NCBI GenBank assembly: GCA_028284385.1
Contig: JANQRT010000022.1
Coordinates: 1-64,000 of the forward strand
Reading direction: 5' to 3'
DNA: 64,000 nt
Origin: Opitutaceae bacterium
Lineage (GTDB): Bacteria; Verrucomicrobiota; Verrucomicrobiia; Opitutales; Opitutaceae
Numbering within the stretch: the stretch's first letter is position 1; every line of letters starts with the position of its first letter. Both the position numbers and the translations under genes were made by a program. Below the pieces are notes generated by a model. The model had not been told where the DNA came from, did no database searches, and saw nothing but the letters and a program-made list of their open reading frames with translations. Shown piece after piece: positions 1 through 64,000 of the stretch.

Positions 1-830
1 TCCTCTCCTTCCTTGCCGCTACTGTAAAAGCCTACTTCGGTTCCTGCCGCGAAGTAAAACGCGTCTCCGGCCTGGCAGGGGTGCCTTTGAACGTTGCCCC
101 ATTTGTCGAGCCCGGCGACCATGTAGCCGTAGCCTCTCAAGACGTAGTACATTTCCTCTTGCGTCGGGTGGCGATGAGGCTTGTTGGTCCCTCCAGGAGA
201 GAAATCCATCAGGAACAGGCTCACCATTTGGTAGGCCGCAGCAAGCCTGTCCCGAGCGCTTTCAGTGGTACCCATAAGGAGCTTGTATTTGGTGGTTGGG
301 CCGTGACTGCCGAGCACCAGAAGCTTTACTTCGTCTGCGCTAGCCAGCTGCAGTTCGTCCGTAGGCTTTACTTCGACTTCTTTGGGTATCGAATATCCCA
401 TGACAAGGATCTGAATCGGGTCTTCGTTCCCGTTTCTAATTCCATGGTTCACGCCTACTGGTAGATACATGAAGTCATTTTCCTTTATCTCTGCTTCCTT
501 GTCTCCATAAATCAAGGTTCCTTGCCCAGCTGTTACATAGTATATTTGTTCCTCGTCTGGATAGCTGACCACGTTGCTGGAGCCATCCTTGTAGACCGTC
601 AGTTCACCAAAACGAACAACGCCATTGAGCAGTTTTCCCTGTTTGTCGCCTTTCCCGAAAATCGGTTTATAGTAGGCCGTTTCCGTTCCCTCCGTTAAGT
701 CGTCCGCCTGCGGTTTAATGAGGGAAATGTTTCTAAGCAAAAACAGCTGGTCTGAAGCCGTCGCTGTCGAGCCTAGCGAAAACAGAAGCCAAACAGCCAG
801 ACTGATTGAATTGCGGAGTGGGGTAGTCAT
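1..830 (-). CDS. Secreted bicupin protein (partial, C-terminus beyond window start)
   Basis: I translated this frame by hand. It is open from an ATG at 830 down to base 1 with no stop, so about 276 N-terminal residues are visible. The first ~25 residues are a hydrophobic leader ending in TATAS, which fits a signal peptide. Two cupin modules follow. The first contains YPDEEQIYYVTAGQGTLIYG and later PVGVNHGIRNG. The second contains GGTNKPHRHPTQEEMYYVLR, giving the HxH...E pattern of cupin metal ligands. The substrate cannot be read from the sequence; secreted bicupins include sugar isomerases, oxalate decarboxylases and sensory proteins. A weak purine-rich CTGCGGGAT lies just before the start. 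The neighbouring genes are a phosphatase and sugar-handling enzymes, so carbohydrate binding is possible but is inference. Confidence 0.8.
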   Translation of the reverse strand, partial: MTTPLRNSISLAVWLLFSLGSTATASDQLFLLRNISLIKPQADDLTEGTETAYYKPIFGKGDKQGKLLNGVVRFGELTVYKDGSSNVVSYPDEEQIYYVTAGQGTLIYGDKEAEIKENDFMYLPVGVNHGIRNGNEDPIQILVMGYSIPKEVEVKPTDELQLASADEVKLLVLGSHGPTTKYKLLMGTTESARDRLAAAYQMVSLFLMDFSPGGTNKPHRHPTQEEMYYVLRGYGYMVAGLDKWGNVQRHPCQAGDAFYFAAGTEVGFYSSGKEGE

Positions 831-1020
831 ATCCCGCAGGTTAAGACTGTTGTGATATTTTTCTAATAAAAAAGCGTTTCAGGCGTGAAAATCGTTTTGT
901 AACCGAATAATTTCAATTTCCCGGTATCGGGTGGATCCATTTACTTGATGCCTTTTCTCTTACTGAAATCAGAAAGGTCTCGTCGTTTTTGAAATGAGTT
1001 TATCAATACGCCGCCTGTTC

Positions 1021-2544
1021 CTATTTCTTTTCTCGTGGAGCTTTCAACGCGTTTGCGTAAAGGATCGATGCGTCGGTGATCTGATCAGGCGAACCTCCTG
1101 ATTTACGATTCAGCAATTTGCCATTGGAGTCGTAATAGCGGATCTCCATCCGTCGATTGTCGAGAGGGCCTTTGAAATCCAGAACCAAAAAGTTTCTTTG
1201 ACCAACGCGATCAACATCCGGCTCATCAAAAATGTCGTATCGGCTTTGATTGTTTCTTCGACCCTCCCATGAGCCCGAGGTTAAAGGAGAGGTGGTGATC
1301 TCGTGAAGTGTGTACCGTTCTCCCTTAATGCCTGCTCTGCCAGGTATCCCCGGCGCGCCGCCACCAACGTATTCAATTTTGTTCACTTCACCGAAATGGA
1401 CGTCTCCTGACAGAAAGACTACTCCATCGATGCCTTCCTCGACGATGCGATCGACGAGGTACTTCCACTCGTCATTAAGATTCTGATACTCGTAGCTATC
1501 CAATACTTGGTTCCCAATGCATATGATATTGAAGCGGGCAGGATAGCTCCTGAAATCGCTAGACATCTGGCTTTGAGCCCAGACTAGCTGATTGACGAGC
1601 CATTCCATCTGGCCCTTGCCGATCTTGTGTTTCTCTTTTCCAAAGGGCTTTGGATTCGAGGTGGCGCTGGTCAGATAATTTCGATTGTCCAGCAAATAGA
1701 AATTGGCGTCTCCCCAGTTGAAGAAAGTGAAAATACCAGGGGTCTCTGGCAGACCCGAGCTGGGATTCGCCCAAAACAGATCGAATACTTCCTTCGCGAT
1801 CCCTTTGAGGGGGAAGCTGCTGCCAATATCGTTAGGTCCGTAATCGTGGTCGTCCCAAATAGCGAAATGGTGGGCGTTGGCTAGGAGGCCTCTCAACTCG
1901 GGGATGGCTCTATCGTGAGTCCATCGATGAATCATTCCTTCGCGACTTTCGAAATCGTTCTCCCGATAGTAGACATTGTCGCCCAGCCAAAGCATGAGGT
2001 CAGGCCTTTTCTCGTAGATCGATTCGAAAATGTAGTAGTCTCCGCCATACGGATCTCCTCCCTCGCGATCGTAGCCTTCTTCGTTGATGAAGGCGCAGCT
2101 TCCTGCGGCTACGCGAAAGTCGAAGATGGAGTGGCGCGAATCGCCATCGGGAATAAATCGCCAACGTGGTTTTACCTGGAAACGTCTAGGGACTTTGATG
2201 TTGGCTTTGTATTCTTCGCGAAAATACGTTTCCTGAAGATCGTCGTTTACGAAGACTTCGTATTCATAATGTTGACCGGGTACTAGTCCTTTTGTAAGCG
2301 TCACTTTCGCGACATTCGCGTTGTTGGCAGTCGTTTTGACTGTAGGACTTTTGTGTCTTTCCGCCCCACTCGAATCCGATTTCCAGTACTCGATTCTCAC
2401 TTCGGCCGGCTCTGAAGTTTGAGTCCAGATGGTCACGGTTTTCATGGTGCTGGTAGTAGGCATCGGACCATTTAGAAGAGCCGGACCAGCCCATACTTGA
2501 AAAGACAGGAAAATCGAGAAGCTGATGAAAAGGATGGATTTCAT
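1021..2544 (-). CDS. PhoD-like alkaline phosphatase / metallophosphatase, exported
   Basis: The 507-residue protein has a signal peptide (residues 1-19, ending VWAG). An N-terminal fibronectin-like region (about 25-110) precedes a calcineurin-type metallophosphatase core. The metal-binding blocks of the PhoD family are visible: GSCAF at 148, LGDNVYYR near 187, WDDHDYGPND near 230 and LSGDVHFGE near 378. PhoD enzymes are exported, usually Ca/Fe-dependent phosphomonoesterases or phosphodiesterases that release phosphate from organic esters. The length is usual for the family. It ends about 95 bp downstream of the lactonase gene on the same strand, so co-transcription with the sugar genes is possible. 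The family assignment is firm; the actual substrate is not. Confidence 0.9.
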   Translation of the reverse strand: MKSILFISFSIFLSFQVWAGPALLNGPMPTTSTMKTVTIWTQTSEPAEVRIEYWKSDSSGAERHKSPTVKTTANNANVAKVTLTKGLVPGQHYEYEVFVNDDLQETYFREEYKANIKVPRRFQVKPRWRFIPDGDSRHSIFDFRVAAGSCAFINEEGYDREGGDPYGGDYYIFESIYEKRPDLMLWLGDNVYYRENDFESREGMIHRWTHDRAIPELRGLLANAHHFAIWDDHDYGPNDIGSSFPLKGIAKEVFDLFWANPSSGLPETPGIFTFFNWGDANFYLLDNRNYLTSATSNPKPFGKEKHKIGKGQMEWLVNQLVWAQSQMSSDFRSYPARFNIICIGNQVLDSYEYQNLNDEWKYLVDRIVEEGIDGVVFLSGDVHFGEVNKIEYVGGGAPGIPGRAGIKGERYTLHEITTSPLTSGSWEGRRNNQSRYDIFDEPDVDRVGQRNFLVLDFKGPLDNRRMEIRYYDSNGKLLNRKSGGSPDQITDASILYANALKAPREKK

Positions 2545-2639
2545 GGTCTCGATAGTGCTGCTGCGGTGATGAGATTCAAAGCAGAACTCGAAAAGCGACG
2601 AATCGTAACGCGTTCTTAAACTTGTCCGTGAGAGTCTCT

Positions 2640-3497
2640 CTAGCCTTCGAAGGCGTTAGCCGGAATACCGACCGCTCCGGGGCGACAAACGAATAGATTG
2701 CCGCTTTGCGGATGCCTGCCTAATTCCTCCTCGCTCATACCGACACTGGCGGTAGTAATGTAAAGGTCGCCTAAGTCGTCCCCTCCAAAGGCGCAAGCCG
2801 TCACTCTGGGAACCGGAAGCGGTATCTCTTCGAGAATCTCCCCTGTGTCTCGATCGAAGCATACGACGCGATTTCCGTTGAAGAAAGCTATCCAGAGATT
2901 GCCCTGAGTATCGATGGCCATGCCGTCCGGAACGCCCGGAAGCGATTCGGTGGAGAAGGCCATGCGTCGATTTGAAATGTCTCCCGTTTCTTGATGGTAG
3001 TCGAATTTATCTACTCTCTTGTTTCCTGAATCGATGTAGTAGAAAGCGTTTTCCCACCAAGTGAGACCATTGGAACAGCCGACTCCGTCGAAAAGCTGTT
3101 CGCATTTACCCTTTTTGTTCAGGCGAAAGAATCCGCCGTTTTTATCGGATCCTATTGTGCCTGCTAGCAGATTTCCAAGCGGATCGCACTTCCCGTCATT
3201 GAAACGTCCGTTCATGGAATCCTTTGACGGCGAATCCAGGACCTCTTGCGACCCCGTCCGAGGGTCGAACGCCATGAATCCGTTTTCCGTGGCGAGAATC
3301 AATCCACCTGAGCTTCTTGGAACGACAGTTCCGACTTGTATGCCGATTTCCCAGATTTCCTTTTCCCCCGTGGAGGGAGTATATCGAAGAACTTTGCCTT
3401 CTCGAATATCCACCCAGTAAAGAGAATCCTGATACCAAATTGGTCCCTCGCCTAGAGTAGACGTTCTTTCCCAAGCGATTTCCAGTTCTAAACTCAT
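2640..3497 (-). CDS. SMP-30/gluconolactonase/regucalcin-family lactonase
   Basis: The protein has 285 residues from the ATG at 3497. I chose that start because it overlaps the upstream stop as ATGA, a typical translational coupling; an upstream in-frame start would add 10 unlikely residues. The six-bladed propeller signatures of the SMP-30 family are present: GEGPIWYQDSLYWVDI at the N-terminus with the metal-binding Glu, FNDGKCDPLGNLLAGT, and VPDGMAIDTQGNLWIAFFNG. Such enzymes open sugar lactones to aldonic acids with a divalent metal. There is no signal peptide, so it acts in the cytoplasm. With the overlapping sugar isomerase it forms a two-gene unit for oxidative sugar catabolism; which lactone it opens is unknown. 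Confidence 0.88.
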   Translation of the reverse strand: MSLELEIAWERTSTLGEGPIWYQDSLYWVDIREGKVLRYTPSTGEKEIWEIGIQVGTVVPRSSGGLILATENGFMAFDPRTGSQEVLDSPSKDSMNGRFNDGKCDPLGNLLAGTIGSDKNGGFFRLNKKGKCEQLFDGVGCSNGLTWWENAFYYIDSGNKRVDKFDYHQETGDISNRRMAFSTESLPGVPDGMAIDTQGNLWIAFFNGNRVVCFDRDTGEILEEIPLPVPRVTACAFGGDDLGDLYITTASVGMSEEELGRHPQSGNLFVCRPGAVGIPANAFEG

Positions 3498-4243
3498 GTT
3501 GCTAGCGCTCGCATTTTTTCCACGCATGATTTGAGGGCGGGAACGGGATCTTCCGGGTCGGCTTCATATTCAAGAATAGATACGCCGTTGAAATCCTGAT
3601 TTTCAAGTTCGGCCAAAAGGGCTGGCAGGTCGAGCGTACCTTCTCCTACCACCGTGTCATTCCATTGGCCATTGGGCGAGAACGTGAAATCCTTGAAATG
3701 CATCCCTTTAATCTTTCCTGAGTAGTCTTTGGCCCACTGCACTGGATCTCCATGGCGAGGTCCGATTTGCATAACCCATGCCGTATCCATGCAAAGCCCT
3801 ATCTGCGGCATTCCTAAATCGATAAGCAGCTGCATAACATCAGGGCTTCCTCCGAACATGTAGCCGCCGTGCGAGTGAATTCCCACTTGTATGCCATAAG
3901 CGTCGCTCCATCCTTTTACTTGGGCAATGGCTTTGGAAAAAGTGCCGACTTTAAAATGGCAGGATACGTGTTTGGCTCCCGCTGCAGCCGCGCTTTCGAA
4001 GATCGCTTCGTCGTTCGCGTCGCCGTCGAAAGTCTCGACTCCAATGGAGACGATTGAGATCCCCGCGTCTTCGTAAATCGTGACCGCTTCTTTCCATTTC
4101 CCCACATCGTGGAAATCCGCATGGACCCGACACACTTCCACGCGTTCAAGGCCAATCTCCCTCACTTTGCTAGCGACTTCGGCGTTTTCCTTGAAGTTTC
4201 GAAAGCAGAAACTCTGCACTGCTAGTGTATCCAGAATACTCAT
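3494..4243 (-). CDS. Sugar phosphate isomerase/epimerase (xylose isomerase-like TIM barrel)
   Basis: The 249-residue protein has the AP-endonuclease-2/xylose-isomerase-like barrel architecture. The usual metal-ligand positions appear in order: a Glu in SIGVETFDGD, a His in IGIHSHGG, an Asp in IGLCMDTAW, a His in KGMHFKDFTF and a Glu in VSILEYEADP. Family members isomerise or epimerise sugars and inositols in the cytoplasm. The gene is the first of a unit with the SMP-30 lactonase and is divergent from the sulfatase at 4489. The specific substrate cannot be assigned; L-xylulose, tagatose and inosose enzymes look alike at this level. Confidence 0.85.
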   Translation of the reverse strand: MSILDTLAVQSFCFRNFKENAEVASKVREIGLERVEVCRVHADFHDVGKWKEAVTIYEDAGISIVSIGVETFDGDANDEAIFESAAAAGAKHVSCHFKVGTFSKAIAQVKGWSDAYGIQVGIHSHGGYMFGGSPDVMQLLIDLGMPQIGLCMDTAWVMQIGPRHGDPVQWAKDYSGKIKGMHFKDFTFSPNGQWNDTVVGEGTLDLPALLAELENQDFNGVSILEYEADPEDPVPALKSCVEKMRALAT

Positions 4244-4488
4244 AATGTTTCTTTCCTTGATCTAGGCGGGAAAGTTCCCAAACGCCAACAACGAAATGCG
4301 AATTAGCTCAAGGATTTCCGTCCTCGAGGAATCGAGATCTTCCCGCCTTTGGCCAGTGTGAGAGGATTCTTAAGTAAGAATCTCAGGCTGGTCTGCGTCG
4401 GTTTTTCTATAGTGAAGCGATAATGGGTGCCCTTAATTGCCTCTGAGAGAGTAACTAAACGAGATCGCTTGTCGTTGCTAATCTAGAA

Positions 4489-6000
4489 ATGGCATATCCT
4501 TTTCCGATTCAGGTTTTTCAATTCATGTCTAGATTTAGAGCTTCCCTGTTTTTAATTGGGGTCGGTTTGCATTTGCAGGCCGCGTACTCGAGCAATGAAC
4601 TCAGTATCGAACGTGTTGATACTGGAGTCTCTATCAGCTGGATTGGAAACGAGCAGCTCTATCGTTCCACTGAGGTCGGCTTTCAGGAATCTGTCCTGGT
4701 TGCTGCTCAATCTCCCTACTTTGAAAAACTGGAGCAAACGGCTTTCTTTCGCCTATCGGATAACGTGCCCAATATTCTACTACTGATTGTCGATGACTGG
4801 GGTATCGATTCGATTCCGCTTTATAACCAGGATGCCTCCGCTTCGCTACCCCCTATGCCCAATCTTGATCAGCTAGCGGCATCCGGGATTCTATTTGAAA
4901 ACGCCTACGCTCAACCCACTTGTTCGCCAACGCGAGCTACCATGATCACAGGACGCTTCGCTTTTCGCCATGGCGTTGGAGCCCCTGTGTCCCAGAATGA
5001 GTCTTTATCCGAATCGGAGACGACCCTGCCGGAAGTCTTCGCCTTGGCCAATAGCCCTTATTCGGTGGCGGCCTTTGGAAAATGGCATCAGACACAAGGT
5101 CAGGCGGGAACGATAGATGATACACCGAATACGATTGGGGGCTGGCCTCATTATTCGGGAAGCATTGGAGGGGGAGTCGGCAACTACCAGAGTTGGCGTA
5201 AAGTCGTAAATGGATCTGCCACTACCGGAGTGCAGACGTATGCCACTACCGAGACTGTAAACGATGCTTCGAACTGGATCGATGCCAATCAAGGCAATCC
5301 TTGGTTCGCCTGGGTCGCCTTTAATGCGGCTCATGCGCCTTTCCATAATCCTCCTGATTCATTGCATGGCTATGAAGGCATTCCAGACGAGCCTATGGGA
5401 GCTCAACGACGGCGCGCTTATGAAGCCAGTCTGGAAGCTTTGGATACGGAGATTGGGCGACTGCTTGAATCGGTTGATCTCAGCGAAACCTACGTTATCC
5501 TTTTGGGTGACAATGGAACTCCCAACGCCGTTGTTCAACCGCCTTTTACCAATTCCCGAGCTAAGGGTTCGCTCTACGAGGGAGGTACCCATGTGCCGAT
5601 GATTCTCGCTGGTCCTTCCATCACGCAGCCTGGAATGGAAGAATCGTTGGTCCATTGCGTTGATATCTTTGCGACGGTTCTGGGTATGGCTGGTATCCAA
5701 TACGAGGACCATCTGCCGGCCGAGACCGTCATTGATTCGGTTTCACTACTTGATGTCCTCGGAAACGCTTCTCCAATTCGTGAATACGTCCTTTGCGAGT
5801 CTTTTGGATCGAATGCCGGAAGAATCGGCAAAGCCATTCGGGAAGGTCCTTACAAGCTAGTAAGATTGGATGACTCGGCTGACGAATTCTACGATGTCGC
5901 TTCTGATCCCAGCGAGCAGGTCAATCTGCTTTCCGGTTCTTTGAACGCGGACCAGCAGGCAGCCTATGAGAAGCTGTCAGGTTTTCTCGGCGGTCTTTAG
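4489..6000 (+). CDS. Secreted type I sulfatase with extra N-terminal module
   Basis: A 503-residue sulfatase of the alkaline-phosphatase superfamily. The FGly signature CSPTR is at residues 145-149, followed by TMITGR. ILLLIVDDWGID (near 96) supplies metal-binding Asp residues, and ILLGDNGTP is the downstream metal-binding block. A hydrophobic segment near residues 17-34 looks like a signal peptide, so translation may really begin at the second ATG (4525); neither start has a clear Shine-Dalgarno. Residues ~36-90 form an additional module with a SPYFEKLEQTAFFRL ending. I have the impression that similar modules are often appended to secreted verrucomicrobial enzymes. Activity needs conversion of the Cys to formylglycine, and no modifying enzyme is encoded in this window. 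The sulfated substrate is unknown. Confidence 0.9.
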   Translation: MAYPFPIQVFQFMSRFRASLFLIGVGLHLQAAYSSNELSIERVDTGVSISWIGNEQLYRSTEVGFQESVLVAAQSPYFEKLEQTAFFRLSDNVPNILLLIVDDWGIDSIPLYNQDASASLPPMPNLDQLAASGILFENAYAQPTCSPTRATMITGRFAFRHGVGAPVSQNESLSESETTLPEVFALANSPYSVAAFGKWHQTQGQAGTIDDTPNTIGGWPHYSGSIGGGVGNYQSWRKVVNGSATTGVQTYATTETVNDASNWIDANQGNPWFAWVAFNAAHAPFHNPPDSLHGYEGIPDEPMGAQRRRAYEASLEALDTEIGRLLESVDLSETYVILLGDNGTPNAVVQPPFTNSRAKGSLYEGGTHVPMILAGPSITQPGMEESLVHCVDIFATVLGMAGIQYEDHLPAETVIDSVSLLDVLGNASPIREYVLCESFGSNAGRIGKAIREGPYKLVRLDDSADEFYDVASDPSEQVNLLSGSLNADQQAAYEKLSGFLGGL

Positions 6001-6081
6001 AAATTGTAAATCCGTATTTAGAAAAGACTGGAATGTTGGGTTCGGCTTGCTTTATCGACTGACTGGCGTACCGGTTGCATC

Positions 6082-6726
6082 ATGCTTTCCTTCAGGTCGC
6101 TTCTGTTGATCGGCATTACTTTTTCAAGCGCGGGATCGCCAGCTTTCTGTAGTGGACATTTGGATGTGAGCAATGTTGTGCCTACCTCCGATTTTCGATA
6201 CGTTAGGCAATCGAGTAGCAGTTCCTTTCAGAGGCAGCGTTTCGAACCCACAAGACCAAGCTATTCGCAAACCCGGAATGTATCGAGATGGGGAGGCGCT
6301 GATCGTCTCGGTCCTCAAGCAACTCGGAATCGTTTGAGCAAACGCTATGAGCCTACGCGGCCGAAAACCACTTTCGATGATCGCTCGGCTCCTGCGATTT
6401 CCCAAACGAAGCGGTATGAACCTACGAGACCGAATCGTTCTCAAGATTTTGGCAGTTCTTCGTTTGCTTTCGAAAACTACCAGGAACCATCTTCGTCTCG
6501 GGAAAAGGGAAGCTTTTCTCCTTTCGAGAGCTATGAACAAGGAATGTCGGGATATGGCAAGTACGAGACTTTGAATTCCGGCTATCAGAACTACCAGGAA
6601 AGTAGGGGAGCAGGCCGTCGGATTCGGAAGATGGGAAGGATGATCTGCAAGCCTGTAGAATCCACGTTTAAATTTTCCAGGAAAGCGGTTTCCAACATCT
6701 CCTTTGGGTGGCTTCCGTTCCTATAG
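6082..6726 (+). CDS. Secreted protein of unknown function with RYEPTRP repeats
   Basis: I do not recognise a family for this 214-residue protein. It starts with a plausible signal peptide (MLSFRSLLLIGITFSSAGSP, then AFCSG). The mature part is rich in Ser, Arg, Tyr and Pro and looks disordered. The heptad RYEPTRP or RFEPTRP occurs three times (near residues 54, 87 and 111), each preceded by Gln or Lys. Later ENYQEPSSSR and QNYQESRGAG form a second imperfect repeat. The C-terminus is basic and ends with a short hydrophobic stretch. It lies 81 bp after the sulfatase on the same strand. A surface or envelope role is a guess from composition alone. Confidence 0.6.
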   Translation: MLSFRSLLLIGITFSSAGSPAFCSGHLDVSNVVPTSDFRYVRQSSSSSFQRQRFEPTRPSYSQTRNVSRWGGADRLGPQATRNRLSKRYEPTRPKTTFDDRSAPAISQTKRYEPTRPNRSQDFGSSSFAFENYQEPSSSREKGSFSPFESYEQGMSGYGKYETLNSGYQNYQESRGAGRRIRKMGRMICKPVESTFKFSRKAVSNISFGWLPFL

Positions 6727-7076
6727 ACAAGCGATTATCTGACCCAGGAAATTTAATGCTTCTCCTCTAGCTTGCCATCCGAAGCCTTGGCGAAGGCTGG
6801 CGGAAGCCGCGCGTAGCTTACTTAGATGTTTTTTGCCCGTGCGTCGCTTTCCAAGCTATGCAGGGCACGTTTCGCCAACACTTCGCTTTGGCGAAGCGTG
6901 GTGCTCAGGGCGGGATTGGATTGAACCTAAGACGGTTCAAGTCCTCCGGACTAACGCTTAGCGTTATCCCTTCTCCGCTCCTAAAGTCGCTTCGTCGAAC
7001 TTCGTTCTCGTCCCTCTCAAGTCTAACTCAGAAGATTTCTGCTTTCTGGCTTGCCAGCCGAAGCCTCGGCGAAGGC
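6727..7076. other. Intergenic region with short hairpin repeats and a tRNA 3'-end copy
   Basis: I find no convincing gene here. The stretch contains two related hairpin-forming segments (around 6779-6805 and 7057-7078, both built on CGAAGCCT.GGCGAAGGCTGG) and a third hairpin near 6881-6898. At 6899-6915 there is an exact 17-base copy of the 3' end of the neighbouring tRNA-Leu. An open frame across 6858-7247 exists only because it reads antisense through the tRNA gene. Confidence 0.6.
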
Positions 7077-7161
7077 TGGTGCTCAGGGCGGGACTCGAAC
7101 CCGCACGGCTTGCGCCATACGCCCCTCAAGCGTACGTGTCTACCAATTCCACCACCTGAGC
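7077..7161 (-). tRNA. tRNA-Leu (anticodon GAG)
   Basis: Read on the minus strand, the 85 bases fold as a class II tRNA. The acceptor stem GCTCAGG pairs with CCTGAGC, followed by discriminator A and an encoded CCA. The anticodon stem TACGC/GCGTA closes the loop TTGAGGG, giving anticodon GAG, which reads CUC and CUU leucine codons. A long variable arm (TGGCGCAAGCCG) is typical of leucine tRNAs. The T arm GCGGGTTCGAGTCCCGC is intact. Confidence 0.96.
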
Positions 7162-7362
7162 TCGGAAAGGCCGTTAAAAAGGAAAATAATCCCAGGGATG
7201 TAAAGAGCCAAAATAAACATTTCGCCTATTTGCTGCTATTGAATTGATTCCTTGAACATTCCTCGGTTATTACCTTACTTGCTTTACCAATTTTCTACGC
7301 GACTTATCTTCAAACTATAAACATCGGGACGCCCCTTCCGGCATCCTTTTTTACCATACGCT

Positions 7363-9417
7363 ATGAGCGAACCTAGTTCTCAGGACCCGAAGGATCAGCC
7401 TTTATCTAATCCTATCGATCTATCCGACCTGCAAAGCTTTAGCTTTGGAACGCAATGGTCCGATGCCGGACAATCCTCCAAAGGGGAGGCGAAACCAGGC
7501 TCTCGAGAGCCAAGACGTGGCCAAAGGCAGGATCGACGCCCGGGAGGAGGCCCTCCTAGAAGAGATCGTCGCCCGAAGCGACCGGCCGCATCTCGATCCG
7601 ACTCCCGCGCCCAGCATTCCCATGATCGGCGAGATAGCTACTCTAGAGGAGGGGGAGACCGTGGCGAGCGTAGTGGCGGTTATCGTCGGCAAGGAGGAGA
7701 TCGACCTCAGCGACCGTTCCAGGAGATCCCTTACGAAAGCGAGATTTTCGAGGTTGGCTTTTACCCCGAAGACAACGCTTTCAGCACGGTCATCAAGGCC
7801 ATGAGGGCCAATCATCTGACCTACGAATTATTTGAAATCGCCAAGACCTTCCTTCTGAAGCCCGAACGCTTCATCGCCAGCGTAAAGAGGAAGTCTCAGG
7901 GAGGAGATAAGGCGGAAAAGGTCTTCATTTCCTTGCCTGACAGCATGCCCTTTGCCTCTGAAGACGAGGCGATTCTGCATGCGGCTACGCATCACATCGA
8001 AACCTTTTTCGATACTGAGGAAGTGGAAGTCGATCCGCCTAGCGGCAATTTCCAGTTTGTGAATCGCTGTTCGATTACCAAGACCTTGCTTGGACCTCCC
8101 AACTATCATCGTTACGAGGAGACTCTCAAACATCATCATCGCTCACGATTGGCGAATATGTCGTTAGAGAAGGTCAAGGCTTCGGTTGAGACGGTTCGGG
8201 AGCAGGAGGTCATTGACGAATGGCTCGAGTCGATGAAGAAGACGACCCGCTATGCCACCAAACCTGTTGAAGGAGAAGAGACCCAATCTTTCGACTCTTT
8301 CGATGACGCTTTGACCTATTTGAAGACATCGCACCGGGCGAAGCTGGTCAAAGAAGTCAACTACGCTCGTGTCGACGGGAAGACCCTCGAGAATTACAAG
8401 GATACCGAAGGCCACAAGGCTGTCTTTGGGGAATTGGCCAGGCAACAGCGATTTCCGCTGGAGACGGCCAACGCTATACGAGGTCGGTTGCGTCGCGAGA
8501 AGTTCAGCATCTACAAGAAAGGCTCGAAGGGAGTTACCTTCGTTTGCTCAACCAAGCGCAATTTCCGCTCAGCGGGTCAGGTGATGTCCAAACCCCTCGA
8601 TCGCATCATCCGTTTCGTCGAGGCCAATCCATCCGCCAAAGCTAAGGAGTTGCCTCCGAAGTTTGAAGCGTGGCTCAAGGAAGATGATCCTGAAGCTAAA
8701 TTCGATGAAAAGCAGCTGATTACCGATCTCCATTGGCTGATTGCCGACGGGTATATCTCGCACTTTGGCGATGACACTTTGTTTGCCCAACCCGTGCTGG
8801 ATAACACTCCTAAACCTAAGGAGAAAAAGCCGGATTCAGAGGACTCCAAAGACTCATCTCCGCCGTCTGCTGTAGCTGCTTCTGAGCTAAACCCAGAAGC
8901 CCAGGAAACGGAAGCGCAGCCTTCGTCTGAAGCTGTTGCTGCTCCGACCAATTTGGAAGCTGAGCCTAAAGCAAAACCGAGTGAGGCGGAAGCGAAACCC
9001 GTTGAAGAATCCGAAGCTTCATCTGAGCCCACAACCCTTTCAAGCGAATCGGATGTAGAATCTTCGGCCCCAGCCGTTGAAACTGCTGAGGCTGCTCCGG
9101 ATCCGGAAAATCCGGCGGAGGAAGCGGTCGTTGTCGCTGAGTCTCCGGAGTCTGGTGAAGAAGCCCAAGACGAGAAAACGGAAGAAGCCTCCGCTCCAGA
9201 ATCGACTTTGGAATCTCAGAGTAGCGAAAATGCGACTACGGACGTCGAAGCTGGCGAACCAATTGCTCTAGCAATGTCAAGTAATGATTCATCAGATACA
9301 GAAGATTCGGCCAACGGATCCGATCCGGTTGTTGTCGAGTCAGTTGAAGTGGCTGAGTCGGACTCTGTTGATTCTGAGGAAATCGAAGAGAAGGAAAAAG
9401 CGAAGACTGAAGCCTGA
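7363..9417 (+). CDS. Large conserved-looking protein with Arg-rich N-terminus and acidic C-terminus, function unknown
   Basis: I cannot name this 684-residue protein. It has three compositional zones. Residues ~35-125 are Arg/Gly/Ser-rich, resembling an RNA-binding RGG-like tail. Residues ~125-480 are a globular region rich in charged residues, with NRCSITKTLLGPPNYHRYEE and a KTLENYKDTEGHKAVFGE block. Residues ~490-684 are a low-complexity acidic tail of Ala, Glu, Ser and Pro. The basic-tail/acidic-tail layout suggests a nucleic-acid-associated or ribosome-associated cytoplasmic protein; that is inference from composition. There is no signal peptide. It is monocistronic, convergent with the tsaE-thiL operon that follows. 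Confidence 0.75.
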   Translation: MSEPSSQDPKDQPLSNPIDLSDLQSFSFGTQWSDAGQSSKGEAKPGSREPRRGQRQDRRPGGGPPRRDRRPKRPAASRSDSRAQHSHDRRDSYSRGGGDRGERSGGYRRQGGDRPQRPFQEIPYESEIFEVGFYPEDNAFSTVIKAMRANHLTYELFEIAKTFLLKPERFIASVKRKSQGGDKAEKVFISLPDSMPFASEDEAILHAATHHIETFFDTEEVEVDPPSGNFQFVNRCSITKTLLGPPNYHRYEETLKHHHRSRLANMSLEKVKASVETVREQEVIDEWLESMKKTTRYATKPVEGEETQSFDSFDDALTYLKTSHRAKLVKEVNYARVDGKTLENYKDTEGHKAVFGELARQQRFPLETANAIRGRLRREKFSIYKKGSKGVTFVCSTKRNFRSAGQVMSKPLDRIIRFVEANPSAKAKELPPKFEAWLKEDDPEAKFDEKQLITDLHWLIADGYISHFGDDTLFAQPVLDNTPKPKEKKPDSEDSKDSSPPSAVAASELNPEAQETEAQPSSEAVAAPTNLEAEPKAKPSEAEAKPVEESEASSEPTTLSSESDVESSAPAVETAEAAPDPENPAEEAVVVAESPESGEEAQDEKTEEASAPESTLESQSSENATTDVEAGEPIALAMSSNDSSDTEDSANGSDPVVVESVEVAESDSVDSEEIEEKEKAKTEA

Positions 9418-9429
9418 CGCGTTTCGACA

Positions 9430-9876
9430 TTAGCTTTTCTCGGATTCCAATTGTATGGTACGAGAATGGTCTGCCTGTATCGAGAAACGCAATGCGCAGG
9501 TTGTTGGCCAGGGAATAGCAGGCGAATTTTCCGGCCATTCAATCGCCAGGCAGAATGGAGGAGAAGCAAAATCCTCAAGCATCAATTCTTCAAGGACGCT
9601 TTCTTTTGAAGTCAGTCGATAAGCATCCATATGGAGCAAGCGTCGAGAGCCGTCGTAGACATTAAAGATATTGAACGTAGGGCTCGTAACCAATTCCTGG
9701 ATATTCCAAGCTTTAGCTAGTCCCTTGACGAAGGTCGTTTTACCGGAGCCCAGGTCTCCATTGAGCTCCAGAATCGCTTCCTCAGGCAGGCTTGCCGCTA
9801 TCTCTGCCGCTATCGACTCCGTTTCCTCCGCGCTCAGAGACGAAATGCCTGCTTCAAGTTTTTCGAAAATGTTCAT
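9430..9876 (-). CDS. tsaE: tRNA threonylcarbamoyladenosine biosynthesis ATPase TsaE
   Basis: TsaE is the P-loop ATPase of the TsaB-TsaD-TsaE complex that makes N6-threonylcarbamoyladenosine at tRNA position 37. The Walker A motif GDLGSGKTTFVKGLAKAW and the downstream LLHMDAYRLTSKE and LAIEWPEN blocks are all characteristic. I use the ATG at 9876 (148 residues, usual for the family); a GTG at 9900 in the same frame would add eight residues. Either start overlaps the end of thiL, indicating translational coupling. The mtaB gene about 1.8 kb away, divergent from this operon, acts on the product of this pathway. Confidence 0.93.
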   Translation of the reverse strand: MNIFEKLEAGISSLSAEETESIAAEIAASLPEEAILELNGDLGSGKTTFVKGLAKAWNIQELVTSPTFNIFNVYDGSRRLLHMDAYRLTSKESVLEELMLEDFASPPFCLAIEWPENSPAIPWPTTCALRFSIQADHSRTIQLESEKS

Positions 9877-10837
9877 AGCCAGAGAAATCAATCTTTTCAC
9901 TTGTATTGACTAGCCTGATAAGGGAATCGCCATGTTTTCCAGGGGTTTCGACGACTCCAATTCGAGACAGCGGCGTATCGAAAGCCGATCTCCACCTTTC
10001 TTCGAAATCCTGAAAGGGCTCTCTCGGTTTAATAGCGAAAAGCAGTTCGAAATCCTCGCCGTCATTGATGGAATGATACAGAGGAGTTTTTCCCGAACGT
10101 TCGCTTAGAGAAATCGCGTCTTTGCTGATGGGCAGCTTTTCGCAATCTAAGCAAGCGATGCAGTTGGCTGACAGCAATGATGCGCAATCCTTCCCTAGGC
10201 CGTCACTCAAATCTAGACAGCCCAGAACCTCGGATTGCTGAGCAAGCCATTTGCCCTCTGCTAGTCTTGGTTCGAAAGCATAGTGACGAGACAGAATGCT
10301 GCCCCCCAATTCTCCTGTTACGTAAATCAGACTGCCCTCATTCGCTCTACCTCTTTCTAGAATGCGATTTTGGCTCACGCCCGTCATGGTCATGAATATG
10401 CCAAGAAAGGAATCGGTTTGAGAGACGTCTCCTCCGGCCACCGAAAAATTATACGCGTTCGCTTGTTCTTTTAGACCTAAATAAAATCTTTCCAGCCAAT
10501 CCGTTTTCAAGTTTCCCGGTATCGATAAAGATACTACTGAAGCTAAGGGCTGGCCCCCCATTGCGGCGATATCGCTCAAGTTGCGTTTAGCTAGTTTGGC
10601 TGCCACTTGATCGGGAGCCAAGCTGTCTTCGAAGTGGCGACCATAAATGACTGGATCGGCTGTTATCAGAAATTTGGCGGCGCCTGAGGGCAACTCTAAA
10701 GCCGCGGAATCGTCTCCAATACCGGCTGGCGATTCCGGTGAAGCGTCTCCCAGCCAATCGCGAATTCGATTTATCAAACCGATTTCACCAAGGGGCTTAA
10801 TCGTTTCGGATTCGTCTTCTGAAAAGGGATAGAACAT
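9854..10837 (-). CDS. thiL: Thiamine-monophosphate kinase
   Basis: ThiL phosphorylates thiamine monophosphate to thiamine diphosphate with ATP, the last step of the cofactor pathway. The 327-residue length is usual. Family motifs visible are GDDSAALELPSG near the N-terminus (Mg/nucleotide binding), RNLSDIAAMGGQPLA, VAGGDVSQTD, CLDLSDGLGKDCASLL and NDGEDFELLFA. The start codon overlaps the stop of the upstream protease gene as TAATG, and its 3' end overlaps tsaE, so the three genes form one operon. No TPP riboswitch is apparent upstream of the operon. Confidence 0.95.
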   Translation of the reverse strand: MFYPFSEDESETIKPLGEIGLINRIRDWLGDASPESPAGIGDDSAALELPSGAAKFLITADPVIYGRHFEDSLAPDQVAAKLAKRNLSDIAAMGGQPLASVVSLSIPGNLKTDWLERFYLGLKEQANAYNFSVAGGDVSQTDSFLGIFMTMTGVSQNRILERGRANEGSLIYVTGELGGSILSRHYAFEPRLAEGKWLAQQSEVLGCLDLSDGLGKDCASLLSANCIACLDCEKLPISKDAISLSERSGKTPLYHSINDGEDFELLFAIKPREPFQDFEERWRSAFDTPLSRIGVVETPGKHGDSLIRLVNTSEKIDFSGYEHFRKT

Positions 10838-11580
10838 TATTGCGTTCCCATCTCATAAAAAAGGGCGCTGAAATTTACCGCATTGAATAGAATGTGGAAT
10901 GTGATGCTGGAGATGATGTTTCCAGTATTTCGATACGCCAGGGTTATGGCGTAGCCGAGAAATATGAGCGGCACAAAACTGTAGAGACTTTGGTGGATAA
11001 AAGACCACAGGACCGTAGGAATCAAAATAGCGGCGTATTCAGGAATCCGTTTGTGGAAATAGCGATAAAACACGCCACGGTAGACAAGCTCCTCGCTGAT
11101 CGGAGCAATGATCACTCCCAGAATCAGCATCGAGACCAATTCGAGCAGGGTCCCTCCATTTTTTATCAGCAGGACGGTGGCCTGCAGTTCGTACTCGATC
11201 TGAAGAACGTCTAGCAGCGCTTTCCAGGCCAAGGTTATTGGGATGAGCATGAAGTAGGCCAATATGAAGTAACCCGTGCCCACCATTATCGATCGGAGAG
11301 CTCCTTGTTTCTCCAGGCTCTGGATCTTTGGGGTAATAGTCCTCAGAAACAGCCAGGCCAAGAAACTCCCGACATGCAGCCCTAGGCCGGAAGCGACTCC
11401 GAAAGCGATCGATTCTTCATTATAAACGTCTCCGCTGAATTTCTCGTATCCTCTGACCAATATGCCTGCCAGAACAACCACCATGCCGAGAGCGAAGCAT
11501 AGGAATATGGCAATGTCCGTGAGCTTGATTGGCCACTTTTCCAGGCGCGATGGCTGATCGAGAAATCCCCATTTCTTCAT
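10837..11580 (-). CDS. CPBP-family intramembrane metalloprotease
   Basis: From the ATG at 11580 the protein has 247 residues and is strongly hydrophobic with several membrane segments. An upstream TTG would add 19 basic residues without hydrophobic content, so I prefer the ATG. The signature of the CAAX protease/bacteriocin-processing (CPBP, Abi) family is present: SEELVYRGVFYRYF (EExxxR), then ILIPTVLWSFIHQS (FxxxH-like) and a final NIISSITFHILFNAVNF (HxxxN). These are glutamic-type proteases of the inner membrane with roles in prenyl-protein processing or peptide self-immunity; the substrate here is unknown. It is the first gene of the operon with thiL and tsaE. Confidence 0.85.
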   Translation of the reverse strand: MKKWGFLDQPSRLEKWPIKLTDIAIFLCFALGMVVVLAGILVRGYEKFSGDVYNEESIAFGVASGLGLHVGSFLAWLFLRTITPKIQSLEKQGALRSIMVGTGYFILAYFMLIPITLAWKALLDVLQIEYELQATVLLIKNGGTLLELVSMLILGVIIAPISEELVYRGVFYRYFHKRIPEYAAILIPTVLWSFIHQSLYSFVPLIFLGYAITLAYRNTGNIISSITFHILFNAVNFSALFYEMGTQ

Positions 11581-11716
11581 AGAATAAAGGTGATCATTTG
11601 CGATGGATCTTCGGTAGCGAGTCGAAAAACGTTTCAAGCGTTCTCTTGGAATTCGTGCACATCACTTTTTGCATGACAATTGGCGTTATCTGTCTATGTG
11701 TTTCGCCTCCCTCGCA

Positions 11717-13039
11717 ATGGTATCGATTTCCAAGAAACGCGCTTCTTTGCATACCCTCGGCTGTCGTTTGAACCAGTCGGAGACCTTGCTCATTCAACAA
11801 CGATTGCAGGACGATGGCTATGAAATCGTTCCGTTTGGCGAGCCCGTCGACCTTGGAATCATAAACACCTGTACGGTCACGAATCTAGCGGATGCCAAGT
11901 GTCGCCAATCCATTCGCCAGTTCACTCGCACGAATCCGCATGCCTTCACGGCCGTCATTGGCTGCTACTCGCAGATGGGCGCCAAGGAAATCGCCTCGAT
12001 CGAGGGGGTCGATCTCATCATCGGCAATCAGGATAAGATGAGTGTCTTAGACTATATTGGACAGGAGAAAAACGAGAGGCCGGTCATTATCCGCGATCGT
12101 ATCAGCCAAGAGGATTTCTCTGTCAGCTTTATTGGCGATTCGCCTTTCAATCAGCGGGCGAACTTGAAGATTCAAGACGGCTGCAGCTTCGTTTGCAGTT
12201 TTTGCATCATCCCTTTCGCTCGTGGAGCCTCCCGTTCGCGAGATCTTGACAATCTTCTCGATGAGGCTCGCAGCAAAGCCCAATCGGGCGTCAGGGAAAT
12301 CATCATTACAGGGGTGAACATCGGAACCTACCGATCCGATCAAGGCGACCTGCTTAAAGTGGTTGATGACTTGAACTCCATTCCTGGAATCGATCGCATT
12401 CGTATCAGTAGTATCGAACCAACTACCATTCCAATCGAGCTGTTTGATCTAATGAACGATCCTCAGCACGCCTTGCTTCCCTTTTTTCATATTCCGCTTC
12501 AATCAGGTTGCGATCGGATTTTAGGAGAAATGAGACGACGCTATTCGATTTCCGAGTATCTCGATTTTCTCCATCTAGCCCATGACCGTGTCGAGGATTT
12601 GTATCTGGGAACCGACATCATGGTGGGTTTCCCAGGTGAAACGGAAGAAGAGTTCCAGGAAACGTGTCGTGTATTTTTGGATAATCCTTTCGATTTTTGC
12701 CACGTCTTCTCATTTTCAGAGAGGGAAGGAACGGTAGCTGCTCGTCGCTCCGATCAAGTTCCGATTTTAGAACGCCAACGCCGTAGCGCCCATTTGCGTC
12801 GTTTGTCATCGAAAAAACGATACGACCAATACCAAAGCCACCTTGGTCGTTCAATGAGAGTGCTTTTCGAAAATCCAAAACCTGGTCTCTGGCCGTCCTA
12901 CACAGACAACTACATCCGCGTCGTCGTACCTCGAGATTCGGAGCAAAAGGAAGATTGGGCCAACCGATGTGGTCTGGTGAAGCTCAAGTCGATCTCCGCC
13001 GACTTCGTCGACGGCGAACTGATTGAGATGATAGACTGA
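11717..13039 (+). CDS. mtaB: tRNA (t6A37) methylthiotransferase MtaB
   Basis: A radical-SAM methylthiotransferase of the MtaB (YqeV) branch that converts t6A37 to ms2t6A37 in ANN-decoding tRNAs. The N-terminal UPF0004 domain shows the three cluster Cys in HTLGCRLNQSE, NTCTVTN and GCYSQ. The radical SAM cluster is CSFVCSFCIIPFARG (CxxxCxxC). The C-terminal region carries a TRAM-like segment with NYIRVVVP. I take the ATG at 11717 (440 residues) since it directly precedes the conserved domain; an in-frame start at 11669 would add 16 residues with no similarity expected. It is divergent from the operon containing tsaE, which helps make its substrate. Confidence 0.93.
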   Translation: MVSISKKRASLHTLGCRLNQSETLLIQQRLQDDGYEIVPFGEPVDLGIINTCTVTNLADAKCRQSIRQFTRTNPHAFTAVIGCYSQMGAKEIASIEGVDLIIGNQDKMSVLDYIGQEKNERPVIIRDRISQEDFSVSFIGDSPFNQRANLKIQDGCSFVCSFCIIPFARGASRSRDLDNLLDEARSKAQSGVREIIITGVNIGTYRSDQGDLLKVVDDLNSIPGIDRIRISSIEPTTIPIELFDLMNDPQHALLPFFHIPLQSGCDRILGEMRRRYSISEYLDFLHLAHDRVEDLYLGTDIMVGFPGETEEEFQETCRVFLDNPFDFCHVFSFSEREGTVAARRSDQVPILERQRRSAHLRRLSSKKRYDQYQSHLGRSMRVLFENPKPGLWPSYTDNYIRVVVPRDSEQKEDWANRCGLVKLKSISADFVDGELIEMID

Positions 13040-13051
13040 GGAGATTTAGAG

Positions 13052-13108
13052 CGAAATACGCGAAAATCAGCAGGCAGGATTAACTTTTCGTGATTTCCGT
13101 GTGTTTCG
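13052..13108. repeat. Imperfect inverted repeat between convergent genes
   Basis: CGAAATACGCGAAAATCA at 13052-13069 is matched in inverted orientation by 13089-13108, with several mismatches. It lies between the convergent genes mtaB and the glyoxalase gene. It could act as a bidirectional terminator or be a remnant of a dispersed intergenic repeat. There is no U-tract of note. Confidence 0.5.
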
Positions 13109-13118
13109 TTGTTGGAAA

Positions 13119-13499
13119 TCAATTTTCCAGAATCTCCACTTCGTAGCCATCGGGATCGGTGATGAAAGCCATCTTCAAGCCCCCTGAAGTGAATTTCTCC
13201 TTCCAGTCTCCTGGCCAGACTTCTTCTCCGTTGTTTTCCAGCATCTGACAGTATTCGACGATGTCGTCGACGCCAATGCAGGTGTGCATCAGGTCTTCGG
13301 GAAACTCTACCTTGAAATCGGGTGAATAGGTTAATTCGAGGGTGTGCGCATTGCCTGGGATTTCCATGTGGACGATCTGGTTGCCCGAAGGCGACTTATC
13401 GTTGCGCTTCTTCACTTGAAAGCCGACATTCTTGCAGTACCAGTCGATAGACTTCTCCAGATCGCTCACGCGAATTCGTGTGTGTAGAAATTTGATCAT
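13119..13499 (-). CDS. VOC-family protein, lactoylglutathione lyase-like
   Basis: The 126-residue protein is a vicinal-oxygen-chelate (glyoxalase I-like) protein. It begins with the pattern MIKFLHTRIRVSDLEKSIDW and carries a His in the first strand, Glu in HTLELTYS, His in LMHTCIGVDD and Glu in GYEVEILEN, the four usual metal-ligand positions. This arrangement matches glyoxalase I, which converts the methylglyoxal-glutathione adduct to lactoylglutathione. Methylglyoxal arises from DHAP, a product of the rhamnose pathway elsewhere in this window, but a functional link is speculative. Confidence 0.85.
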   Translation of the reverse strand: MIKFLHTRIRVSDLEKSIDWYCKNVGFQVKKRNDKSPSGNQIVHMEIPGNAHTLELTYSPDFKVEFPEDLMHTCIGVDDIVEYCQMLENNGEEVWPGDWKEKFTSGGLKMAFITDPDGYEVEILEN

Positions 13500-13888
13500 A
13501 AGGCCTGCTAGCTAAAGCGAGCGGAAACAGCTTGCCAAGCCTGGAGCTGATTTAAATCCAACACGAGGACGACGCGGCGTCCGAATCTCGCCGCGTCGCC
13601 GCGTTCGTCTTAGGTGTAACTCAAATTCAAATGCCAGGCTGTTGGGAAGGTTTCTAAACGATTCTAACCTCAGCAACGTCCGCGCCATCGCTCTGCAAAA
13701 CGGAAATGCTACGTACAGTGATCAATTGTAATCGAATTTCTAATACATTCTAGACTACTTGCTCAATCCAGAGCGCTGCTCGAAGCTGTTATTGCTTTCG
13801 TTCTAGAAATCTTTCTTTTGGGATTCTTGAAAACCATTCATCCCAATTCAGGATGGAATCCCCAAGAAAGGCCCTGTGCCGTTTCCCT
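13500..13888. other. Intergenic region, 389 bp, no gene seen
   Basis: I see no supported coding region. The only notable structure is a perfect 9-bp GC-rich inverted repeat, GACGCGGCG (13571-13579) with CGCCGCGTC (13589-13597), loop nine bases, not followed by a T-run on either strand. The rest is unremarkable. Confidence 0.6.
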
Positions 13889-14644
13889 TTAAATTCGAAC
13901 CGGGACTCCGGCCTCTTGAAGGCTTTCTTTAGCCTCGTGGATGGTGTATTCTCCAAAGTGGAAGATGGATGCCGCGAGAACGGCATCGGCCTTCCCGTTT
14001 TCCAAAACGTCTACCAAGTGGTCCAAGTTTCCAGCTCCTCCGGACGCGATGACCGGCACTTCGACGGCTTCGGAGATGCGTCGAGTCAGTTTGTTGTCGT
14101 AGCCAGCTTTGGTGCCATCCTGATCCATGCTGGTCAGCAGTATTTCTCCGGCTCCTAGGGCAACGCCCTTTACGGCCCATTCGATGGCATCGAGTTCCGT
14201 TGGATTACGTCCGCCATGCGTGTAGACGCGCCAGCTATCGCCATCGCGTTTGGCGTCGATCGCCAAGACGATACATTGGTTGCCGAACTTGATAGCCGCG
14301 TCTTCAATCAGCTTTGGATTATTGATGGCCGCCGTGTTCAAACTCACCTTATCAGCTCCCGAATGGAGCATGTGGCGAATGTTATCCAAATTTCGGATAC
14401 CACCTCCCACTGTGAGTGGCATGAAGCATTCGGAAGCGGTGGCCTCGACCACCTTGTGCATGATTTCGCGCTCGTCGCTCGATGCGGTGATATCGAGAAA
14501 GACCAGCTCGTCCGCTCCCTGTTCGTCGTAGGCCTTGGCGCAGGCGACGGGATCGCCGGCGTCGCGCAGCTCCTTGAATTTCACGCCTTTAACCACGCGT
14601 CCCGCATGGACATCGAGGCAGGGAATGATCCGTTTGGCCAACAT
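13889..14644 (-). CDS. hisF: Imidazole glycerol phosphate synthase, cyclase subunit
   Basis: HisF forms imidazole glycerol phosphate and AICAR from PRFAR with ammonia supplied by HisH, in histidine synthesis. The 251-residue barrel begins [20 protein letters not shown], with the catalytic Asp at residue 11. The second catalytic Asp lies in [11 protein letters not shown]. Phosphate-binding loops are seen in LTVGGGIRN and VIASGGAGN. The sequence is full length. No other his genes are in the window, so the gene is separated from the rest of the pathway. Confidence 0.96.
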
Positions 14645-14650
14645 GAGATT

Positions 14651-14730
14651 AAGGTAAGAGGTAAAAAGTAAGATCGAAGAAGTGGTAAATTTTCGACTAA
14701 ATGCCTTCTTCCTTTTTCGTTTTTACCTTT
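14651..14730. repeat. Imperfect palindromic intergenic element
   Basis: An AT/purine-rich arm AAGGTAAGAGGTAAAAAGTA (from 14651), continuing to GAAGAAG at 14682, is mirrored by the pyrimidine-rich arm at 14703-14730. It lies between hisF and the upstream gene on the same strand. A similar element occurs at 49732-49796, suggesting a dispersed repeat. Confidence 0.45.
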
Positions 14731-14739
14731 GCTCTCAGA

Positions 14740-16503
14740 TCATTCCGCCTCGCCGACCGCGATGATATCTGGCTCAAACGATACCGAGAGACGGTAGGTT
14801 TGTCCCGGTCGCATGATGAGAGGATGATCGCGTTCGAGGATTTGCAGGTAGTGCAGATTGCCGTAATTGGTGCGATAGGAAACGTCGTTGGTCACGACTT
14901 CGGTCTCTTTCCAGATTCCTTGAAAGTCGTCTTTCTGGACAACGCAGCGAAGCCCTTCTGGTCCCAACATTGGCGATGAATCGACTCGGTAGGTAGAGTG
15001 GGGAGCCCCAATGGCGAGAACGTAGCGAAAGCGATCCAGCTTGATTTGGCTCTTCACGGTGTAAATGAATTCGCTGGTGATCTTGTTTCCAGCAAAGGTC
15101 CAATTGACTTTTACAGATCCAATGTCGGAGACGATCTTCTCGTCGGTGTTGATAAGGTCCGGTTGCTCGTATCGAAAATAGAATGACCGTTTAAAACCGA
15201 GCCCGGTCGTGCACTTCTTGCCGTAGAAAGCGGGGATAAAGGTCTGCCCTCGGAAAGTGAGTTCCGGCAGGAGGACCGGTAGGTACTCGTTGTTGGGCCA
15301 GTCGAAAACGCCTGGCGAGTGGGGGAAGCTGAGACAGTCCGAGGTGGTCTTTCCTCCACAGGAGACCAACGGCATCTGTAGTTGCAATCCGGATTCGGAA
15401 TGACGATAAAGCAGAAGTCCTTGCTCCTTCTTGTTCGACTTATCGAAGATCACGAAGCGACAGCCTGACTTGAAAGGCTCAGGCATCGCGTTGCTGGGCG
15501 ATTTGATCTGCTTGGAAAGACGAGCCCATTGGCTCAGATAGCGAGCTCCATCGAAGTTTGCCAAACGCGTCGTGTGGTTTGCGAAAGCGGTTCGTTCTCC
15601 ATCGCGCACGACCAGGTAGCCATGTTCCTGATCCAGGAAGGTGACATAGAAGAAATAGAAAAGACGTCTCAGCAAATCGAAATACTTCGATTTGCGATCC
15701 TCGGGCACCCAGCCATCGCGAAAGCCTTGTAGGAGCAGGCTGATGCAGTGCATTTGGCCGTAGGCTCCAGCGGTCTTTGAAAAGGCCCATCCCAATCCGT
15801 CTTCTCGAACCAGATCAGGCAGCAGCTTGATATACTTTTCGGCAAAGGTACGGAGGCTTGGCAGCTTTCGCTCGCTTAAGCCGGGATTCGAATGAAGCTG
15901 CAGCGCTTGTCGGATGAATACAAAACCCATGACGCCGTACAGCGAAAAGGATCCCCCAATGCCTTCGGATACGTCATCGAAATAGCCCGTCGCGCTACGA
16001 TCTTGGATACGAGATAAATAGCGTTCGATAAGACGACCGGTTTCGTCCTTCTTGGAAAGTCCCAAGCTGAAGCGGCAGACGGCCTTGGCGATATTGAATG
16101 CCTGCCAGTGGTTGTCGTAGTCGCTACGGTTCAATAGCAGCTTGTCGAGGCGTTCGCGCGTTTCATCGACAAGGCGTTCCCACACGGCATTGCGCTCTTT
16201 CGAAGGTCCGAAAGAGAGAAGCCCGAGGGCGGCGTAGGCTAGACCATTTTCCTGTGGCGGATCCCGAAATGCCTGTGCCGTTATGCATCTAGCTGCTAGA
16301 TCGATGAGATCTTTCCCGTCTAGCTCGCTTTCCCCCGTCGCTCGGTAGAACTCGCCTATGGCCAAGGCTGCGTGACCCGGCTCGTCAAGTCGTGATTCTT
16401 CGCCGGCAACCGGCGTAACGGTCCCATCTTGATTGATGGAATCCAGGTTGTGGCTGAGCATGGAGCGAGCCATGTCGAGGCACTGTTCCGAGAAACTTTC
16501 CAT
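14740..16503 (-). CDS. Large protein with alpha-helical toroid-like N-terminal half, function unknown
   Basis: I do not recognise this 587-residue protein with certainty. The N-terminal ~330 residues show repeated helical segments (LDEPGHAALAIGEFYRATGE, NHWQAFNIAKAVCRFSLGL, SEGIGGSFSLYGVMGFVFIR), which resembles an (alpha/alpha)6 barrel as in polysaccharide lyases or heparinase-like enzymes. The C-terminal ~250 residues look beta-rich (GYLVVRDGERTAFANHTTRL, VNWTFAGNKITSEFIYTVKS), as in the sandwich that follows the toroid in those lyases. No signal peptide is seen, which argues against a typical secreted lyase. A role in cytoplasmic or exported polysaccharide breakdown is inference only. Confidence 0.7.
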   Translation of the reverse strand: MESFSEQCLDMARSMLSHNLDSINQDGTVTPVAGEESRLDEPGHAALAIGEFYRATGESELDGKDLIDLAARCITAQAFRDPPQENGLAYAALGLLSFGPSKERNAVWERLVDETRERLDKLLLNRSDYDNHWQAFNIAKAVCRFSLGLSKKDETGRLIERYLSRIQDRSATGYFDDVSEGIGGSFSLYGVMGFVFIRQALQLHSNPGLSERKLPSLRTFAEKYIKLLPDLVREDGLGWAFSKTAGAYGQMHCISLLLQGFRDGWVPEDRKSKYFDLLRRLFYFFYVTFLDQEHGYLVVRDGERTAFANHTTRLANFDGARYLSQWARLSKQIKSPSNAMPEPFKSGCRFVIFDKSNKKEQGLLLYRHSESGLQLQMPLVSCGGKTTSDCLSFPHSPGVFDWPNNEYLPVLLPELTFRGQTFIPAFYGKKCTTGLGFKRSFYFRYEQPDLINTDEKIVSDIGSVKVNWTFAGNKITSEFIYTVKSQIKLDRFRYVLAIGAPHSTYRVDSSPMLGPEGLRCVVQKDDFQGIWKETEVVTNDVSYRTNYGNLHYLQILERDHPLIMRPGQTYRLSVSFEPDIIAVGEAE

Positions 16504-16682
16504 AGAGAACGCTATCTTGTAAAATCCCCGTTAACGCGAGGAATGGAGGAAACTGTCCTTTCTGGCATCAGTTCTCATCAGTTCAAGCGATAATTCGTCG
16601 CTTGAGCATTTAATTTGCTTTGCTGACCGAGTTGAGGTCGAAGCCTCTGCTTTTTGAGCGGACTCGGTGATTGAGATGGCCA

Positions 16683-17810
16683 CTAACGATTTATCAGGTC
16701 CAGCAGTTCCTGATTGCCGTCTGTCTTCGAGAGCCGGGTGATCATCGTTTCCGCTGCGTCCTCGATTTTTTGCTGCACCAAGGCTCTGCGTAGAAAATGG
16801 ATGCCTTCCAAAACGTCTTCCTTGATCAGCAATTCTTCGCGACGCGTTCCGGAGGAAGCTATGTTCATGGCAGGGTAGATGCGCATGTCGGCAACCTTTC
16901 GATCGAGCACCATCTCCATGTTGCCCGTTCCTTTGAATTCCTGGAAAATCATTTCGTCCATTCGGCTTCCGGTCTCGATCAGAGCCGAGGCGATGATGGT
17001 CAGGCTTCCTTCCTCTTCGGTATTGCGAGCGGCGGCGAAAATCTGTCGAGGTTTCTCCAAGGCTCGAATGTCAAGTCCGCCCGACATGGTACGCCCCGAT
17101 TTCTTGGCGGAATTGTGGGCTCTGGCTAGACGAGTTATCGAGTCCATCAGAATCACCACGTCCTTGCCTACTTCGACTTGCCGTTTTGCCCGCTCGATGG
17201 CGAGGTCCGCGATGCGAATATGATTCTGCAAGTTCTCGTCGTTAGAAGAAGCCCACACTTCACCATTTATGTTGCGCCGAAAATCGGTTACTTCTTCAGG
17301 GCGCTCGTCGATGAGCAGGACCATGAGAAGCACTTCAGGATGATTGGCCGCAGTGCCTTGCGCAATGTGAGTGAGTAGGGTGGTTTTGCCAGTGCGCGGA
17401 GGAGCGACGATCAGTCCGCGCTGGCCTTTGCCGATCGGACAGAAGAGATCCATGGCGCGCGTGGTCAGGATCTTCTTGTCGGTCTCCAGCTTTATTTGCT
17501 CGTTGGGCGTTATAGTGGTGAGCTGAGTGTACTGCAGCTTCTTGCGGCGTTCGTCAACAGTCAGGCCGTCGACTGTATCGATGTATCGAACCTTTGGATT
17601 CTGAAATCTGGGATCCGCTGTGGCTTGAGCTACGATGTAGCTGCCGTCCTTTAGCTTGAAGCGGCGGATCAGCTCTTTGGGTACGAAGGGGTCTGTCGGA
17701 CGTTGCCGACCATTCTTCTCTACATCCAATAGCTGGCCGGTCTTCTTCTTGGTGATTTCGAGAACGCCTTCTACCGTTACTGTATTGTTTTTATCTTGCT
17801 CGTTATCCAT
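16683..17810 (-). CDS. rho: Transcription termination factor Rho
   Basis: Rho is the hexameric RNA helicase that ends transcription at Rho-dependent sites. I start at the ATG 17810 (375 residues), because the 17 residues before it carry no Rho similarity. The RNA-binding OB domain begins with TVEGVLEITKKKTGQLLDV. The ATPase domain has the Walker A block VAPPRTGKTTLL, then LLIDERPEEVTDF, VVILMDSITRLARAHN (Walker B) and MSGGLDIRALEKPRQIFAAA (R/Q-loop region). Compared with E. coli Rho (about 419 residues) it lacks most of the N-terminal helical extension. Few strong intrinsic terminators are seen in this window, which would fit heavy use of Rho. Confidence 0.95.
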   Translation of the reverse strand: MDNEQDKNNTVTVEGVLEITKKKTGQLLDVEKNGRQRPTDPFVPKELIRRFKLKDGSYIVAQATADPRFQNPKVRYIDTVDGLTVDERRKKLQYTQLTTITPNEQIKLETDKKILTTRAMDLFCPIGKGQRGLIVAPPRTGKTTLLTHIAQGTAANHPEVLLMVLLIDERPEEVTDFRRNINGEVWASSNDENLQNHIRIADLAIERAKRQVEVGKDVVILMDSITRLARAHNSAKKSGRTMSGGLDIRALEKPRQIFAAARNTEEEGSLTIIASALIETGSRMDEMIFQEFKGTGNMEMVLDRKVADMRIYPAMNIASSGTRREELLIKEDVLEGIHFLRRALVQQKIEDAAETMITRLSKTDGNQELLDLINR

Positions 17811-18009
17811 AACAGGGAGCTTAAAATCAGGAGTGAAACATGAGTGGAAAATCGGATACAAGGGCGCCTATTAGAGGTGATAAGCGAAACTAATCTGTAT
17901 CCAGTAATTCCTTTGAGGAGAATCATTTAACGCAATCCAAGTCTTGACCCTTTTCGGCTGAATTGGTCTACTCATTGACTTCAACCCAACCTATATTCAA
18001 GGAGAGATT

Positions 18010-19956
18010 GTGGCAGACAAAATTACTTCAGTAGCGCGTGATGGCGAAAAGATCCCGCCATCTCCCGAGTTCAAGAAACAGGCTACCGTTAGTAGTTTAG
18101 CCGAATATAAGAGGCTTTACTCGGAGTCCGTAAACAATCCGGAAAAGTTTTGGAATACTCAAGCGAAGGAATTGCTTCTCTGGCGCAAACCATGGAAGCA
18201 GACGCTCAAGTGGAAAGTACCTCATGCCAAATGGTTTGTGGGTGGCAAGCTTAATGTTTGCGAAAATTGCGTCGACCGCCACCTGGGAACTCCTCGCGAG
18301 AATAAGGCCGCGCTGATCTTCGAAGGGGAGCCTGGCGACCAGAAGACCTTAACGTACAAGCAGTTGCATGTGCAGATATGCAAGTTGGCCAATGTCTTGG
18401 AAGGGATTGGCATCAGAAAAGGCGATCGGATCACAATCTACATGCCCATGGTCGCCGAAGCGGTTGTCGCCATGCTGGCCAGCGCTCGCATCGGAGCGAT
18501 TCATACCGTTATTTTTGGAGGATTTAGTTCCGAGTCGATCAAGGATCGGATCCATGATTGCCAGGCGAAACTCGTTATCACTGCCGATGGGGGATGGCGT
18601 CGCGGAAAGGTGGTCGACCTCAAGAAGAATGTGAACGCCGCCTTGAAAAGCTGTCCTTCGGTGGAGCATGTTTTAGTGCTAAAACGAGCCGGGAATCGCG
18701 TCACCATGAAGAAGGATCGTGACCTGTGGTGGCATGATCTGATGGAGACTGCTAGCCATGTGCACAAGGCCAAGGCTTTCGATGCTGAGACGCCTCTCTT
18801 TGTACTCTATACCAGCGGAAGTACGGGCAAGCCGAAGGGCGTTTTACACACCAGTGGCGGCTACTTGTTAGGAACGACCATGACTTCGAAATACGTTTTT
18901 GATCTCAAGGAATCGGATACGTATTGGTGTACGGCGGATATTGGTTGGATCACGGGTCATAGCTACGTCGTTTATGGTATTCTCAGCAATGGTGGAACGA
19001 ACGTCATCTACGAAGGAGCTCCCAATCACCCAGGGCCGGATCGCTTCTGGTCTATGGTTGATCGGCACAAAGTAACCATTTTCTACACCGCTCCTACAGC
19101 GATTCGAGCGTTTATGAAGTGGGGTAGCGAGCATATTAAAAAGCATGATCTCAGCTCGTTGCGATTGCTAGGAACCGTCGGTGAACCTATCAACCCCGAG
19201 GCATGGAAGTGGTACCATAAGCGCATTGGTGGTGGGCGTTGTCCTATTGTGGATACATGGTGGCAGACCGAGACGGGCGCTATCATGATTACCACACTGC
19301 CGGGAGCGGCTGCTTCTAAACCAGGCTCTGCTGGGCTTCCTTTCTTTGGCGTCGTTCCCAAGGTGTTTGACGACAATGGCAAGGAAGTCCCCAAGGGACA
19401 TGGCGGCAAGCTCGTGCTTACTGAGCCTTGGCCCTCGATGCTGCGCACTCTTTATGGTGACGACAAGCGCTACAAGGATCAGTACTGGAGCGAGTACAAG
19501 GACGTTTATTTCTGCGGCGATGGATGCCGTCAGGACAAGGATGGCTACTGGTGGATTGTCGGTCGAATTGATGATGTATTGAATGTTTCAGGACATCGTC
19601 TTGGAACTGCTGAAATTGAAAGCGCTTTGGTGAGCCACACGGCTGTGGCTGAATCGGCAGTGGTTGGGCGACCGCATGACATTAAGGGAAGCGCGGTTGT
19701 GGCCTTTGTTACGCTGAAGGAAGGTCAAAATGGTAATGACGATTTGAAGACGACCCTCAGAAATCATGTCGGCAAGGAAATTGGAGCCCTGGCGAAGCCT
19801 GACGAGATTCGTTTCGCAAGCGCCTTGCCCAAGACCCGCAGCGGTAAGATTATGCGTCGTCTGCTGAAGGACATCGCAGCCGGCAAGGAAATCAAACAGG
19901 ATACTACTACCCTGGAAGACCTTTCCGTCGTCAAGCAGTTGCAGGCCCAAGGTTAG
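18010..19956 (+). CDS. acs: Acetyl-coenzyme A synthetase
   Basis: Acs activates acetate to acetyl-CoA through acetyl-AMP. The 648-residue length is usual. The start is GTG preceded at good distance by GGAGAG. Motifs include [15 protein letters not shown], the phosphate-binding [51 protein letters not shown] and the C-terminal [16 protein letters not shown], whose Lys is the known acetylation site in this family. It is a single gene. It could recover acetate produced by fermentation, and the BMC-associated kinase further along runs the opposite kind of chemistry. Confidence 0.97.
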
Positions 19957-20144
19957 TTCATAGGTTATTAGGTTGTAGGTAGTTAGGCTACTAGCAATGA
20001 TCGTAAGATCATAGATCCGTGATACTATCGCGGCTCAAGAGACTGTCTAATGCCGCTCCTACGACGCTTATCTTTTTTACCCGGCCGAAAAATCTGGATT
20101 TTTTAGGGGTGCCAAAACGGCGATTGAAGTGATATGTAATTTAG

Positions 20145-20735
20145 ATGCTAAGAGGTTCAAAAAAGTGCGGGTTTTGGCTTCGAGGCGGATTCTCTCTGCT
20201 TGAGCTTTTTATCGCCATGTCGGTGATCGCCGTTCTTACGGGTCTTGGCATTGCCCTTTATCCAAGTGTCATGGATTCTCAAAGACAGAATCGAGCTAAA
20301 GCGGACATCGCTGTACTTCAAGCGGCTCTCGAGCAATACAAGACCCGATTCGGGATGTATCCAAAAAGGCTTGCTGCTGATACTGATATGGAGGTTCACA
20401 TATTTAATTCTTTAAACGGTAAAGTCACCCCTGATGGAAATGCTACGCAAGTCGAAGCCATGCTTAACTTGAGTGTTCTCGATCTGCAAAACGATAACTA
20501 TCCTGATTTCAACGACAACACATCGGATTCCTGGGTGGCCAATCGTGTTGTCGATCCTTGGGGAAATCCTTATTTGTATCGATTTGATCCCGACAAAACG
20601 AGCTATGCCAACTGGAACAACTTTCGCTACGCGCTTTTCTCTGAAGGACCCGATGGCGATTCCGACGATGTTTCGAACGAAGGCTTCTATGATCCAGAGA
20701 CTTCGAAGAACGAGGATAATATTTATGCGGAGTAG
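20145..20735 (+). CDS. Type II secretion GspG-like major pseudopilin
   Basis: A 196-residue prepilin. The type III signal is RGG-FSLLELFIAM: cleavage after Gly15 leaves Phe at +1 and Glu at +5, followed by a 20-residue hydrophobic helix. The next segment, DSQRQNRAKADIAVLQAALE, then QYKTRFGMYP, is characteristic of GspG, as is the C-terminal globular domain with DPWGNPYLYRF and SEGPDGDSDD, which in GspG binds calcium. It heads a run of overlapping genes, the last codons overlapping the next start by 11 bases. No GspE, GspF or secretin gene is present here, so the machinery would have to be encoded elsewhere. Confidence 0.9.
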   Translation: MLRGSKKCGFWLRGGFSLLELFIAMSVIAVLTGLGIALYPSVMDSQRQNRAKADIAVLQAALEQYKTRFGMYPKRLAADTDMEVHIFNSLNGKVTPDGNATQVEAMLNLSVLDLQNDNYPDFNDNTSDSWVANRVVDPWGNPYLYRFDPDKTSYANWNNFRYALFSEGPDGDSDDVSNEGFYDPETSKNEDNIYAE

Positions 20736-21567
20736 GTCGGAAAAGATTTCTTATGGTAGGGAGGCTTGTCCCCAAGCCTCCGTCAAGATTCCGGATTTCG
20801 GAGGCTTGGGGACAGGCCTCCCTACCATTATATCTAACTATCGGATCCGTCGTAAGAAAGCTTTCACTTTGCTAGAGGTCGTGATCACGCTTTCCATTAT
20901 CGTTGTTTTAGGAAGTTTCGTGTATTTTGGTGGGGACTACGGATCTGAGAGTCGAGCGTTGCAGAGAGCGGCCACCGATTTGCATATGCTTCTTAGGACT
21001 GCTCGCTCTCAGGCTATTCTCGATGGTCGTGACGCTCGCCTGATTATCAATATCGACGAAGACGACTCCAACCGCTTTCTACGATATGCCGGGGTGATCG
21101 TGCGCGATGAAAACAACCCGGCTTTGTGGAAGGCTACGCACGGTGGGCTGGTCCTGCCGGAAGGAATTTATGTCGTTCCTCATGAGGGATTCGGAGACGG
21201 TGTTGCCTACGGAGATTGGGATGTTAGCGTCACCAATCGAAAGAGCGTTTACAAGTGTATCAATTCGAATCCCAACGCCTTAGCCATTGCCAATGTAGAC
21301 TATCCTTTGATTGACTCGGTGACCGATAACGCTGGGGGTGATCCTCAATGGATTGTGTACCAGTTTTCTCCTGACGGGAGCCTGGATGCTTCCGATGCGC
21401 CTGGATGCCCGCTTGGAGCTGCTGCAGTTGATAATCAGATTGTATTAGCTCCGGCTATACGGAATGCTAATGACGATGTCGAATTTAATGACAGTGAAAA
21501 CATTCTGGGTATCCGACTTCGCCAGAACGGAGTATCGGTCGCGGTGAATGACCCTCTCGATCTATGA
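20725..21567 (+). CDS. Prepilin-like protein, Verru_Chthon cassette D type (GspH-like)
   Basis: From the ATG at 20725, which overlaps the preceding stop, the protein has 280 residues. The prepilin motif is RRKKA-FTLLEVVITLSIIVV with cleavage expected after Ala46 (Ala instead of Gly) and Glu at +5. Thereafter SRALQRAATDLHMLLRTARS is typical of GspH/FimT-like minor pseudopilins. Its leader is unusually long: residues ~10-35 are encoded by a REP-like palindrome (20755-20826). True translation may instead begin after the palindrome at a non-ATG codon. The stop overlaps the next ATG as ATGA. Naming as Verru_Chthon D rests on gene order and prepilin features and is an inference. Confidence 0.8.
   Translation: MRSRSEKISYGREACPQASVKIPDFGGLGTGLPTIISNYRIRRKKAFTLLEVVITLSIIVVLGSFVYFGGDYGSESRALQRAATDLHMLLRTARSQAILDGRDARLIINIDEDDSNRFLRYAGVIVRDENNPALWKATHGGLVLPEGIYVVPHEGFGDGVAYGDWDVSVTNRKSVYKCINSNPNALAIANVDYPLIDSVTDNAGGDPQWIVYQFSPDGSLDASDAPGCPLGAAAVDNQIVLAPAIRNANDDVEFNDSENILGIRLRQNGVSVAVNDPLDL
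20755..20826. repeat. REP-like palindromic pair, stem family GGCTTG, inside a coding region
   Basis: Two hairpins in inverted orientation: GGTAGGGAGGCTTGTCCCCA onward (20755-20781) and its mirror ending CCTCCCTACC (to 20826). Each has a GTAG foot at the outer edge. The element lies wholly inside the 5' part of the GspH-like gene and is open in its frame. A close relative is at 25980-26051. Confidence 0.9.
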
Positions 21568-22064
21568 TTAGGCACTTCGGATATAGATCTGTAAGAGGTT
21601 TTACTCTCCTTGAAGTGGTCCTCTCTCTTGCCGTTTTCCTAGTCATTGCAGGTCCGGTGGTTGGCTTATTAGCCCTAACCGCAAGAAGCGGAGACCAACA
21701 AGCCAAAGCGGTTAATGCCGAGGAGCTGAAGCGAATCATTTCTAACGAGCTGGTAGCCGCGGTGGACGATCTTACCCTTGCTTGGGATTTCGATGCCTCT
21801 GCTGTAGCCTTGTTTGCAAATGAAGATCTGGAGCAAATCGCCTTTTCTTCCGATGCGACTTTTGCCGATCAGTTCAAATACTTCTTTGTCGATGTGCGTG
21901 ACCCGGTGGACATTGTTGCTGATGTCGACAACATTTACCGTATCGTGTTATTGGATATACGCTGGCCTGCCTATATCGAGAGTGGAGGAACGTGGGTTGA
22001 CAATCGAGCGAACGTAACGGGGATTGAGCAGATTATTGTTCCGATCGTCATCAATCAGCCATGA
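21564..22064 (+). CDS. Prepilin-like protein, Verru_Chthon cassette B type (GspI-like)
   Basis: The 166-residue protein carries the prepilin signal RSVRG-FTLLEVVLSLAVFL, with cleavage after Gly12 and Glu at +5. It is small, as minor pseudopilins GspI are. The start codon overlaps the previous stop in ATGA, and its own stop overlaps the next start the same way, so all are translationally coupled. The globular part shows no catalytic motif. Its role would be in the tip of a pseudopilus, by analogy with type II secretion; assignment to cassette protein B is from position and size. Confidence 0.82.
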   Translation: MIRHFGYRSVRGFTLLEVVLSLAVFLVIAGPVVGLLALTARSGDQQAKAVNAEELKRIISNELVAAVDDLTLAWDFDASAVALFANEDLEQIAFSSDATFADQFKYFFVDVRDPVDIVADVDNIYRIVLLDIRWPAYIESGGTWVDNRANVTGIEQIIVPIVINQP

Positions 22065-22999
22065 CAAAAAGCGGTAAAGGTTTCACGCTTATCGAGCTTA
22101 TCGTAGCCCTGGGAATTACAGCGGCCATGGGCTTCTTTGCCGTTAGCATCGCCATAGGCGTCGCCGATGTATGGAGTGTGGCAGAAGAACGATCAGCTGA
22201 GAGCGCCGAAGCCCAATTCGCCTTGGACACCATTGCCCAGGATCTCGAGTCTGCTTTCTTTTCCGAACAGGGCCTTACTATGTTTGCCGTTACCGCCCTT
22301 GAGGACGGTTCGAATTCGGGTAGATGGGTAGACGCATCGAGCTTAGCCAGACCGTCAACGCCGGATCCCTTTAATCCCACCGACGATCAGTACGGTTGGG
22401 CGGGAAGCTGGATTCGCTTTTTCACGGCTGCTCCCGGGTTGAATGCTGTCGGCTATCAATTGATACGTAGTCCAGTCGTTGGTTCCTCTAGCACGATCCG
22501 CTACAATCTGTACCGCGGTGTTGTTCGTATGGATCATACTCTAAATACCGGCTATGGTATCACCTTAAATGATTATTCAACTGCCGGTACTCCTACTCTT
22601 GGAAATCCTGTCGAAGTGGTGTCGCCCCGAGTCGAGAACATTATTCTGAGCAACGTCATCGATTTTGGGATACGACTCTACATTTATGATGAATCGGCCG
22701 AAGAACCTGGTGATGCCCCGCCAGGACTGCGCATCATTTTCCCTGCGGATGGCGTGAATCAGCTCGATGCTGCTGATGATGAGCACTTGGCCAACACGGG
22801 ACTTGGACTTGCTTACGGTTCGCGTTTTCCGGAAGCAGCTGAAGTGATCATTCGCGTCTTGGGTGAAAGCGGCTGGGAGCAGCTTGAGCTCCTAGAAGAG
22901 CAGGGCGGAACGGCTGCTGAATGGCAGCGAATAGTGGATGAGAATTCGACTGTGTATCGACGTTTTGTCGACATGAGAGCGAGACCTTTTGCGGGATGA
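22061..22999 (+). CDS. Prepilin-like protein, Verru_Chthon cassette C type (GspJ-like)
   Basis: The 312-residue protein begins MTKSGKG-FTLIELIVALGI, with a seven-residue leader, cleavage after Gly7 and Glu at +5. The region after the hydrophobic helix (SAEAQFALDTIAQDLESAFF) resembles GspJ. A large beta-rich globular domain follows and is longer than in standard GspJ (about 200 residues). The gene overlaps both neighbours by four bases (ATGA at the 5' end, ATGAGG at the 3' end). It probably assembles with the two smaller proteins encoded just before it; this is inference from type II secretion minor pseudopilin complexes. Confidence 0.82.
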   Translation: MTKSGKGFTLIELIVALGITAAMGFFAVSIAIGVADVWSVAEERSAESAEAQFALDTIAQDLESAFFSEQGLTMFAVTALEDGSNSGRWVDASSLARPSTPDPFNPTDDQYGWAGSWIRFFTAAPGLNAVGYQLIRSPVVGSSSTIRYNLYRGVVRMDHTLNTGYGITLNDYSTAGTPTLGNPVEVVSPRVENIILSNVIDFGIRLYIYDESAEEPGDAPPGLRIIFPADGVNQLDAADDEHLANTGLGLAYGSRFPEAAEVIIRVLGESGWEQLELLEEQGGTAAEWQRIVDENSTVYRRFVDMRARPFAG

Positions 23000-25965
23000 G
23001 GATGATTCGATATTGGAAGTCGAAAAAGGGATTCGCCTTGATCCTCGTGGTGGCGTTGGCAGGAATCATCGCCTTGCTAGCAGCTTCGCTGGTCTCTCTT
23101 TCCCAAGTAGAATCCGCCTCCAATCGCTACAAGACGCATCTGAGAACCGCTAAGGATAATGCTAGAGCCTCGCTCAATCTTGCGCTTGGCGACTTGCAGA
23201 TGTTCGCCGGGCGAGATCAGACCGCTACCGCTTTGGCAGACGGATTCCGTTCTCCAAGGGACGAGGATTCTAATGCCAATAGCGCTCCCGAGGACGCCTT
23301 GAACAATCGAATCTATCAACCCTTTTGGACAGGAGTCTGGGACAATGATCCTCTCACTGGAGATGATCCCGTTTGGCTTGTTACACGACCGCAGCGAACA
23401 GGAATGGACTTCAGTCCTGGAGTAGGAGGGGACTTGGCGGATCCGTTTGTGGATCCAAACGATGCGGGATTGACTACGGAGTATGTCGCTCTCGTTGGTC
23501 CTGCGACAGCGGAGTTTGCTGGTGGCTTGGGGAGCCAGGCGGATTTCAATGTGGCGGTACCTCTAGAAAGTTTTCAAACTGACTCTGCTCTCGGTATAGC
23601 TGGAAATGCGACGACAGGAAAATATGGATACTGGATTGGCGATTTAGGTACTAAAGCAAGTTATGCCGTTCCCCACCGATTGACCGACATCGGCCACGAT
23701 GATTACGCGAATAACCTTACCAACGGTTCACAAACCAGACTGGCCCAGATGATCGGTCAAACACAGACCATTTTGGAAATCGCGCCAGAGCTTCCGCCTA
23801 ATGCGATAAACATTCCGCTACTTGTATCTGATTTTCAGTTACGAAACAGTGTGCCAGGAGCCTCTTTTCTGACGCAGTTTACTGACTATGAAGCGGCAAC
23901 CCCATTCCAATATTCTTTGCCGCGCATCCGCCAAGGCTTCCACGACTACACGACCCTTTCGCGTGGTGTTCTTATTGATAGCTTGAATGGAGGCTTGAAG
24001 CGTGATCTTACACCACGCTTCTTTACTCTGGATCTCGATCCGGTGATTGATACGGAAATTCTACCTCATCTAAATATTGCTTATGCGTCGTCAACCGAAC
24101 CCATTCCTCAACGAAGGATTTATGACGCAGTTGATGTTTTTCCTGACAATGTTGTGACGACCTTGATCAATGAAAGGAGGCCTCGTATTGGTCCTGTAGT
24201 GACCGAATTTCATATCAACTTCGCCATCTATCTCGACAGGACTGGTGCAAACTTGAATGGAAGGCTTGAATACAATGGAAGTATCGAGCTTTGGAATCCT
24301 TATACCGGCTCTCTTGCGGATCCCAATGATGGATCCTTCACGGTTGATATCATCGGCTTTCCATCGATAACAGCAAACTACTTGGCTACTGATCCGGATC
24401 CCGATTTTTCAGATTCAGGGACGGCAGACCTTTCCAGTCATGTTAATACGAATGCATTTTCGCTTTCCATGGCTACGCCGCTACGAGCTGGTCAAACGCG
24501 ATCCTATTCGGGAGCCGATACCATAGTGATCGACGGGATAGGGACGGATACCAGGGTGCTTGATATCAGTTCCGACATTTCCTTCAACGATCCGACCCCA
24601 AGCAATACGGCTGATGATTCATTCGAGTTTAGGGTGACCGAAACTTTTGATCCAACCATCGTTATCCGTAACTCTAATGGTGAGGAGATCGCTCGGTATA
24701 CCATTCAAGACACCTATGATGCTTTTCCAGCGGGCGTTTTCGAATCGGTGAGTCCTATCGGAGATGCGTCGGCCACTTTCGGATACACTTGGGAAAGAGA
24801 AGATCCCCTGCTGGGTGGCGCAGATTGGTCGGATTTCGACCCTCGGATTGAAGCTATTGACGCCACCGAGCTCAATGCCTTTGATTCGGATCCTCGTAGC
24901 CTAGTCAATATTTCACATTTTATCCAAGATTCCACTACGCGAATCCTTGGCTATTCGGATCCGTTTAATGTTTCTCATGACGTTCCTGTTATTGAATTGC
25001 CAAGGCAAGAACTTGTATCGATGGCTGAGCTCCAGCATGCGGATCTATCAACAGGAATACGACGCCAGATTGGACGTTCTGTGGCTGATCTAGGATTGGC
25101 TACAAACTACAATAGATTATTCGACGAATATTTTCTATCAACCATTCCCCAGCCTGGTGTCGGTTGGAACGATGGGGATCCTTTTGCCAATGCTCGCATG
25201 AAGCCACAGAGAGGTGTCCCTCTAGCCACCCTTCAAAATGCTGGACTTAACTCAGCTCCAATGCTGATGCTGCAAGGAGCTTTCAACGTGAATTCAACTT
25301 CGATTGAAGCCTGGATAGCGGTTTTGAAAAGCATACGTATCAAATCATGGACCTTTCATGATGGATCAGGAGGTACGGATAGTATCGATTTTGCCAGTAC
25401 GGCTCCGGAATTTCAATTCGCTCACTATTCGCAGTCTGCCGAAGAAACTTGGGAGGTTGATGAATCGCAAAATATTCGAGAATCATTTCGGAGAGGATTG
25501 CGCTCTTTGACTGATGCTCAGATTGACGCGTTGGCCATAGAAATTGTTGAAAGTATCCGCACGAAAATAGATAATGACGGACCTTACGCAAATCTCACAG
25601 AATTTATCGACTCGGGAGATTTGGATACGGCTATCTTCAATGCAGGTCTCAATGATATAACTATTCTGCCTGGCTCGCCCCAATTCCTCAACCAAGCAAC
25701 CCTCCTGAACTCCTTGGCTCCCTTTCTAACAACTCGTAGCGATACTTTTCTTATTCGAGCATATGGTGATTCGAGAAATCCAAGTGATGAAAATGATATT
25801 ATCGCTCGAGCCTACTGCGAAGCAATTGTACAGCGCTTGCCAGACAAGCATCCAAGTGACGGGAATCCCACGCAGCCTATGCTGGCAACAAGTACTGATG
25901 TTGTCGATTTTGGCAGGCAGTTCCAAGTCATAGCATTCCGCTGGATGTCGGGGGAGGAGATATGA
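22996..25965 (+). CDS. Very large GspK-like prepilin, Verru_Chthon cassette A type
   Basis: The 989-residue protein starts with SKKG-FALILVVALAGIIALL: prepilin cleavage site after Gly12, but Leu rather than Glu at +5, as in GspK. The next segment NRYKTHLRTAKDNARASLNL resembles the post-helix region of GspK. GspK is normally about 300-330 residues, so this protein carries roughly 650 extra residues, rich in Asp, Asn, Thr and Ser, with beta-type patterns. The C-terminal part includes a helix-hairpin-like stretch (RRGLRSLTDAQIDALAIEIV). In verrucomicrobial cassettes the A protein is similarly large. It would be anchored in the inner membrane with the bulk in the periplasm. Confidence 0.8.
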   Translation: MRMIRYWKSKKGFALILVVALAGIIALLAASLVSLSQVESASNRYKTHLRTAKDNARASLNLALGDLQMFAGRDQTATALADGFRSPRDEDSNANSAPEDALNNRIYQPFWTGVWDNDPLTGDDPVWLVTRPQRTGMDFSPGVGGDLADPFVDPNDAGLTTEYVALVGPATAEFAGGLGSQADFNVAVPLESFQTDSALGIAGNATTGKYGYWIGDLGTKASYAVPHRLTDIGHDDYANNLTNGSQTRLAQMIGQTQTILEIAPELPPNAINIPLLVSDFQLRNSVPGASFLTQFTDYEAATPFQYSLPRIRQGFHDYTTLSRGVLIDSLNGGLKRDLTPRFFTLDLDPVIDTEILPHLNIAYASSTEPIPQRRIYDAVDVFPDNVVTTLINERRPRIGPVVTEFHINFAIYLDRTGANLNGRLEYNGSIELWNPYTGSLADPNDGSFTVDIIGFPSITANYLATDPDPDFSDSGTADLSSHVNTNAFSLSMATPLRAGQTRSYSGADTIVIDGIGTDTRVLDISSDISFNDPTPSNTADDSFEFRVTETFDPTIVIRNSNGEEIARYTIQDTYDAFPAGVFESVSPIGDASATFGYTWEREDPLLGGADWSDFDPRIEAIDATELNAFDSDPRSLVNISHFIQDSTTRILGYSDPFNVSHDVPVIELPRQELVSMAELQHADLSTGIRRQIGRSVADLGLATNYNRLFDEYFLSTIPQPGVGWNDGDPFANARMKPQRGVPLATLQNAGLNSAPMLMLQGAFNVNSTSIEAWIAVLKSIRIKSWTFHDGSGGTDSIDFASTAPEFQFAHYSQSAEETWEVDESQNIRESFRRGLRSLTDAQIDALAIEIVESIRTKIDNDGPYANLTEFIDSGDLDTAIFNAGLNDITILPGSPQFLNQATLLNSLAPFLTTRSDTFLIRAYGDSRNPSDENDIIARAYCEAIVQRLPDKHPSDGNPTQPMLATSTDVVDFGRQFQVIAFRWMSGEEI

Positions 25966-26774
25966 GGCACATTTCGAAAGGTAGGGAGACTTGTCCCCAA
26001 GTCTCCGGTACAGGCATAAAAGACGGAGGCTTAGGGATAAGCCTCCCTACCTTGGGTTTAAGGTTGTTGATCAGCGCTTTCACAGGCGCAGCTACGTGTT
26101 TGGCTTGCTCTGCTCAGGAGGAATTCGAAGAGGTTGCTGAAGAAGAAAAGCTGTTTTTCTCGGTCATGGCTTATGGAAACGATCTTTTCGAAGAGATAAA
26201 ATTCGTGGACGTCTACGAGCGACCTCTCACTTTGGAATTCAGACCTGATCGTCGGTCGAAAGTCTACGTTCACCCGATCATCGGAAAGCGGATACGGTTT
26301 TTTCGTGATGATGTTGATGAAAGGGGTGTGCCTATTGAAGTCGAAGTAGCGGTTGCCGATGTATCGGAAATTCAAAGACGGGCTTTGATTCTTTTCCTGG
26401 ACAAGCCTGATCGGCAATCGGATTTGCCATATTCCATCCTCGTAGCTGATGAAAGCGATGAGGTCTTTAATGGAGGAGACTTTCGCTTTCTTAATCTAAG
26501 CGGAGCCCCGCTTTACTGGCGAGCAGGGACTGAGAGCGCGGTTGTTGAGACAGGATTCAGCCCCGTGGTGAGTTATGATCCGTCCGACCGCTCTGCCTTT
26601 CCTATCGCTTTGGCTGCTCGAGTGAGAGACGAATGGGAAATCGTTTTTTCAACACGATCTCAAAGCCATCCCTCTTTGGGTACCCTTTTTATCATCAAGT
26701 CACCCCTGGAACCAGGGTCCCTTCGAGTGAGGGTGCACGCCAATCGGAATCGATTACGACCCGAGGGAAGTTGA
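25962..26774 (+). CDS. Secreted protein at the end of the pseudopilin operon, function unknown
   Basis: The ATG at 25962 overlaps the preceding stop (ATGA) and gives 270 residues. Residues ~7-30 are encoded by a REP-like palindrome, and only then does a hydrophobic signal-like segment appear (LGLRLLISAFTGAATCLACS, then AQEE). A TTG at 26052 just after the palindrome could be the real start. The mature protein is mostly beta-type and contains GGDFRFLNLSGAPLYW, a pattern I associate with small secreted verrucomicrobial proteins near such cassettes. No enzyme motif is visible. Position suggests it is a partner or substrate of the pseudopilus. Confidence 0.7.
   Translation: MRHISKGRETCPQVSGTGIKDGGLGISLPTLGLRLLISAFTGAATCLACSAQEEFEEVAEEEKLFFSVMAYGNDLFEEIKFVDVYERPLTLEFRPDRRSKVYVHPIIGKRIRFFRDDVDERGVPIEVEVAVADVSEIQRRALILFLDKPDRQSDLPYSILVADESDEVFNGGDFRFLNLSGAPLYWRAGTESAVVETGFSPVVSYDPSDRSAFPIALAARVRDEWEIVFSTRSQSHPSLGTLFIIKSPLEPGSLRVRVHANRNRLRPEGS
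25980..26051. repeat. REP-like palindromic pair, stem family GGCTTG, inside a coding region
   Basis: Same structure as the element at 20755-20826: GGTAGGGAGACTTGTCCCCA onward, with a mirrored arm ending GCCTCCCTACC. The arms have diverged slightly (AGACTTG versus AGGCTTA). It sits immediately after the start codon of the last gene of the operon and is open in frame. Confidence 0.9.
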
Positions 26775-26777
26775 GAA

Positions 26778-26924
26778 AACTAACCACAGAACCCACAAAA
26801 TTCACAGGATTGAAGAAATGTGGAAAATAGGGGATCAGCGCTTCCGGTAACGGGTCTCGGATCGGCTCATTTAGCGATATGCCCACATTCTTGCGTCTTT
26901 TGTGAGTTTTGTGGTTAGTCCATT
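26778..26924. repeat. Imperfect inverted repeat pair between operon end and SRP RNA
   Basis: AAACTAACCACAGAACCCAC at 26778 onward, continuing into AAAATTCACAGG, is mirrored at 26899-26924 (CTTTTGTGAGTTTTGTGGTT, then AGTCC). The spacer is about 90 bases. It looks like a decayed dispersed element; no gene is in the interval. Confidence 0.55.
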
Positions 26925-26959
26925 TTTAGTTTGAAACCTCCAAAATCCTCGTCGAGCGT

Positions 26960-27070
26960 GTGGTCGGCCAGGTCCTATGCGATGATGGACGGGCGAATTC
27001 CGCCAGGACCGGAAGGTAGCAACGGTAGTCACGTTTCACATGCGCCGTAGGTCGCCTGGCCACCTTTTTT
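26960..27070 (+). ncRNA. ffs: Signal recognition particle RNA, small bacterial type
   Basis: The apical-loop consensus of SRP RNA is visible: CCAGGACCGGAAGGTAGCAA at 27003-27022, opposed by GATGATGG on the 5' side. The outer stem pairs GTGGTCGGCCAGG (26960-26972) with CCTGGCCAC (27055-27063). A run of six T at 27065-27070 directly after the closing stem acts as an intrinsic terminator. About 100 bases is the size of the small (4.5S-like) form that binds Ffh for co-translational membrane targeting. Location just upstream of dnaX is a common arrangement in bacteria. Confidence 0.93.
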
Positions 27071-27151
27071 AGGGTAGCGTCGGCTAAATTATCCAAAGAA
27101 ATTCTTTGCTTTCGCCGTAGCCATGGCGGTTAATGCTTTTTTCAGAAATTC

Positions 27152-28300
27152 ATGTCATCGGTTGGTTATCAGGTTATCGCGCGCAAGTGGCGTCCTCAGA
27201 AGTTCGACGACGTAGTCGGGCAGGAACACGTGGTCCGCACGCTGAAGAACGCCATCACTCAGAATCGGATCGCGCATGCCTATCTCTTCGTTGGCCCTCG
27301 CGGTACTGGAAAAACGACTACCGCAAGACTTTTCGCTAAATGTCTAAATTGCGAAGGAGGACCCCTGGTGGACCCTCCAGAGGATTCCGAGATTAGCAAG
27401 TCGATCATGAATGGCTCCTGTATGGATGTTTTGGAGATAGATGGAGCTTCAAACAACGGCGTGGAACAAGTTAGGGATCTGCGGGAGGATGCTCAGTACG
27501 CCCCCAGTCAGGGACGCTACAAGATTTATATTATCGACGAAGTGCATATGCTCTCTACAGCGGCTTTTAACGCTCTGCTGAAGATCCTGGAAGAGCCGCC
27601 TTCCCATGTGAAATTCATATTCGCCACAACCGAATCGCAAAAGGTTCTCCCCACCATTGTTTCTCGCTGCCAACGTTTCGATCTTAAGCCCATTCCGGAA
27701 AATCTCATTCAAGATCATTTGGCGCACATTTGCTCTGCTGAAGGTATCCAGGCTGAGGATGCGGCTCTGAAAGCGATCGCCCGCTTGGCCGATGGCGGTA
27801 TGCGCGATTCGCAGTCGATTCTCGATCAGATGATCGCGTTTTGCGGCAGTTCCATTTCGGAAGAGGATGTGCTTCAGGTTTATGGGCTCGCCGGAGCGGA
27901 GCAAATCGACCAGCTGGCCGAGGCCATAGCGACTGGCAACCATCAGGCCGTACTTGAAATGGTGGATACGCTTGACGCTTCAGGTCGCGACTTCTTCCGA
28001 GTCCTCGTCGATCTGCAAGCCCGGGTGCGTGAAGAGTTGCTAAAAGCCGCTCGCGGAGGCGGATCGTCCGATGGCTTTGGGGCTACGCTCTCAACGGAAT
28101 CGCTCACCCGCCTGCTCGACAGTTTAAGGGATGGCGAGTCAGGTCTGAAGTTCGGGCTTAATGAAAAAGTGAATTTCGAGGTGGCTCTATTGAAAGCGTC
28201 TGACGAGTGCAGAGCCAGAGCGATCGATGGTTTGATTCGCGAACTCTCCGGAATTGCTGCCTCCTTGCCGGACGATTCGGGCGAAAAAAAAAAGTCCTAG
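27152..28300 (+). CDS. dnaX: DNA polymerase III subunit gamma (zero-frame product of dnaX)
   Basis: The 382-residue product is the clamp-loader ATPase. It begins [20 protein letters not shown], then Walker [16 protein letters not shown], Walker [11 protein letters not shown], sensor 1 and the SRC motif in [11 protein letters not shown]. The zinc module is eroded: after LNC the usual CxxCxxC is replaced by [12 protein letters not shown]. The frame stops at TAG 28298-28300 just after a run of ten A (28284-28293) followed by G. That run contains A AAA AAG in the same phase as the E. coli dnaX -1 frameshift signal. The zero-frame protein therefore corresponds to gamma. SRP RNA lies directly upstream. 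Confidence 0.93.
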
Positions 28301-28341
28301 TCTCTCGACAATCTGACAACGAACTTGCGGATGTTCGAGAG
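28284..28341 (+). promoter_or_regulatory. Candidate programmed -1 frameshift or slippage site in dnaX
   Basis: Ten A plus G (28284-28294) read in zero frame as GAA AAA AAA AAG TCC TAG. A -1 shift enters an open frame to 28632. Downstream, CTCTCGA (28302-28308) can pair with TCGAGAG (28335-28341) across a 26-base loop, starting eight bases after the slippery run. No clear upstream Shine-Dalgarno-like stimulator is seen. The run is also long enough for transcriptional slippage, as known for Thermus dnaX. Confidence 0.75.
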
Positions 28342-28632
28342 CAGCCCGGAACGGATGTGGCCGAACGAAATGCAGAGCCGTCGATCCTTAAGACAGAGAT
28401 CGATCAAGGAGAAGACCCGGTTTCTCGAACTCCAGAAACGGATCCCGATCCTGGAACGGTTGAAGAACCTCCTGTTGATCGCGCTTCTGAAACTTCGAAA
28501 CAGGAAAAGCCGCTTCCTAGCTTGAGTGAAGTTGAAAAACTGATACCTGAAAAGACCAAGGCTCTCATGGAAGAACTCTTTCGGGCTCGTCTCGAAAAGG
28601 TAAAACGAATTGATCCTGGTCAGATAAAGTAG
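28294..28632 (+). CDS. dnaX: DnaX tau-specific C-terminal extension (reached by -1 frameshift)
   Basis: In the -1 frame the coding sequence continues for 112 codons past the gamma stop, giving a 493-residue tau-like protein. The added part is a Pro/Glu/Asp-rich linker followed by a predicted helical end ([20 protein letters not shown] and beyond), the layout of tau tails that connect the clamp loader to polymerase and helicase. The extension has no good ribosome-binding site or start of its own. It could alternatively be a decayed 3' end separated by a sequencing error in the A run; the maintained open frame argues that it is used. Confidence 0.75.
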
Positions 28633-28647
28633 GTAGTCTATCGCCGC

Positions 28648-29325
28648 TTAGTCGAAAATCTCTCTTACCACTACTCTCAAGGGAGCTCCATCGGCTTCTA
28701 GAATTTTTAAGGGAAGAGCTATGAGCTCAACACGCTTTGTATTCACTTTTGCCAGGTTGCAAAGGTATTCTATAAGAAGAATTCCGTTTCGAAGAAGCCG
28801 ATCGTGAGAAACCATCTGGCTCATTTGAGGCTCCTCTCCGTTCAATAAACCCCGAATAGGATAATCCTGCGGAAAATCGAAACCGACGGCTTTAGGTTTG
28901 AAGGCGTAAAGCCAGTCGACGGCGTTTCTTGAGAGATACGGAGACCGTTTCCAGAAATCTGGAGTCTTAGGCGAATAGCGTTCATCCCATGCGGTTTTAA
29001 TGAGAATCCTTTCCTCCGGTCGGACGTGATGGCCTGCAGCCTCCAGCATGTCGCCTGATATTTCCTGTTCATCCTGAATGTCGGAAAGATCGATGACCGA
29101 CGCTGCGCCAATCAATTCTTCGAAGGTAAACGAGCTGGTTGTGAGTCCCCTGGAGTCAATGTGTCTGGGAGCGTCAATATGGGTAAAACCGTGCACCGCC
29201 CAGCCCATTTTGGTGACCTGAAACGGATCTCCATTTTCAAACGAAGAGGTTAGCCTGCGATCCACCTTCCAACGAAAGTGGTTTTCAATAGGCATCGTTA
29301 AGTCTATATGATTCCGGTTGTCCAT
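28648..29325 (-). CDS. Cyclase-family metal-dependent hydrolase (kynurenine formamidase-like)
   Basis: The 225-residue protein belongs to the cyclase (PF04199-type) family. The metal-binding signature appears as GFTHIDAPRHIDSRG, a variant of the usual HxGTHxDxPxH. It begins with HIDLTMPIENHFRWKVDRRL, the usual opening strand. Relatives hydrolyse N-formylkynurenine, isatin and cyclic amides in the cytoplasm. Neighbours do not indicate tryptophan catabolism, so the substrate stays open. It is convergent with dnaX; only 15 bases separate the two stops. Confidence 0.83.
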   Translation of the reverse strand: MDNRNHIDLTMPIENHFRWKVDRRLTSSFENGDPFQVTKMGWAVHGFTHIDAPRHIDSRGLTTSSFTFEELIGAASVIDLSDIQDEQEISGDMLEAAGHHVRPEERILIKTAWDERYSPKTPDFWKRSPYLSRNAVDWLYAFKPKAVGFDFPQDYPIRGLLNGEEPQMSQMVSHDRLLRNGILLIEYLCNLAKVNTKRVELIALPLKILEADGAPLRVVVREIFD

Positions 29326-29397
29326 TGCCTATTTATATTTTTCAGAAAATAAGCAATATATTTTTGGATACGATTACCCAAAAATGCTGAATGTCTC

Positions 29398-29952
29398 TCA
29401 AGTGATTTCCAAGCCTTGTATCCATTCCTTCAGCGCTTGGAGGTCCTCGTCTTTCTTCGCAAGATCGAGATAGGAGGGATCTAGGGAAATCGCTTTGGCA
29501 ATCCGCGTTTTCGCGATAGTAAGATTGTCTTCCTGGCATTCGTAGCAGCCGAGATTATAGTGGATAATCGCCTCTTCCGGAAAGCGATCGGATGCTTCCA
29601 AGAGGATGGCCTTCGCTTTTTTCATTGAAGAGGCGCGTCGGACCACATACGCCAGGTTTACCAAGTAGCCGGACTCTTCGAGATTTTCCTTCGCCAACGA
29701 TTCGGCAAAGGGTAGGGCTTGTTTCCAGTTTCCCGCTTCCATGCAAAGACTGAGTCTCATCTTTCGAGTGTCTTCTTCATTCTGGAGTCGGTCGGGCAGA
29801 CCATCCAGTTCCTGGTGGGCGTCTTTGAACATGCCTAGCTCGCGATAGCCATTGGCGTAGGTGATGGCTTTGCGGAGGGTAATCGAGTCCTTATTGCTCA
29901 GCATGTCGGCAGACAGCCTTGCGACTGGATGCTGTTTTGACAAGCGTTCCAA
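29398..29952 (-). CDS. TPR-repeat protein
   Basis: The 184-residue protein consists of tetratricopeptide repeats: AITYANGYRELGMFKDAHQE, then AGNWKQALPFAESLAKE, then FPEEAIIHYNLGCYECQEDN with TIAKTRIAKAISLDPSYLDL. The last repeat is the most canonical. There is no signal peptide or membrane segment, so it is probably a cytoplasmic scaffold. Partner unknown; it stands alone between the cyclase gene and the EF-hand gene on the same strand. Confidence 0.82.
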   Translation of the reverse strand: MERLSKQHPVARLSADMLSNKDSITLRKAITYANGYRELGMFKDAHQELDGLPDRLQNEEDTRKMRLSLCMEAGNWKQALPFAESLAKENLEESGYLVNLAYVVRRASSMKKAKAILLEASDRFPEEAIIHYNLGCYECQEDNLTIAKTRIAKAISLDPSYLDLAKKDEDLQALKEWIQGLEIT

Positions 29953-30045
29953 TCCTTAGGTTGGCTTTGAACGGATCAAATAGCCGCCTTTGCTCCATCA
30001 GTGTCTGGAATCTAGAAATCCCTGACTTAATGAAATTCGTGATAG

Positions 30046-30076
30046 AAAAAGACGGGCTTGCTTAGGCAAGCCCGTC
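30046..30076 (-). terminator. Intrinsic terminator downstream of the EF-hand gene
   Basis: A perfect 11-bp stem, GACGGGCTTGC (30051-30061) with GCAAGCCCGTC (30066-30076), loop TTAG. On the minus strand it is followed by TTTTTCTATC, so it terminates transcription coming from the EF-hand gene at 30153-30638. It lacks the GTAG foot of the REP elements. Confidence 0.88.
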
Positions 30077-30152
30077 CAGGGTTACATCGTGTGCGTGATG
30101 TGAGCGTTCTACTGTGTGCCTCCCAGCCCCGTTTACTGATCAAATTTGGTTT

Positions 30153-30638
30153 CTAGGCTTCAGTGTCATTGCCAGGCGCTCCAATTCCCCGAGCTCCGCG
30201 ACCAGGACCTTTAAATCCGCCCTTCCCGCCTGGGCCACGACGAGGGCCTTTTCGGTTTTCCAGGAAGGTTAGGAATTCTTCCGTATCCACGAGCTGATCG
30301 CCATTCGTATCAACGTTTTCGATTATCCTGGCTGCGATATCGGCAGGCGTGGGACGGTCTGGGTTTTCCTCGCGTTCCGGGATTTCAGGTGGTTCTAGAC
30401 CGAGCTCTTCGCGTCGAGCTTCACGACGAGCCTTCCGAGCCTCGTGCATGCCCACTAAGGCGTTTCCCAGTTCAGTGGCATTCAAGGCATTGTCTTCGTT
30501 GGCATCATAAAGAGTGAATACCTCAACCACGATTTCCTCGGGATCGGGTCTTTCAGGTCGGTCGGTTTCCTCCTCTTGAGCAATCGCTCCAACAACGGTG
30601 GCTGACATGGCCACGGTAGCGAGTAGTTTCATATTCAT
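30153..30638 (-). CDS. Secreted EF-hand calcium-binding protein
   Basis: I start at the ATG 30638 (MNMKLLATVAMSATVVGAIA, a clear signal peptide) because GGAGGG lies seven bases upstream; 161 residues result. Two EF-hand loops are visible: DANEDNALNATE and DTNGDQLVDTEE, each with acidic residues at positions 1, 3, 5 and 12. Between them is an Arg/Glu-rich helix, and the C-terminus is Gly/Arg/Pro-rich (GPRRGPGGKGGFKGPGRGAR). The gene is divergent from a two-component system with about 220 bp between starts, which suggests it is a regulated target. Similar small EF-hand proteins often accompany envelope stress or metal regulators; that link is inference. Confidence 0.85.
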   Translation of the reverse strand: MNMKLLATVAMSATVVGAIAQEEETDRPERPDPEEIVVEVFTLYDANEDNALNATELGNALVGMHEARKARREARREELGLEPPEIPEREENPDRPTPADIAARIIENVDTNGDQLVDTEEFLTFLENRKGPRRGPGGKGGFKGPGRGARGIGAPGNDTEA

Positions 30639-30722
30639 TACATATCCCTCCATATTCGATTTGGTGATTCTTGTTTAAATTTGCTCTATCCGGCGTTACG
30701 TAATGATTAAACCAAACCTAGG

Positions 30723-30752
30723 TGACAAAATCGGGTTCGGTAAGATGACAAA
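30723..30752. promoter_or_regulatory. Candidate operator: direct repeat TGACAAA
   Basis: TGACAAA occurs at 30723-30729 and 30746-30752, 23 bases apart (about two helical turns), in contexts AGGTGACAAAAT and AAGATGACAAAGT. The pair lies between the divergent EF-hand gene and the response-regulator gene. OmpR-family regulators bind such direct repeats, so autoregulation is possible. Confidence 0.4.
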
Positions 30753-30858
30753 GTTGTAATCAAATTTCGCATGGCTTTCGTCGTTTACATGATTAGACTA
30801 ACAGCTTGTATTTCAGAGGTATAGATGCCCCTCGCTTTAATGAGTTAACCCGATCGTC

Positions 30859-31527
30859 ATGAAAATCCTACTTGTCGAAGACGAACAGAAGATTGCCGAT
30901 TTCGTTGAGAAAGGTCTCAAGGAGCATGGCTTTACGGTTGACGTGGCTCGAGACGGCAACGAGGGCTTCTATCTGGCCACTTCCCATAGCTATGATGTCA
31001 TCGTGCTGGATATCATGCTCCCTGGGAAAGACGGTTTAAGCATCCTGAAAAGCCTGAGGCAGAAGAATAACACGGTTCCAGTGATTGCCGCGACGGCCAG
31101 AGGCGAATTGGACGAGCGGCTTGAAGGTCTGAATTTAGGAGCCGACGACTATCTAACCAAACCCTTTTATATCGATGAATTGGTGGCGCGGATACATGCC
31201 CTCCATCGAAGGACTACCGGAAGTCAGCTTAGTCTCAAGCAAGTTGACGACCTGGTCATCAATCTTTCTACGCGCGAGGCGACTCGAGGCGAGAAGGAGA
31301 TCGAGCTCACGTCCCGCGAATTCAATCTTCTCGAGTATCTAATGCGTTCCCCCGGGCGTGTCTATACGCGTACCCAGATTTTGGAGCACGTTTGGGGCTA
31401 CGACTTCGATCCGAGCACCAATATCGTGGATGTCTGCATACGCCGGCTACGCAAGAAGATCGACGAAGACGCTAGTCCTCTTATCGAGACTGTTAGAGGG
31501 GTGGGGTACCGTATGAAGAAACTATAG
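30859..31527 (+). CDS. OmpR/PhoB-family response regulator
   Basis: The 222-residue protein has a receiver domain (residues 1-115) with the acidic pair at 7-9, phospho-acceptor Asp51 in VIVLDIMLPGKDG, Thr in AATARGE and Lys in YLTKPFYIDEL. A winged-helix DNA-binding domain follows (about 125-222) with ELTSREFNLLEYLMRSPGRV and NIVDVCIRRLRKKID. It is closest in look to CusR/CopR-type regulators. It is nine bases upstream of the histidine kinase, and divergent from the EF-hand gene it may control. Confidence 0.95.
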   Translation: MKILLVEDEQKIADFVEKGLKEHGFTVDVARDGNEGFYLATSHSYDVIVLDIMLPGKDGLSILKSLRQKNNTVPVIAATARGELDERLEGLNLGADDYLTKPFYIDELVARIHALHRRTTGSQLSLKQVDDLVINLSTREATRGEKEIELTSREFNLLEYLMRSPGRVYTRTQILEHVWGYDFDPSTNIVDVCIRRLRKKIDEDASPLIETVRGVGYRMKKL

Positions 31528-31536
31528 CCTTTTTCG

Positions 31537-33042
31537 ATGCCTTTTTTTCGAAATTCATTTCGCTGGCGCATTATCATCTGGAGCGTCTTTGTATCCGGAA
31601 TCGTGTTGCTGTCCTTTGGCATTTTTAGCGGCTACGCGCTCTATCGTATCAAAGTCGACAGTGTTGATGAACGACTGAGCCTGGTTCCCGTCCATCGTTT
31701 TCCGCCACCGCGGCATGATGCCTTCTGGGAGCGGAATTGGAATAGAATGGCAGACATTATCGAGCGTTCTTTTGGAGCGAAAATGCATGCGATCGTCTAT
31801 GATGGGGAAGGCAGTTTACCGTTTAAATCGGTCGGCTGGCCAGAGTCTATCTCGATCGATTTCTTTCCCACACCTGAAGGCGAGCTGGACGCTTCGTTAA
31901 ACCAGCCGGATTTTCCGATGGATTTCGAGATCCCTCGCTTCGATCGTCAAAGACGTCCTTCTTCCCGTCAGCGTGTAGGAGGGGGTGGTCCTGGATTTCC
32001 TAGAGCTCCTCAAATTGAGCCAGAATTCCTGACTTTAAAGGGCGAAGGCGCCGATTGGCGATTCGCCGTGTATAAGCATCCTGGCTACAATATCGCTATT
32101 GGAGTAGATCTCGACAGCGTGCTCCAGGAGATGGAGCAAATACGAAAGGCCTTCTATCTGGCTCTTCCCGCCGCTCTGGTTTTGCTTGCTTCGGGAGCCG
32201 GATTCTTCGCGTCGCGAGCGATCAAGCCGATTCGCAAGTTGAGTAGCAGCGTGGGAGCAATCTCGGCTCATAGCTTGGACGCTCGTATCGAAAAAGAGGG
32301 AGAGGATGTAGAGTTTACCGATCTCATTGACGGATTTAACGACATGCTCTCGCGCCTAGAGCGGAGTTTCGACCAGGCCTCTCGCTTCAGCGCAGACGCC
32401 GCTCACGAGCTTAAAACGCCATTGACCATTCTCCAAGGCCACCTGGAAATGGCCTTGAATGATGCCCCGGATGGCAGTGATTTGCAGAGAAAGCTCGGCT
32501 TATTACTGGAGGAGACGCAACGTCTTAAAAGCATCACCCGAAAGCTTCTCGTTCTCTCTCGCGCGGACGCTGGACAATTGACGCCAACACTCGAGGAGGC
32601 TCACTTGAGCCAGTTGGTCGAGGAACTTTTAGAGGACTTTGAACTGCAGTCCTCGAATGTCTCGTTCGACAAGAAACTGGATACAGGATTGATGACGAAA
32701 GTTGACGTATCGCTGGTTTCCCAGATTCTGCAGAATTTGCTTAGCAATGCAGTTAAGTATAGTCGAGAGGATGGCGGGGCGATTCTTATCGAGCTTCGCG
32801 AAAACGATGGTCATATGATCATTGATGTTGAGAATGGTGGTCACGATATTCCTCCGGAACAAAGGGAAAGCCTTTTCGATCGCTTTACGCGTTTGGATGC
32901 TGCCCGTAATCGCGAGATCGATGGCTTAGGCTTGGGGTTGAGCCTTGCCCGCGAGTTCGCCCGAGCCCATGGAGGAGAGCTTTCCCTTGTGGACGCGGAA
33001 GCGGGGAGAAATCGTTTCCGTTTGAAGCTTCCTCTTAAATAA
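31537..33042 (+). CDS. Membrane sensor histidine kinase
   Basis: A 501-residue kinase partnered with the preceding regulator. One membrane segment lies at ~12-36, a periplasmic sensor loop at ~37-205 (Pro/Arg-rich in the middle), a second membrane segment at ~208-232 and a HAMP linker. The H-box is ADAAHELKTPLTILQGHLEM with the phospho-acceptor His. The N-box is LQNLLSNAVKYSRE, and G-boxes are DVENGGHDIPPEQ and GLGLGLSLAREFARAHGG. The layout matches CusS/CzcS-type kinases, but no metal-binding motif is seen in the loop, so the signal is unknown. Confidence 0.93.
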   Translation: MPFFRNSFRWRIIIWSVFVSGIVLLSFGIFSGYALYRIKVDSVDERLSLVPVHRFPPPRHDAFWERNWNRMADIIERSFGAKMHAIVYDGEGSLPFKSVGWPESISIDFFPTPEGELDASLNQPDFPMDFEIPRFDRQRRPSSRQRVGGGGPGFPRAPQIEPEFLTLKGEGADWRFAVYKHPGYNIAIGVDLDSVLQEMEQIRKAFYLALPAALVLLASGAGFFASRAIKPIRKLSSSVGAISAHSLDARIEKEGEDVEFTDLIDGFNDMLSRLERSFDQASRFSADAAHELKTPLTILQGHLEMALNDAPDGSDLQRKLGLLLEETQRLKSITRKLLVLSRADAGQLTPTLEEAHLSQLVEELLEDFELQSSNVSFDKKLDTGLMTKVDVSLVSQILQNLLSNAVKYSREDGGAILIELRENDGHMIIDVENGGHDIPPEQRESLFDRFTRLDAARNREIDGLGLGLSLAREFARAHGGELSLVDAEAGRNRFRLKLPLK

Positions 33043-33059
33043 CGGCTCTCTACTCCCGA

Positions 33060-33401
33060 TTAGGAGTCATCCTTGTTTTCCTTGGCCGTTTTCTGGATTT
33101 TCCTGATCGAAGAATAAGCTCCAAATCCGATGATTCCTATGATCATCGCATAGACCCAAAGCGGAATATTTTCGCCTGCGATAAACAGGTAAAGATAAGC
33201 GGAAATAAACCAAAAGCCGGCTGAGAGCGAAGGCAGTGTGATTGATTTTCCCTTACGAAAATTGGCGATCAGCCAGCCCACCGAAAGCGTGAATAACGGA
33301 ATGGCGCCCACATAGATGCTCCCGAAAATGATGGGATTCACTCCGTATTTAGCGCCAAGTCCGAAAAACCAGTCTACAAATCCGTTCCAAATTTCCTGCA
33401 T
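33060..33401 (-). CDS. Small membrane protein, three predicted membrane segments
   Basis: The 113-residue protein is hydrophobic, with likely membrane helices near residues 23-45, 60-76 and 80-97, and a charged C-terminal tail (IRKIQKTAKENKDDS). I do not recognise the family. It lies convergent to the histidine kinase, with 17 bases between stops, and 36 bases after the epimerase stop on the same strand, so it may be co-transcribed with the epimerase gene. Confidence 0.7.
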   Translation of the reverse strand: MQEIWNGFVDWFFGLGAKYGVNPIIFGSIYVGAIPLFTLSVGWLIANFRKGKSITLPSLSAGFWFISAYLYLFIAGENIPLWVYAMIIGIIGFGAYSSIRKIQKTAKENKDDS

Positions 33402-33437
33402 TTGCGAGAATAACGCGGGAGGAGGACTTTGGATTGC

Positions 33438-34271
33438 TTAAGCATCTTTCCAGCTAAATCTCGGCTCGAAGCCTAGGACTCGCTTGGCCTTTCCAATGCT
33501 GAGAAGCGTTTCGTTTTCCGAAGTGCCTTCTTTAAGGGGCGATTCCGGAAAGACCGACTGCATGAGCTCCTTATTGGGCATCTTCATGACCGAATCGTTG
33601 GCTGCGATGATGAAGTAGTCGGCTCCGGAAAAGTCGGCCTCGAGTGCGCAACGAGCTGCTAAGCCAGCGTCTCGAGCGTCGATGTAGCCCCAAAGGTTCC
33701 ATTTTCGAGCTCGAGGATTGTCCTGCCATGTCTCGAAACGAGCGTAGTCATGTGGCTCCATTATATTCGAATATCTTAATCCTATGAATGGAATGCCGCT
33801 CCAGCGATTGAACTGGCGCGCCATTTCTTCGCCTATGACTTTCGTTAACGAGTAAACGCTTTCCGGATACAATGGCTGAGATTCGTCTAATGGGGCGTAG
33901 ATCGGCTTTTCCTTCTCGAATGGCAGACCAAGGCAGGTCTCGCTCGAAGCCCAGACCACACGCTCTAGCTTGAGCTTCATAGCCGCGCTGAACACATTGT
34001 ACGTACTAAGACTATTAATACGAAAACACTCGTTTTCAGGAACGACCATGTTGTTGGGAATGGCGGCTTGATGCACAACCGCGTCGGCCATTCGCAGAAT
34101 GTCAATGGTCTGACCGAAGTCCGTCAGATCCGTCTTCAGGAATTTCGCGCCACTGGTCTGCGGAGGCGGGACGACGTCGGCATTGATCACCTCGTAGTCG
34201 TGCTCGATTAGTTCATTGATGGTGGCGCGTCCTGCCTTGCCGCTTCCTCCGGTGACAACGATTTTTTTCAT
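33438..34271 (-). CDS. NAD(P)-dependent epimerase/dehydratase (extended SDR)
   Basis: The 277-residue protein has the Rossmann motif VVTGGSGKAGRATINEL at the N-terminus and the catalytic YSLTK (YxxxK) in the middle, with a Ser in VWASSETCLG upstream. It is an extended short-chain dehydrogenase of the nucleoside-diphosphate-sugar epimerase type. Genes of this subgroup in carbohydrate loci may act on sugar lactones or uronates; the exact reaction is not readable. No signal peptide. Confidence 0.87.
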   Translation of the reverse strand: MKKIVVTGGSGKAGRATINELIEHDYEVINADVVPPPQTSGAKFLKTDLTDFGQTIDILRMADAVVHQAAIPNNMVVPENECFRINSLSTYNVFSAAMKLKLERVVWASSETCLGLPFEKEKPIYAPLDESQPLYPESVYSLTKVIGEEMARQFNRWSGIPFIGLRYSNIMEPHDYARFETWQDNPRARKWNLWGYIDARDAGLAARCALEADFSGADYFIIAANDSVMKMPNKELMQSVFPESPLKEGTSENETLLSIGKAKRVLGFEPRFSWKDA

Positions 34272-34548
34272 AAGCGAGTATTGTATTTCACGGAGAAAAC
34301 GGGCGGCAAGCCTGGATGTGGGTTATTCGGCTGCCTTCCGCTAAGTCGCTTAAATCATTTTTTCAAATTAACCTCAAAAGAACGCGTCCAGAGCACACGT
34401 TCCACCTTTTCAGCATGAAAGCCAGATGGAGCGAGACCTCTGGATTCGCTTTCTATTTGGTTGACGAACTTCGACTGATACCGCCGCGCCTGGATTTGTC
34501 CAATAAGATGTCGCCTTCTGTACGTGAGGTAGCCAAGAATCTTGAGAA

Positions 34549-35322
34549 ATGCATAAGCTGTACACTCCGATTCGAGATAAAGTTCTAGCTGGCGAAACGC
34601 TTTCGGGAACTTTCGTTAACCTAGGCTCTGCTACTGCAGCGGAAATCGTCGCCCAGAGCGGATTCGATTGGATGTTAATCGATCTTGAGCATGGCTACGG
34701 CGCTCACGAATCGATGGTCAGCCAACTTCAGGCTGTCTCGCGAACCGAATGTTCACCCATCGTTCGCATCGCCTGGAACGATCCGGTGCGAGTCAAACGT
34801 GTACTCGACATGGGGGCCGCCGGAATCATGTTTCCATTCGTGAATACAGCTTCGGAAGCAGAGGAAGCTGTGCAAGCGATGCGTTATCCGCCCCTAGGCA
34901 TTAGGGGCGTCTCGCGATTGTCGCGAGCTAGTGAATACGGAGCCGACTTCGAGAATTATTTTGGCAATGCCCATAAGACGCTGACTACCTTCGTCCAAAT
35001 CGAAACGCCGGAGGCCTTGGAGAATGTTGAAGCGATTGCGGCGGTTGAAGGGGTTGATGTGCTTTTCTTAGGACCCATGGATCTGTCAGTGAATCTTAGT
35101 ATTACCGAGCAATTCGAGCATCCCGATTTCGTATCCGCTCGCAAGCGGATCGCCCAAGCGGCCAAGCAGGCTGGGAAAGCGGCAGGTATTCTGCTTTTAC
35201 TAGCCGGCTCCGTCGAAGATTGTATTGAAGAAGGTTATACCGTTATAGCCATAGGCTCCGATAGTGGGGCCTTGATCGGAGGCATGAAAAGCATGGCTCA
35301 AAAGATTAACGCTCAGAAATAA
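34549..35322 (+). CDS. HpcH/HpaI-family aldolase (2-keto-3-deoxy sugar acid aldolase type)
   Basis: The 257-residue protein is a class II, metal-dependent pyruvate aldolase. Characteristic blocks are DWMLIDLEHGYGAHE (catalytic His), PIVRIAWND (pyruvate-binding Arg), VQIETPEALENVEAIAAVEG (metal Glu) and LFLGPMDLSVNL (metal Asp). Relatives include HpaI and the 2-keto-3-deoxy-L-rhamnonate aldolase RhmA, which splits to pyruvate and lactaldehyde. Given the rhamnose locus 6 kb away, a RhmA-like function is attractive but unproven. It stands alone; the 277-bp region before it holds only a doubtful small open frame. Confidence 0.85.
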   Translation: MHKLYTPIRDKVLAGETLSGTFVNLGSATAAEIVAQSGFDWMLIDLEHGYGAHESMVSQLQAVSRTECSPIVRIAWNDPVRVKRVLDMGAAGIMFPFVNTASEAEEAVQAMRYPPLGIRGVSRLSRASEYGADFENYFGNAHKTLTTFVQIETPEALENVEAIAAVEGVDVLFLGPMDLSVNLSITEQFEHPDFVSARKRIAQAAKQAGKAAGILLLLAGSVEDCIEEGYTVIAIGSDSGALIGGMKSMAQKINAQK

Positions 35323-35387
35323 GCGAATGTCTTCTTCTATTTCTCCTTCTTCTGTCCTCTCTCAAATTGGGGTAGAAGAAGATTGAG

Positions 35388-36854
35388 CTAAAAATAGCAG
35401 GTTTCCTCAGGACCTAGATCCACGGCGAAAGCGGTCTGGTCGAAAGCCTCTTTCATTAAACGAAATTTCGTATCCGAATGTTCAGGACTATTCCAGAGAT
35501 TTTCGAATTCATCCGGGTCGTTTTCCAGGTCGAAGAGCTCGCCGTGTTCGTATCCATGATACACTGTCAGCTTGAACCGTTTTTCGCGAATCATGGTAGC
35601 TCGACTGCCTTTCCAATGCTCTCTGCCCGGTCGTAGAAGACTCAAGGCTTTGTAGTACTCGCAACGCACGGATTCGCGATGAACGTCGGTTTTTCCTTCA
35701 AGCAATTGTCTTAGGGATCGTCCTGTCATCGCTTTGGGAATGGGTTCGTTGGCGTAATCTAGGAGCGTGGGGGCTATGTCGAGCAATTCGACCAGAGCAT
35801 CTGTCTGAACACCCTGCGGCAGTGAGCCCGGCCAGGAAAAGATGAGAGGAACGTGGACTAGGCCTTCGTAGAAACGGCAGCCTTTGAACATCAACCCGTG
35901 GTCGCCTAGGCTTTCGCCATGATCGCTCATGAAAATGATCAGCGTATTCTCTCGCTGACCAGTGGCTTCCAGAGTTTCCAAAAGCCGGCCGACATGATCG
36001 TCGATCTGTTCGATCATGGCGTAGTAGTTGGCCTTCATTTCCTTTGCCTTGCACTCCTCGGGAGTTTGAGGGCTACTGTAGAATTCGATGTCACTCAATT
36101 TGGCCTGAGCCTGCAAGTCGCTGTCTCGGTAGATGGGTCCGGGCAAGTCATCAGCTTGGTAACGGTCCGCGTATTCGGGTGGAGCGTCCATCGGATGGTG
36201 AGGGTCGAAGAAATTCACGCTCATCAGCCAAGGCTGGTCCCAGTCGGTTTCGATAAACTCGATAGTTTTGTCGGCGCAGAACTTCGTTTGGTGTAGCTCG
36301 GGCGACATATATCCGTTTTTTCGGTACAATTGCCCAAGATTCTCTCCTTTTTCTTCAACCCATTCCGCATAGGCGTGACCTTCCGGCCAGAGATCGCGAT
36401 GGCTATGCGACCAATGGAAGACGCTGTATCCATCATCCTGTGGTCGTGGTTCGACACGCCCATGACATCCAGCCAAGTGAAGTTTTCCGGCCAATCCGCA
36501 ACAATAGCCAGCATCCGCCAGAAGTTTCGTTACTAAGGGAGCCGCTTCCGCCCAGCGATCGTTTCCGTTGCCGCATCCATGGACAGTGCTGGCGTACATG
36601 CCAGTCAGGAAGCTGGACCGACTCGGCGTGCAAATCGGACTTTGGCAAAAAGCGTTCAGGCAGGTCACGCCCTCGTGGACGAGTCGATCGATATTCGGGG
36701 TGCGAATGTGTTGATTGCCTAGCGCGGCAATCGTGTCCCATCTTTGCTGATCTGTGCAGATCCACAGCACATTGGGGCGGCGATCATTGGGGTCGGTTCG
36801 TTTCTTAGGTGGAATTCGATCAGTTGAGCTCATTGTCGAGAGGTTACCCGGCAT
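35388..36854 (-). CDS. Type I sulfatase without evident signal peptide
   Basis: A 488-residue sulfatase with the FGly signature CTPSR at residues 75-79 (CQSPICTPSRSSFLTGMYAS). PNVLWICTDQQRWD supplies the N-terminal metal Asp, and FMSDHGESLGDHG the downstream block. Residues 1-27 are charged and Pro-rich rather than hydrophobic, so the enzyme looks cytoplasmic, unlike the other three sulfatases here. A start at the internal ATG (residue 8) does not create a leader. Cytoplasmic sulfatases in this phylum would act on imported sulfated oligosaccharides; choline sulfatase-like proteins have a similar opening. Substrate unknown. Confidence 0.9.
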   Translation of the reverse strand: MPGNLSTMSSTDRIPPKKRTDPNDRRPNVLWICTDQQRWDTIAALGNQHIRTPNIDRLVHEGVTCLNAFCQSPICTPSRSSFLTGMYASTVHGCGNGNDRWAEAAPLVTKLLADAGYCCGLAGKLHLAGCHGRVEPRPQDDGYSVFHWSHSHRDLWPEGHAYAEWVEEKGENLGQLYRKNGYMSPELHQTKFCADKTIEFIETDWDQPWLMSVNFFDPHHPMDAPPEYADRYQADDLPGPIYRDSDLQAQAKLSDIEFYSSPQTPEECKAKEMKANYYAMIEQIDDHVGRLLETLEATGQRENTLIIFMSDHGESLGDHGLMFKGCRFYEGLVHVPLIFSWPGSLPQGVQTDALVELLDIAPTLLDYANEPIPKAMTGRSLRQLLEGKTDVHRESVRCEYYKALSLLRPGREHWKGSRATMIREKRFKLTVYHGYEHGELFDLENDPDEFENLWNSPEHSDTKFRLMKEAFDQTAFAVDLGPEETCYF

Positions 36855-37014
36855 TCAAATGACCCTCCTTTCGAACACAAGGTCTGATTCGCCTTCTATC
36901 GAATATTCTACTTAGACCAACCTAAAGCTGGTGGAGGCAGGATCTGAAACTCTCTCGCGAAAGATGCTTTGTAATCGAATTATGGATATTCCATTAAAGT
37001 TTGGCTCTAGCCGA

Positions 37015-38742
37015 TCAGCTTTGCTCCTGCTCCAGTCGGAATGCTGCCATCTCGTGATCATTTCTAACCAGCAAAACATCGTCCACTACAACCGGGTGGT
37101 TCCATGTCTTTCCCTCGATGGCAGGGATTTTCGCGTATTCAACTAGTTGATCGCTGGTAGCGGAAACCAAGGCGACCTCTCCTTTTTCCGATAGCACGAT
37201 GAGCAACTCCTGATCCGCCAGCAGCACGAGCTGGCCACGTCCGTAGCGACCTCCCTTCCATTTTCGCTTTCCGTCGGCCAGGTCGATGCAGGCGAGGATC
37301 CCGCTGTCAAAGCCGTAGGCGTGGTCCTTGTGGATCACCAAGTCGTTGAAATAGGGTTTCAATTTATTGGAGGTCCACAATTCTTCTGTTTTCCAGCCCT
37401 TGGATTCGGTAGTTATTTTGATACGACGAACCCCGCTTCTATCCCCTGTGCTAATGAGAAGTTCATCCTCCGCGATGAGGGACGGTTGGACAATGCTTAC
37501 TCCTGGCCAATTGTGTTCCCAGAGCAATGAACCGTCGATAGGAGAGACGCTCCTGGCGCCTGCTCCCATCATCTGCAGAATTTGAGCTTCGCCCTCGATC
37601 TCGAGCAAGTGGGGCGAACTATAACTGCCGCCGCCTTTTTTCCCAATCCATCTCGGTTCACCTGTATCCAAATCGTAAGCCGCCGGCGTTCCAATTAAGG
37701 CCACTACCACCATGTCTTCGAAAACCAATGGCGAGCTGGAAAATCCCCAGTCCGGTGTCTTGGTTTCCGTTTCAGCCGCCGCATTTCGGGACCAGATTAC
37801 GCTTCCATCGCGAGCGTCTAAGGCGTTGAGAATCCCTGTGGCTCCAAAAGTGTAAACGCGATCTCCTTTCAGGGTTGGCGTCGCTCTTGGCCCAGCCCCC
37901 GCATTGGATTCCCAAAAGCGCGTGGCATTCTTGTGTTTCCATACCGGTTCTCCGGTGGAAACTCGATAGCAGCCCACCACTTCTTCTTCACCCCTTTGCT
38001 CCTGGGTGTAAAAAAGATCACCCCTCACTGCAAAGGACGACCACCCTGGCCCAACTGGGCGCCGCCACATTTCAACAGGAGGTGAAGTCGACCAATCTGT
38101 CTGTATCCGCGTTCCCTCTACAATTCCTTTTCGATCAGGACCGCGAAAACCTGGCCATTCCGCTTTGGAGTCGTCTGCCAGGAGCGCTTCGCCAGTTGCG
38201 CTTAATTTCTCGCTAGCTTGGTCTAGAAGCCTTTCCTCCTTGGTTTTCGACCAGCGCCATTGGAAGTCCGAACTGCCTTCGCCACTCATTCCATCGGTTC
38301 GAAACAGAGTGAAGACTCCACAGACTAGCAGGACCGTAGCAGCCATGGATAAACGACGGTGGTTTATCGATAGATTCCTGCTGAACGCCGCCCAGAGCAC
38401 GAATGCCAAGCTTAAGACAGGGATCACGTAGATGAGAAACAGCATCCCCATTCCCCCCGTGGCGATTGAAACGTCAAGCAGTGGATAGGACCCGATTACG
38501 GCCAGGATCAACAAGGCAGCTCCTCCAGCGCGATCAGTCCAAGCCGCTCTGCTCAAAAACAGCCACCAAAGTATGATTAGCAAACCACAGGCAAGCCCCA
38601 CTAGCACTCCTATGATGGTTGCTTCGGGAAAGACAGCAGACACGACGAATCTAGTTATCCATTGAATAACTACAATTGCTATGCCCGGCCATAGACGGAG
38701 CGGCCTGTCTAGTATCGATTCGTTGGTTTTTTGCGGAGACAT
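37015..38742 (-). CDS. Membrane-anchored PQQ-like beta-propeller protein
   Basis: The 575-residue protein has four or five membrane segments in the first ~145 residues (for example IVVIQWITRFVVSAVF and TIIGVLVGLACGLLIILWWL). A long periplasmic propeller follows, with PQQ/BamB-like repeats: PVWKHKNATRFWE, ILNALDARDGSVIWSRNAAA, DLDTGEPRWIGKKGGG, DGSLLWEHNWPG and ADGKRKWKGGRYG. WPGFRGPDRKGIVEG at the start of the propeller is frequent in planctomycete and verrucomicrobial propeller proteins. No dehydrogenase residues are evident, so it is more probably a binding or scaffold protein than a PQQ enzyme. Confidence 0.85.
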   Translation of the reverse strand: MSPQKTNESILDRPLRLWPGIAIVVIQWITRFVVSAVFPEATIIGVLVGLACGLLIILWWLFLSRAAWTDRAGGAALLILAVIGSYPLLDVSIATGGMGMLFLIYVIPVLSLAFVLWAAFSRNLSINHRRLSMAATVLLVCGVFTLFRTDGMSGEGSSDFQWRWSKTKEERLLDQASEKLSATGEALLADDSKAEWPGFRGPDRKGIVEGTRIQTDWSTSPPVEMWRRPVGPGWSSFAVRGDLFYTQEQRGEEEVVGCYRVSTGEPVWKHKNATRFWESNAGAGPRATPTLKGDRVYTFGATGILNALDARDGSVIWSRNAAAETETKTPDWGFSSSPLVFEDMVVVALIGTPAAYDLDTGEPRWIGKKGGGSYSSPHLLEIEGEAQILQMMGAGARSVSPIDGSLLWEHNWPGVSIVQPSLIAEDELLISTGDRSGVRRIKITTESKGWKTEELWTSNKLKPYFNDLVIHKDHAYGFDSGILACIDLADGKRKWKGGRYGRGQLVLLADQELLIVLSEKGEVALVSATSDQLVEYAKIPAIEGKTWNHPVVVDDVLLVRNDHEMAAFRLEQEQS

Positions 38743-38924
38743 GGTGGTTGCTGATTTCAGGATTTGGCTGCGAGGGCTAGCTTTGTTTGGCCAATCGACT
38801 ACTAGCCATTAATCCCTTCTACACGTCGATTTCCAGTCGGGTTACATATTTTTACTCCGCGGCCTGGCTTTCCGGAAAGGAAACCAGTTCCTACATATGA
38901 ATCGCTACTAGCTGAGCTGGATGG

Positions 38925-39359
38925 CTACTTCACGGAAATAAGAACTTCCGTCTCGAGCTTGGATTCGTCTTCAGTCCAGTGACCATAGATTTCCACGCTT
39001 GGCTTGGTAGCGGTCATCTCTCTGCTTTTCAGGGCTTCCCACATTCCGCGGTGAACTTCTCCCAATTTAGAATAGGCTCCAACGTGCTTCCAGTAAGCGT
39101 ATTTTGCTAGGGAAACCTCTCGCTTGATTAGAAGTGACGCGTTGTTTTCGCTCTCTTCAAGTTCGACCCCGACGAACAAGTCTTCCCCTTCGTAAACCCA
39201 GTAGTTTATTCCTTTATGTTTCAATTGGCGGGTGGCGATTTCATTCCACATTTCGTCCATCAGCCGTCGGCCTATACCAGCCCAATCGTTGTTTTCGACC
39301 TTTTCCGAAAATCCGTGGAGAATGAAGGCAACAGGTTTTGTAATAATCTCGATTTCCAT
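38925..39359 (-). CDS. GyrI-like small-molecule-binding domain protein
   Basis: I start at the ATG 39359 (MEIEIITKPV), because GGAGA lies five bases upstream; 144 residues result. The protein is a free-standing GyrI-like/AraC effector-binding domain: it opens with a conserved strand, contains HKGINYWVYEGEDLFVGVEL, then KYAYWKHVGAYSKLGEVHRG and ends with YGHWTEDESKLETEVLISVK. Such domains bind cationic or aromatic small molecules or inhibit gyrase toxins. It lies 42 bases downstream of the VOC gene and is probably co-transcribed with it. Confidence 0.8.
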   Translation of the reverse strand: MEIEIITKPVAFILHGFSEKVENNDWAGIGRRLMDEMWNEIATRQLKHKGINYWVYEGEDLFVGVELEESENNASLLIKREVSLAKYAYWKHVGAYSKLGEVHRGMWEALKSREMTATKPSVEIYGHWTEDESKLETEVLISVK

Positions 39360-39401
39360 TGGATTCTCCATTCTTGATTCAGTATCCAAATTCAAGTTAC
39401 A

Positions 39402-39773
39402 CTATACATGCTGGTCTACGAGGATGGGATTCCCATCGGGATCGATTGCCATGAAGCTGGCTGGTCCAGTGCTTGAAGGATCGGCTTCGGTGGCCAATTG
39501 AACCCCTTGCTCTTTTAATTGCCTTTGTAGTTCCCTTACATCCGTAAAGGATTCGAGCTTGTTGGCATTGCTGTCCCAGCCTGGATTGAAGGTAAGCATA
39601 TTCTTCTCGAACATTCCTTGGAAGAGGCCGATTACATGATCGCCGTTTTTCAGAATGAGCCAATTTTGGGAGGCGTCGCCGCCAAACACGGTGAAGCCGA
39701 ACTTCTCGTAGAAGGTTTTCGAAGCTTCGAGGTCCTTAACGGATAGACTGACTGAAAACGCGCCGAGTTGCAT
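39402..39773 (-). CDS. VOC-family protein
   Basis: The 123-residue protein is a vicinal-oxygen-chelate fold: MQLGAFSVSLSVKDLEASKT, then FYEKFGFTVFGGDAS opens the first half, and FMAIDPDGNPILVDQHV closes the second. Metal ligands are not all evident, so it may be a binding protein or an antibiotic-resistance relative rather than a glyoxalase. It is paired with the downstream GyrI-like gene. Confidence 0.82.
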   Translation of the reverse strand: MQLGAFSVSLSVKDLEASKTFYEKFGFTVFGGDASQNWLILKNGDHVIGLFQGMFEKNMLTFNPGWDSNANKLESFTDVRELQRQLKEQGVQLATEADPSSTGPASFMAIDPDGNPILVDQHV

Positions 39774-39900
39774 GATGTGTGTTAGGTTGAGTTCGAGTGA
39801 TGGTATCCAATATCAATTGATACGTCACTGGCTTCTTCGAGCAAGGGAAGTTTCTATATTTTTGGATAGATCAGGCTTCATTATCCATTAGGGTGGATCT

Positions 39901-40896
39901 ATGCGCTCTCTCGCCATTCTAATGATCGGGCTGAATTTGCCTATTGTTTTCGCCCAGAAAGGAGCATCCGTCATTTCCTATTTCGGATACGATGATTGCA
40001 TCCGACTTGAAAACGAAATTTGCGAAGTGATTCTCTGTCCAGCTGCAGGTGGACGTGTATTGGTTTATTCAAGACAGGGCGAAAATGCTTTGTATGCCCG
40101 CGAAGACGAAAAAGGCTATCGCTATGACCCAAAAAAAGGCGATCAGCCCTTCATGGCAGGTGGACGCTTCGACATTGGCCCGGAGAAGATCGTCCCTCGG
40201 CGACCAGAACTTTTTCATGGTCCCTGGGAAGGGGAAATCACCGGCGATCGTCAGGCTCGTCTGATCAGTGTGAAGCATGAGGCTACCGGTGTGCAGCTCA
40301 TGCGTGATTTCACTCTGGACGAAAGCGGTACCCGCCTGGTCTGCGTGCAGACTATGATTAATATATCGGACCGCGAAACCAACTGGTGCTACTGGAGTCG
40401 GACCTTGAGCGTGGGTGGCGGTATTTGCGTCATTCCGCTGACCGATCCTTCGAAGTATCCAAATGACTATGTCATGTACGGCCCCGACAGTTCCATCATG
40501 TATCGGCCGGTTGATGAACACATCTACCGAAGGGACGATTTTCTTATTGTCGATGGAGCCCCCAAGCGTCCAAAGCTGGGAATGGATTCTTACGCTGGCT
40601 GGTTTGGCTATCTAACGCCGAGCAATCTGCTTTTTCTCAAAAAATATCCTACGTATCCAGAAAGAAATTATAACGAAATCGCAGGTCTCACCATTTCCAT
40701 TTGGTATGTGGAAAACTGGCGAGGCTGGCTTTCCACCTGTGAACTCGAGCCTATCGGTCCTAAGGAAACCCTCCAGCCTGGCGAGCAAGCTACCTTTACC
40801 GAAGAATGGTGGCTAGTGCCCCATGATTTTCCTGAAGATTCGAAAGACTTGGACCTTGAGACGCTAAAACGGGTTGCGGAAGCCACTTTCGATTAA
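39901..40896 (+). CDS. Secreted aldose-epimerase-like beta-sandwich protein
   Basis: The 331-residue protein has a short signal peptide (MRSLAILMIGLNLPIVFAQ). The region IRLENEICEVILCPAAGGRV and EPIGPKETLQPGEQATFTEE (about residue 285) recall galactose-mutarotase-like proteins of the DUF4380 type. A catalytic His/Glu pair of true mutarotases is not obvious. It lies upstream of the rhamnose locus in opposite orientation, so a carbohydrate-binding or mutarotase role is plausible but unproven. Confidence 0.65.
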   Translation: MRSLAILMIGLNLPIVFAQKGASVISYFGYDDCIRLENEICEVILCPAAGGRVLVYSRQGENALYAREDEKGYRYDPKKGDQPFMAGGRFDIGPEKIVPRRPELFHGPWEGEITGDRQARLISVKHEATGVQLMRDFTLDESGTRLVCVQTMINISDRETNWCYWSRTLSVGGGICVIPLTDPSKYPNDYVMYGPDSSIMYRPVDEHIYRRDDFLIVDGAPKRPKLGMDSYAGWFGYLTPSNLLFLKKYPTYPERNYNEIAGLTISIWYVENWRGWLSTCELEPIGPKETLQPGEQATFTEEWWLVPHDFPEDSKDLDLETLKRVAEATFD

Positions 40897-40947
40897 GTAT
40901 TTCGTTTCCTTGCATTGAATGGCGCAAAATACTCCTGATTTCCTGAA

Positions 40948-41009
40948 GGACGACTCGGCGAGTCGTCCCTACCAAATTCATCAGGTAGGGATGAGTCGCT
41001 GACTCATCC
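40948..41009. repeat. REP-like palindromic pair, stem family GACTC
   Basis: Two hairpins back to back: GGACGACT/AGTCGTCC (40948-40968) followed by CTACC, then GGTAGGGATGAGTC with GACTCATCC (40984-41009). Each has a GTAG foot (read as CTAC on the left one). It lies after the convergent genes at 39901 and rhaA. A decayed copy (GGTAGTGGTCAG) may lie just after, around 41026. Confidence 0.88.
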
Positions 41010-41128
41010 GTAAATCGCTATTTAAGGTAGTGGTCAGTATCTTCTACGACCTCCAAACCGAAGAATAGTTAGGGAATAGGTCGGCTGTTATCCTAGATAT
41101 CTAATACCTAAAAACCGGCAAACGAGAA

Positions 41129-42433
41129 CTAGGCTCTCGTTTGCAAAGCTTCTGCCTCGTAGGCTTCGACGTCGTCTAGCCAGAGGGCTCCGGTGGGCGT
41201 GTCGCCTTTCAGGCAGAGCATATCCCAGACTGCATTGAAGGGCAGGGTCTTAGCTGCTTCCATGAGAGCCAGTTTCTGCCCGGATTTGCCTTCCGCCTCC
41301 AAGTTTTGGAGACGTTCGACAGGATCGAGCAAGCCGTAGAGGATTGCCTGGCGAGAGGCTCGGGTTCCAGTCACGTAGGCGATGATGCGGTTGATGCTGG
41401 CGTCGAAGAAATCGAGCGCCACGTAAACCCTGTCGAAAGCTCTTTGGCGGGCGATTTCGATGAAAACATTTCTCACATCATCGTTGAAAAGAACCACATG
41501 ATCGGAGTCCCAGCGGATAGGACGGCTAGTGTGGATAAGCAGCTTTTTGTGGAAGCAAAGATGAGCCGAGATCTTATCCGCAATCGACTCGGTGGGATGG
41601 AAGTGCCCCATGTCCAAGCAAAGAACCTTTTCGCGACTCAAGGCGTAGTTGGCGTAGAAGTCGTTAGATCCGACCACGTAATCCTCGGAGGCCAGTCCGA
41701 AGAGCTTGCCTTCGACCGCGTCCACGCAGCTAGGGCCAATACCATGGGATTCATCGAAAATCGCGTCGTAGGATTCGACCAGTCTCTGTCGAGGCCCTGA
41801 CCGATCGGCTGGATTGTCCTTATGTCCGTCGGGTGTCCAGTGATTATTGACGCAAACGTCGCCCAAGGCATTTGCCATTCCTTCGGCAATGCGACGGCTA
41901 GCAATGCCATGTTGTATCCAGAAATCTCGGATGCCTTTATCTGCATGGCTCAAGGTATAGCCGTCATTGGCCTTGGGGTGAGCAAAGTAGGTCGGATTGA
42001 AGTCCAGCCCGATCTTCTCCTCCTTGGCCCAGTCTATGTAGTTGCTGAAGTGAGACGTTTCAATGGCGTCGCGATCGATGATCTTTTCTCCCGTCTCGCA
42101 GTAGAAGGCGTGCAGGTTGAGTCGATGTTTGCCTGGCAGGATTGAAAGGGCCTTGGACAAGTCTTGGCGAAGCTCGTCCCCATTCCTCGCCTTACCTGGG
42201 TAGTTGCCCGTGGCCATAATGCCTCCACCTTCGACCGCTTCTTCTTTAGTTTCGAAACCGCCTACATCATCCGCCTGCCAGCAATGCAGGCTTATGGGCG
42301 TATTCAAAGCTTGATTAATCGCGGCATCGGTATCCACGTCTAAAGCCGCGTAGGCTTCCTTGGCGTGCTCGTATTGCTGCTCGATCTGGGTGTCGGTTCT
42401 CGGAGAACCGTAATAGGATTCGTTGGCGGGCAT
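41129..42433 (-). CDS. rhaA: L-rhamnose isomerase
   Basis: RhaA interconverts L-rhamnose and L-rhamnulose in the cytoplasm. The 434-residue protein contains the N-terminal signature SLHCWQADDVGGFE (from residue 49), then ATGNYPGKARNGDELRQDL and LNLHAFYCE, all conserved in RhaA. Metal-binding residues appear in LDFNPTYFAHPKA, the His of NHWTPDG, and LCLDMGHFHPTESI. It is the last gene of the leftward run that starts at pduL, 30 bases after the AraC regulator gene. With rhaB at 52031 and the aldolase at 44581 the catabolic route from rhamnose to DHAP and lactaldehyde is complete. Confidence 0.95.
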   Translation of the reverse strand: MPANESYYGSPRTDTQIEQQYEHAKEAYAALDVDTDAAINQALNTPISLHCWQADDVGGFETKEEAVEGGGIMATGNYPGKARNGDELRQDLSKALSILPGKHRLNLHAFYCETGEKIIDRDAIETSHFSNYIDWAKEEKIGLDFNPTYFAHPKANDGYTLSHADKGIRDFWIQHGIASRRIAEGMANALGDVCVNNHWTPDGHKDNPADRSGPRQRLVESYDAIFDESHGIGPSCVDAVEGKLFGLASEDYVVGSNDFYANYALSREKVLCLDMGHFHPTESIADKISAHLCFHKKLLIHTSRPIRWDSDHVVLFNDDVRNVFIEIARQRAFDRVYVALDFFDASINRIIAYVTGTRASRQAILYGLLDPVERLQNLEAEGKSGQKLALMEAAKTLPFNAVWDMLCLKGDTPTGALWLDDVEAYEAEALQTRA

Positions 42434-42462
42434 TCGGTTGAGTAGGTCGTTCTAAAGAGTAT

Positions 42463-43407
42463 TCAGGCGGATTGCTCCAAGTCGTACTGACTGATCACGT
42501 CCTGTCGATACTGGCGAGGAGTCGTGTTAGTCAGGGCTTTGAACTTGCGCGAGAAATAGTTGGGATCGTTAAAGCCGACACGTAACGAAACTTCTGATAC
42601 ATTTAAACTGGAATTGCTCAACAGCTGTTTGGCTTTAGTGATGCGAGTGTGAATTAGATAGTCGATCGGCGACTGGCCGACGCAGTGGCGAAAGGCCCGA
42701 AGGAGTCCGCTATGGGACATGTTGGCAATCGAACGAAGCTTCTCGAAGGAGATTTCCTCTGAGTAGTGGCCCTCAATGTAGCTTAAAGCATGAGACACGC
42801 CTTTCAGAGCGCGCGACTGGCGAGAGATCGGAGGAGGGCAGGGGGCCTTGGGATAGGCTCTGCAGAGAAAGGCGAACATCTGCATGAGAATGCCTTTGGC
42901 AGCGAATTCGTAGCCGATGGACGATTCGGTAATCTCCTCCTCGAGTTCTGCAATCCAGCGCATCATCCTGGCACATTGCTGCGAATCTAGACGAAAGTTC
43001 TGATGTATCTGGTAAGCTCTTTGAATATAAGGCTCTATGTGGAATAGAGCGTAATATCCAGGAATAGCGAAAAGCTCGCCAACGGGCAGCCACTGTTCTA
43101 GCGGCTTGAATATGAGATTCACCAACTCGAGATTCGAAACGTCCTGATACCGATGGGCCTCTTTTTGGTGAATCACGAACACGTCGCCCGGTTCGATCGC
43201 GCAACGCTTCGTTTCGCGCTCGGCGTTTTTCCATTCGTGGATGGCAGTTCCCTTCGTGATCAGCACGAGCTCAATGCTGCCTTCATGTTGATGGAATTCG
43301 CACTTGAGCTGAGGTTGCTGCCTGATGATCGTTATAGGTAGTCGGTCTTCGAAGGGCAGGGTGACTTTTATGTATTGTTTTCGAAGAGAGCTCGGAGCTT
43401 GGTTCAC
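42463..43407 (-). CDS. AraC-family regulator (RhaS/RhaR-like)
   Basis: The 314-residue protein has an N-terminal cupin-like sensor domain (residues ~20-100, with CEFHQHEGSIELVLITKGTA and PGDVFVIHQKEAHRYQDV) and a C-terminal AraC DNA-binding domain (~205-305). In the latter, SFEKLRSIANMSHSGLLRAF is the first helix-turn-helix and SEVSLRVGFNDPNYFSRKFK the second, ending TTPRQYRQD. It is probably the local activator responding to L-rhamnose, given its place directly before rhaA. Confidence 0.92.
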   Translation of the reverse strand: MNQAPSSLRKQYIKVTLPFEDRLPITIIRQQPQLKCEFHQHEGSIELVLITKGTAIHEWKNAERETKRCAIEPGDVFVIHQKEAHRYQDVSNLELVNLIFKPLEQWLPVGELFAIPGYYALFHIEPYIQRAYQIHQNFRLDSQQCARMMRWIAELEEEITESSIGYEFAAKGILMQMFAFLCRAYPKAPCPPPISRQSRALKGVSHALSYIEGHYSEEISFEKLRSIANMSHSGLLRAFRHCVGQSPIDYLIHTRITKAKQLLSNSSLNVSEVSLRVGFNDPNYFSRKFKALTNTTPRQYRQDVISQYDLEQSA

Positions 43408-43505
43408 GAGTTTTTGGATACGTTACAGGGTTGCGGCTTAAGGGTAGTTCGCCTGAATCGTGCTGATAAGTAGCATAATTACTGCTTGGGACGCAATGGT
43501 ATTCA

Positions 43506-44429
43506 TCAGCTAACGTTTTTCAGAGTGGCTTGCAGGGCTCGAGCGGAGGCTTGCAGGGCTTGCTGTTCTTTAGGCCAGAGTTCTATCTGGTGGTGGGCGA
43601 TGACGCCAGAGCGGCCGACTTCGGTGGGAACGCTCAGGCAGATGTTTCGTATGCCATAGCAGCCTTCCAACATCGAGGACACGGGAAGAACCTGTCGCTT
43701 GTTAAGGGCGACGGAATGAACCACATCGGCGATGGTGGCCCCCACGGCCCATCCTGCTCCGCCTTTCCGACGAATCACTTCCGCTCCGCTACCCTTGGCT
43801 CTTTCAAAAAGCTGTCGTTGAGATGAAGGATCCAAGCCCTTGTAGCCGCTAGCCGGAAGGCCGGCAATGCTGGCCGAGGACCAGACCGGTAGCATGGAGT
43901 CGCCATGCTCGCCCAGAATCAAAGCACTCACTTGTCTGGCGGAAACGTTCAGTTTTTCGGCGATGAGCGAACGGAAGCGAGAGGTGTCGAGCATCGTTCC
44001 TAAGCCATAGACGTGGCCTTTGGGGAGATCGAAAAAATCAGTGGCGAGATGGGTGAGGATATCCACAGGATTGGATACGACAAAGATCTGGGCATCCCGC
44101 TTGTATCCAGCGGATTTGATGCTGTCCATGATCTGGCGAAAGAGCGAGACGTTGCGATTGATGAGATCGAGGCGGCTCTCGTCAGGTTTGCGTCTCAGTC
44201 CAGCCGTGATGATGAAAATATCGGTGTCCTTCGCCCGTCCGTAATCTCCTGCATAGATACGCGTATCGGCCAACGTAGCCGCTCCATGCATAAGATCCAA
44301 GGCTTCGCCTTCCGCCAATTCAGAATTGGCGTCAAGTATCTGGATATCCGATACTAGACCTCCGCATTGCAGCGCGAATGCGGCATTGGATCCTACTCTT
44401 CCGCCTCCGCCTATGATGGTTACTTTCAT
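43506..44429 (-). CDS. Lactate/malate dehydrogenase-family protein of the BMC locus
   Basis: The 307-residue protein has the NAD motif IGGGGRVGSNAAFAL, catalytic Asp and Arg in MLDTSRFRS and catalytic His in LGEHGDSMLPVW. At the substrate-specificity loop it reads ITAGLRRKPDESRLDL. L-lactate dehydrogenases normally have Gln where the second Arg of this segment stands, and malate dehydrogenases have Arg, so the specificity is ambiguous. Planctomycete/verrucomicrobial BMC loci include a dehydrogenase of this family, thought to recycle NADH. No terminal encapsulation helix is obvious. It lies between a REP block and the AraC gene on the same strand. Confidence 0.88.
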   Translation of the reverse strand: MKVTIIGGGGRVGSNAAFALQCGGLVSDIQILDANSELAEGEALDLMHGAATLADTRIYAGDYGRAKDTDIFIITAGLRRKPDESRLDLINRNVSLFRQIMDSIKSAGYKRDAQIFVVSNPVDILTHLATDFFDLPKGHVYGLGTMLDTSRFRSLIAEKLNVSARQVSALILGEHGDSMLPVWSSASIAGLPASGYKGLDPSSQRQLFERAKGSGAEVIRRKGGAGWAVGATIADVVHSVALNKRQVLPVSSMLEGCYGIRNICLSVPTEVGRSGVIAHHQIELWPKEQQALQASARALQATLKNVS

Positions 44430-44470
44430 GATTGGTCTAAAGTCTTAGTCAAATAATTTGATTCTTAAAA

Positions 44471-44540
44471 GGTAGCGGTCAGCGTCTCGCTGACCATGTC
44501 CTTGTGTCTTTGATGGCCAGCGAGGACGCTAGCCACTACC
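44471..44540. repeat. REP-like palindromic pair, stem family GCCAGCG
   Basis: GGTAGCGGTCAGCGTCTCGC then TGACC (44471-44495) is followed by an inverted relative, GGCCAGCGAGGACGCTAGCC then ACTACC (44515-44540). The outer feet are GTAG and CTAC. It separates the aldolase gene from the dehydrogenase gene. It belongs to the same family as the repeats that flank the RAYT gene near 57.4-57.9 kb. Confidence 0.9.
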
Positions 44541-44580
44541 AAGTTCTTGCTATAAAAGATTTTCAATTTCTCTCGCTCTT

Positions 44581-45711
44581 CTACCCTCTCAGTTTCTGCA
44601 TTATGATATCCGTTATCTTCTGTACCAATTCTTCGGGTACATCAGGACTAGTCGCGTTATCTTCCGTTTCGCACCCGCAAGCGGCTGGCGTCTCGCCACA
44701 TCCGCAATCGGTTGCTTGAGGGGCGCTGGAAACAGTGAATTCTCCCGCGTCGCAAAGCTCGCATTCCTTCAACTCGTCCATACGATGGTCCGGCATCCCG
44801 AGAGTCTTGCGGATCTTGATGAGGTCGACCAGCTTGTCAGGACCGTACTGCTTGACTCCGCCCAACGAGCGAGAAACCACGACGGTTTGGCAGAAGGCGT
44901 CAGTGTTTTCCATTTTCCAATAGGCGTCTTCAACGTCTTTTCCCCAGCAGATCACCCCGTGGTTCTGCATGAGGATGGATTGGTGCTTAGCTGCCATTTC
45001 GCCAACCTTATCCGACATCTCGGGCGTCCCTGGAGTCTCGTAGCTAGCTAGTCCGATCTCGCCGAGAAAGACTTCCGGTTCGGGGATGAGACAGCTCGGA
45101 GGAGTGACGCCGGAAACGGCAAAGGCCGTGGCGTAGACCGGATGAGCGTGAACGCAGGATTTCGCCTCTGGAACCCGTCGCATGATTCCGAGATGCGTAT
45201 TCACTTCTGAAGTACGAGGACGCGTTCCGGCGACTTGGTTTCCTTCCAGATCCACCAGACACAGATCGTCAGGGGTCATAAAACCCTTTGAAATCAAAGT
45301 CGGAGTGCAGAGTACTAGATTGTCGCCCACGCGAATGGTGATATTGCCACCATTTCCGTCGACGTACCCTTTCTCCCAAATACGGCGCCCGATGTGGCAA
45401 ATACGCTCCTTTAACTCCTGGATTTCCTTGGAGTAGAAAAACCGCTGCAATTCCTGAGCCGATTTCGGATCGCTTCCCGACTTCCAGGAATATTCGTAGT
45501 TGGGAAGTATTGGTTCGTGGATACGTGGCAATTTTCCTCCCGACGCGATCGATTTCGGTTTTCCGCCTCCTAAATTCTTCAGGTCCACGCTTTCGCGTCG
45601 CAGAATATCTCTTCCCATTGGGGTGAACTTAGCATCTGACGGAAGCGATGCTAAGCTTTCTCCATTGCTTAGCATGGTCTCCAGATCTTTTGCCGTGTAT
45701 AGCCTGCTCAT
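44581..45711 (-). CDS. Class II sugar-phosphate aldolase of the BMC (rhamnulose/fuculose-1-phosphate aldolase)
   Basis: From ATG 45711 (MSRLYTAKDLETML) the protein has 376 residues, against about 215-275 for stand-alone FucA/RhaD. The Zn-dependent aldolase core spans about residues 95-300: NITIRVGDNLVLCTPTLISK, CVHAHPVYATAFAVSG (HxH), and LMQNHGVICWG. It splits the 1-phosphate to DHAP and L-lactaldehyde. It has an N-terminal helical extension (AKDLETMLSNGES) and a C-terminal tail in which a Cys-rich segment (CGCGETPAACGCE) leads to an amphipathic helix (PEELVQKITDIIMQKLRG), the shape of an encapsulation peptide. It is 13 bases after a BMC-P gene. Confidence 0.92.
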   Translation of the reverse strand: MSRLYTAKDLETMLSNGESLASLPSDAKFTPMGRDILRRESVDLKNLGGGKPKSIASGGKLPRIHEPILPNYEYSWKSGSDPKSAQELQRFFYSKEIQELKERICHIGRRIWEKGYVDGNGGNITIRVGDNLVLCTPTLISKGFMTPDDLCLVDLEGNQVAGTRPRTSEVNTHLGIMRRVPEAKSCVHAHPVYATAFAVSGVTPPSCLIPEPEVFLGEIGLASYETPGTPEMSDKVGEMAAKHQSILMQNHGVICWGKDVEDAYWKMENTDAFCQTVVVSRSLGGVKQYGPDKLVDLIKIRKTLGMPDHRMDELKECELCDAGEFTVSSAPQATDCGCGETPAACGCETEDNATSPDVPEELVQKITDIIMQKLRG

Positions 45712-45724
45712 GTTCGGATAAAAA

Positions 45725-46021
45725 TCAGTTTTTCGCCTTGAAATTAATGGTATCCAGAATCGCCACATTTATGGCGTCCAGAGGTATGGGTTCGTTGAAA
45801 GGCTGGGTAGCCTCGGTGCCTTCCACGTATAGAATGTCTTCGCCGATGCCTGCTCCTAGATCATCGTAGACGATAGGAGTTGGTGCTTTTGAAACGCCCG
45901 TCTTATTCTTCCCGCTCATTTCTTCCTGACCCTGCGGACTAATTACTAGCCATCTGGCTCCCTTGAATTGTCGGGCGCCTAAGCTTAGCGTTACGTTTCC
46001 TATCACTTTTCCAGGCTTCAT
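45725..46021 (-). CDS. BMC-P pentameric vertex protein (EutN/CcmL family)
   Basis: The 98-residue protein opens with MKPGKVIGNVTLSLGARQFK and contains IVYDDLGAGIGEDILYVEGT and LDAINVAILDTINF, the three blocks of the EutN/CcmL pentamer fold (VxGxV..., DxxGAGxGE, VxGIVD). Pentamers cap the vertices of the polyhedral shell. It lies directly upstream of the aldolase gene and downstream of a REP block. Confidence 0.93.
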   Translation of the reverse strand: MKPGKVIGNVTLSLGARQFKGARWLVISPQGQEEMSGKNKTGVSKAPTPIVYDDLGAGIGEDILYVEGTEATQPFNEPIPLDAINVAILDTINFKAKN

Positions 46022-46036
46022 ATGGTAGGCAAATAA

Positions 46037-46107
46037 GGTAGGGACGGCTTGCTAAGTCGTCCGAATGGCGTTGGTAGATGCGGATGACTCAGCGAGTCAT
46101 CCCTACC
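46037..46107. repeat. REP-like palindromic pair, stem family GACTC, between two BMC-P genes
   Basis: GGTAGGGACGGCTTGCTAAG then TCGTCC (46037-46062) and the inverted relative GGATGACTCAGCGAGTCATC then CCTACC (46082-46107). The feet are GTAG and CTAC at the outer edges. It may affect mRNA processing between shell genes inside the operon. Confidence 0.88.
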
Positions 46108-46133
46108 TTTGGGGTTCTCTTTGAAATGCTCTT

Positions 46134-46397
46134 TCATTCCGTTTCGTCGATAATCCCTACCACTTCGTTTCTCAGCGGGGACCTGTTATCGCCCACCGTT
46201 TTTTGCGTGAAGGAGCCGTCGGTTGAAATGAATACGGTCGAATGCAAGCCCGCTCCAATAGGATCGATAGCGGCAATGGGATATCCCGTCGCTTCTCCCT
46301 GCTCGTCAACCGGAGTCGCCAGGACGATCTTCTGTCCCTTCAAACTAGGATGGCAGACTGTGGAGGTAGCGTTGCCTTCTATGCGAGCGTGGATCAT
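46134..46397 (-). CDS. BMC-P pentameric vertex protein (EutN/CcmL family)
   Basis: The 87-residue protein has the EutN/CcmL pattern: ARIEGNATSTVCHPSLKGQK, then AAIDPIGAGLHSTVFISTDG and VVGIIDETE at the end. It differs markedly from the other two vertex paralogues of this locus, as usual for BMC loci with three BMC-P genes. It lies 15 bases downstream of the aldehyde dehydrogenase gene. Confidence 0.92.
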   Translation of the reverse strand: MIHARIEGNATSTVCHPSLKGQKIVLATPVDEQGEATGYPIAAIDPIGAGLHSTVFISTDGSFTQKTVGDNRSPLRNEVVGIIDETE

Positions 46398-46412
46398 ACG
46401 TATCTTAAAAGT

Positions 46413-47873
46413 CTATACAATATTGAGCTGGTCCACCAGAGCGCAGCGGCGGAAGCGGGCGAAGGTTTTGGGAGTGGAGATGCCTTCTCCGGTAGTAGTG
46501 GCGACAGAGAAGCTTATGTAGCCTTCTCCTCCCAGTCCCAGTCCGGCAATACAGGGGCCGTTTTTCACGAAAATCGTGGTGTCCATTTCCTTGCCCATGT
46601 GAGTCATGTTGGCTACGTTCATGGTATGGATCATGGCCGAATGCTTGTATCCATGTTCGGATACTTTCGCTTTCTCGACCGCCTCCTCGAAGGAACGACA
46701 ACGGACCACGGGAATGACTGGCATCATCTGCTCTTCGACGACTAGCAGATCGTCTTCGCCAGTTTCGGTGATGAGAAGCTCTGTCTTCGGATTGACTGAA
46801 AGTCCGGCGATCTTAGCTAAAACGGAAGCGTCTGCTCCTACGTATTCGCGATTTAATACGGCATGCGAGCATCCACCCCCATCTTCCTTGAAAGTGAAGA
46901 CTTCCTTGCGAATCCGATCGGCTTGACCGCTGTTTAGCTGGACACAGCCTGCTCGCTGGAGGGCTTTCATAATCTTATCGAACGCTTTGCCCACGGCGAA
47001 GATCTGCTTTTCCCCAATGCACAGGAGATTATTGTCGAATCCGCCGCCGGTAACGATGTCGCGAGCCGCCTTGTCGAAGTCGAGAGCGATGCAATCGTCG
47101 ACCACCACTGGCGGGTTGCCAGGACCAGCGCAAATGGCGCGTTTGCCCGTCTTCATGGCCGCATCGACGACCCCTGGTCCACCGGTAATGCAAAGCAGTT
47201 GCACTTCCTCGGCGTTGCAGATGTCGTTGAATGAATCCAGGGTAGGTTGCTCGATGATGCACACCAGGTTCTCAATACCTAGCTCAGCATTGATCGCCTC
47301 GTTGAAGGCGCGAACCGCAATGGCTGCGCACTTGGCTCCGCCAGGGTGAGGATTGATCAAAATCGCATTCCCGGCAGCTACCATGTTGATGATATTGCCG
47401 GCAATCGTTGGAACTGAGTGAGTAACCGGAGTGATGGTTCCAATAACGCCCCAGGGAGCATGTTCTTCCATGGTGATGCCCATGTCGCCGCTCATGCCGA
47501 GAGGCTGCAGCCATTCCACGCCAAGAACGTTTTTGATGCCCTTCAGTTTGGCAACCTTGTGCTCGAGGCGACCAATCTTCGTCTCCTCAAATTCGATACG
47601 CCCCCATTCAGCGGCGTTGTCGAAACACATCGTCTTGATGATCTCTACCACTTTAGCGCGTCCAGTCCAACCCTTGGTTTTGAGTTGTTCGAAAGCGGCG
47701 TGAGCAGCATTGGCTGCTTCGGTGACGTCCTGGAATACGCCAAAACGGTTTCTAGAATACGGTGATGGGCGAGGGGATGAGACCGATTGAATGGAGCCGG
47801 CCTGCAATTTGCTGAGAACCTCGCGTACTACGCTTTGAATGGCCTGCTCGCTTAACCCGTTTAGTTGTGACAT
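46413..47873 (-). CDS. CoA-acylating aldehyde dehydrogenase of the BMC (lactaldehyde to lactoyl-CoA)
   Basis: The 486-residue protein is a PduP/EutE-type aldehyde dehydrogenase. The catalytic Cys is in KRAICAGPGNPPVVVDD, and GVIGTITPVTHSVPTIAGN and LLCITGGPGVVDAAMKTG are typical. Residues 1-20 (MSQLNGLSEQAIQSVVREVL) form an amphipathic helix joined by a flexible Ser/Pro linker, the classic encapsulation peptide. In this locus the substrate should be L-lactaldehyde from rhamnulose/fuculose-1-phosphate; NADH and lactoyl-CoA are the products. It is flanked by two BMC-P genes on the same strand. Confidence 0.94.
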   Translation of the reverse strand: MSQLNGLSEQAIQSVVREVLSKLQAGSIQSVSSPRPSPYSRNRFGVFQDVTEAANAAHAAFEQLKTKGWTGRAKVVEIIKTMCFDNAAEWGRIEFEETKIGRLEHKVAKLKGIKNVLGVEWLQPLGMSGDMGITMEEHAPWGVIGTITPVTHSVPTIAGNIINMVAAGNAILINPHPGGAKCAAIAVRAFNEAINAELGIENLVCIIEQPTLDSFNDICNAEEVQLLCITGGPGVVDAAMKTGKRAICAGPGNPPVVVDDCIALDFDKAARDIVTGGGFDNNLLCIGEKQIFAVGKAFDKIMKALQRAGCVQLNSGQADRIRKEVFTFKEDGGGCSHAVLNREYVGADASVLAKIAGLSVNPKTELLITETGEDDLLVVEEQMMPVIPVVRCRSFEEAVEKAKVSEHGYKHSAMIHTMNVANMTHMGKEMDTTIFVKNGPCIAGLGLGGEGYISFSVATTTGEGISTPKTFARFRRCALVDQLNIV

Positions 47874-47890
47874 TGTATGCCTTTCTTTAC

Positions 47891-48205
47891 TTAGCTATCT
47901 CTAGCCGAATACGTATTGTAGCCTTGGATACTTACCGTGTCGACTATGCCTACGATGGCCGCGTCGACCGGAGCCGATTTCAGCCCATCGGCTTGTCGAG
48001 CCGAGCTGCCTTGGGCAAACATCACTAGCTCGCCCTCGCCAGCGCCAAGCGTATCGACAGCCACGATGGTGTTGCCGCCAGGCTTGAACTTGCTGGTGTC
48101 GTCCGGATCGATCAGCATGGGCCGCACCATCAACAATTTGCGGCCGGTCATGCTATCGTCCTTCTTGGTCGAGACGACCGAACCAATGACTTTCCCGAGA
48201 TACAT
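47891..48205 (-). CDS. BMC-P pentameric vertex protein (EutN/CcmL family)
   Basis: The 104-residue protein begins MYLGKVIGSVVSTKKDDSMT, then GRKLLMVRPM, and has VAVDTLGAGEGELVMFAQGS and AAIVGIVDTVSI, matching the EutN/CcmL family closely. Of the three vertex proteins it looks the most canonical. It overlaps no gene but lies five bases after the BMC-H gene stop on the same strand and 17 bases before the dehydrogenase start. Confidence 0.94.
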   Translation of the reverse strand: MYLGKVIGSVVSTKKDDSMTGRKLLMVRPMLIDPDDTSKFKPGGNTIVAVDTLGAGEGELVMFAQGSSARQADGLKSAPVDAAIVGIVDTVSIQGYNTYSARDS

Positions 48206-48210
48206 CGGTA

Positions 48211-48510
48211 CTACTTCGCTGAGCGTTTAGCGGTCGATTTTGGTATGACGCTGTCAGTGTCTTCGTGCGGACGAGCGATCACGTGAGCGCTTACCACTTC
48301 GCCTAGACGTCCGGCTGCCTCGGCCCCGGCTTCGATCGCAGCCTTAACAGCGGCGACGTCTCCCGCGACGACGGCGTTCACCAGCCCGCTGCCGACGCCT
48401 TTCATCGGTCCAGTCAGTTGAACGTTGGCCGCTTTCAGCATTGCGTCGCTGCCTTGCACAAGAGCGATGAGGCCCCTGGTTTCAAGAATTCCTATTGCTT
48501 GTTTTGCCAT
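48211..48510 (-). CDS. BMC-H hexameric shell protein
   Basis: The 99-residue protein is a single BMC domain: AIGILETRGLIALVQGSDAM, then KAANVQLTG, then GDVAAVKAAIEAGAEAAGRL and SAHVIARPHED. It has a basic tail (KSTAKRSAK) not found in the two other BMC-H proteins of this locus, which may affect sheet assembly. The pore loop region reads KGVGSGLV. It lies 11 bases after the acetate-kinase gene. Confidence 0.95.
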   Translation of the reverse strand: MAKQAIGILETRGLIALVQGSDAMLKAANVQLTGPMKGVGSGLVNAVVAGDVAAVKAAIEAGAEAAGRLGEVVSAHVIARPHEDTDSVIPKSTAKRSAK

Positions 48511-48521
48511 GATATTTTCGG

Positions 48522-49724
48522 TTAATTATTAAGGGAAATTTGTCTTGTATTCATAAATCGGTACACCTCACGAGCAATGACCAATTCTTCATTGGCCGGT
48601 ATCACGAGGACTTTTATCCTGGAGCTTTCAGCGCTGATGACACCTTCCGTTCCTAGCCGCGTCTTTTCATTTTTCTCCTGATCCAGTTCAAGGCCCAGTT
48701 CTTCGAGGCCAGCGCACACCTTCGATCTTACTTCGGTATTATTTTCTCCAATACCCGCTGTAAAGACGATCGCTTCAGCTCCTCCCATCTTGAAGAAGAA
48801 CGATCCCGCCCAATGGCGAATGCTCTCGACCAGATGGTCGATGGCTAATTGCGCCTCTTTGCTGCCCCCGCTGGCCGCCTTGCTGATATCTCGAATGTCA
48901 TTGCCGACACCTGAGAGACCAAGCAGACCGCTCTCCTTGTTGAGCTGACGTTCGGCTTCCTCAATGTCTATATCCAAAATTTTGGATACGTAAGGAATAG
49001 CCATGGAATCGAGATCGCCGACGCGATTGTTTTGCGGCAGTCCGCTTTGAGGGCTGAATCCCATGCTAGTGCCCATAGCCACACCGTTCTTGATTCCGGT
49101 CACTGAGCTGCTTCCGCCCAGATGGCAGGAAATGACGCGAAGGGGAGGGCCATGGTAACTGGTCGGTCCATCGACGTAGAGTCCGCGAGCGCGTTTGGCG
49201 ATGGCTTCCGATCCCAGCAATTCCGCCGAGCGCTCGGCTACGAATTTATGGCTGGCTCCATGAAAGCCGTAGCGGCGAATGCCAATGTCGCGCCAGTTTT
49301 TGGGAATGGCGTATTCGCGAGCGGCTGGTTCGACCCACTGGTAAAATGCGGTTTCGAAGAGAGCTACCCGGGTTACGTTTGGCAGTTTGTCGCTGAAACA
49401 GCGTATGCCTTCGGCGTAAGCTGGATTATGAGCAGGCGCGACTTCCTTGAAGCCATCCAATGCTTCGAGGACGCGATCGTTCGCTTCTACGCATCCACTG
49501 AGATCCTTGCCTAAAACCGTCTTGAATCCTACAGCGTCCAGATCTTCGCCTGTATCCAAATGTCCATCATCGGATAGACCTTGCAACATAGACTCGATGC
49601 ACTGCGTGTAGTCGGTCACTCGCTCGAAGCCTCCATTGGCCAGTAAAGAAGCCTGAGTATCGTCGATATCGAAAAGACGATACTTGAAGGAGGTAGATCC
49701 GAGATTGGCGACCAGGATTTTCAT
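48522..49724 (-). CDS. Acetate/propionate kinase homologue of the BMC locus
   Basis: The 400-residue protein is an AckA-family kinase, with LVANLGSTSFKYRLFD at the N-terminus, RRYGFHGASHKFVAERSAEL (catalytic region), VISCHLGGSSSVTGIKNG and VFTAGIGENNTEVRSKV. In BMC pathways it takes the acyl-phosphate made by PduL and forms ATP and the free acid; here lactoyl-phosphate to lactate is expected. No encapsulation helix is seen, so it may act outside or be captured through partners. The family fit is firm; substrate preference is inferred from the locus. Confidence 0.93.
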   Translation of the reverse strand: MKILVANLGSTSFKYRLFDIDDTQASLLANGGFERVTDYTQCIESMLQGLSDDGHLDTGEDLDAVGFKTVLGKDLSGCVEANDRVLEALDGFKEVAPAHNPAYAEGIRCFSDKLPNVTRVALFETAFYQWVEPAAREYAIPKNWRDIGIRRYGFHGASHKFVAERSAELLGSEAIAKRARGLYVDGPTSYHGPPLRVISCHLGGSSSVTGIKNGVAMGTSMGFSPQSGLPQNNRVGDLDSMAIPYVSKILDIDIEEAERQLNKESGLLGLSGVGNDIRDISKAASGGSKEAQLAIDHLVESIRHWAGSFFFKMGGAEAIVFTAGIGENNTEVRSKVCAGLEELGLELDQEKNEKTRLGTEGVISAESSRIKVLVIPANEELVIAREVYRFMNTRQISLNN

Positions 49725-49731
49725 TAAGATT

Positions 49732-49796
49732 AGAAGTAAGAAGGAAAACTTAAGAAGTAATTATGTGGATACTTCTTCGTTTTACCCTTTTACTTT
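49732..49796. repeat. Imperfect palindromic intergenic element
   Basis: AGAAGTAAGAAGGAAAACTT from 49732 onward is mirrored by the pyrimidine-rich arm at 49771-49796. It lies between the acetate kinase start and the preceding BMC-H stop and resembles the element at 14651-14730. Confidence 0.45.
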
Positions 49797-50073
49797 AGCC
49801 TATCCAGCTTCCGAGCTTGTCGAGGTCGTCGTGTGGACGAGGGATGACTTGCACGGCCAGCACTTCGCCAATCTGATTGGCGGATTCGGCTCCAGCATCG
49901 ACGGCTGCCTTAACGGCGGCAACATCGCCCGTGAAAAAGGCGGTTACGATACCGCTGCCGATTTTCTCCCATCCGTTCATGGTTACATCCGCCGCTTTAA
50001 GAGCGGCGTCGCTTGCTTCCATGAGACCGACGAGTCCTTTGCATTCGATCATTCCAATCGCTTGTTTTGCCAT
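49795..50073 (-). CDS. BMC-H hexameric shell protein
   Basis: I start at the ATG 50073 (MAKQAIGMIECKGLVGLMEA), giving 92 residues; an upstream in-frame start would add 15 residues overlapping the preceding gene. The BMC domain is complete: DAALKAADVTMNGWEKIGSG, GDVAAVKAAVDAGAESANQI and VQVIPRPHDDLDKLGSWIG. The pore segment KIGSG is typical of major BMC-H shell tiles. The gene lies 16 bases after the previous BMC-H gene. Confidence 0.95.
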   Translation of the reverse strand: MAKQAIGMIECKGLVGLMEASDAALKAADVTMNGWEKIGSGIVTAFFTGDVAAVKAAVDAGAESANQIGEVLAVQVIPRPHDDLDKLGSWIG

Positions 50074-50089
50074 TTTCTTTCCTTTTGTT

Positions 50090-50356
50090 TTAGGCGTAAT
50101 ACTTGAGGAGGTCGTCATGAGGACGAGCCATGACGTGGGATGCCACCAACTCGCCCACGCGATTGGCCGCTTCCGCTCCCGCTTCGACGGCCGCTTTCAC
50201 GCTGCCGACATCGCCTTTGACGAGAACGGTCAGAAAACCGCCGCCAATGGGGATCTGTTTGACGAGGCTCACGGATGCCGCCTTAACCATGGCGTCGCTC
50301 GCTTCGATGGAGCCGGTGAGGCCCTTTGTTTCTACCATTCCGATTGATTCACTCAT
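50090..50356 (-). CDS. BMC-H hexameric shell protein
   Basis: The 88-residue protein is a minimal BMC domain: [60 protein letters not shown] and [16 protein letters not shown]. The pore loop is IGGG, different from the other two hexamers here, so the three probably differ in permeability. It is the first shell gene after pduL in the leftward operon. Confidence 0.95.
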
Positions 50357-50405
50357 TGTTTTGGTATTGGGTAATTGGTTTCGATTTCGAGTATTTAAAA
50401 ATTGG

Positions 50406-51083
50406 CTACTTGCGGAGTTCGCATGGAGTGTCCGGTCTTAATCCGCAGGCATTTCCTTCGTCTGTATCAATGTGAACTTCCAGTTTGAATGCGGGATCGA
50501 CACGCACGAAAATTCGGTCGAAGGTGACGGCCGTTTCCCCGCCGACGCTCAGTTTCATGAAACTCTTGTTTTCCACGCCGTAGTGGGCGGCGTCTTCCGG
50601 AGCCATGTGTACATGAGGGGCCGCGCGAATGACGCCTTCATTCATTTCCAGAAAACCATTCGGCCCCATCAGCATACATCCTGGAGTGCCGGCAATGTCT
50701 CCCGAATTCCGGGTCGGGATCTTGAAGCCCAGCGAAATGGCGTCGGTCGCGGCAAGCTCGACTTGATTGAAGTCTCGACAGGGTCCCAGTATCCTTAAGT
50801 TGGATATGACTCGGCTGCGTGGGCCGATAAGCGTGACGGATTCCTCTGCGGCGTATTGGCCTTCTTGGTACAGCCATTTTTTTGGCGTCAGTTGATGGCC
50901 AGGACCGAACAAGGTTTCAACCGCCTCCTGATTGAGGTGACAATGGCGAGCGCTGACGTTGACGATGAGAGGATTCGGCGAGCTTGAAACGGGTGTTTTG
51001 GTTGCCAAATGGGCCCCCAGGCTCTCGCGAACGATGCGTTCGATATCAGCTCGGCTAAAGGATGTTGATGGAGAGGAAACCAT
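50406..51083 (-). CDS. pduL: PduL-type phosphate acyltransferase of the BMC
   Basis: From ATG 51083 ([20 protein letters not shown]) the protein has 225 residues. It is the BMC phosphotransacylase that swaps CoA for phosphate on the acyl group, restoring CoA inside the shell. The metal-binding His motifs are [14 protein letters not shown] and [15 protein letters not shown], with [18 protein letters not shown] near the end. Residues ~8-25 ([18 protein letters not shown]) form an amphipathic helix that fits an encapsulation peptide. It is the first gene of the leftward BMC operon and is divergent from the DeoR gene. Confidence 0.94.
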
Positions 51084-51105
51084 ATAAATCCAAGAATTAT
51101 CGACC

Positions 51106-51165
51106 AAAAACCCAAAAATTCCAACATTAGTCAACATAAAACCTTGCTAAAACCCAAATTTTCCC
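51106..51165. promoter_or_regulatory. Divergent pduL/deoR promoter region with candidate operator repeats
   Basis: The 108 bp between the two divergent starts is AT-rich and contains a direct repeat: AAAAACCCAAAAATTCC (51106-51122) and AAAACCCAAATTTTCCC (51149-51165), 43 bases apart, about four helical turns. These are plausible binding sites for the DeoR protein encoded alongside. I could not assign -10/-35 boxes confidently. Confidence 0.5.
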
Positions 51166-51191
51166 AATATGTCACGAAAATCGTTTTTCAG

Positions 51192-51974
51192 ATGCTGGCC
51201 CAGGAAAGACATCGTCAAATCCTCAATCTCATCGAGGAGAAGGGAACCGTTCGCACCATCGACTTGGCGAACGAGTTCGAGGTGACGGACGAGACGATCC
51301 GTAGGGATTTGCAGATTCTGTCAGAGAATTTTCAGATCAATAAAATCCACGGAGGAGCTACCAGCCTTAGCGCCCGTCCCAAGCTGCAATCCTTCATCGA
51401 GCGACGAGCTATCAATGTCGAAAAGAAAAAGCTCATCGGGCAAGCGGCTCTGAAGTTCGTCGAGCCTGGCGAGACCGTGGCTTTCGATAGCAGTACGACT
51501 GTCTTCGAGTTGGTTTGCGCGCTTCCCGATTGTCCAGTTCGCGTTGTAACCAACACCCACTCGGTCATCCATCAGCTTCTTGGTCACGAGCAAATCGAGC
51601 TGATTTCAACTGGTGGGCGTTATCAGCCTAAGACGCAAACCTTCATCGGAATCGAGAGCCAGGCCTCGTTGCGTCGACACAACGTGAACAAGGCCTTTAT
51701 TTCCTGCGTCGGCTTGGATTTGCGGCAGGGCGCTAGCGAGGGGTTTGAGGACCAGGCGATTTTCAAGGACGTTCTGCTCCAGACCTGCGAAGAAGTGATC
51801 CTGCTCGTCGATTCCAGCAAGATGGGACAGCGATCCGAGTATTTCTTCGCCGCGCCCGAGCAAATCTCATGCGTGATTACGGACAAGGATGCGGATGTGG
51901 ATTTTCTCGAAAAACTGAAAGGAAGTGGAATCGAAGTAGTTGTAGCCGATGGAAAGAGATTGGATGAGGATTGA
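51192..51974 (+). CDS. DeoR-family transcriptional regulator of the BMC locus
   Basis: I start at ATG 51192 (MLAQERHRQILNLIEEKGTV), the conserved beginning of DeoR repressors, giving 260 residues. The winged helix includes IDLANEFEVTDETIRRDLQI and IHGGATSL. The C-terminal DeoR sensor domain follows (GETVAFDSSTTVFELVCALP, TNTHSVIHQLLG, AFISCVGLDL), which in this family binds phosphorylated sugars or intermediates. Rhamnulose-1-phosphate or DHAP would fit. It is divergent from pduL and followed 56 bases later by rhaB. Confidence 0.93.
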   Translation: MLAQERHRQILNLIEEKGTVRTIDLANEFEVTDETIRRDLQILSENFQINKIHGGATSLSARPKLQSFIERRAINVEKKKLIGQAALKFVEPGETVAFDSSTTVFELVCALPDCPVRVVTNTHSVIHQLLGHEQIELISTGGRYQPKTQTFIGIESQASLRRHNVNKAFISCVGLDLRQGASEGFEDQAIFKDVLLQTCEEVILLVDSSKMGQRSEYFFAAPEQISCVITDKDADVDFLEKLKGSGIEVVVADGKRLDED

Positions 51975-52030
51975 GGCTTGTTCTGTATCCAGTTTTAACC
52001 TATGGAATTCGTTGAGCAAGGAAGCGCCGC

Positions 52031-53512
52031 ATGTCTGAATCAAAAGTTTACTTAGCAGTCGATCTTGGAGCGGGTAGCGGCCGCGTGCTAGCCGGCGTTT
52101 ACGACGGGTCGCGAATCGACCTTCGCGAGCTTAGTCGATTCGATAACACGCCTGTTGCGCTTCCGGACGGCTGGCATTGGAATATCTCCAGTCTCTATCA
52201 GAACGTACTGGGAGGGCTCAAGGCGGCCCATGATGAATTTGGCGATCAGCCTGTCAGCGTCGGGATAGATACCTGGGGGGTGGACTATGCTTTGGTGGAC
52301 GGAGATGGTCGACTACTTGGACTGCCTTATCAGTATCGTGATAGCCGTACCGATGGCATGATGGAAGTCGCTTTCGAGAAAGTGGCCAAGCGGGACATCT
52401 ATGAGAGAACGGGTATCCAGTTTATGGGGCTGAACTCGATTTTTCAGCTGCTTTCGGAAGTGGAGAAAAAGAATCCTGCTTTGGAGGTCGCCGAAGACCT
52501 GATGTTCGTACCCGATCTGCTAGCGTATTGGCTTTGTGGGGTCAAGGTTCAGGAGCGGACCTTTGCCAGTACCTCTCAGCTCTATAACCCGAAAATCAGA
52601 GACTGGGATCGAGACTTGATCGCCGCCCTCGGCTTGCCAGACCGGATTTTCAAAGAGATTTCCGATCCAGGAAAGCGACTGGGACAGCTAAGGTCCGATG
52701 TCATTGCCAAAACCGGTTTGGAGAGAGTTGATGTAGTGCTCGTTGCAGGACACGATACGGCAAGTGCGGTTGCTGCTGTGCCCAGCCAATCAAAGAACCC
52801 AGCCTATCTAAGTAGCGGCACTTGGTCGCTGATGGGTCTGGAGTTGCCGGAACCTGTCATTAATGACGAGACTTTTGCGGACAGCTTCACTAACGAGATC
52901 GGCATCGGGAATACGGTTCGGTTTCTGAAAAACATTTGCGGCCTTTGGCTTATCCAGGAATCGCGGCGTTACTGGCAGGAAAGTGGAAAGGACTATCGTT
53001 ACGGGGAGATCGCTACTTTGGCCAAGACGGCTAAGCCCTTTCGCAGTTTGATCGATCCAGACGATGCTCGTTTTGCTCAGCCTGGACGGATGCCGGAGAA
53101 GATAGCGGAGTTTTGTCGAGAAACTGGTCAGCCGACACCCGACCAGCCTGCCGAAACGATGCGGTGCATTTATGAAAGTCTGGCCCTCACGTATCGATTA
53201 ACTTGGGACAAGCTCTTGAAGTACGCTCCGACCGTTCCAGACGCCCTTCACGTTGTGGGAGGCGGCAGTCAGGATAAGCTGCTGAATCAATTTACCGCCA
53301 ATGCCCTAGGCTTGACGGTTCAAGCCGGTCCGACCGAAGCCACGGGATTGGGCAACATTCTCTGCCAAATGATGGCCGATGGAGAGATCGAAAGCCTCGC
53401 CGAGGGCAGGAAGATTGTCGCCCAGTCCTTTCCGTCTGAGACGTTCGAGCCCGAAGAGGGAGACATTTGGGGCGCAGCCGTCGAGAGGTATGCGACTTTG
53501 TTGGCAGAGTAG
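52031..53512 (+). CDS. rhaB: Rhamnulokinase
   Basis: The 493-residue FGGY-family kinase phosphorylates L-rhamnulose to rhamnulose-1-phosphate. The phosphate-1 motif is VDLGAGSGRVLAGVYDG; the rhamnulokinase-specific HWNISSLYQNVLGGL, GIDTWGVDYALVD, PYQYRDSRTDGMM and YERTGIQFMGLNSIFQL follow. The adenosine motif is LHVVGGGSQDKLLNQFTA. It is the second gene after the DeoR regulator and completes, with rhaA and the aldolase, the route to DHAP and lactaldehyde. An L-fuculose activity cannot be excluded. Confidence 0.95.
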   Translation: MSESKVYLAVDLGAGSGRVLAGVYDGSRIDLRELSRFDNTPVALPDGWHWNISSLYQNVLGGLKAAHDEFGDQPVSVGIDTWGVDYALVDGDGRLLGLPYQYRDSRTDGMMEVAFEKVAKRDIYERTGIQFMGLNSIFQLLSEVEKKNPALEVAEDLMFVPDLLAYWLCGVKVQERTFASTSQLYNPKIRDWDRDLIAALGLPDRIFKEISDPGKRLGQLRSDVIAKTGLERVDVVLVAGHDTASAVAAVPSQSKNPAYLSSGTWSLMGLELPEPVINDETFADSFTNEIGIGNTVRFLKNICGLWLIQESRRYWQESGKDYRYGEIATLAKTAKPFRSLIDPDDARFAQPGRMPEKIAEFCRETGQPTPDQPAETMRCIYESLALTYRLTWDKLLKYAPTVPDALHVVGGGSQDKLLNQFTANALGLTVQAGPTEATGLGNILCQMMADGEIESLAEGRKIVAQSFPSETFEPEEGDIWGAAVERYATLLAE

Positions 53513-53552
53513 TTTGTTGACTAAATGGTTTAGCTCTGGCTATCTCTCGCCT

Positions 53553-55007
53553 ATGAAAGCCTCAAAAGTCGCTTGTATCCTGTTTTTCATTTCATCGTTG
53601 AATCTACTGGCTTCGCAGCGGCCCAATGTGGTTCTATTTTTGGTCGATGACATGGGCTGGCGGGACAGCTCGACCTATGGAAGCGCGTTTTACGAGACGC
53701 CTAGCATGGACCGCTTGGCGGCCGGTGGGATGACCTTTACTCAGGCCTATGCCCAGCCCTTGTGCTCGCCGACACGAGCGGCCATCATGTCCGGCAAATA
53801 TGGCGCTCGACTGCATCTCCACAAAGCGATCACCAGGGGTAGTGTGGCTAGCCCCTCCATAAAACCAAATCCCAAGAAGCCTGCCGACGCCATGATATGG
53901 CCGGAAAGTCGAAGCCATCTCCCGCTAGAAGAGCATACCATTGCTGAAGCGCTACAAGAAAATGGATACCAAACTTGGTTTTTAGGGAAATGGCATTTGG
54001 GTGGACGCGCCTATTTTCCTGAAAAGCAGGGTTTCGATAAAGTAATCTCGGCGGGGGGAGCGGGACCTCGAAGCTATTTCGCCCCTTATCAGAATATTCC
54101 AGGATTGGAAGATGCTCCAGAAGGTGAATACGTTTGCGATCGTCTGACTCAGGAAGCCTGCGACTTGTTGGAAGGAAGCGGAAAGGACAAGCCTTTCTTC
54201 ATGATGCTAGCCCATTTCAATGTGCACTCGCCGTACCAGGCGAAGCAGGAGCTCATAGACAAGTACAAGGCGAAATCGGATTCATCCTATCCACAGCATC
54301 ATCCTGTAATGGGAGCTATGGTTCAATCGATGGACGAAAGTCTGGGCACGATTTTGGACAAGCTAGACGAGCTGGATCTTACTAAGAATACGCTCTTTAT
54401 CTTCATGTCTGACAACGGCGGCGTCAATTGGGCCAATTCCGCGAAAAGAAAAGGCAGCCCTGGTTTCGAGTTCAAGATGCCCATTACTTCCAATTCTCCT
54501 TTGCGGGGAGGAAAGGCTAGTTTCTATGAGGGAGGCGTTCGAGTGCCGATGATTATTCGATATCCCGGAGAAATCGCTTCCGGATCGAAAACCGATGCCC
54601 TTGCCCATGCCGTCGATCTGTATCCAACTGTTCTTGACTTTGCTAAGATGGGTCGGCGAACAAGCCATGCTTTCGATGGGAAAAGCCTCAAGCCCGTCCT
54701 GTTTGGCGAGCAAGCTAGTGTTCGAAACGACCTCTACTGCCACTTTCCTCGCGTCAAGACGACGGCCAGCGAATTCGGCGGATCCTTTGTCAGGGAAGGA
54801 GATTTAAAACTGATACGTCTTTGGGGAGGAGGGCCTGACGGTCAACATGCCTATGAACTCTACAATCTGAGTGAAGATATTGGAGAGACTCGCAATCTAG
54901 CTTCCGAGCATCCCGCCGTGGTTTCCCGGCTTTCGGCCAAGCTCGACATCTGGCTGCAGGAGACAGGGGCCTTGCTTCCGGCTCGGAATGCGGAACTCAT
55001 GTTTTAA
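53553..55007 (+). CDS. Secreted type I sulfatase
   Basis: I start at ATG 53553, which opens a clear signal peptide (MKASKVACILFFISSLNLLA, then S); an upstream in-frame start would overlap rhaB. The 484-residue enzyme has the FGly signature CSPTR at residues 71-75 in AYAQPLCSPTRAAIMSG, the metal block PNVVLFLVDDMGWRD and IFMSDNGGVNW. It is 40 bases after rhaB and probably co-transcribed, which ties desulfation of a glycan to rhamnose use. The conserved GKWHLGG segment contains the usual substrate-proximal Lys and His. Regioselectivity cannot be read. Confidence 0.93.
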   Translation: MKASKVACILFFISSLNLLASQRPNVVLFLVDDMGWRDSSTYGSAFYETPSMDRLAAGGMTFTQAYAQPLCSPTRAAIMSGKYGARLHLHKAITRGSVASPSIKPNPKKPADAMIWPESRSHLPLEEHTIAEALQENGYQTWFLGKWHLGGRAYFPEKQGFDKVISAGGAGPRSYFAPYQNIPGLEDAPEGEYVCDRLTQEACDLLEGSGKDKPFFMMLAHFNVHSPYQAKQELIDKYKAKSDSSYPQHHPVMGAMVQSMDESLGTILDKLDELDLTKNTLFIFMSDNGGVNWANSAKRKGSPGFEFKMPITSNSPLRGGKASFYEGGVRVPMIIRYPGEIASGSKTDALAHAVDLYPTVLDFAKMGRRTSHAFDGKSLKPVLFGEQASVRNDLYCHFPRVKTTASEFGGSFVREGDLKLIRLWGGGPDGQHAYELYNLSEDIGETRNLASEHPAVVSRLSAKLDIWLQETGALLPARNAELMF

Positions 55008-55089
55008 CTGTCGAGAGATTTTCAATCATTTCGACTCGGCTAAAATTCGCGTTGATTCGCGATCATAGGCGGTTCAGTTTCTCATCTTC

Positions 55090-55893
55090 ATGAAAATCGT
55101 TCGCTACCAAGACGCTTCTGGAAATATCGGATACGCTGCTGAAACCGATTCCGGTCCTCGCAAAATCGAGGGAGATATTTTCGGAGATTATTCCGTCACT
55201 GAAGATGCTGCTGACGTGGCAAAGCTGCTGGCCCCGATAGATCCCGAGATTATTCTTTGCATCGGCTTGAATTATCAGAGACACGCGGAAGAGAGCGGAT
55301 TAGCGGCTCCTAAAAATCCGGTACTTTTCGTTAAATCGAGAGCGGCCGTGCAAAATCCTGGCGATCCCATCGAGCTTCCGCGACATCTGGCCAGCGAGAA
55401 GGTGGATTATGAATGCGAATTGGCGGTGGTCATCGGGAAAAGATGCAAGAACGCAAGCGTGGAGAATGCCTTGGATTATGTTCTTGGATACAGTTGCGCG
55501 AATGATGTAAGCGCTCGCGACTGGCAGATCGAATGGGGTGGGGGGCAATGGTCGCGCGCCAAGACTTTCGATACGTTTGCTCCGCTAGGTCCCTGTTTGG
55601 CAACTGCCGATGAAATTACAGATCCCAACAATCTGGCTATAAAGACCATCCTGAACGGACAGACCATGCAGGACTGGAATACTAGCGACATGATTTTCAA
55701 CGTACGCGAGCTCATCGCTCATTTGAGCGGCAGCACTACCTTGTTGCCTGGTACGGTTATCCTGACAGGAACGCCTCACGGAGTGGGAATGGCCATGAAG
55801 CCGCCCGTGTGGTTGAAATCTGGGGACGAAATAACGATCGAGATCGAAGGGATCGGAAAACTGACTAATCCAGTTGTGGAGGAGAAGGTCTAG
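55090..55893 (+). CDS. Fumarylacetoacetate hydrolase-family protein
   Basis: The 267-residue protein is a FAH-superfamily hydrolase: ILCIGLNYQRHAEESGLAAP, PVLFVKSRAAVQNPGDPIEL, VDYECELAVVIGKRCKNASV (metal Glu residues), YSCANDVSARDWQ and ILTGTPHGVGMAMKPPVWLK. In sugar-acid loci such enzymes cut 2,4-diketo-3-deoxy sugar acids (L-fuconate or L-rhamnonate routes), and other members decarboxylate oxaloacetate. Its place between two sulfatases makes the sugar-acid role more likely, but this is inference. Confidence 0.88.
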   Translation: MKIVRYQDASGNIGYAAETDSGPRKIEGDIFGDYSVTEDAADVAKLLAPIDPEIILCIGLNYQRHAEESGLAAPKNPVLFVKSRAAVQNPGDPIELPRHLASEKVDYECELAVVIGKRCKNASVENALDYVLGYSCANDVSARDWQIEWGGGQWSRAKTFDTFAPLGPCLATADEITDPNNLAIKTILNGQTMQDWNTSDMIFNVRELIAHLSGSTTLLPGTVILTGTPHGVGMAMKPPVWLKSGDEITIEIEGIGKLTNPVVEEKV

Positions 55894-55937
55894 ATTTATT
55901 AGCTTCGTTTCTAGGCGTTGGGAATCAGCTTTGTATT

Positions 55938-57368
55938 ATGGATCGCTTCTCTACTCGATACTCGGCTAGTTTAAGGATTATGTTTTTTCGCGTTTTCCTG
56001 GTTTTCGCTACAAGCCTGATCGGATTGGTCTTTCAGGCCTCCGGAAAGCTCCCCCATATCCTTTTTATTTCCATCGACGACTTGCGTCCCGAACTAGGTT
56101 GTTACGGCAAGACGCAAATCAAGTCGCCGCATATTGATCGCCTGGCTAGTGAAGGCGTTCTTTTCAAGCGGGCCTATTGTCAGGTGCCGACTTGCGGAGC
56201 TTCTCGGGCGAGCCTGTTTTCGGGTCTCCGACCCACTCCGAAACGATTTCTTACCGCTAAAAGCAGCGTCGATGAGGAAGCAGGGGGCGTGATAGACTTG
56301 GCAGGCTATTTCAAGCAGCATGGCTATTATACGGTATCCAATGGAAAGATACACCATTCTCCTAAAGATCGCGAAAGCTCCTGGGACGAAGTTTTCCGCC
56401 CGAATGGCTACATGCAATATCAGACCCCTGAGAATATCGAGATTGCTAAAAACAACAAATGGGGAGCCGCTTGCTGGGAAGCTCCTGATGTTGAGGACAA
56501 CGTCCTGCAAGGCGGAAAGATAGCGGATAAGGTCATCGAAGATTTACGCAAAGCCAAGGAGAGCGGCCAACCCTCGTTTATCACCGTCGGACTGACCAAG
56601 CCACATCTTCCGTTTATCGCTCCCAAGAAATACTGGGATCTGTATTCGAAGGAGGATATAAAGATGGCTCCGAATCCTTTCGCTCCTAAAAACGCTCCCA
56701 AGATATCGTTGCACAATTCGCGGGAGCTCAGGTTATTCTATACGGACGTTCCCGAAAAGGGCCCCATTCCTCAGGAGCTTCTACCGAAGTTGGTTCATGG
56801 ATACTATGCTTGTGTTTCTTTCTCGGATGCCATGGTTGGAAGAATTCTGGATGAACTGGATCGGCTCGAAATGCGTGAGGAAACGATCGTCATTCTCTGG
56901 GGAGACCATGGCTGGCAGCTGGGCGAACACGACATGTGGGTTAAGCACTGTGTCTACAATACCTCTCTCAACGCTCCGCTCATTGTTAGCGCTCCGGGAA
57001 TCGCTCAAGGAGGAGTGGCGGAGGGTCTGGTTGAATTCGTCGATATCTATCCAACGCTTTGCGACTTGGCTGGGTTGGAACTGCCTGGTCATCTACAAGG
57101 GGACAGTATGAAGCCGATGCTCGAAGACCCTGCCCAGCCTGGCAAAGATGCCGTGTTTTCCCGATTTCGGACGGGCGACACAGTTCGGACAGACCGCTAC
57201 ATGTATTCGGAATGGATGGATGAGGGAGAAATCGTCGCCCGCATGCTTTACGATCACGAAAAAGACCCTTGGGAAAACGAGAATATAGCCGAGTATCCGG
57301 AATTTAGCGACGTTGTAGCCAATCATTCGAAGCTATTGGCGGAGCATCGAAAAAGATATTTCGATTAG
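55938..57368 (+). CDS. Secreted type I sulfatase (iduronate-2-sulfatase-like)
   Basis: The 476-residue enzyme has a signal-like hydrophobic segment at residues 15-34; translation may start at the internal ATG (residue 15, 55980). The FGly site is CGASR at 86-90 in CQVPTCGASRASLFSGLRP, Ala replacing the usual Pro, a variant found in the iduronate-2-sulfatase branch. The N-terminal block HILFISIDDLRPELGCYG and LWGDHGWQLGEHDMWVKHC are characteristic of that branch. It follows the FAH hydrolase by 44 bases and ends in front of a REP hairpin. Actual substrate probably a uronic-acid or fucose sulfate; uncertain. Confidence 0.92.
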   Translation: MDRFSTRYSASLRIMFFRVFLVFATSLIGLVFQASGKLPHILFISIDDLRPELGCYGKTQIKSPHIDRLASEGVLFKRAYCQVPTCGASRASLFSGLRPTPKRFLTAKSSVDEEAGGVIDLAGYFKQHGYYTVSNGKIHHSPKDRESSWDEVFRPNGYMQYQTPENIEIAKNNKWGAACWEAPDVEDNVLQGGKIADKVIEDLRKAKESGQPSFITVGLTKPHLPFIAPKKYWDLYSKEDIKMAPNPFAPKNAPKISLHNSRELRLFYTDVPEKGPIPQELLPKLVHGYYACVSFSDAMVGRILDELDRLEMREETIVILWGDHGWQLGEHDMWVKHCVYNTSLNAPLIVSAPGIAQGGVAEGLVEFVDIYPTLCDLAGLELPGHLQGDSMKPMLEDPAQPGKDAVFSRFRTGDTVRTDRYMYSEWMDEGEIVARMLYDHEKDPWENENIAEYPEFSDVVANHSKLLAEHRKRYFD

Positions 57369-57393
57369 GTAGCGGCCAGCGTCCTCGCTGGCC
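57368..57393. repeat. REP-like hairpin, stem family GCCAGCG
   Basis: GGTAGC followed by the perfect stem GGCCAGC (57374-57380) and GCTGGCC (57387-57393), loop GTCCTC. The GTAG foot is immediately 5'. It lies just after the stop of the sulfatase gene and downstream of the RAYT gene on the other strand. It is the same family as the pair at 57872-57944. Confidence 0.92.
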
Positions 57394-57429
57394 GGACTAG
57401 TTCGCTAGTTAGTAGGGCTTTAACTACTA

Positions 57430-57863
57430 TCAGAAATTAATAACGTAGGGCCAGTCTTCTGGTTTGGAGACTAAGCTCTTTCTGACAGGGTTCATTCGTA
57501 TGTAATCCCCCAGGATTCATCGTTGCGAATACGATGATCGAAGAAGTCACGCTGCCATTGAATGCCCAGTGTTTTCGCGTTGTAGCTTTTCCAGGCTTTA
57601 ATTGTTGCTGCCATTCCTTGATCTGCTGGAAAGGAAAGCAGAGCGTGTAGGTGATCCGGCATGACAAGAAAAATGCGGCAGAACCATTTTTCAAATTTAT
57701 GATAATGGGCTACTGATTCTAAGATTTGATAAGCGATTTTGACATTTGCGAGATCGCTTTCTTGTTTTTTGAGGCAGTTTATCGTGATAAAGAAAAGAGA
57801 GCCTCCCTTTACCCATGATGGGGGTGTATGTACTAATTTTTTGCGTACAAATGAGTTGGACAT
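57430..57863 (-). pseudogene. REP-associated tyrosine transposase (RAYT), apparently frameshifted
   Basis: RAYTs are domesticated IS200-like Y1 transposases that process REP hairpins. The open part (57492-57863, 123 residues) has FFITINCLKKQ, the HUH motif in VMPDHLHALLSFP (residues 71-73), KAWKSYNAKTLG with a candidate catalytic Tyr94, and WQRDFFDHRIRNDESWG. The frame then ends at a TGA, but the next frame continues with YIRMNPVRKSLVSKPEDWPY, then VINF and stop at 57430, exactly the expected RAYT end. The shift falls at a run of five G (57507-57511). It is either inactivated or a sequencing error. REP hairpins of one family flank it on both sides. Confidence 0.88.
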
Positions 57864-57871
57864 TTGAAGAA

Positions 57872-57944
57872 GGTAGCGGCCAGCGTCCTCGCTGGCCAGA
57901 TTTTTATTGATGATTATTGGCTAGCGGGACGCTAGCCGCTACCT
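57872..57944. repeat. REP-like palindromic pair (BIME-like), stem family GCCAGCG
   Basis: GGTAGCGGCCAGCGTCCTCG then CTGGCC (57872-57897) and the inverted relative GGCTAGCGGGACGCTAGCCG then CTACC (57919-57944), spaced by an AT-rich linker. The outer feet are GTAG and CTAC. It lies immediately upstream of the RAYT start codon. Confidence 0.93.
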
Positions 57945-58013
57945 CAAAATTCCGACTGCTTCGATTTGTTTTAGTTCGATCTATTCGCTGGCGTTGCTGT
58001 TGAACAGACAAGT

Positions 58014-58526
58014 TCAATCTTTGATCATTGAATACATTCTATCCGGATAATCGTAGTCTTTCAGCATTACATCTTTTTCGTACGTCATCCCTGTCTTATT
58101 GGCTACGTTAATCGAAGCAATATTGTTTGGGTCGATGAGAGAAACGAGACGATTTATGCGAAGCGTTTCAAATGCATATCCTCGAACCGCTATAGCGGCT
58201 TCAGTGGCATAGCCAAAATTCCAGAATTGCCTTAAAAACCTATAAGCTAATTCGATTTCGCGCTTTCCTTCTATACTCGGGAAGTCGACTAATCCGCAAT
58301 AGCCGATAAACTTCGCATCTTCCTTTTTGATAACCGCCCATAACCCAAAGCCCAATTTGCTATAATTTTCGATTTGGCTCTCCAGCCAGCGATCTGTCGC
58401 TTCTTTTGATAAAGTGCCCGTACTAAATCGCATGACTTCCTTGTCTTCCAATAGATCATAAAGCGATTCCGCATGCTTCGATTCGAATTCCCGAAGGATG
58501 AGACGATCTGTTTCCGCGATTTTCAA
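58014..58526 (-). CDS. GNAT-family N-acetyltransferase (RimJ/RimL-like)
   Basis: The 170-residue protein begins AETDRLILREFESKHAESLY, then LLEDKEVMRFSTG, and contains FGLWAVIKKEDAKFIGYCGL and LAYRFLRQFWNFGYATEAAI, the acetyl-CoA-binding core of RimJ/RimL-type transferases. It ends EKDVMLKDYDYPDRMYSMIK. Relatives acetylate ribosomal protein N-termini or small molecules. It is the gene after the IclR-like regulator on the same strand, 48 bases away. Substrate unknown. Confidence 0.88.
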   Translation of the reverse strand: MKIAETDRLILREFESKHAESLYDLLEDKEVMRFSTGTLSKEATDRWLESQIENYSKLGFGLWAVIKKEDAKFIGYCGLVDFPSIEGKREIELAYRFLRQFWNFGYATEAAIAVRGYAFETLRINRLVSLIDPNNIASINVANKTGMTYEKDVMLKDYDYPDRMYSMIKD

Positions 58527-58573
58527 CTTAGGCTTCTGCGATCAGCTATCGCTGCTTTATCAATTTCGTATCC

Positions 58574-59356
58574 TTATGTTAAATACGGACTAGTGAGAGG
58601 CGAATCTAATGGAGGCAGGAGTTCGGATAATTTCTCTGCGGTTTTCCTAAGTTCGGGAACGACGCTTTCTGGAGCTAGGCGATCATTGGAATTGAGATTC
58701 ACACCAAGGGCATAGCGCGGCATTTTCTCTTTTTCCAGAAACACGGGGATCACTACTCTCACAAGGTCGGAACGCTCTTCTTTATCTTCAATCGTGTAGC
58801 CATTGGTTCGAATGTTTTCGAGCTTAGCCTGATATTTCTTATAGTCGTAGGTGTGATCGTCTCGCAAATACGCGTCCCATCGGAAAAACGTGTGCATCAT
58901 GAAAGTCTGTTCCGCATAGGCCAAAAAGATCTGAGCGTATCCATGAAAGGGGATGAGCGGCCATTCCTTGCCGATATGCGAATAGGGAAGGGCGCTTGGC
59001 AGATTGAAACGTTCCATGATCTTCATTGTGCTTTCGCCTACCCATCCGAAAAGGGCTACCGGTCTCATCAACTCGTTGGCCAGATTCTCGATAAGAGCGT
59101 TGATGTCCTCTTTGAAAGGTCGGGGTAGCAAGGTTCTCGAGATGTAGGCCGACTCCGCTTTGGTGAAGTAGCTTAGCGAGTAGACACGATCGAAATGCTC
59201 GATCTCGCCGATTTCCTGCAGTCCTTTCAGCAGATTTGTGAGGCCGGTGTGCGAAATAGGGGCTAGATGGCTCTGCAGCTCTGAGTACGTAGCCGTCTTA
59301 TTCTCGTGCAAATGCTTTATGATCTTAAGCGTTCGTTCGGCTGTGTCTTTAGTCAT
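58574..59356 (-). CDS. IclR-like transcriptional regulator
   Basis: The 260-residue protein has an N-terminal winged helix (residues ~1-65: ERTLKIIKHLHENKTATYSE, then LQSHLAPISHTGLTNLLKGL) and a C-terminal GAF-like sensor domain. The segment ALPYSHIGKEWPLIPFHGYA, then QIFLAYAE corresponds to the region around the IclR effector site, and PVFLEKEKMPRYALGVNLNS to its end. Similarity to IclR is at fold level and the family call is moderate. It is divergent from the TonB receptor gene; palindromes in the intervening 503 bp are good candidates for its operator. Confidence 0.75.
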   Translation of the reverse strand: MTKDTAERTLKIIKHLHENKTATYSELQSHLAPISHTGLTNLLKGLQEIGEIEHFDRVYSLSYFTKAESAYISRTLLPRPFKEDINALIENLANELMRPVALFGWVGESTMKIMERFNLPSALPYSHIGKEWPLIPFHGYAQIFLAYAEQTFMMHTFFRWDAYLRDDHTYDYKKYQAKLENIRTNGYTIEDKEERSDLVRVVIPVFLEKEKMPRYALGVNLNSNDRLAPESVVPELRKTAEKLSELLPPLDSPLTSPYLT

Positions 59357-59859
59357 GTCGTCGTTCGGGATTGGCTGCCTCTAAACTATCTCTAGCCATT
59401 GCCTCTTCTTTCTGCGGAGAGCTCTAAACAAGCTGAAGCGATTAGTTGCGAAAGGAAGACTGGCATCATTGAGATCGCATTTGGCTTAAGCTTAGCAAGG
59501 CGTGCTTAAGCTCCAGATTGAGGCGGTATCCGTAAATTCGTGTAGTTTATTTTCTCTTTGAGTAAAGAGTAAAATCCCCCAAAATGTAAATTATTTCGTA
59601 ATTAGGATTCCTTAAAATAGTTCAAATCGGCTAAATACTCTTTAATCAAAGAAATTATGCTACTAAAAACTCTATACAAAGAGTAGCATGTCGCTATTGT
59701 TTCTCATACTTAATCTGCAAGCTCGTTTCTCGTTTTCGCCGCTACCGCAAGGCAATTGCCTGTGGGCTCCATCGTCGCTATTTCTAGATTTCGCGTCGCG
59801 ACGATTGCGAGGCCGGTCTTCGCTTTTCTACAAACGTAAACCCTAACCCTTGCCCTAGC
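59357..59859. other. 503-bp divergent intergenic region, AT-rich, no gene
   Basis: No coding region is supported. The right half (59541-59690) is AT-rich and contains palindromes built on CTCTTT/AAAGAG, listed separately, plus an 8-bp inverted repeat ATGCTACT (59657-59664) with AGTAGCAT (59682-59689). The region must hold the promoters of the IclR-like gene and the receptor gene. Confidence 0.7.
59554..59689. promoter_or_regulatory. Cluster of palindromes CTCTTT-n4-AAAGAG upstream of the TonB receptor
   Basis: Site 1 is CTCTTTGAGTAAAGAG (59554-59569), a 16-bp palindrome with perfect arms. Site 2 is CTCTTTAATCAAAGAA (59638-59653), one mismatch. Site 3 is CTCTATACAAAGAG (59670-59683), same half-sites but spacing two bases shorter, nested in the 8-bp repeat ATGCTACT/AGTAGCAT. 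Two or three copies in one promoter region suggest a specific regulator; the adjacent IclR-like protein is the obvious candidate. Confidence 0.65.
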
Positions 59860-62800
59860 ATGAATTCCTTTAGGAACTTAACGCGACCACTCCTCAAGGG
59901 CCGTTTTCTGGCAACGGCTTTCTTGTGTTCATTGTCATTAGATTATGCATACGGACAATCCGCTGACACTGAAGAAGAAGTATACGAACTATCGCCATTT
60001 ACAGTCGATGAGAGTGGAAACGAAGGCTATCGAGCGACCAATACTTTGGCAGGCTCTCGTCTCAATACCAGCGTGGCCGACGTCGGTGCTTCGATCGACA
60101 TTCTGACCACGGAATTCCTTGATGATGTCGCCTCGACGAACATCTTGGATGCGGCTGATTGGGTAGGCAACATTCAGCGAGACACGAGTGGTCTAGTCTC
60201 TGATCCGGAAGGCAATGTAGCCAGTACAACAGGTCGTCAGCTTCGTATTCGCGGTTTCTCTACGGGCAATCTAAAGCAGGATTTCTTTCCCCTTCTGCAC
60301 TCGGGCGACACCTACAACACCGAGCGCATTACGTTTAACCGGGGTCCGAATGCCATTCTCTTCGGCATTGGCAATCCGGGTGGAGCGGTGAATACGGTCT
60401 CCAAGCGAGCTCAGATGAAAGATTCCAATGCCTTTAGGCTTCGTTTCGACACATTTGGCAGCAAGCGCGCCGAGGTGGACATTAATCGCGTCTTGATCGA
60501 GAATAAACTGGCTCTTCGCTTCGCTGCGGTCGAGGGCGAGGGGGCTACTCACCGCAAGCCTCAAACCAGTCGAAATAGTAGACAGTATATCGCGGCTACG
60601 TATCGGCCGCACGAGAATATGTCTTTCCACCTTTCCTACGAACAGGGAGACATCCGTCGCTCCAATGCTCGCTCTTGGCTTGTTGCAGACGGGGTTTCGA
60701 CCTGGGTAGAAGCAGGTAGCAACACCGTTGCCGCTAACAATTTGAATGCGGCAGGCAATCGCCCTCCGGGCATCGCCAATTTGAATAATCAGAACTACCT
60801 GCTGCTCGTCGACACCGAGGCAACTGGCACAGGGACTTCCGTGCCTATTTTGAATTGGCGGCGTTTTGGAACTACCGCCGAGCCTCAACAGCCGTTCGCG
60901 GATCAACGTGGCAACACGGCTTTGCTGGACGAATCCATTTTACCGTTCACTGCCAGCCCCATGGGCGATGCCAATCAAGCGTTCCATGACTTCGACCGTT
61001 TCCTGGTAACCTGGGATCAGCGCCTGCTTGAGAATTTGGATGTCCAGCTAGCTTATAACAAGCAGGCTGAGCATATTGATAGCTTCCGTACCGTACCTAA
61101 TCAGTTCTATATCGTACGGGCAGACGTGAACGAGTTCCTGCCCGACGGTACCGGTTTCAATAACGCAACTAGGGTCAGCGATACGCCCAATCCGAACCTT
61201 TTCGATCCCAATAATCCCAACTACTTTTTCGAAACCGACCAACTCGAATTGCGGCAGAATTACAGTGGATTCCAAATCGCTCGAGCATCGGTCTCCTACG
61301 ATCTCAAATTTTCCGATATTGGTTCCGACAGCTGGCTCAAGTGGCTAGGGGATCATCGCCTGGCCTACATGTACGAGGTCGAGGACTCCTTCACCAATGC
61401 GAATAACATGCGCCTGCTGAACATTACGCCGCTCGACGGCTATCCTTCGGATATTCGGAATAACAACAATCGCATCCGTGTGCGCTGGTTTCTCGATCCA
61501 GACAACGGAGTTTATGGTCCGACTTCCGATTGGCTGGAGCGCTTTCCTATCGTTCATCGAGGGGATCCCTTGCCGGCGGATACAGACGGCGATGGCATTG
61601 TGCCTGCCTTTGCTCCCCGAGCAAACGGGACTAATCGCGAAGACAAGTCGACAAACGATATGTTTGTCACTCAAAGCCGTTTCTGGAATAATCGAATCAT
61701 TGCTACTGTTGGCTGGCGCAATGACCGCACGACACGATTTGATGGCAATCTAGTGGGTCCCGATCCTGTGACAAGAACGCCAGAAGACCCGGTGATTGTA
61801 TCGCCTATCGGAACCTTCGATCCTTCCAGTGATTTCGGTGATCGAAACGATTTCGCTGAAGTCAGCACGTGGACTCGAGGCGCCGTATTTCGCCCGTTCA
61901 ATCAGATCGGTCCGTTTGGCGGTTTGGCGTTTTTCTACAACGAGTCTAAAAGCGGCAACCTCGGTTCGGGTCCATTCGATATTAACGGCGACGACCTTCC
62001 AGCCAGATCTGGCGATGGTAAGGACTGGGGCTTCCGCTTCTCCTTATTCGAGCAAAAGGTCCATGTGAACGTGAACTGGTTCGAGACGAGCGAAATCAAT
62101 AGGAATACGGCGCAGATTCGAGGCGGCCCGCAGACTGGCCAGTTTGCAGAGCCTCTCAATGCGATTTGGAACACGTTCATCGATTTTGGCCTTGAAGAAG
62201 GTGACGAGAGTGTCAGCCCGCTGGCCCAGGAAGTATTGCGGGAAACGGGACTTACTTTGCCTGGGGGGCTGACGGACGAGATCCGAGGAACGTGGCAGGA
62301 CACTCAAGACCAAGATGCCGACGGGGTCGAGATCAGCCTAACGGCTAACCCGACTCCATCTTGGCGCATGGTGCTCAAGCTGAGCAACCAGGAGAACATT
62401 CTGAGCAATATTGGCCCTCGGGCGATCGTATATTGGCAGACCTTTTCGGACTATTTAAGCTCGAGACCGGATTTGCTCGCCCTAGAGACGGCCGACGGAG
62501 ATACGACCGTTGGGGACGAGGTCGCGCTAGCCACGGAGGCCTTGGCGAATACGAGGCGCCTCGATGGCGTGACGGATGGCCGCCAGCCTTTGTGGAACAT
62601 GAATTTCACCACGAATTACAGCTTCCGCAATCACGATGGCTGGATCCAGCCATTCAGCATCGGGGCCGGGGCTCGTTGGCGTGATGAGAACATCATCGGT
62701 TACGTGCAGGACGATCTTGGCCTCAATGATCCAGAAAACCCATTCTATCGGGCAGACAATTGGAATATCGATTTCTGGCTTAAGTATAAACGGAAGATTC

Positions 62801-62970
62801 TCAACGACAAGATCGACTGGTTGGTGCAGCTCAACGTGAGGAATGCCTTCAATGATGACGGCCTTTTCCCCATGAAAGCCAATGATGACGGTTCTGGCAA
62901 TCCGATCTTCATTCGCTACGGAGTGCCAGCGCCGGTCCATCTCATCCTGACCAATACGTTTAAATTCTGA
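59860..62970 (+). CDS. TonB-dependent receptor
   Basis: The 1036-residue outer-membrane receptor has a signal peptide (residues ~1-33, ending YAYGQ). A TonB-box-like stretch is in EEVYELSPFTVDESGNEGYR, which continues into ATNTLAGSRLNT, a pattern frequent in verrucomicrobial receptors. The plug domain spans ~60-190 (ADVGASIDILTTEFLDDVAS, TGRQLRIRGFSTG, ITFNRGPNAILFGIGNPGGA). A large beta-barrel follows, ending with LILTNTFKF and a C-terminal Phe as outer-membrane proteins require. It probably imports a carbohydrate or chelate; with the neighbouring sulfatases a sulfated oligosaccharide is the likely ligand, by inference. Confidence 0.93.
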   Translation: MNSFRNLTRPLLKGRFLATAFLCSLSLDYAYGQSADTEEEVYELSPFTVDESGNEGYRATNTLAGSRLNTSVADVGASIDILTTEFLDDVASTNILDAADWVGNIQRDTSGLVSDPEGNVASTTGRQLRIRGFSTGNLKQDFFPLLHSGDTYNTERITFNRGPNAILFGIGNPGGAVNTVSKRAQMKDSNAFRLRFDTFGSKRAEVDINRVLIENKLALRFAAVEGEGATHRKPQTSRNSRQYIAATYRPHENMSFHLSYEQGDIRRSNARSWLVADGVSTWVEAGSNTVAANNLNAAGNRPPGIANLNNQNYLLLVDTEATGTGTSVPILNWRRFGTTAEPQQPFADQRGNTALLDESILPFTASPMGDANQAFHDFDRFLVTWDQRLLENLDVQLAYNKQAEHIDSFRTVPNQFYIVRADVNEFLPDGTGFNNATRVSDTPNPNLFDPNNPNYFFETDQLELRQNYSGFQIARASVSYDLKFSDIGSDSWLKWLGDHRLAYMYEVEDSFTNANNMRLLNITPLDGYPSDIRNNNNRIRVRWFLDPDNGVYGPTSDWLERFPIVHRGDPLPADTDGDGIVPAFAPRANGTNREDKSTNDMFVTQSRFWNNRIIATVGWRNDRTTRFDGNLVGPDPVTRTPEDPVIVSPIGTFDPSSDFGDRNDFAEVSTWTRGAVFRPFNQIGPFGGLAFFYNESKSGNLGSGPFDINGDDLPARSGDGKDWGFRFSLFEQKVHVNVNWFETSEINRNTAQIRGGPQTGQFAEPLNAIWNTFIDFGLEEGDESVSPLAQEVLRETGLTLPGGLTDEIRGTWQDTQDQDADGVEISLTANPTPSWRMVLKLSNQENILSNIGPRAIVYWQTFSDYLSSRPDLLALETADGDTTVGDEVALATEALANTRRLDGVTDGRQPLWNMNFTTNYSFRNHDGWIQPFSIGAGARWRDENIIGYVQDDLGLNDPENPFYRADNWNIDFWLKYKRKILNDKIDWLVQLNVRNAFNDDGLFPMKANDDGSGNPIFIRYGVPAPVHLILTNTFKF

Positions 62971-63003
62971 TACGCTAATCTGGCGTCGGTAAAACTCTTA
63001 CAG

Positions 63004-63034
63004 AGCGGTTCCTGGTTTTCGGGAACCGCTTTTC
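63004..63034 (+). terminator. Intrinsic terminator after the TonB receptor gene
   Basis: A perfect 9-bp stem, AGCGGTTCC (63004-63012) with GGAACCGCT (63022-63030), loop of nine bases, followed by TTTTC. It lies 34 bases after the receptor stop, and 11 bases from the end of the convergent ABC-F gene. Confidence 0.85.
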
Positions 63035-63044
63035 GTATCCATGA

Positions 63045-64000
63045 TCAGTTGGCAACAACCGCTTCGGTTTGTATCCGCTCGATGTATTCGCTGACATTGC
63101 AGGTAAGGAGGCGGGTCCCGGTTTTACTGACCTCCAGAACTTTATTGACAATGGGGTCGAGAAAGTCGCGGTCGTGGCTTACTAGAATGACGGTTCCTGT
63201 GAATTCCTTGATCGCGTCTTGCAGTATTTCCTTGCTGCGAATGTCCAGATGATTGGTTGGCTCGTCGAGAATGAGGGTGTTGGTACTGCGAATCAACATC
63301 TTGGCCAATGCCAAGCGATTTCGCTCCCCACCCGAAAGAACGCTGCATTTTTTGAATACATCGTCGCCGCGGAAAAGAAGGGCTCCCAGAATGCCGCGCG
63401 GATTCGATTCTTCGTTGCCTGCTTCGGCAGAGGCTTTTTCCACTTCCTCGAGGGCTGAAAGGTCGGAGTCAAGTTCGTCGGCCTGATGCTGGGCGAAATA
63501 GCCGATAACGGTATTCACGCCAACAGTACGTTCGCCTTGCTGGAATGGTTCTACTCCAGCTAGGATGCGAGCTAGGGTCGACTTGCCCGCCCCATTGACT
63601 CCAACGATGGCCAGGCGGTCGCCTTTCTCGATACGAAAATTCAAGCCTTCGTAAACCTTTAGATCGCCATAGGACTTGTGCACGTCCTCCAGTTCGATCA
63701 CCTTGGCGCTTCCGGGAGGCGGGGGAGGGAAGCGAAAGAAAATTTTCTTCTCCTCCTTCGGCAGTTCGATGATCTCGATTTTCTCCAGAGCCTTGATACG
63801 GCTTTGCACCATGGCCGCTTTCTTCACGTTTGATCGAAAACGATTGATGAAATCCTTTTGTCGCTGGATTTCCTTCTTTTGGTTATCGAAGGCTTTTCGC
63901 AGCTGAGCTTTGCGATCGGCTTCCTCTTTTATATAGAAGGCGTAGTTGCCTTTGTATGACGTGAGGCTTCCCATGCTCAAGTGAATGGTACGATTGGTAA
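63045..64000 (-). CDS. ABC-F family ATPase (partial, N-terminal part beyond window end)
   Basis: The frame is open to the window end, so the visible 317 residues are the C-terminal part of a longer (about 550-650 residue) ABC-F protein. The start of the visible part (TNRTIHLSMGSLTSYKGNYA) is the end of the first ATPase domain. A basic linker (KAQLRKAFDNQKKEIQRQKD) follows, then the second ATPase domain with Walker A VGVNGAGKSTLARILAG, signature SVLSGGERNRLALAKML, Walker B TLILDEPTNHLDI and the switch VSHDRDFLD. ABC-F proteins lack membrane domains and act on ribosomes. The specific type cannot be decided without the N-terminus. Confidence 0.93.
   Translation of the reverse strand, partial: TNRTIHLSMGSLTSYKGNYAFYIKEEADRKAQLRKAFDNQKKEIQRQKDFINRFRSNVKKAAMVQSRIKALEKIEIIELPKEEKKIFFRFPPPPPGSAKVIELEDVHKSYGDLKVYEGLNFRIEKGDRLAIVGVNGAGKSTLARILAGVEPFQQGERTVGVNTVIGYFAQHQADELDSDLSALEEVEKASAEAGNEESNPRGILGALLFRGDDVFKKCSVLSGGERNRLALAKMLIRSTNTLILDEPTNHLDIRSKEILQDAIKEFTGTVILVSHDRDFLDPIVNKVLEVSKTGTRLLTCNVSEYIERIQTEAVVAN

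Follow-up and report, generated by a model that had tools for sequence, protein, structure and literature searches.

Among the closest described counterparts of the elements reported here are the GTAG REPs of Opitutus terrae. The 2013 survey that describes them (PMC3733652; BMC Genomics 2013;14:522) states that REPs lie near the 3′ ends of genes, where the repeat may itself supply the TAG stop codon, and that dimers located within open reading frames encode 20–30 residues. The survey also notes that intragenic REPs are more frequent at NH2 ends than at COOH ends, that DnaE2 is among the targets, and that intragenic GTAG cases are most numerous in O. terrae. REPIN or BIME elements, which are found with RAYT (TnpAREP) transposases, are likewise composed of two inverted GTAG hairpins separated by a variable spacer, and are dispersed and mostly intergenic (PMC3116915; PMC8266576). 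The REPs are recognized by TnpAREP as single-strand hairpin substrates (PMC8266576). Rickettsia palindromic elements (RPEs) provide a further precedent, as these palindromes reside in frame in functional genes and N-terminal cases are expressed in vivo (as cited in PMC3733652; PMC10969869).

The repeats examined in this study, which we call the F1 family and the related F2 family, share with the O. terrae REPs their GTAG hairpins, in-frame dimers of 20–30 residues (some of them NH2-terminal), placement at gene 3′ ends, TAG used as a stop, the involvement of an error-prone DnaE2, and a host in the order Opitutales. The comparison with the published families covers their described features. The present case differs in that a congener offers empty sites and in that one in-frame copy is ancestral and decaying. 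The organization of F1 is also that of a REPIN or BIME, but F1 occupies approximately 17 sites rather than hundreds, and a cognate REPtron was not found in the loci examined. RPEs differ in that they are about 150 bp in length (PMC10969869) and come from a different phylum, and only 3 of the 17 F1 sites are intragenic. Moreover, RPE-4 and RPE-6 are of the CGTC type and F1 units carry a GTAG tag, a distinction drawn from the tags. The in-frame REPs described below are a well-supported and ordinary example, with good comparative evidence, of the phenomenon reported in 2013, and not a new mechanism.

Two REP dimers reside in frame in one operon

The window, by which we mean the whole 64-kb stretch of DNA that was analysed, belongs to a genome of 5.39 Mb in 72 contigs, which a comparison of Rho places beside Pelagicoccus and the MAG PL25a_bin.151 in the order Opitutales. 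Gene ends were taken from a simple ORF caller. The operon of interest lies on the plus strand and includes a GspG-like pseudopilin gene (20145–20735; Pfam T2SSG, E = 4e-7), the TAG stop codon of which (20733–20735) overlaps the start of the next gene. This next gene, gene 1 (20725–21567; N_methyl, E = 1.2e-5), encodes a GspH-like minor pseudopilin, whose match to the GspH model TIGR01708 (E = 1e-8) falls under the cut-off of that model. Two additional pseudopilin genes follow (21564–22064 and 22061–22999; N_methyl, E = 5e-6 and 9e-5), and then a gene for a 989-aa protein with a hydrophobic N-terminal segment (22996–25965), for which no match was found in Pfam or NCBIfam. Gene 2 (25962–26774) encodes a putative exported protein that also lacks a family match in Pfam or NCBIfam, and whose start resembles a signal peptide.

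An earlier note, made from the sequence alone, had reported REP-like palindromes in frame near the starts of genes 1 and 2, and re-examination of the sequence locates both. Element A (20755–20826, no strand assigned) is a 72-bp head-to-head dimer of F1 units (20756–20781 and 20800–20825), and element B (25980–26051, no strand assigned) is a second 72-bp F1 dimer (units 25981–26006 and 26025–26050). Each is made of two inverted hairpins of 26 nt, both tagged with GTAG, and has a variable spacer between them. Sequences that match the unit GGAGGCTTGTCCCCAAGCCTCC with at most three mismatches occur four times in the window, each as an arm of element A or B, whereas none are expected from shuffles of the window.

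Both elements are open in the frame of the host gene, as the note had claimed, and each contributes exactly 24 codons. Element A encodes GREACPQASVKIPDFGGLGTGLPT and element B encodes GRETCPQVSGTGIKDGGLGISLPT, yielding the translations MRSRSEKISY-GREACPQASVKIPDFGGLGTGLPT-IISNYRIRRKKAFTLLEVV for gene 1 and MRHISK-GRETCPQVSGTGIKDGGLGISLPT-LGLRLLISAFTGAATCLACSAQ for gene 2. The placement of each palindrome ahead of a membrane-targeting segment also holds. In gene 1 this segment is RRKKA-FTLLEVV, in which a leader ending in Ala precedes an FTLLE-type helix, the arrangement expected of a type 4 prepilin. The length of prepilin leaders is variable, with some very long examples, and their last residue is Gly or Ala (PMC10191384); the Ala residue at position −1 of gene 1 appears compatible with processing. 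In gene 2 the insert occupies the n-region of the putative signal peptide.

The locations of the elements relative to the gene boundaries are similar. Element A begins 30 bases past the gene 1 start codon (+31 from the AUG) and 19 nt past the upstream stop, while element B begins 18 bases past the gene 2 start codon (+19 from the AUG) and 14 nt past the upstream stop. The ATG of gene 1 at 20725 shares an 11-nt overlap with the end of the preceding gene, and the ATG of gene 2 at 25962 forms an ATGA with the upstream TGA (25963–25965). The RNA folds predicted for elements A and B are very stable, at −62.7 kcal/mol (z = −12.2 relative to shuffles) and −45.4 kcal/mol (z = −7.4), respectively. Element B carries compensating changes in its left unit (G9–C22 to A–T) and in its right unit (G13–C18 to A–T); the local hairpin of each unit is kept, while the long stem joining the two units is broken. 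The spacers of the two elements are unlike, and therefore A and B represent independent insertions, as had been proposed. A local duplication is ruled out by the unlike spacers and arm variants.

The inserts are absent from orthologous operons

Comparison with orthologous operons, which the earlier note had recommended, provides empty sites for both elements. In the congener (G001), gene 1 reads MPSDYGESRQSQGFTLLEV and retains the same 11-nt overlap, and gene 2 reads MKYVRSIFFWALISATT and retains the ATGA. Neither carries the insert. The corresponding genes of G019 (MKGRLKSGFTLFELL and MKTCFQLFFPIWILISA) also start near the upstream stop and lack the insert, and G009, in which gene 2 has an orthologue, is likewise devoid of the repeat. 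Because the insert is lacking in the congener and in two further genera, the two 24-residue peptides are, by this comparison of sequences, lineage-specific insertions that lengthen N-terminal leaders. Outside the insert, genes 1 and 2 show 53% identity to their G001 counterparts, with a dN of 0.43 and a saturated dS, indicating that they are constrained.

Other relatives were less informative. The operon was sought in the Pelagicoccus loci around rho and was not found there, and thus these loci provide no empty sites. A scan of contigs for relatives with the 989-aa protein as query also found none. At the DNA level, F1 was detected in 2 of the 56 relatives searched, with nine sites in the congener and a single match in G044. 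The note had considered that the peptide might prove to be ordinary protein sequence, conserved in relatives that lack the palindrome. This is not what is observed, as evident by the absence of the peptide from the orthologues and by the narrow distribution of the repeat.

Translation most likely proceeds through both elements

A GAGG sequence at 20712 lies 9 nt upstream of the ATG at 20725, and this sequence, along with the conserved overlap, indicates that 20725 is probably the start of gene 1. From the end of the repeat to the prepilin helix there is no ATG, GTG or TTG, and therefore a later start would lose the prepilin motif. Restart of translation after the hairpin, which the earlier note had suggested, is thus excluded in gene 1 for these three start codons. 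In gene 2, a TTG immediately follows the repeat, and initiation there would yield MGLRLLISAFTG..., a plausible signal peptide. Restart at this codon is possible but unsupported: the sequence upstream of it, CCTCCCTACC, lacks a purine-rich ribosome site, whereas the ATG at 25962 keeps the ATGA overlap that is also present in G001 and G019.

These same observations bear on whether the elements are extragenic in practice, with translation beginning past the repeat and the palindrome serving as a 5′ leader. Such an arrangement has been inferred for most REPs at the 5′ ends of ORFs in P. putida, C. koseri and S. maltophilia, according to PMC3733652, and the TTG of gene 2 would permit it. We nevertheless consider it very unlikely for this operon, given the lack of start codons in gene 1 and of a ribosome-binding site before the TTG in gene 2. 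Translation through both elements appears most likely.

F1 is a dispersed and mostly intergenic family

The F1 family, to which both palindromes belong, thereby bearing out their designation as REPs, has the unit consensus GTAGGGAGGCTTGTCCYCAAGCCTCC, consisting of GTAG, a 9-bp stem and a 4-nt loop. This corresponds to a 20–50 nt palindrome preceded by GTAG. The GTAG is invariant in 19 distinct units, which had been collected by the presence of GTAGG or GTAGA at their start. Among these units, double-sided changes affect five of the nine stem pairs, an outcome reached by 2 of 500 shuffles, and the covariation score is 0.203 compared to 0.105 for shuffled units, with 96.5% of cells paired. The dimers are 71–73 bp in length and are formed by units in inverse orientation with varying spacers. 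Fourteen of the 17 sites lie outside any convincing gene, the exceptions being A, B and a linker in a Pol IV–DnaE fusion. Since the intragenic share is far below the coding share of a bacterial genome, most intragenic insertions have presumably been purged. Many of the intergenic F1 dimers are nested in a longer, composite repeat, a MITE-like carrier whose ends resemble TTAGAGACTGTCCAATAA and TTATTGGACAGTCTCTAAG (L003, L006, L009, L012, L018, L095, L096 and L099).

The related family F2 (GTAGGGAYGACTCGCYGAGTCRTCC) is present in the same genome, including two dimers in the window (40948–41009 and 46038–46106), the second of which is made of units from two subtypes. Approximately half of the 35 F1 and F2 sites have the 3′ end of a gene no more than 50 nt away. 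At three F2 sites (L147, L156 and L157, near position 1500), the upstream gene terminates at a TAG that belongs to the repeat itself, in the GGTAGG at the repeat edge.

Other copies reside in frame

An F1 copy on contig C11 (237002–237070) is in frame in a fused polymerase of 1466 aa (L105, frame 1787–6187), where it separates the Pol IV (DinB) domain from the PHP/DnaE domain. The fusion in the congener still contains a decayed right half of this repeat, in frame, and by this remnant the linker insertion is older than the split of the two species. The possibility that the REP created the 1466-aa reading frame was ruled out, as the polymerase is also fused in G001 and a similar fusion is present in G014. 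An F2 dimer (C62:128892–128958, L152) is in frame in an Lhr-type helicase, in a variable linker region between conserved regions. Another F2 dimer (C72:183251–183312, L153), also in frame, precedes the signal sequence in a gene for a PSCyt1/DUF1587 protein. The GTG start of this gene overlaps the upstream stop, in the same layout as that of elements A and B, and its G001 counterpart lacks the insert. Since a TTG follows this repeat, the coding status of the F2 copy is putative. The three N-terminal cases are suggestive, although as a post hoc observation they do not establish a preference.

No REPtron for F1 is found at the Y1_Tnp loci

There are five Y1_Tnp matches in the genome, and neither these nor the three in G001 have F1 sequences in the flanking 1.5 kb examined. 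Some of the five loci, including L027, are flanked by other palindrome families, and none by F2 within 1.5 kb. In the window, the region 57369–57944 (L030) holds a Y1_Tnp gene fragment (57561–57767, minus strand) with GTAGCGGCCAGCGTCC palindromes on both sides, and is apparently the REPtron of a further REP family. The F1 transposase may be lost, distant or acting in trans.

Insertion site and selection very probably explain the placement

We consider it very probable that two GTAG-tagged REP dimers inserted independently past upstream stop codons, and that the landing site together with purifying selection explains the observed pattern. F1 would be non-autonomous mobile DNA of the kind mobilized by RAYT/TnpAREP transposases, although movement by a RAYT is inferred. 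Elements A and B would have inserted 19 and 14 nt past a stop codon, where many REPs of this genome lie, and, as each stop is overlapped by the downstream gene, they would fall within the first codons of that gene. The TAG at the edge of the element is missing from two of the three reading frames, which together with a net insertion of 24 codons would leave both genes open. The added residues would then reside in a cleaved or tolerant part of the protein, namely a prepilin leader or a signal-peptide n-region. Survival would be limited to cases with an open frame and a tolerant N-terminus, and leaders and n-regions are such places. The extension is thus inferred to be translated and near-neutral, and neither special targeting of stop/start overlaps nor a coupling function is required. 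A point against this explanation is that no F1 REPtron was found within 1.5 kb of the Y1_Tnp loci here or in G001. Another is that two insertions in one operon, plus the F2 case at C72:183251, slightly exceed, in a post hoc count, what is expected for random tolerated sites.

That same coincidence of two hairpins at the same kind of spot in one operon, along with the stability of RNA structures that begin at +31 and +19, might instead reflect retention as operon regulators, in which a stem after the start codon tunes translational coupling or cleavage by RNase III uncouples the downstream genes. This seems unlikely, as the hairpins are absent from G001, G009 and G019. In addition, the compensating changes that preserve the short hairpins of element B while its long stem is broken point to a history as single-strand hairpin substrates of a transposase, rather than to selection on one long mRNA stem. 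A target preference for the stop/start overlap, as the earlier note had put forward, or for ssDNA or RNA features at such sites, would account for the location of elements A and B and of the F2 dimer at C72:183251, all of them near a start codon that overlaps the stop of the preceding gene. We regard this as extremely unlikely. Most sites are intergenic, and commonly follow a lone stop codon, and two intragenic copies reside in inter-domain linkers, away from gene boundaries. REPs in this genome are commonly located just 3′ of the stop codon of a gene, and the overlap only puts the N-terminus of the next gene there.

Insertion past upstream stops followed by purifying selection therefore remains our preferred explanation. 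With the empty sites in the congener, this operon is a well-documented case in which mobile palindromes have turned into putative translated sequence and the gene was not destroyed. It also suggests why the N-terminal leaders of operon genes receive such inserts, as nothing else immediately downstream of an overlapped stop is tolerant. The Pol IV–DnaE linker copy, common to two species and decaying in frame, shows that inserts of this type are retained on evolutionary timescales. A more speculative proposal, which we judge improbable, is that this lineage repeatedly co-opts REP dimers, such as elements A and B and the F2 dimer at C72:183251, as new N-terminal leaders for exported proteins whose genes begin at translationally coupled junctions, where hairpin and peptide together would adjust coupling and export. 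If true, recurrent capture would be a route for mobile repeats to become parts of genes.
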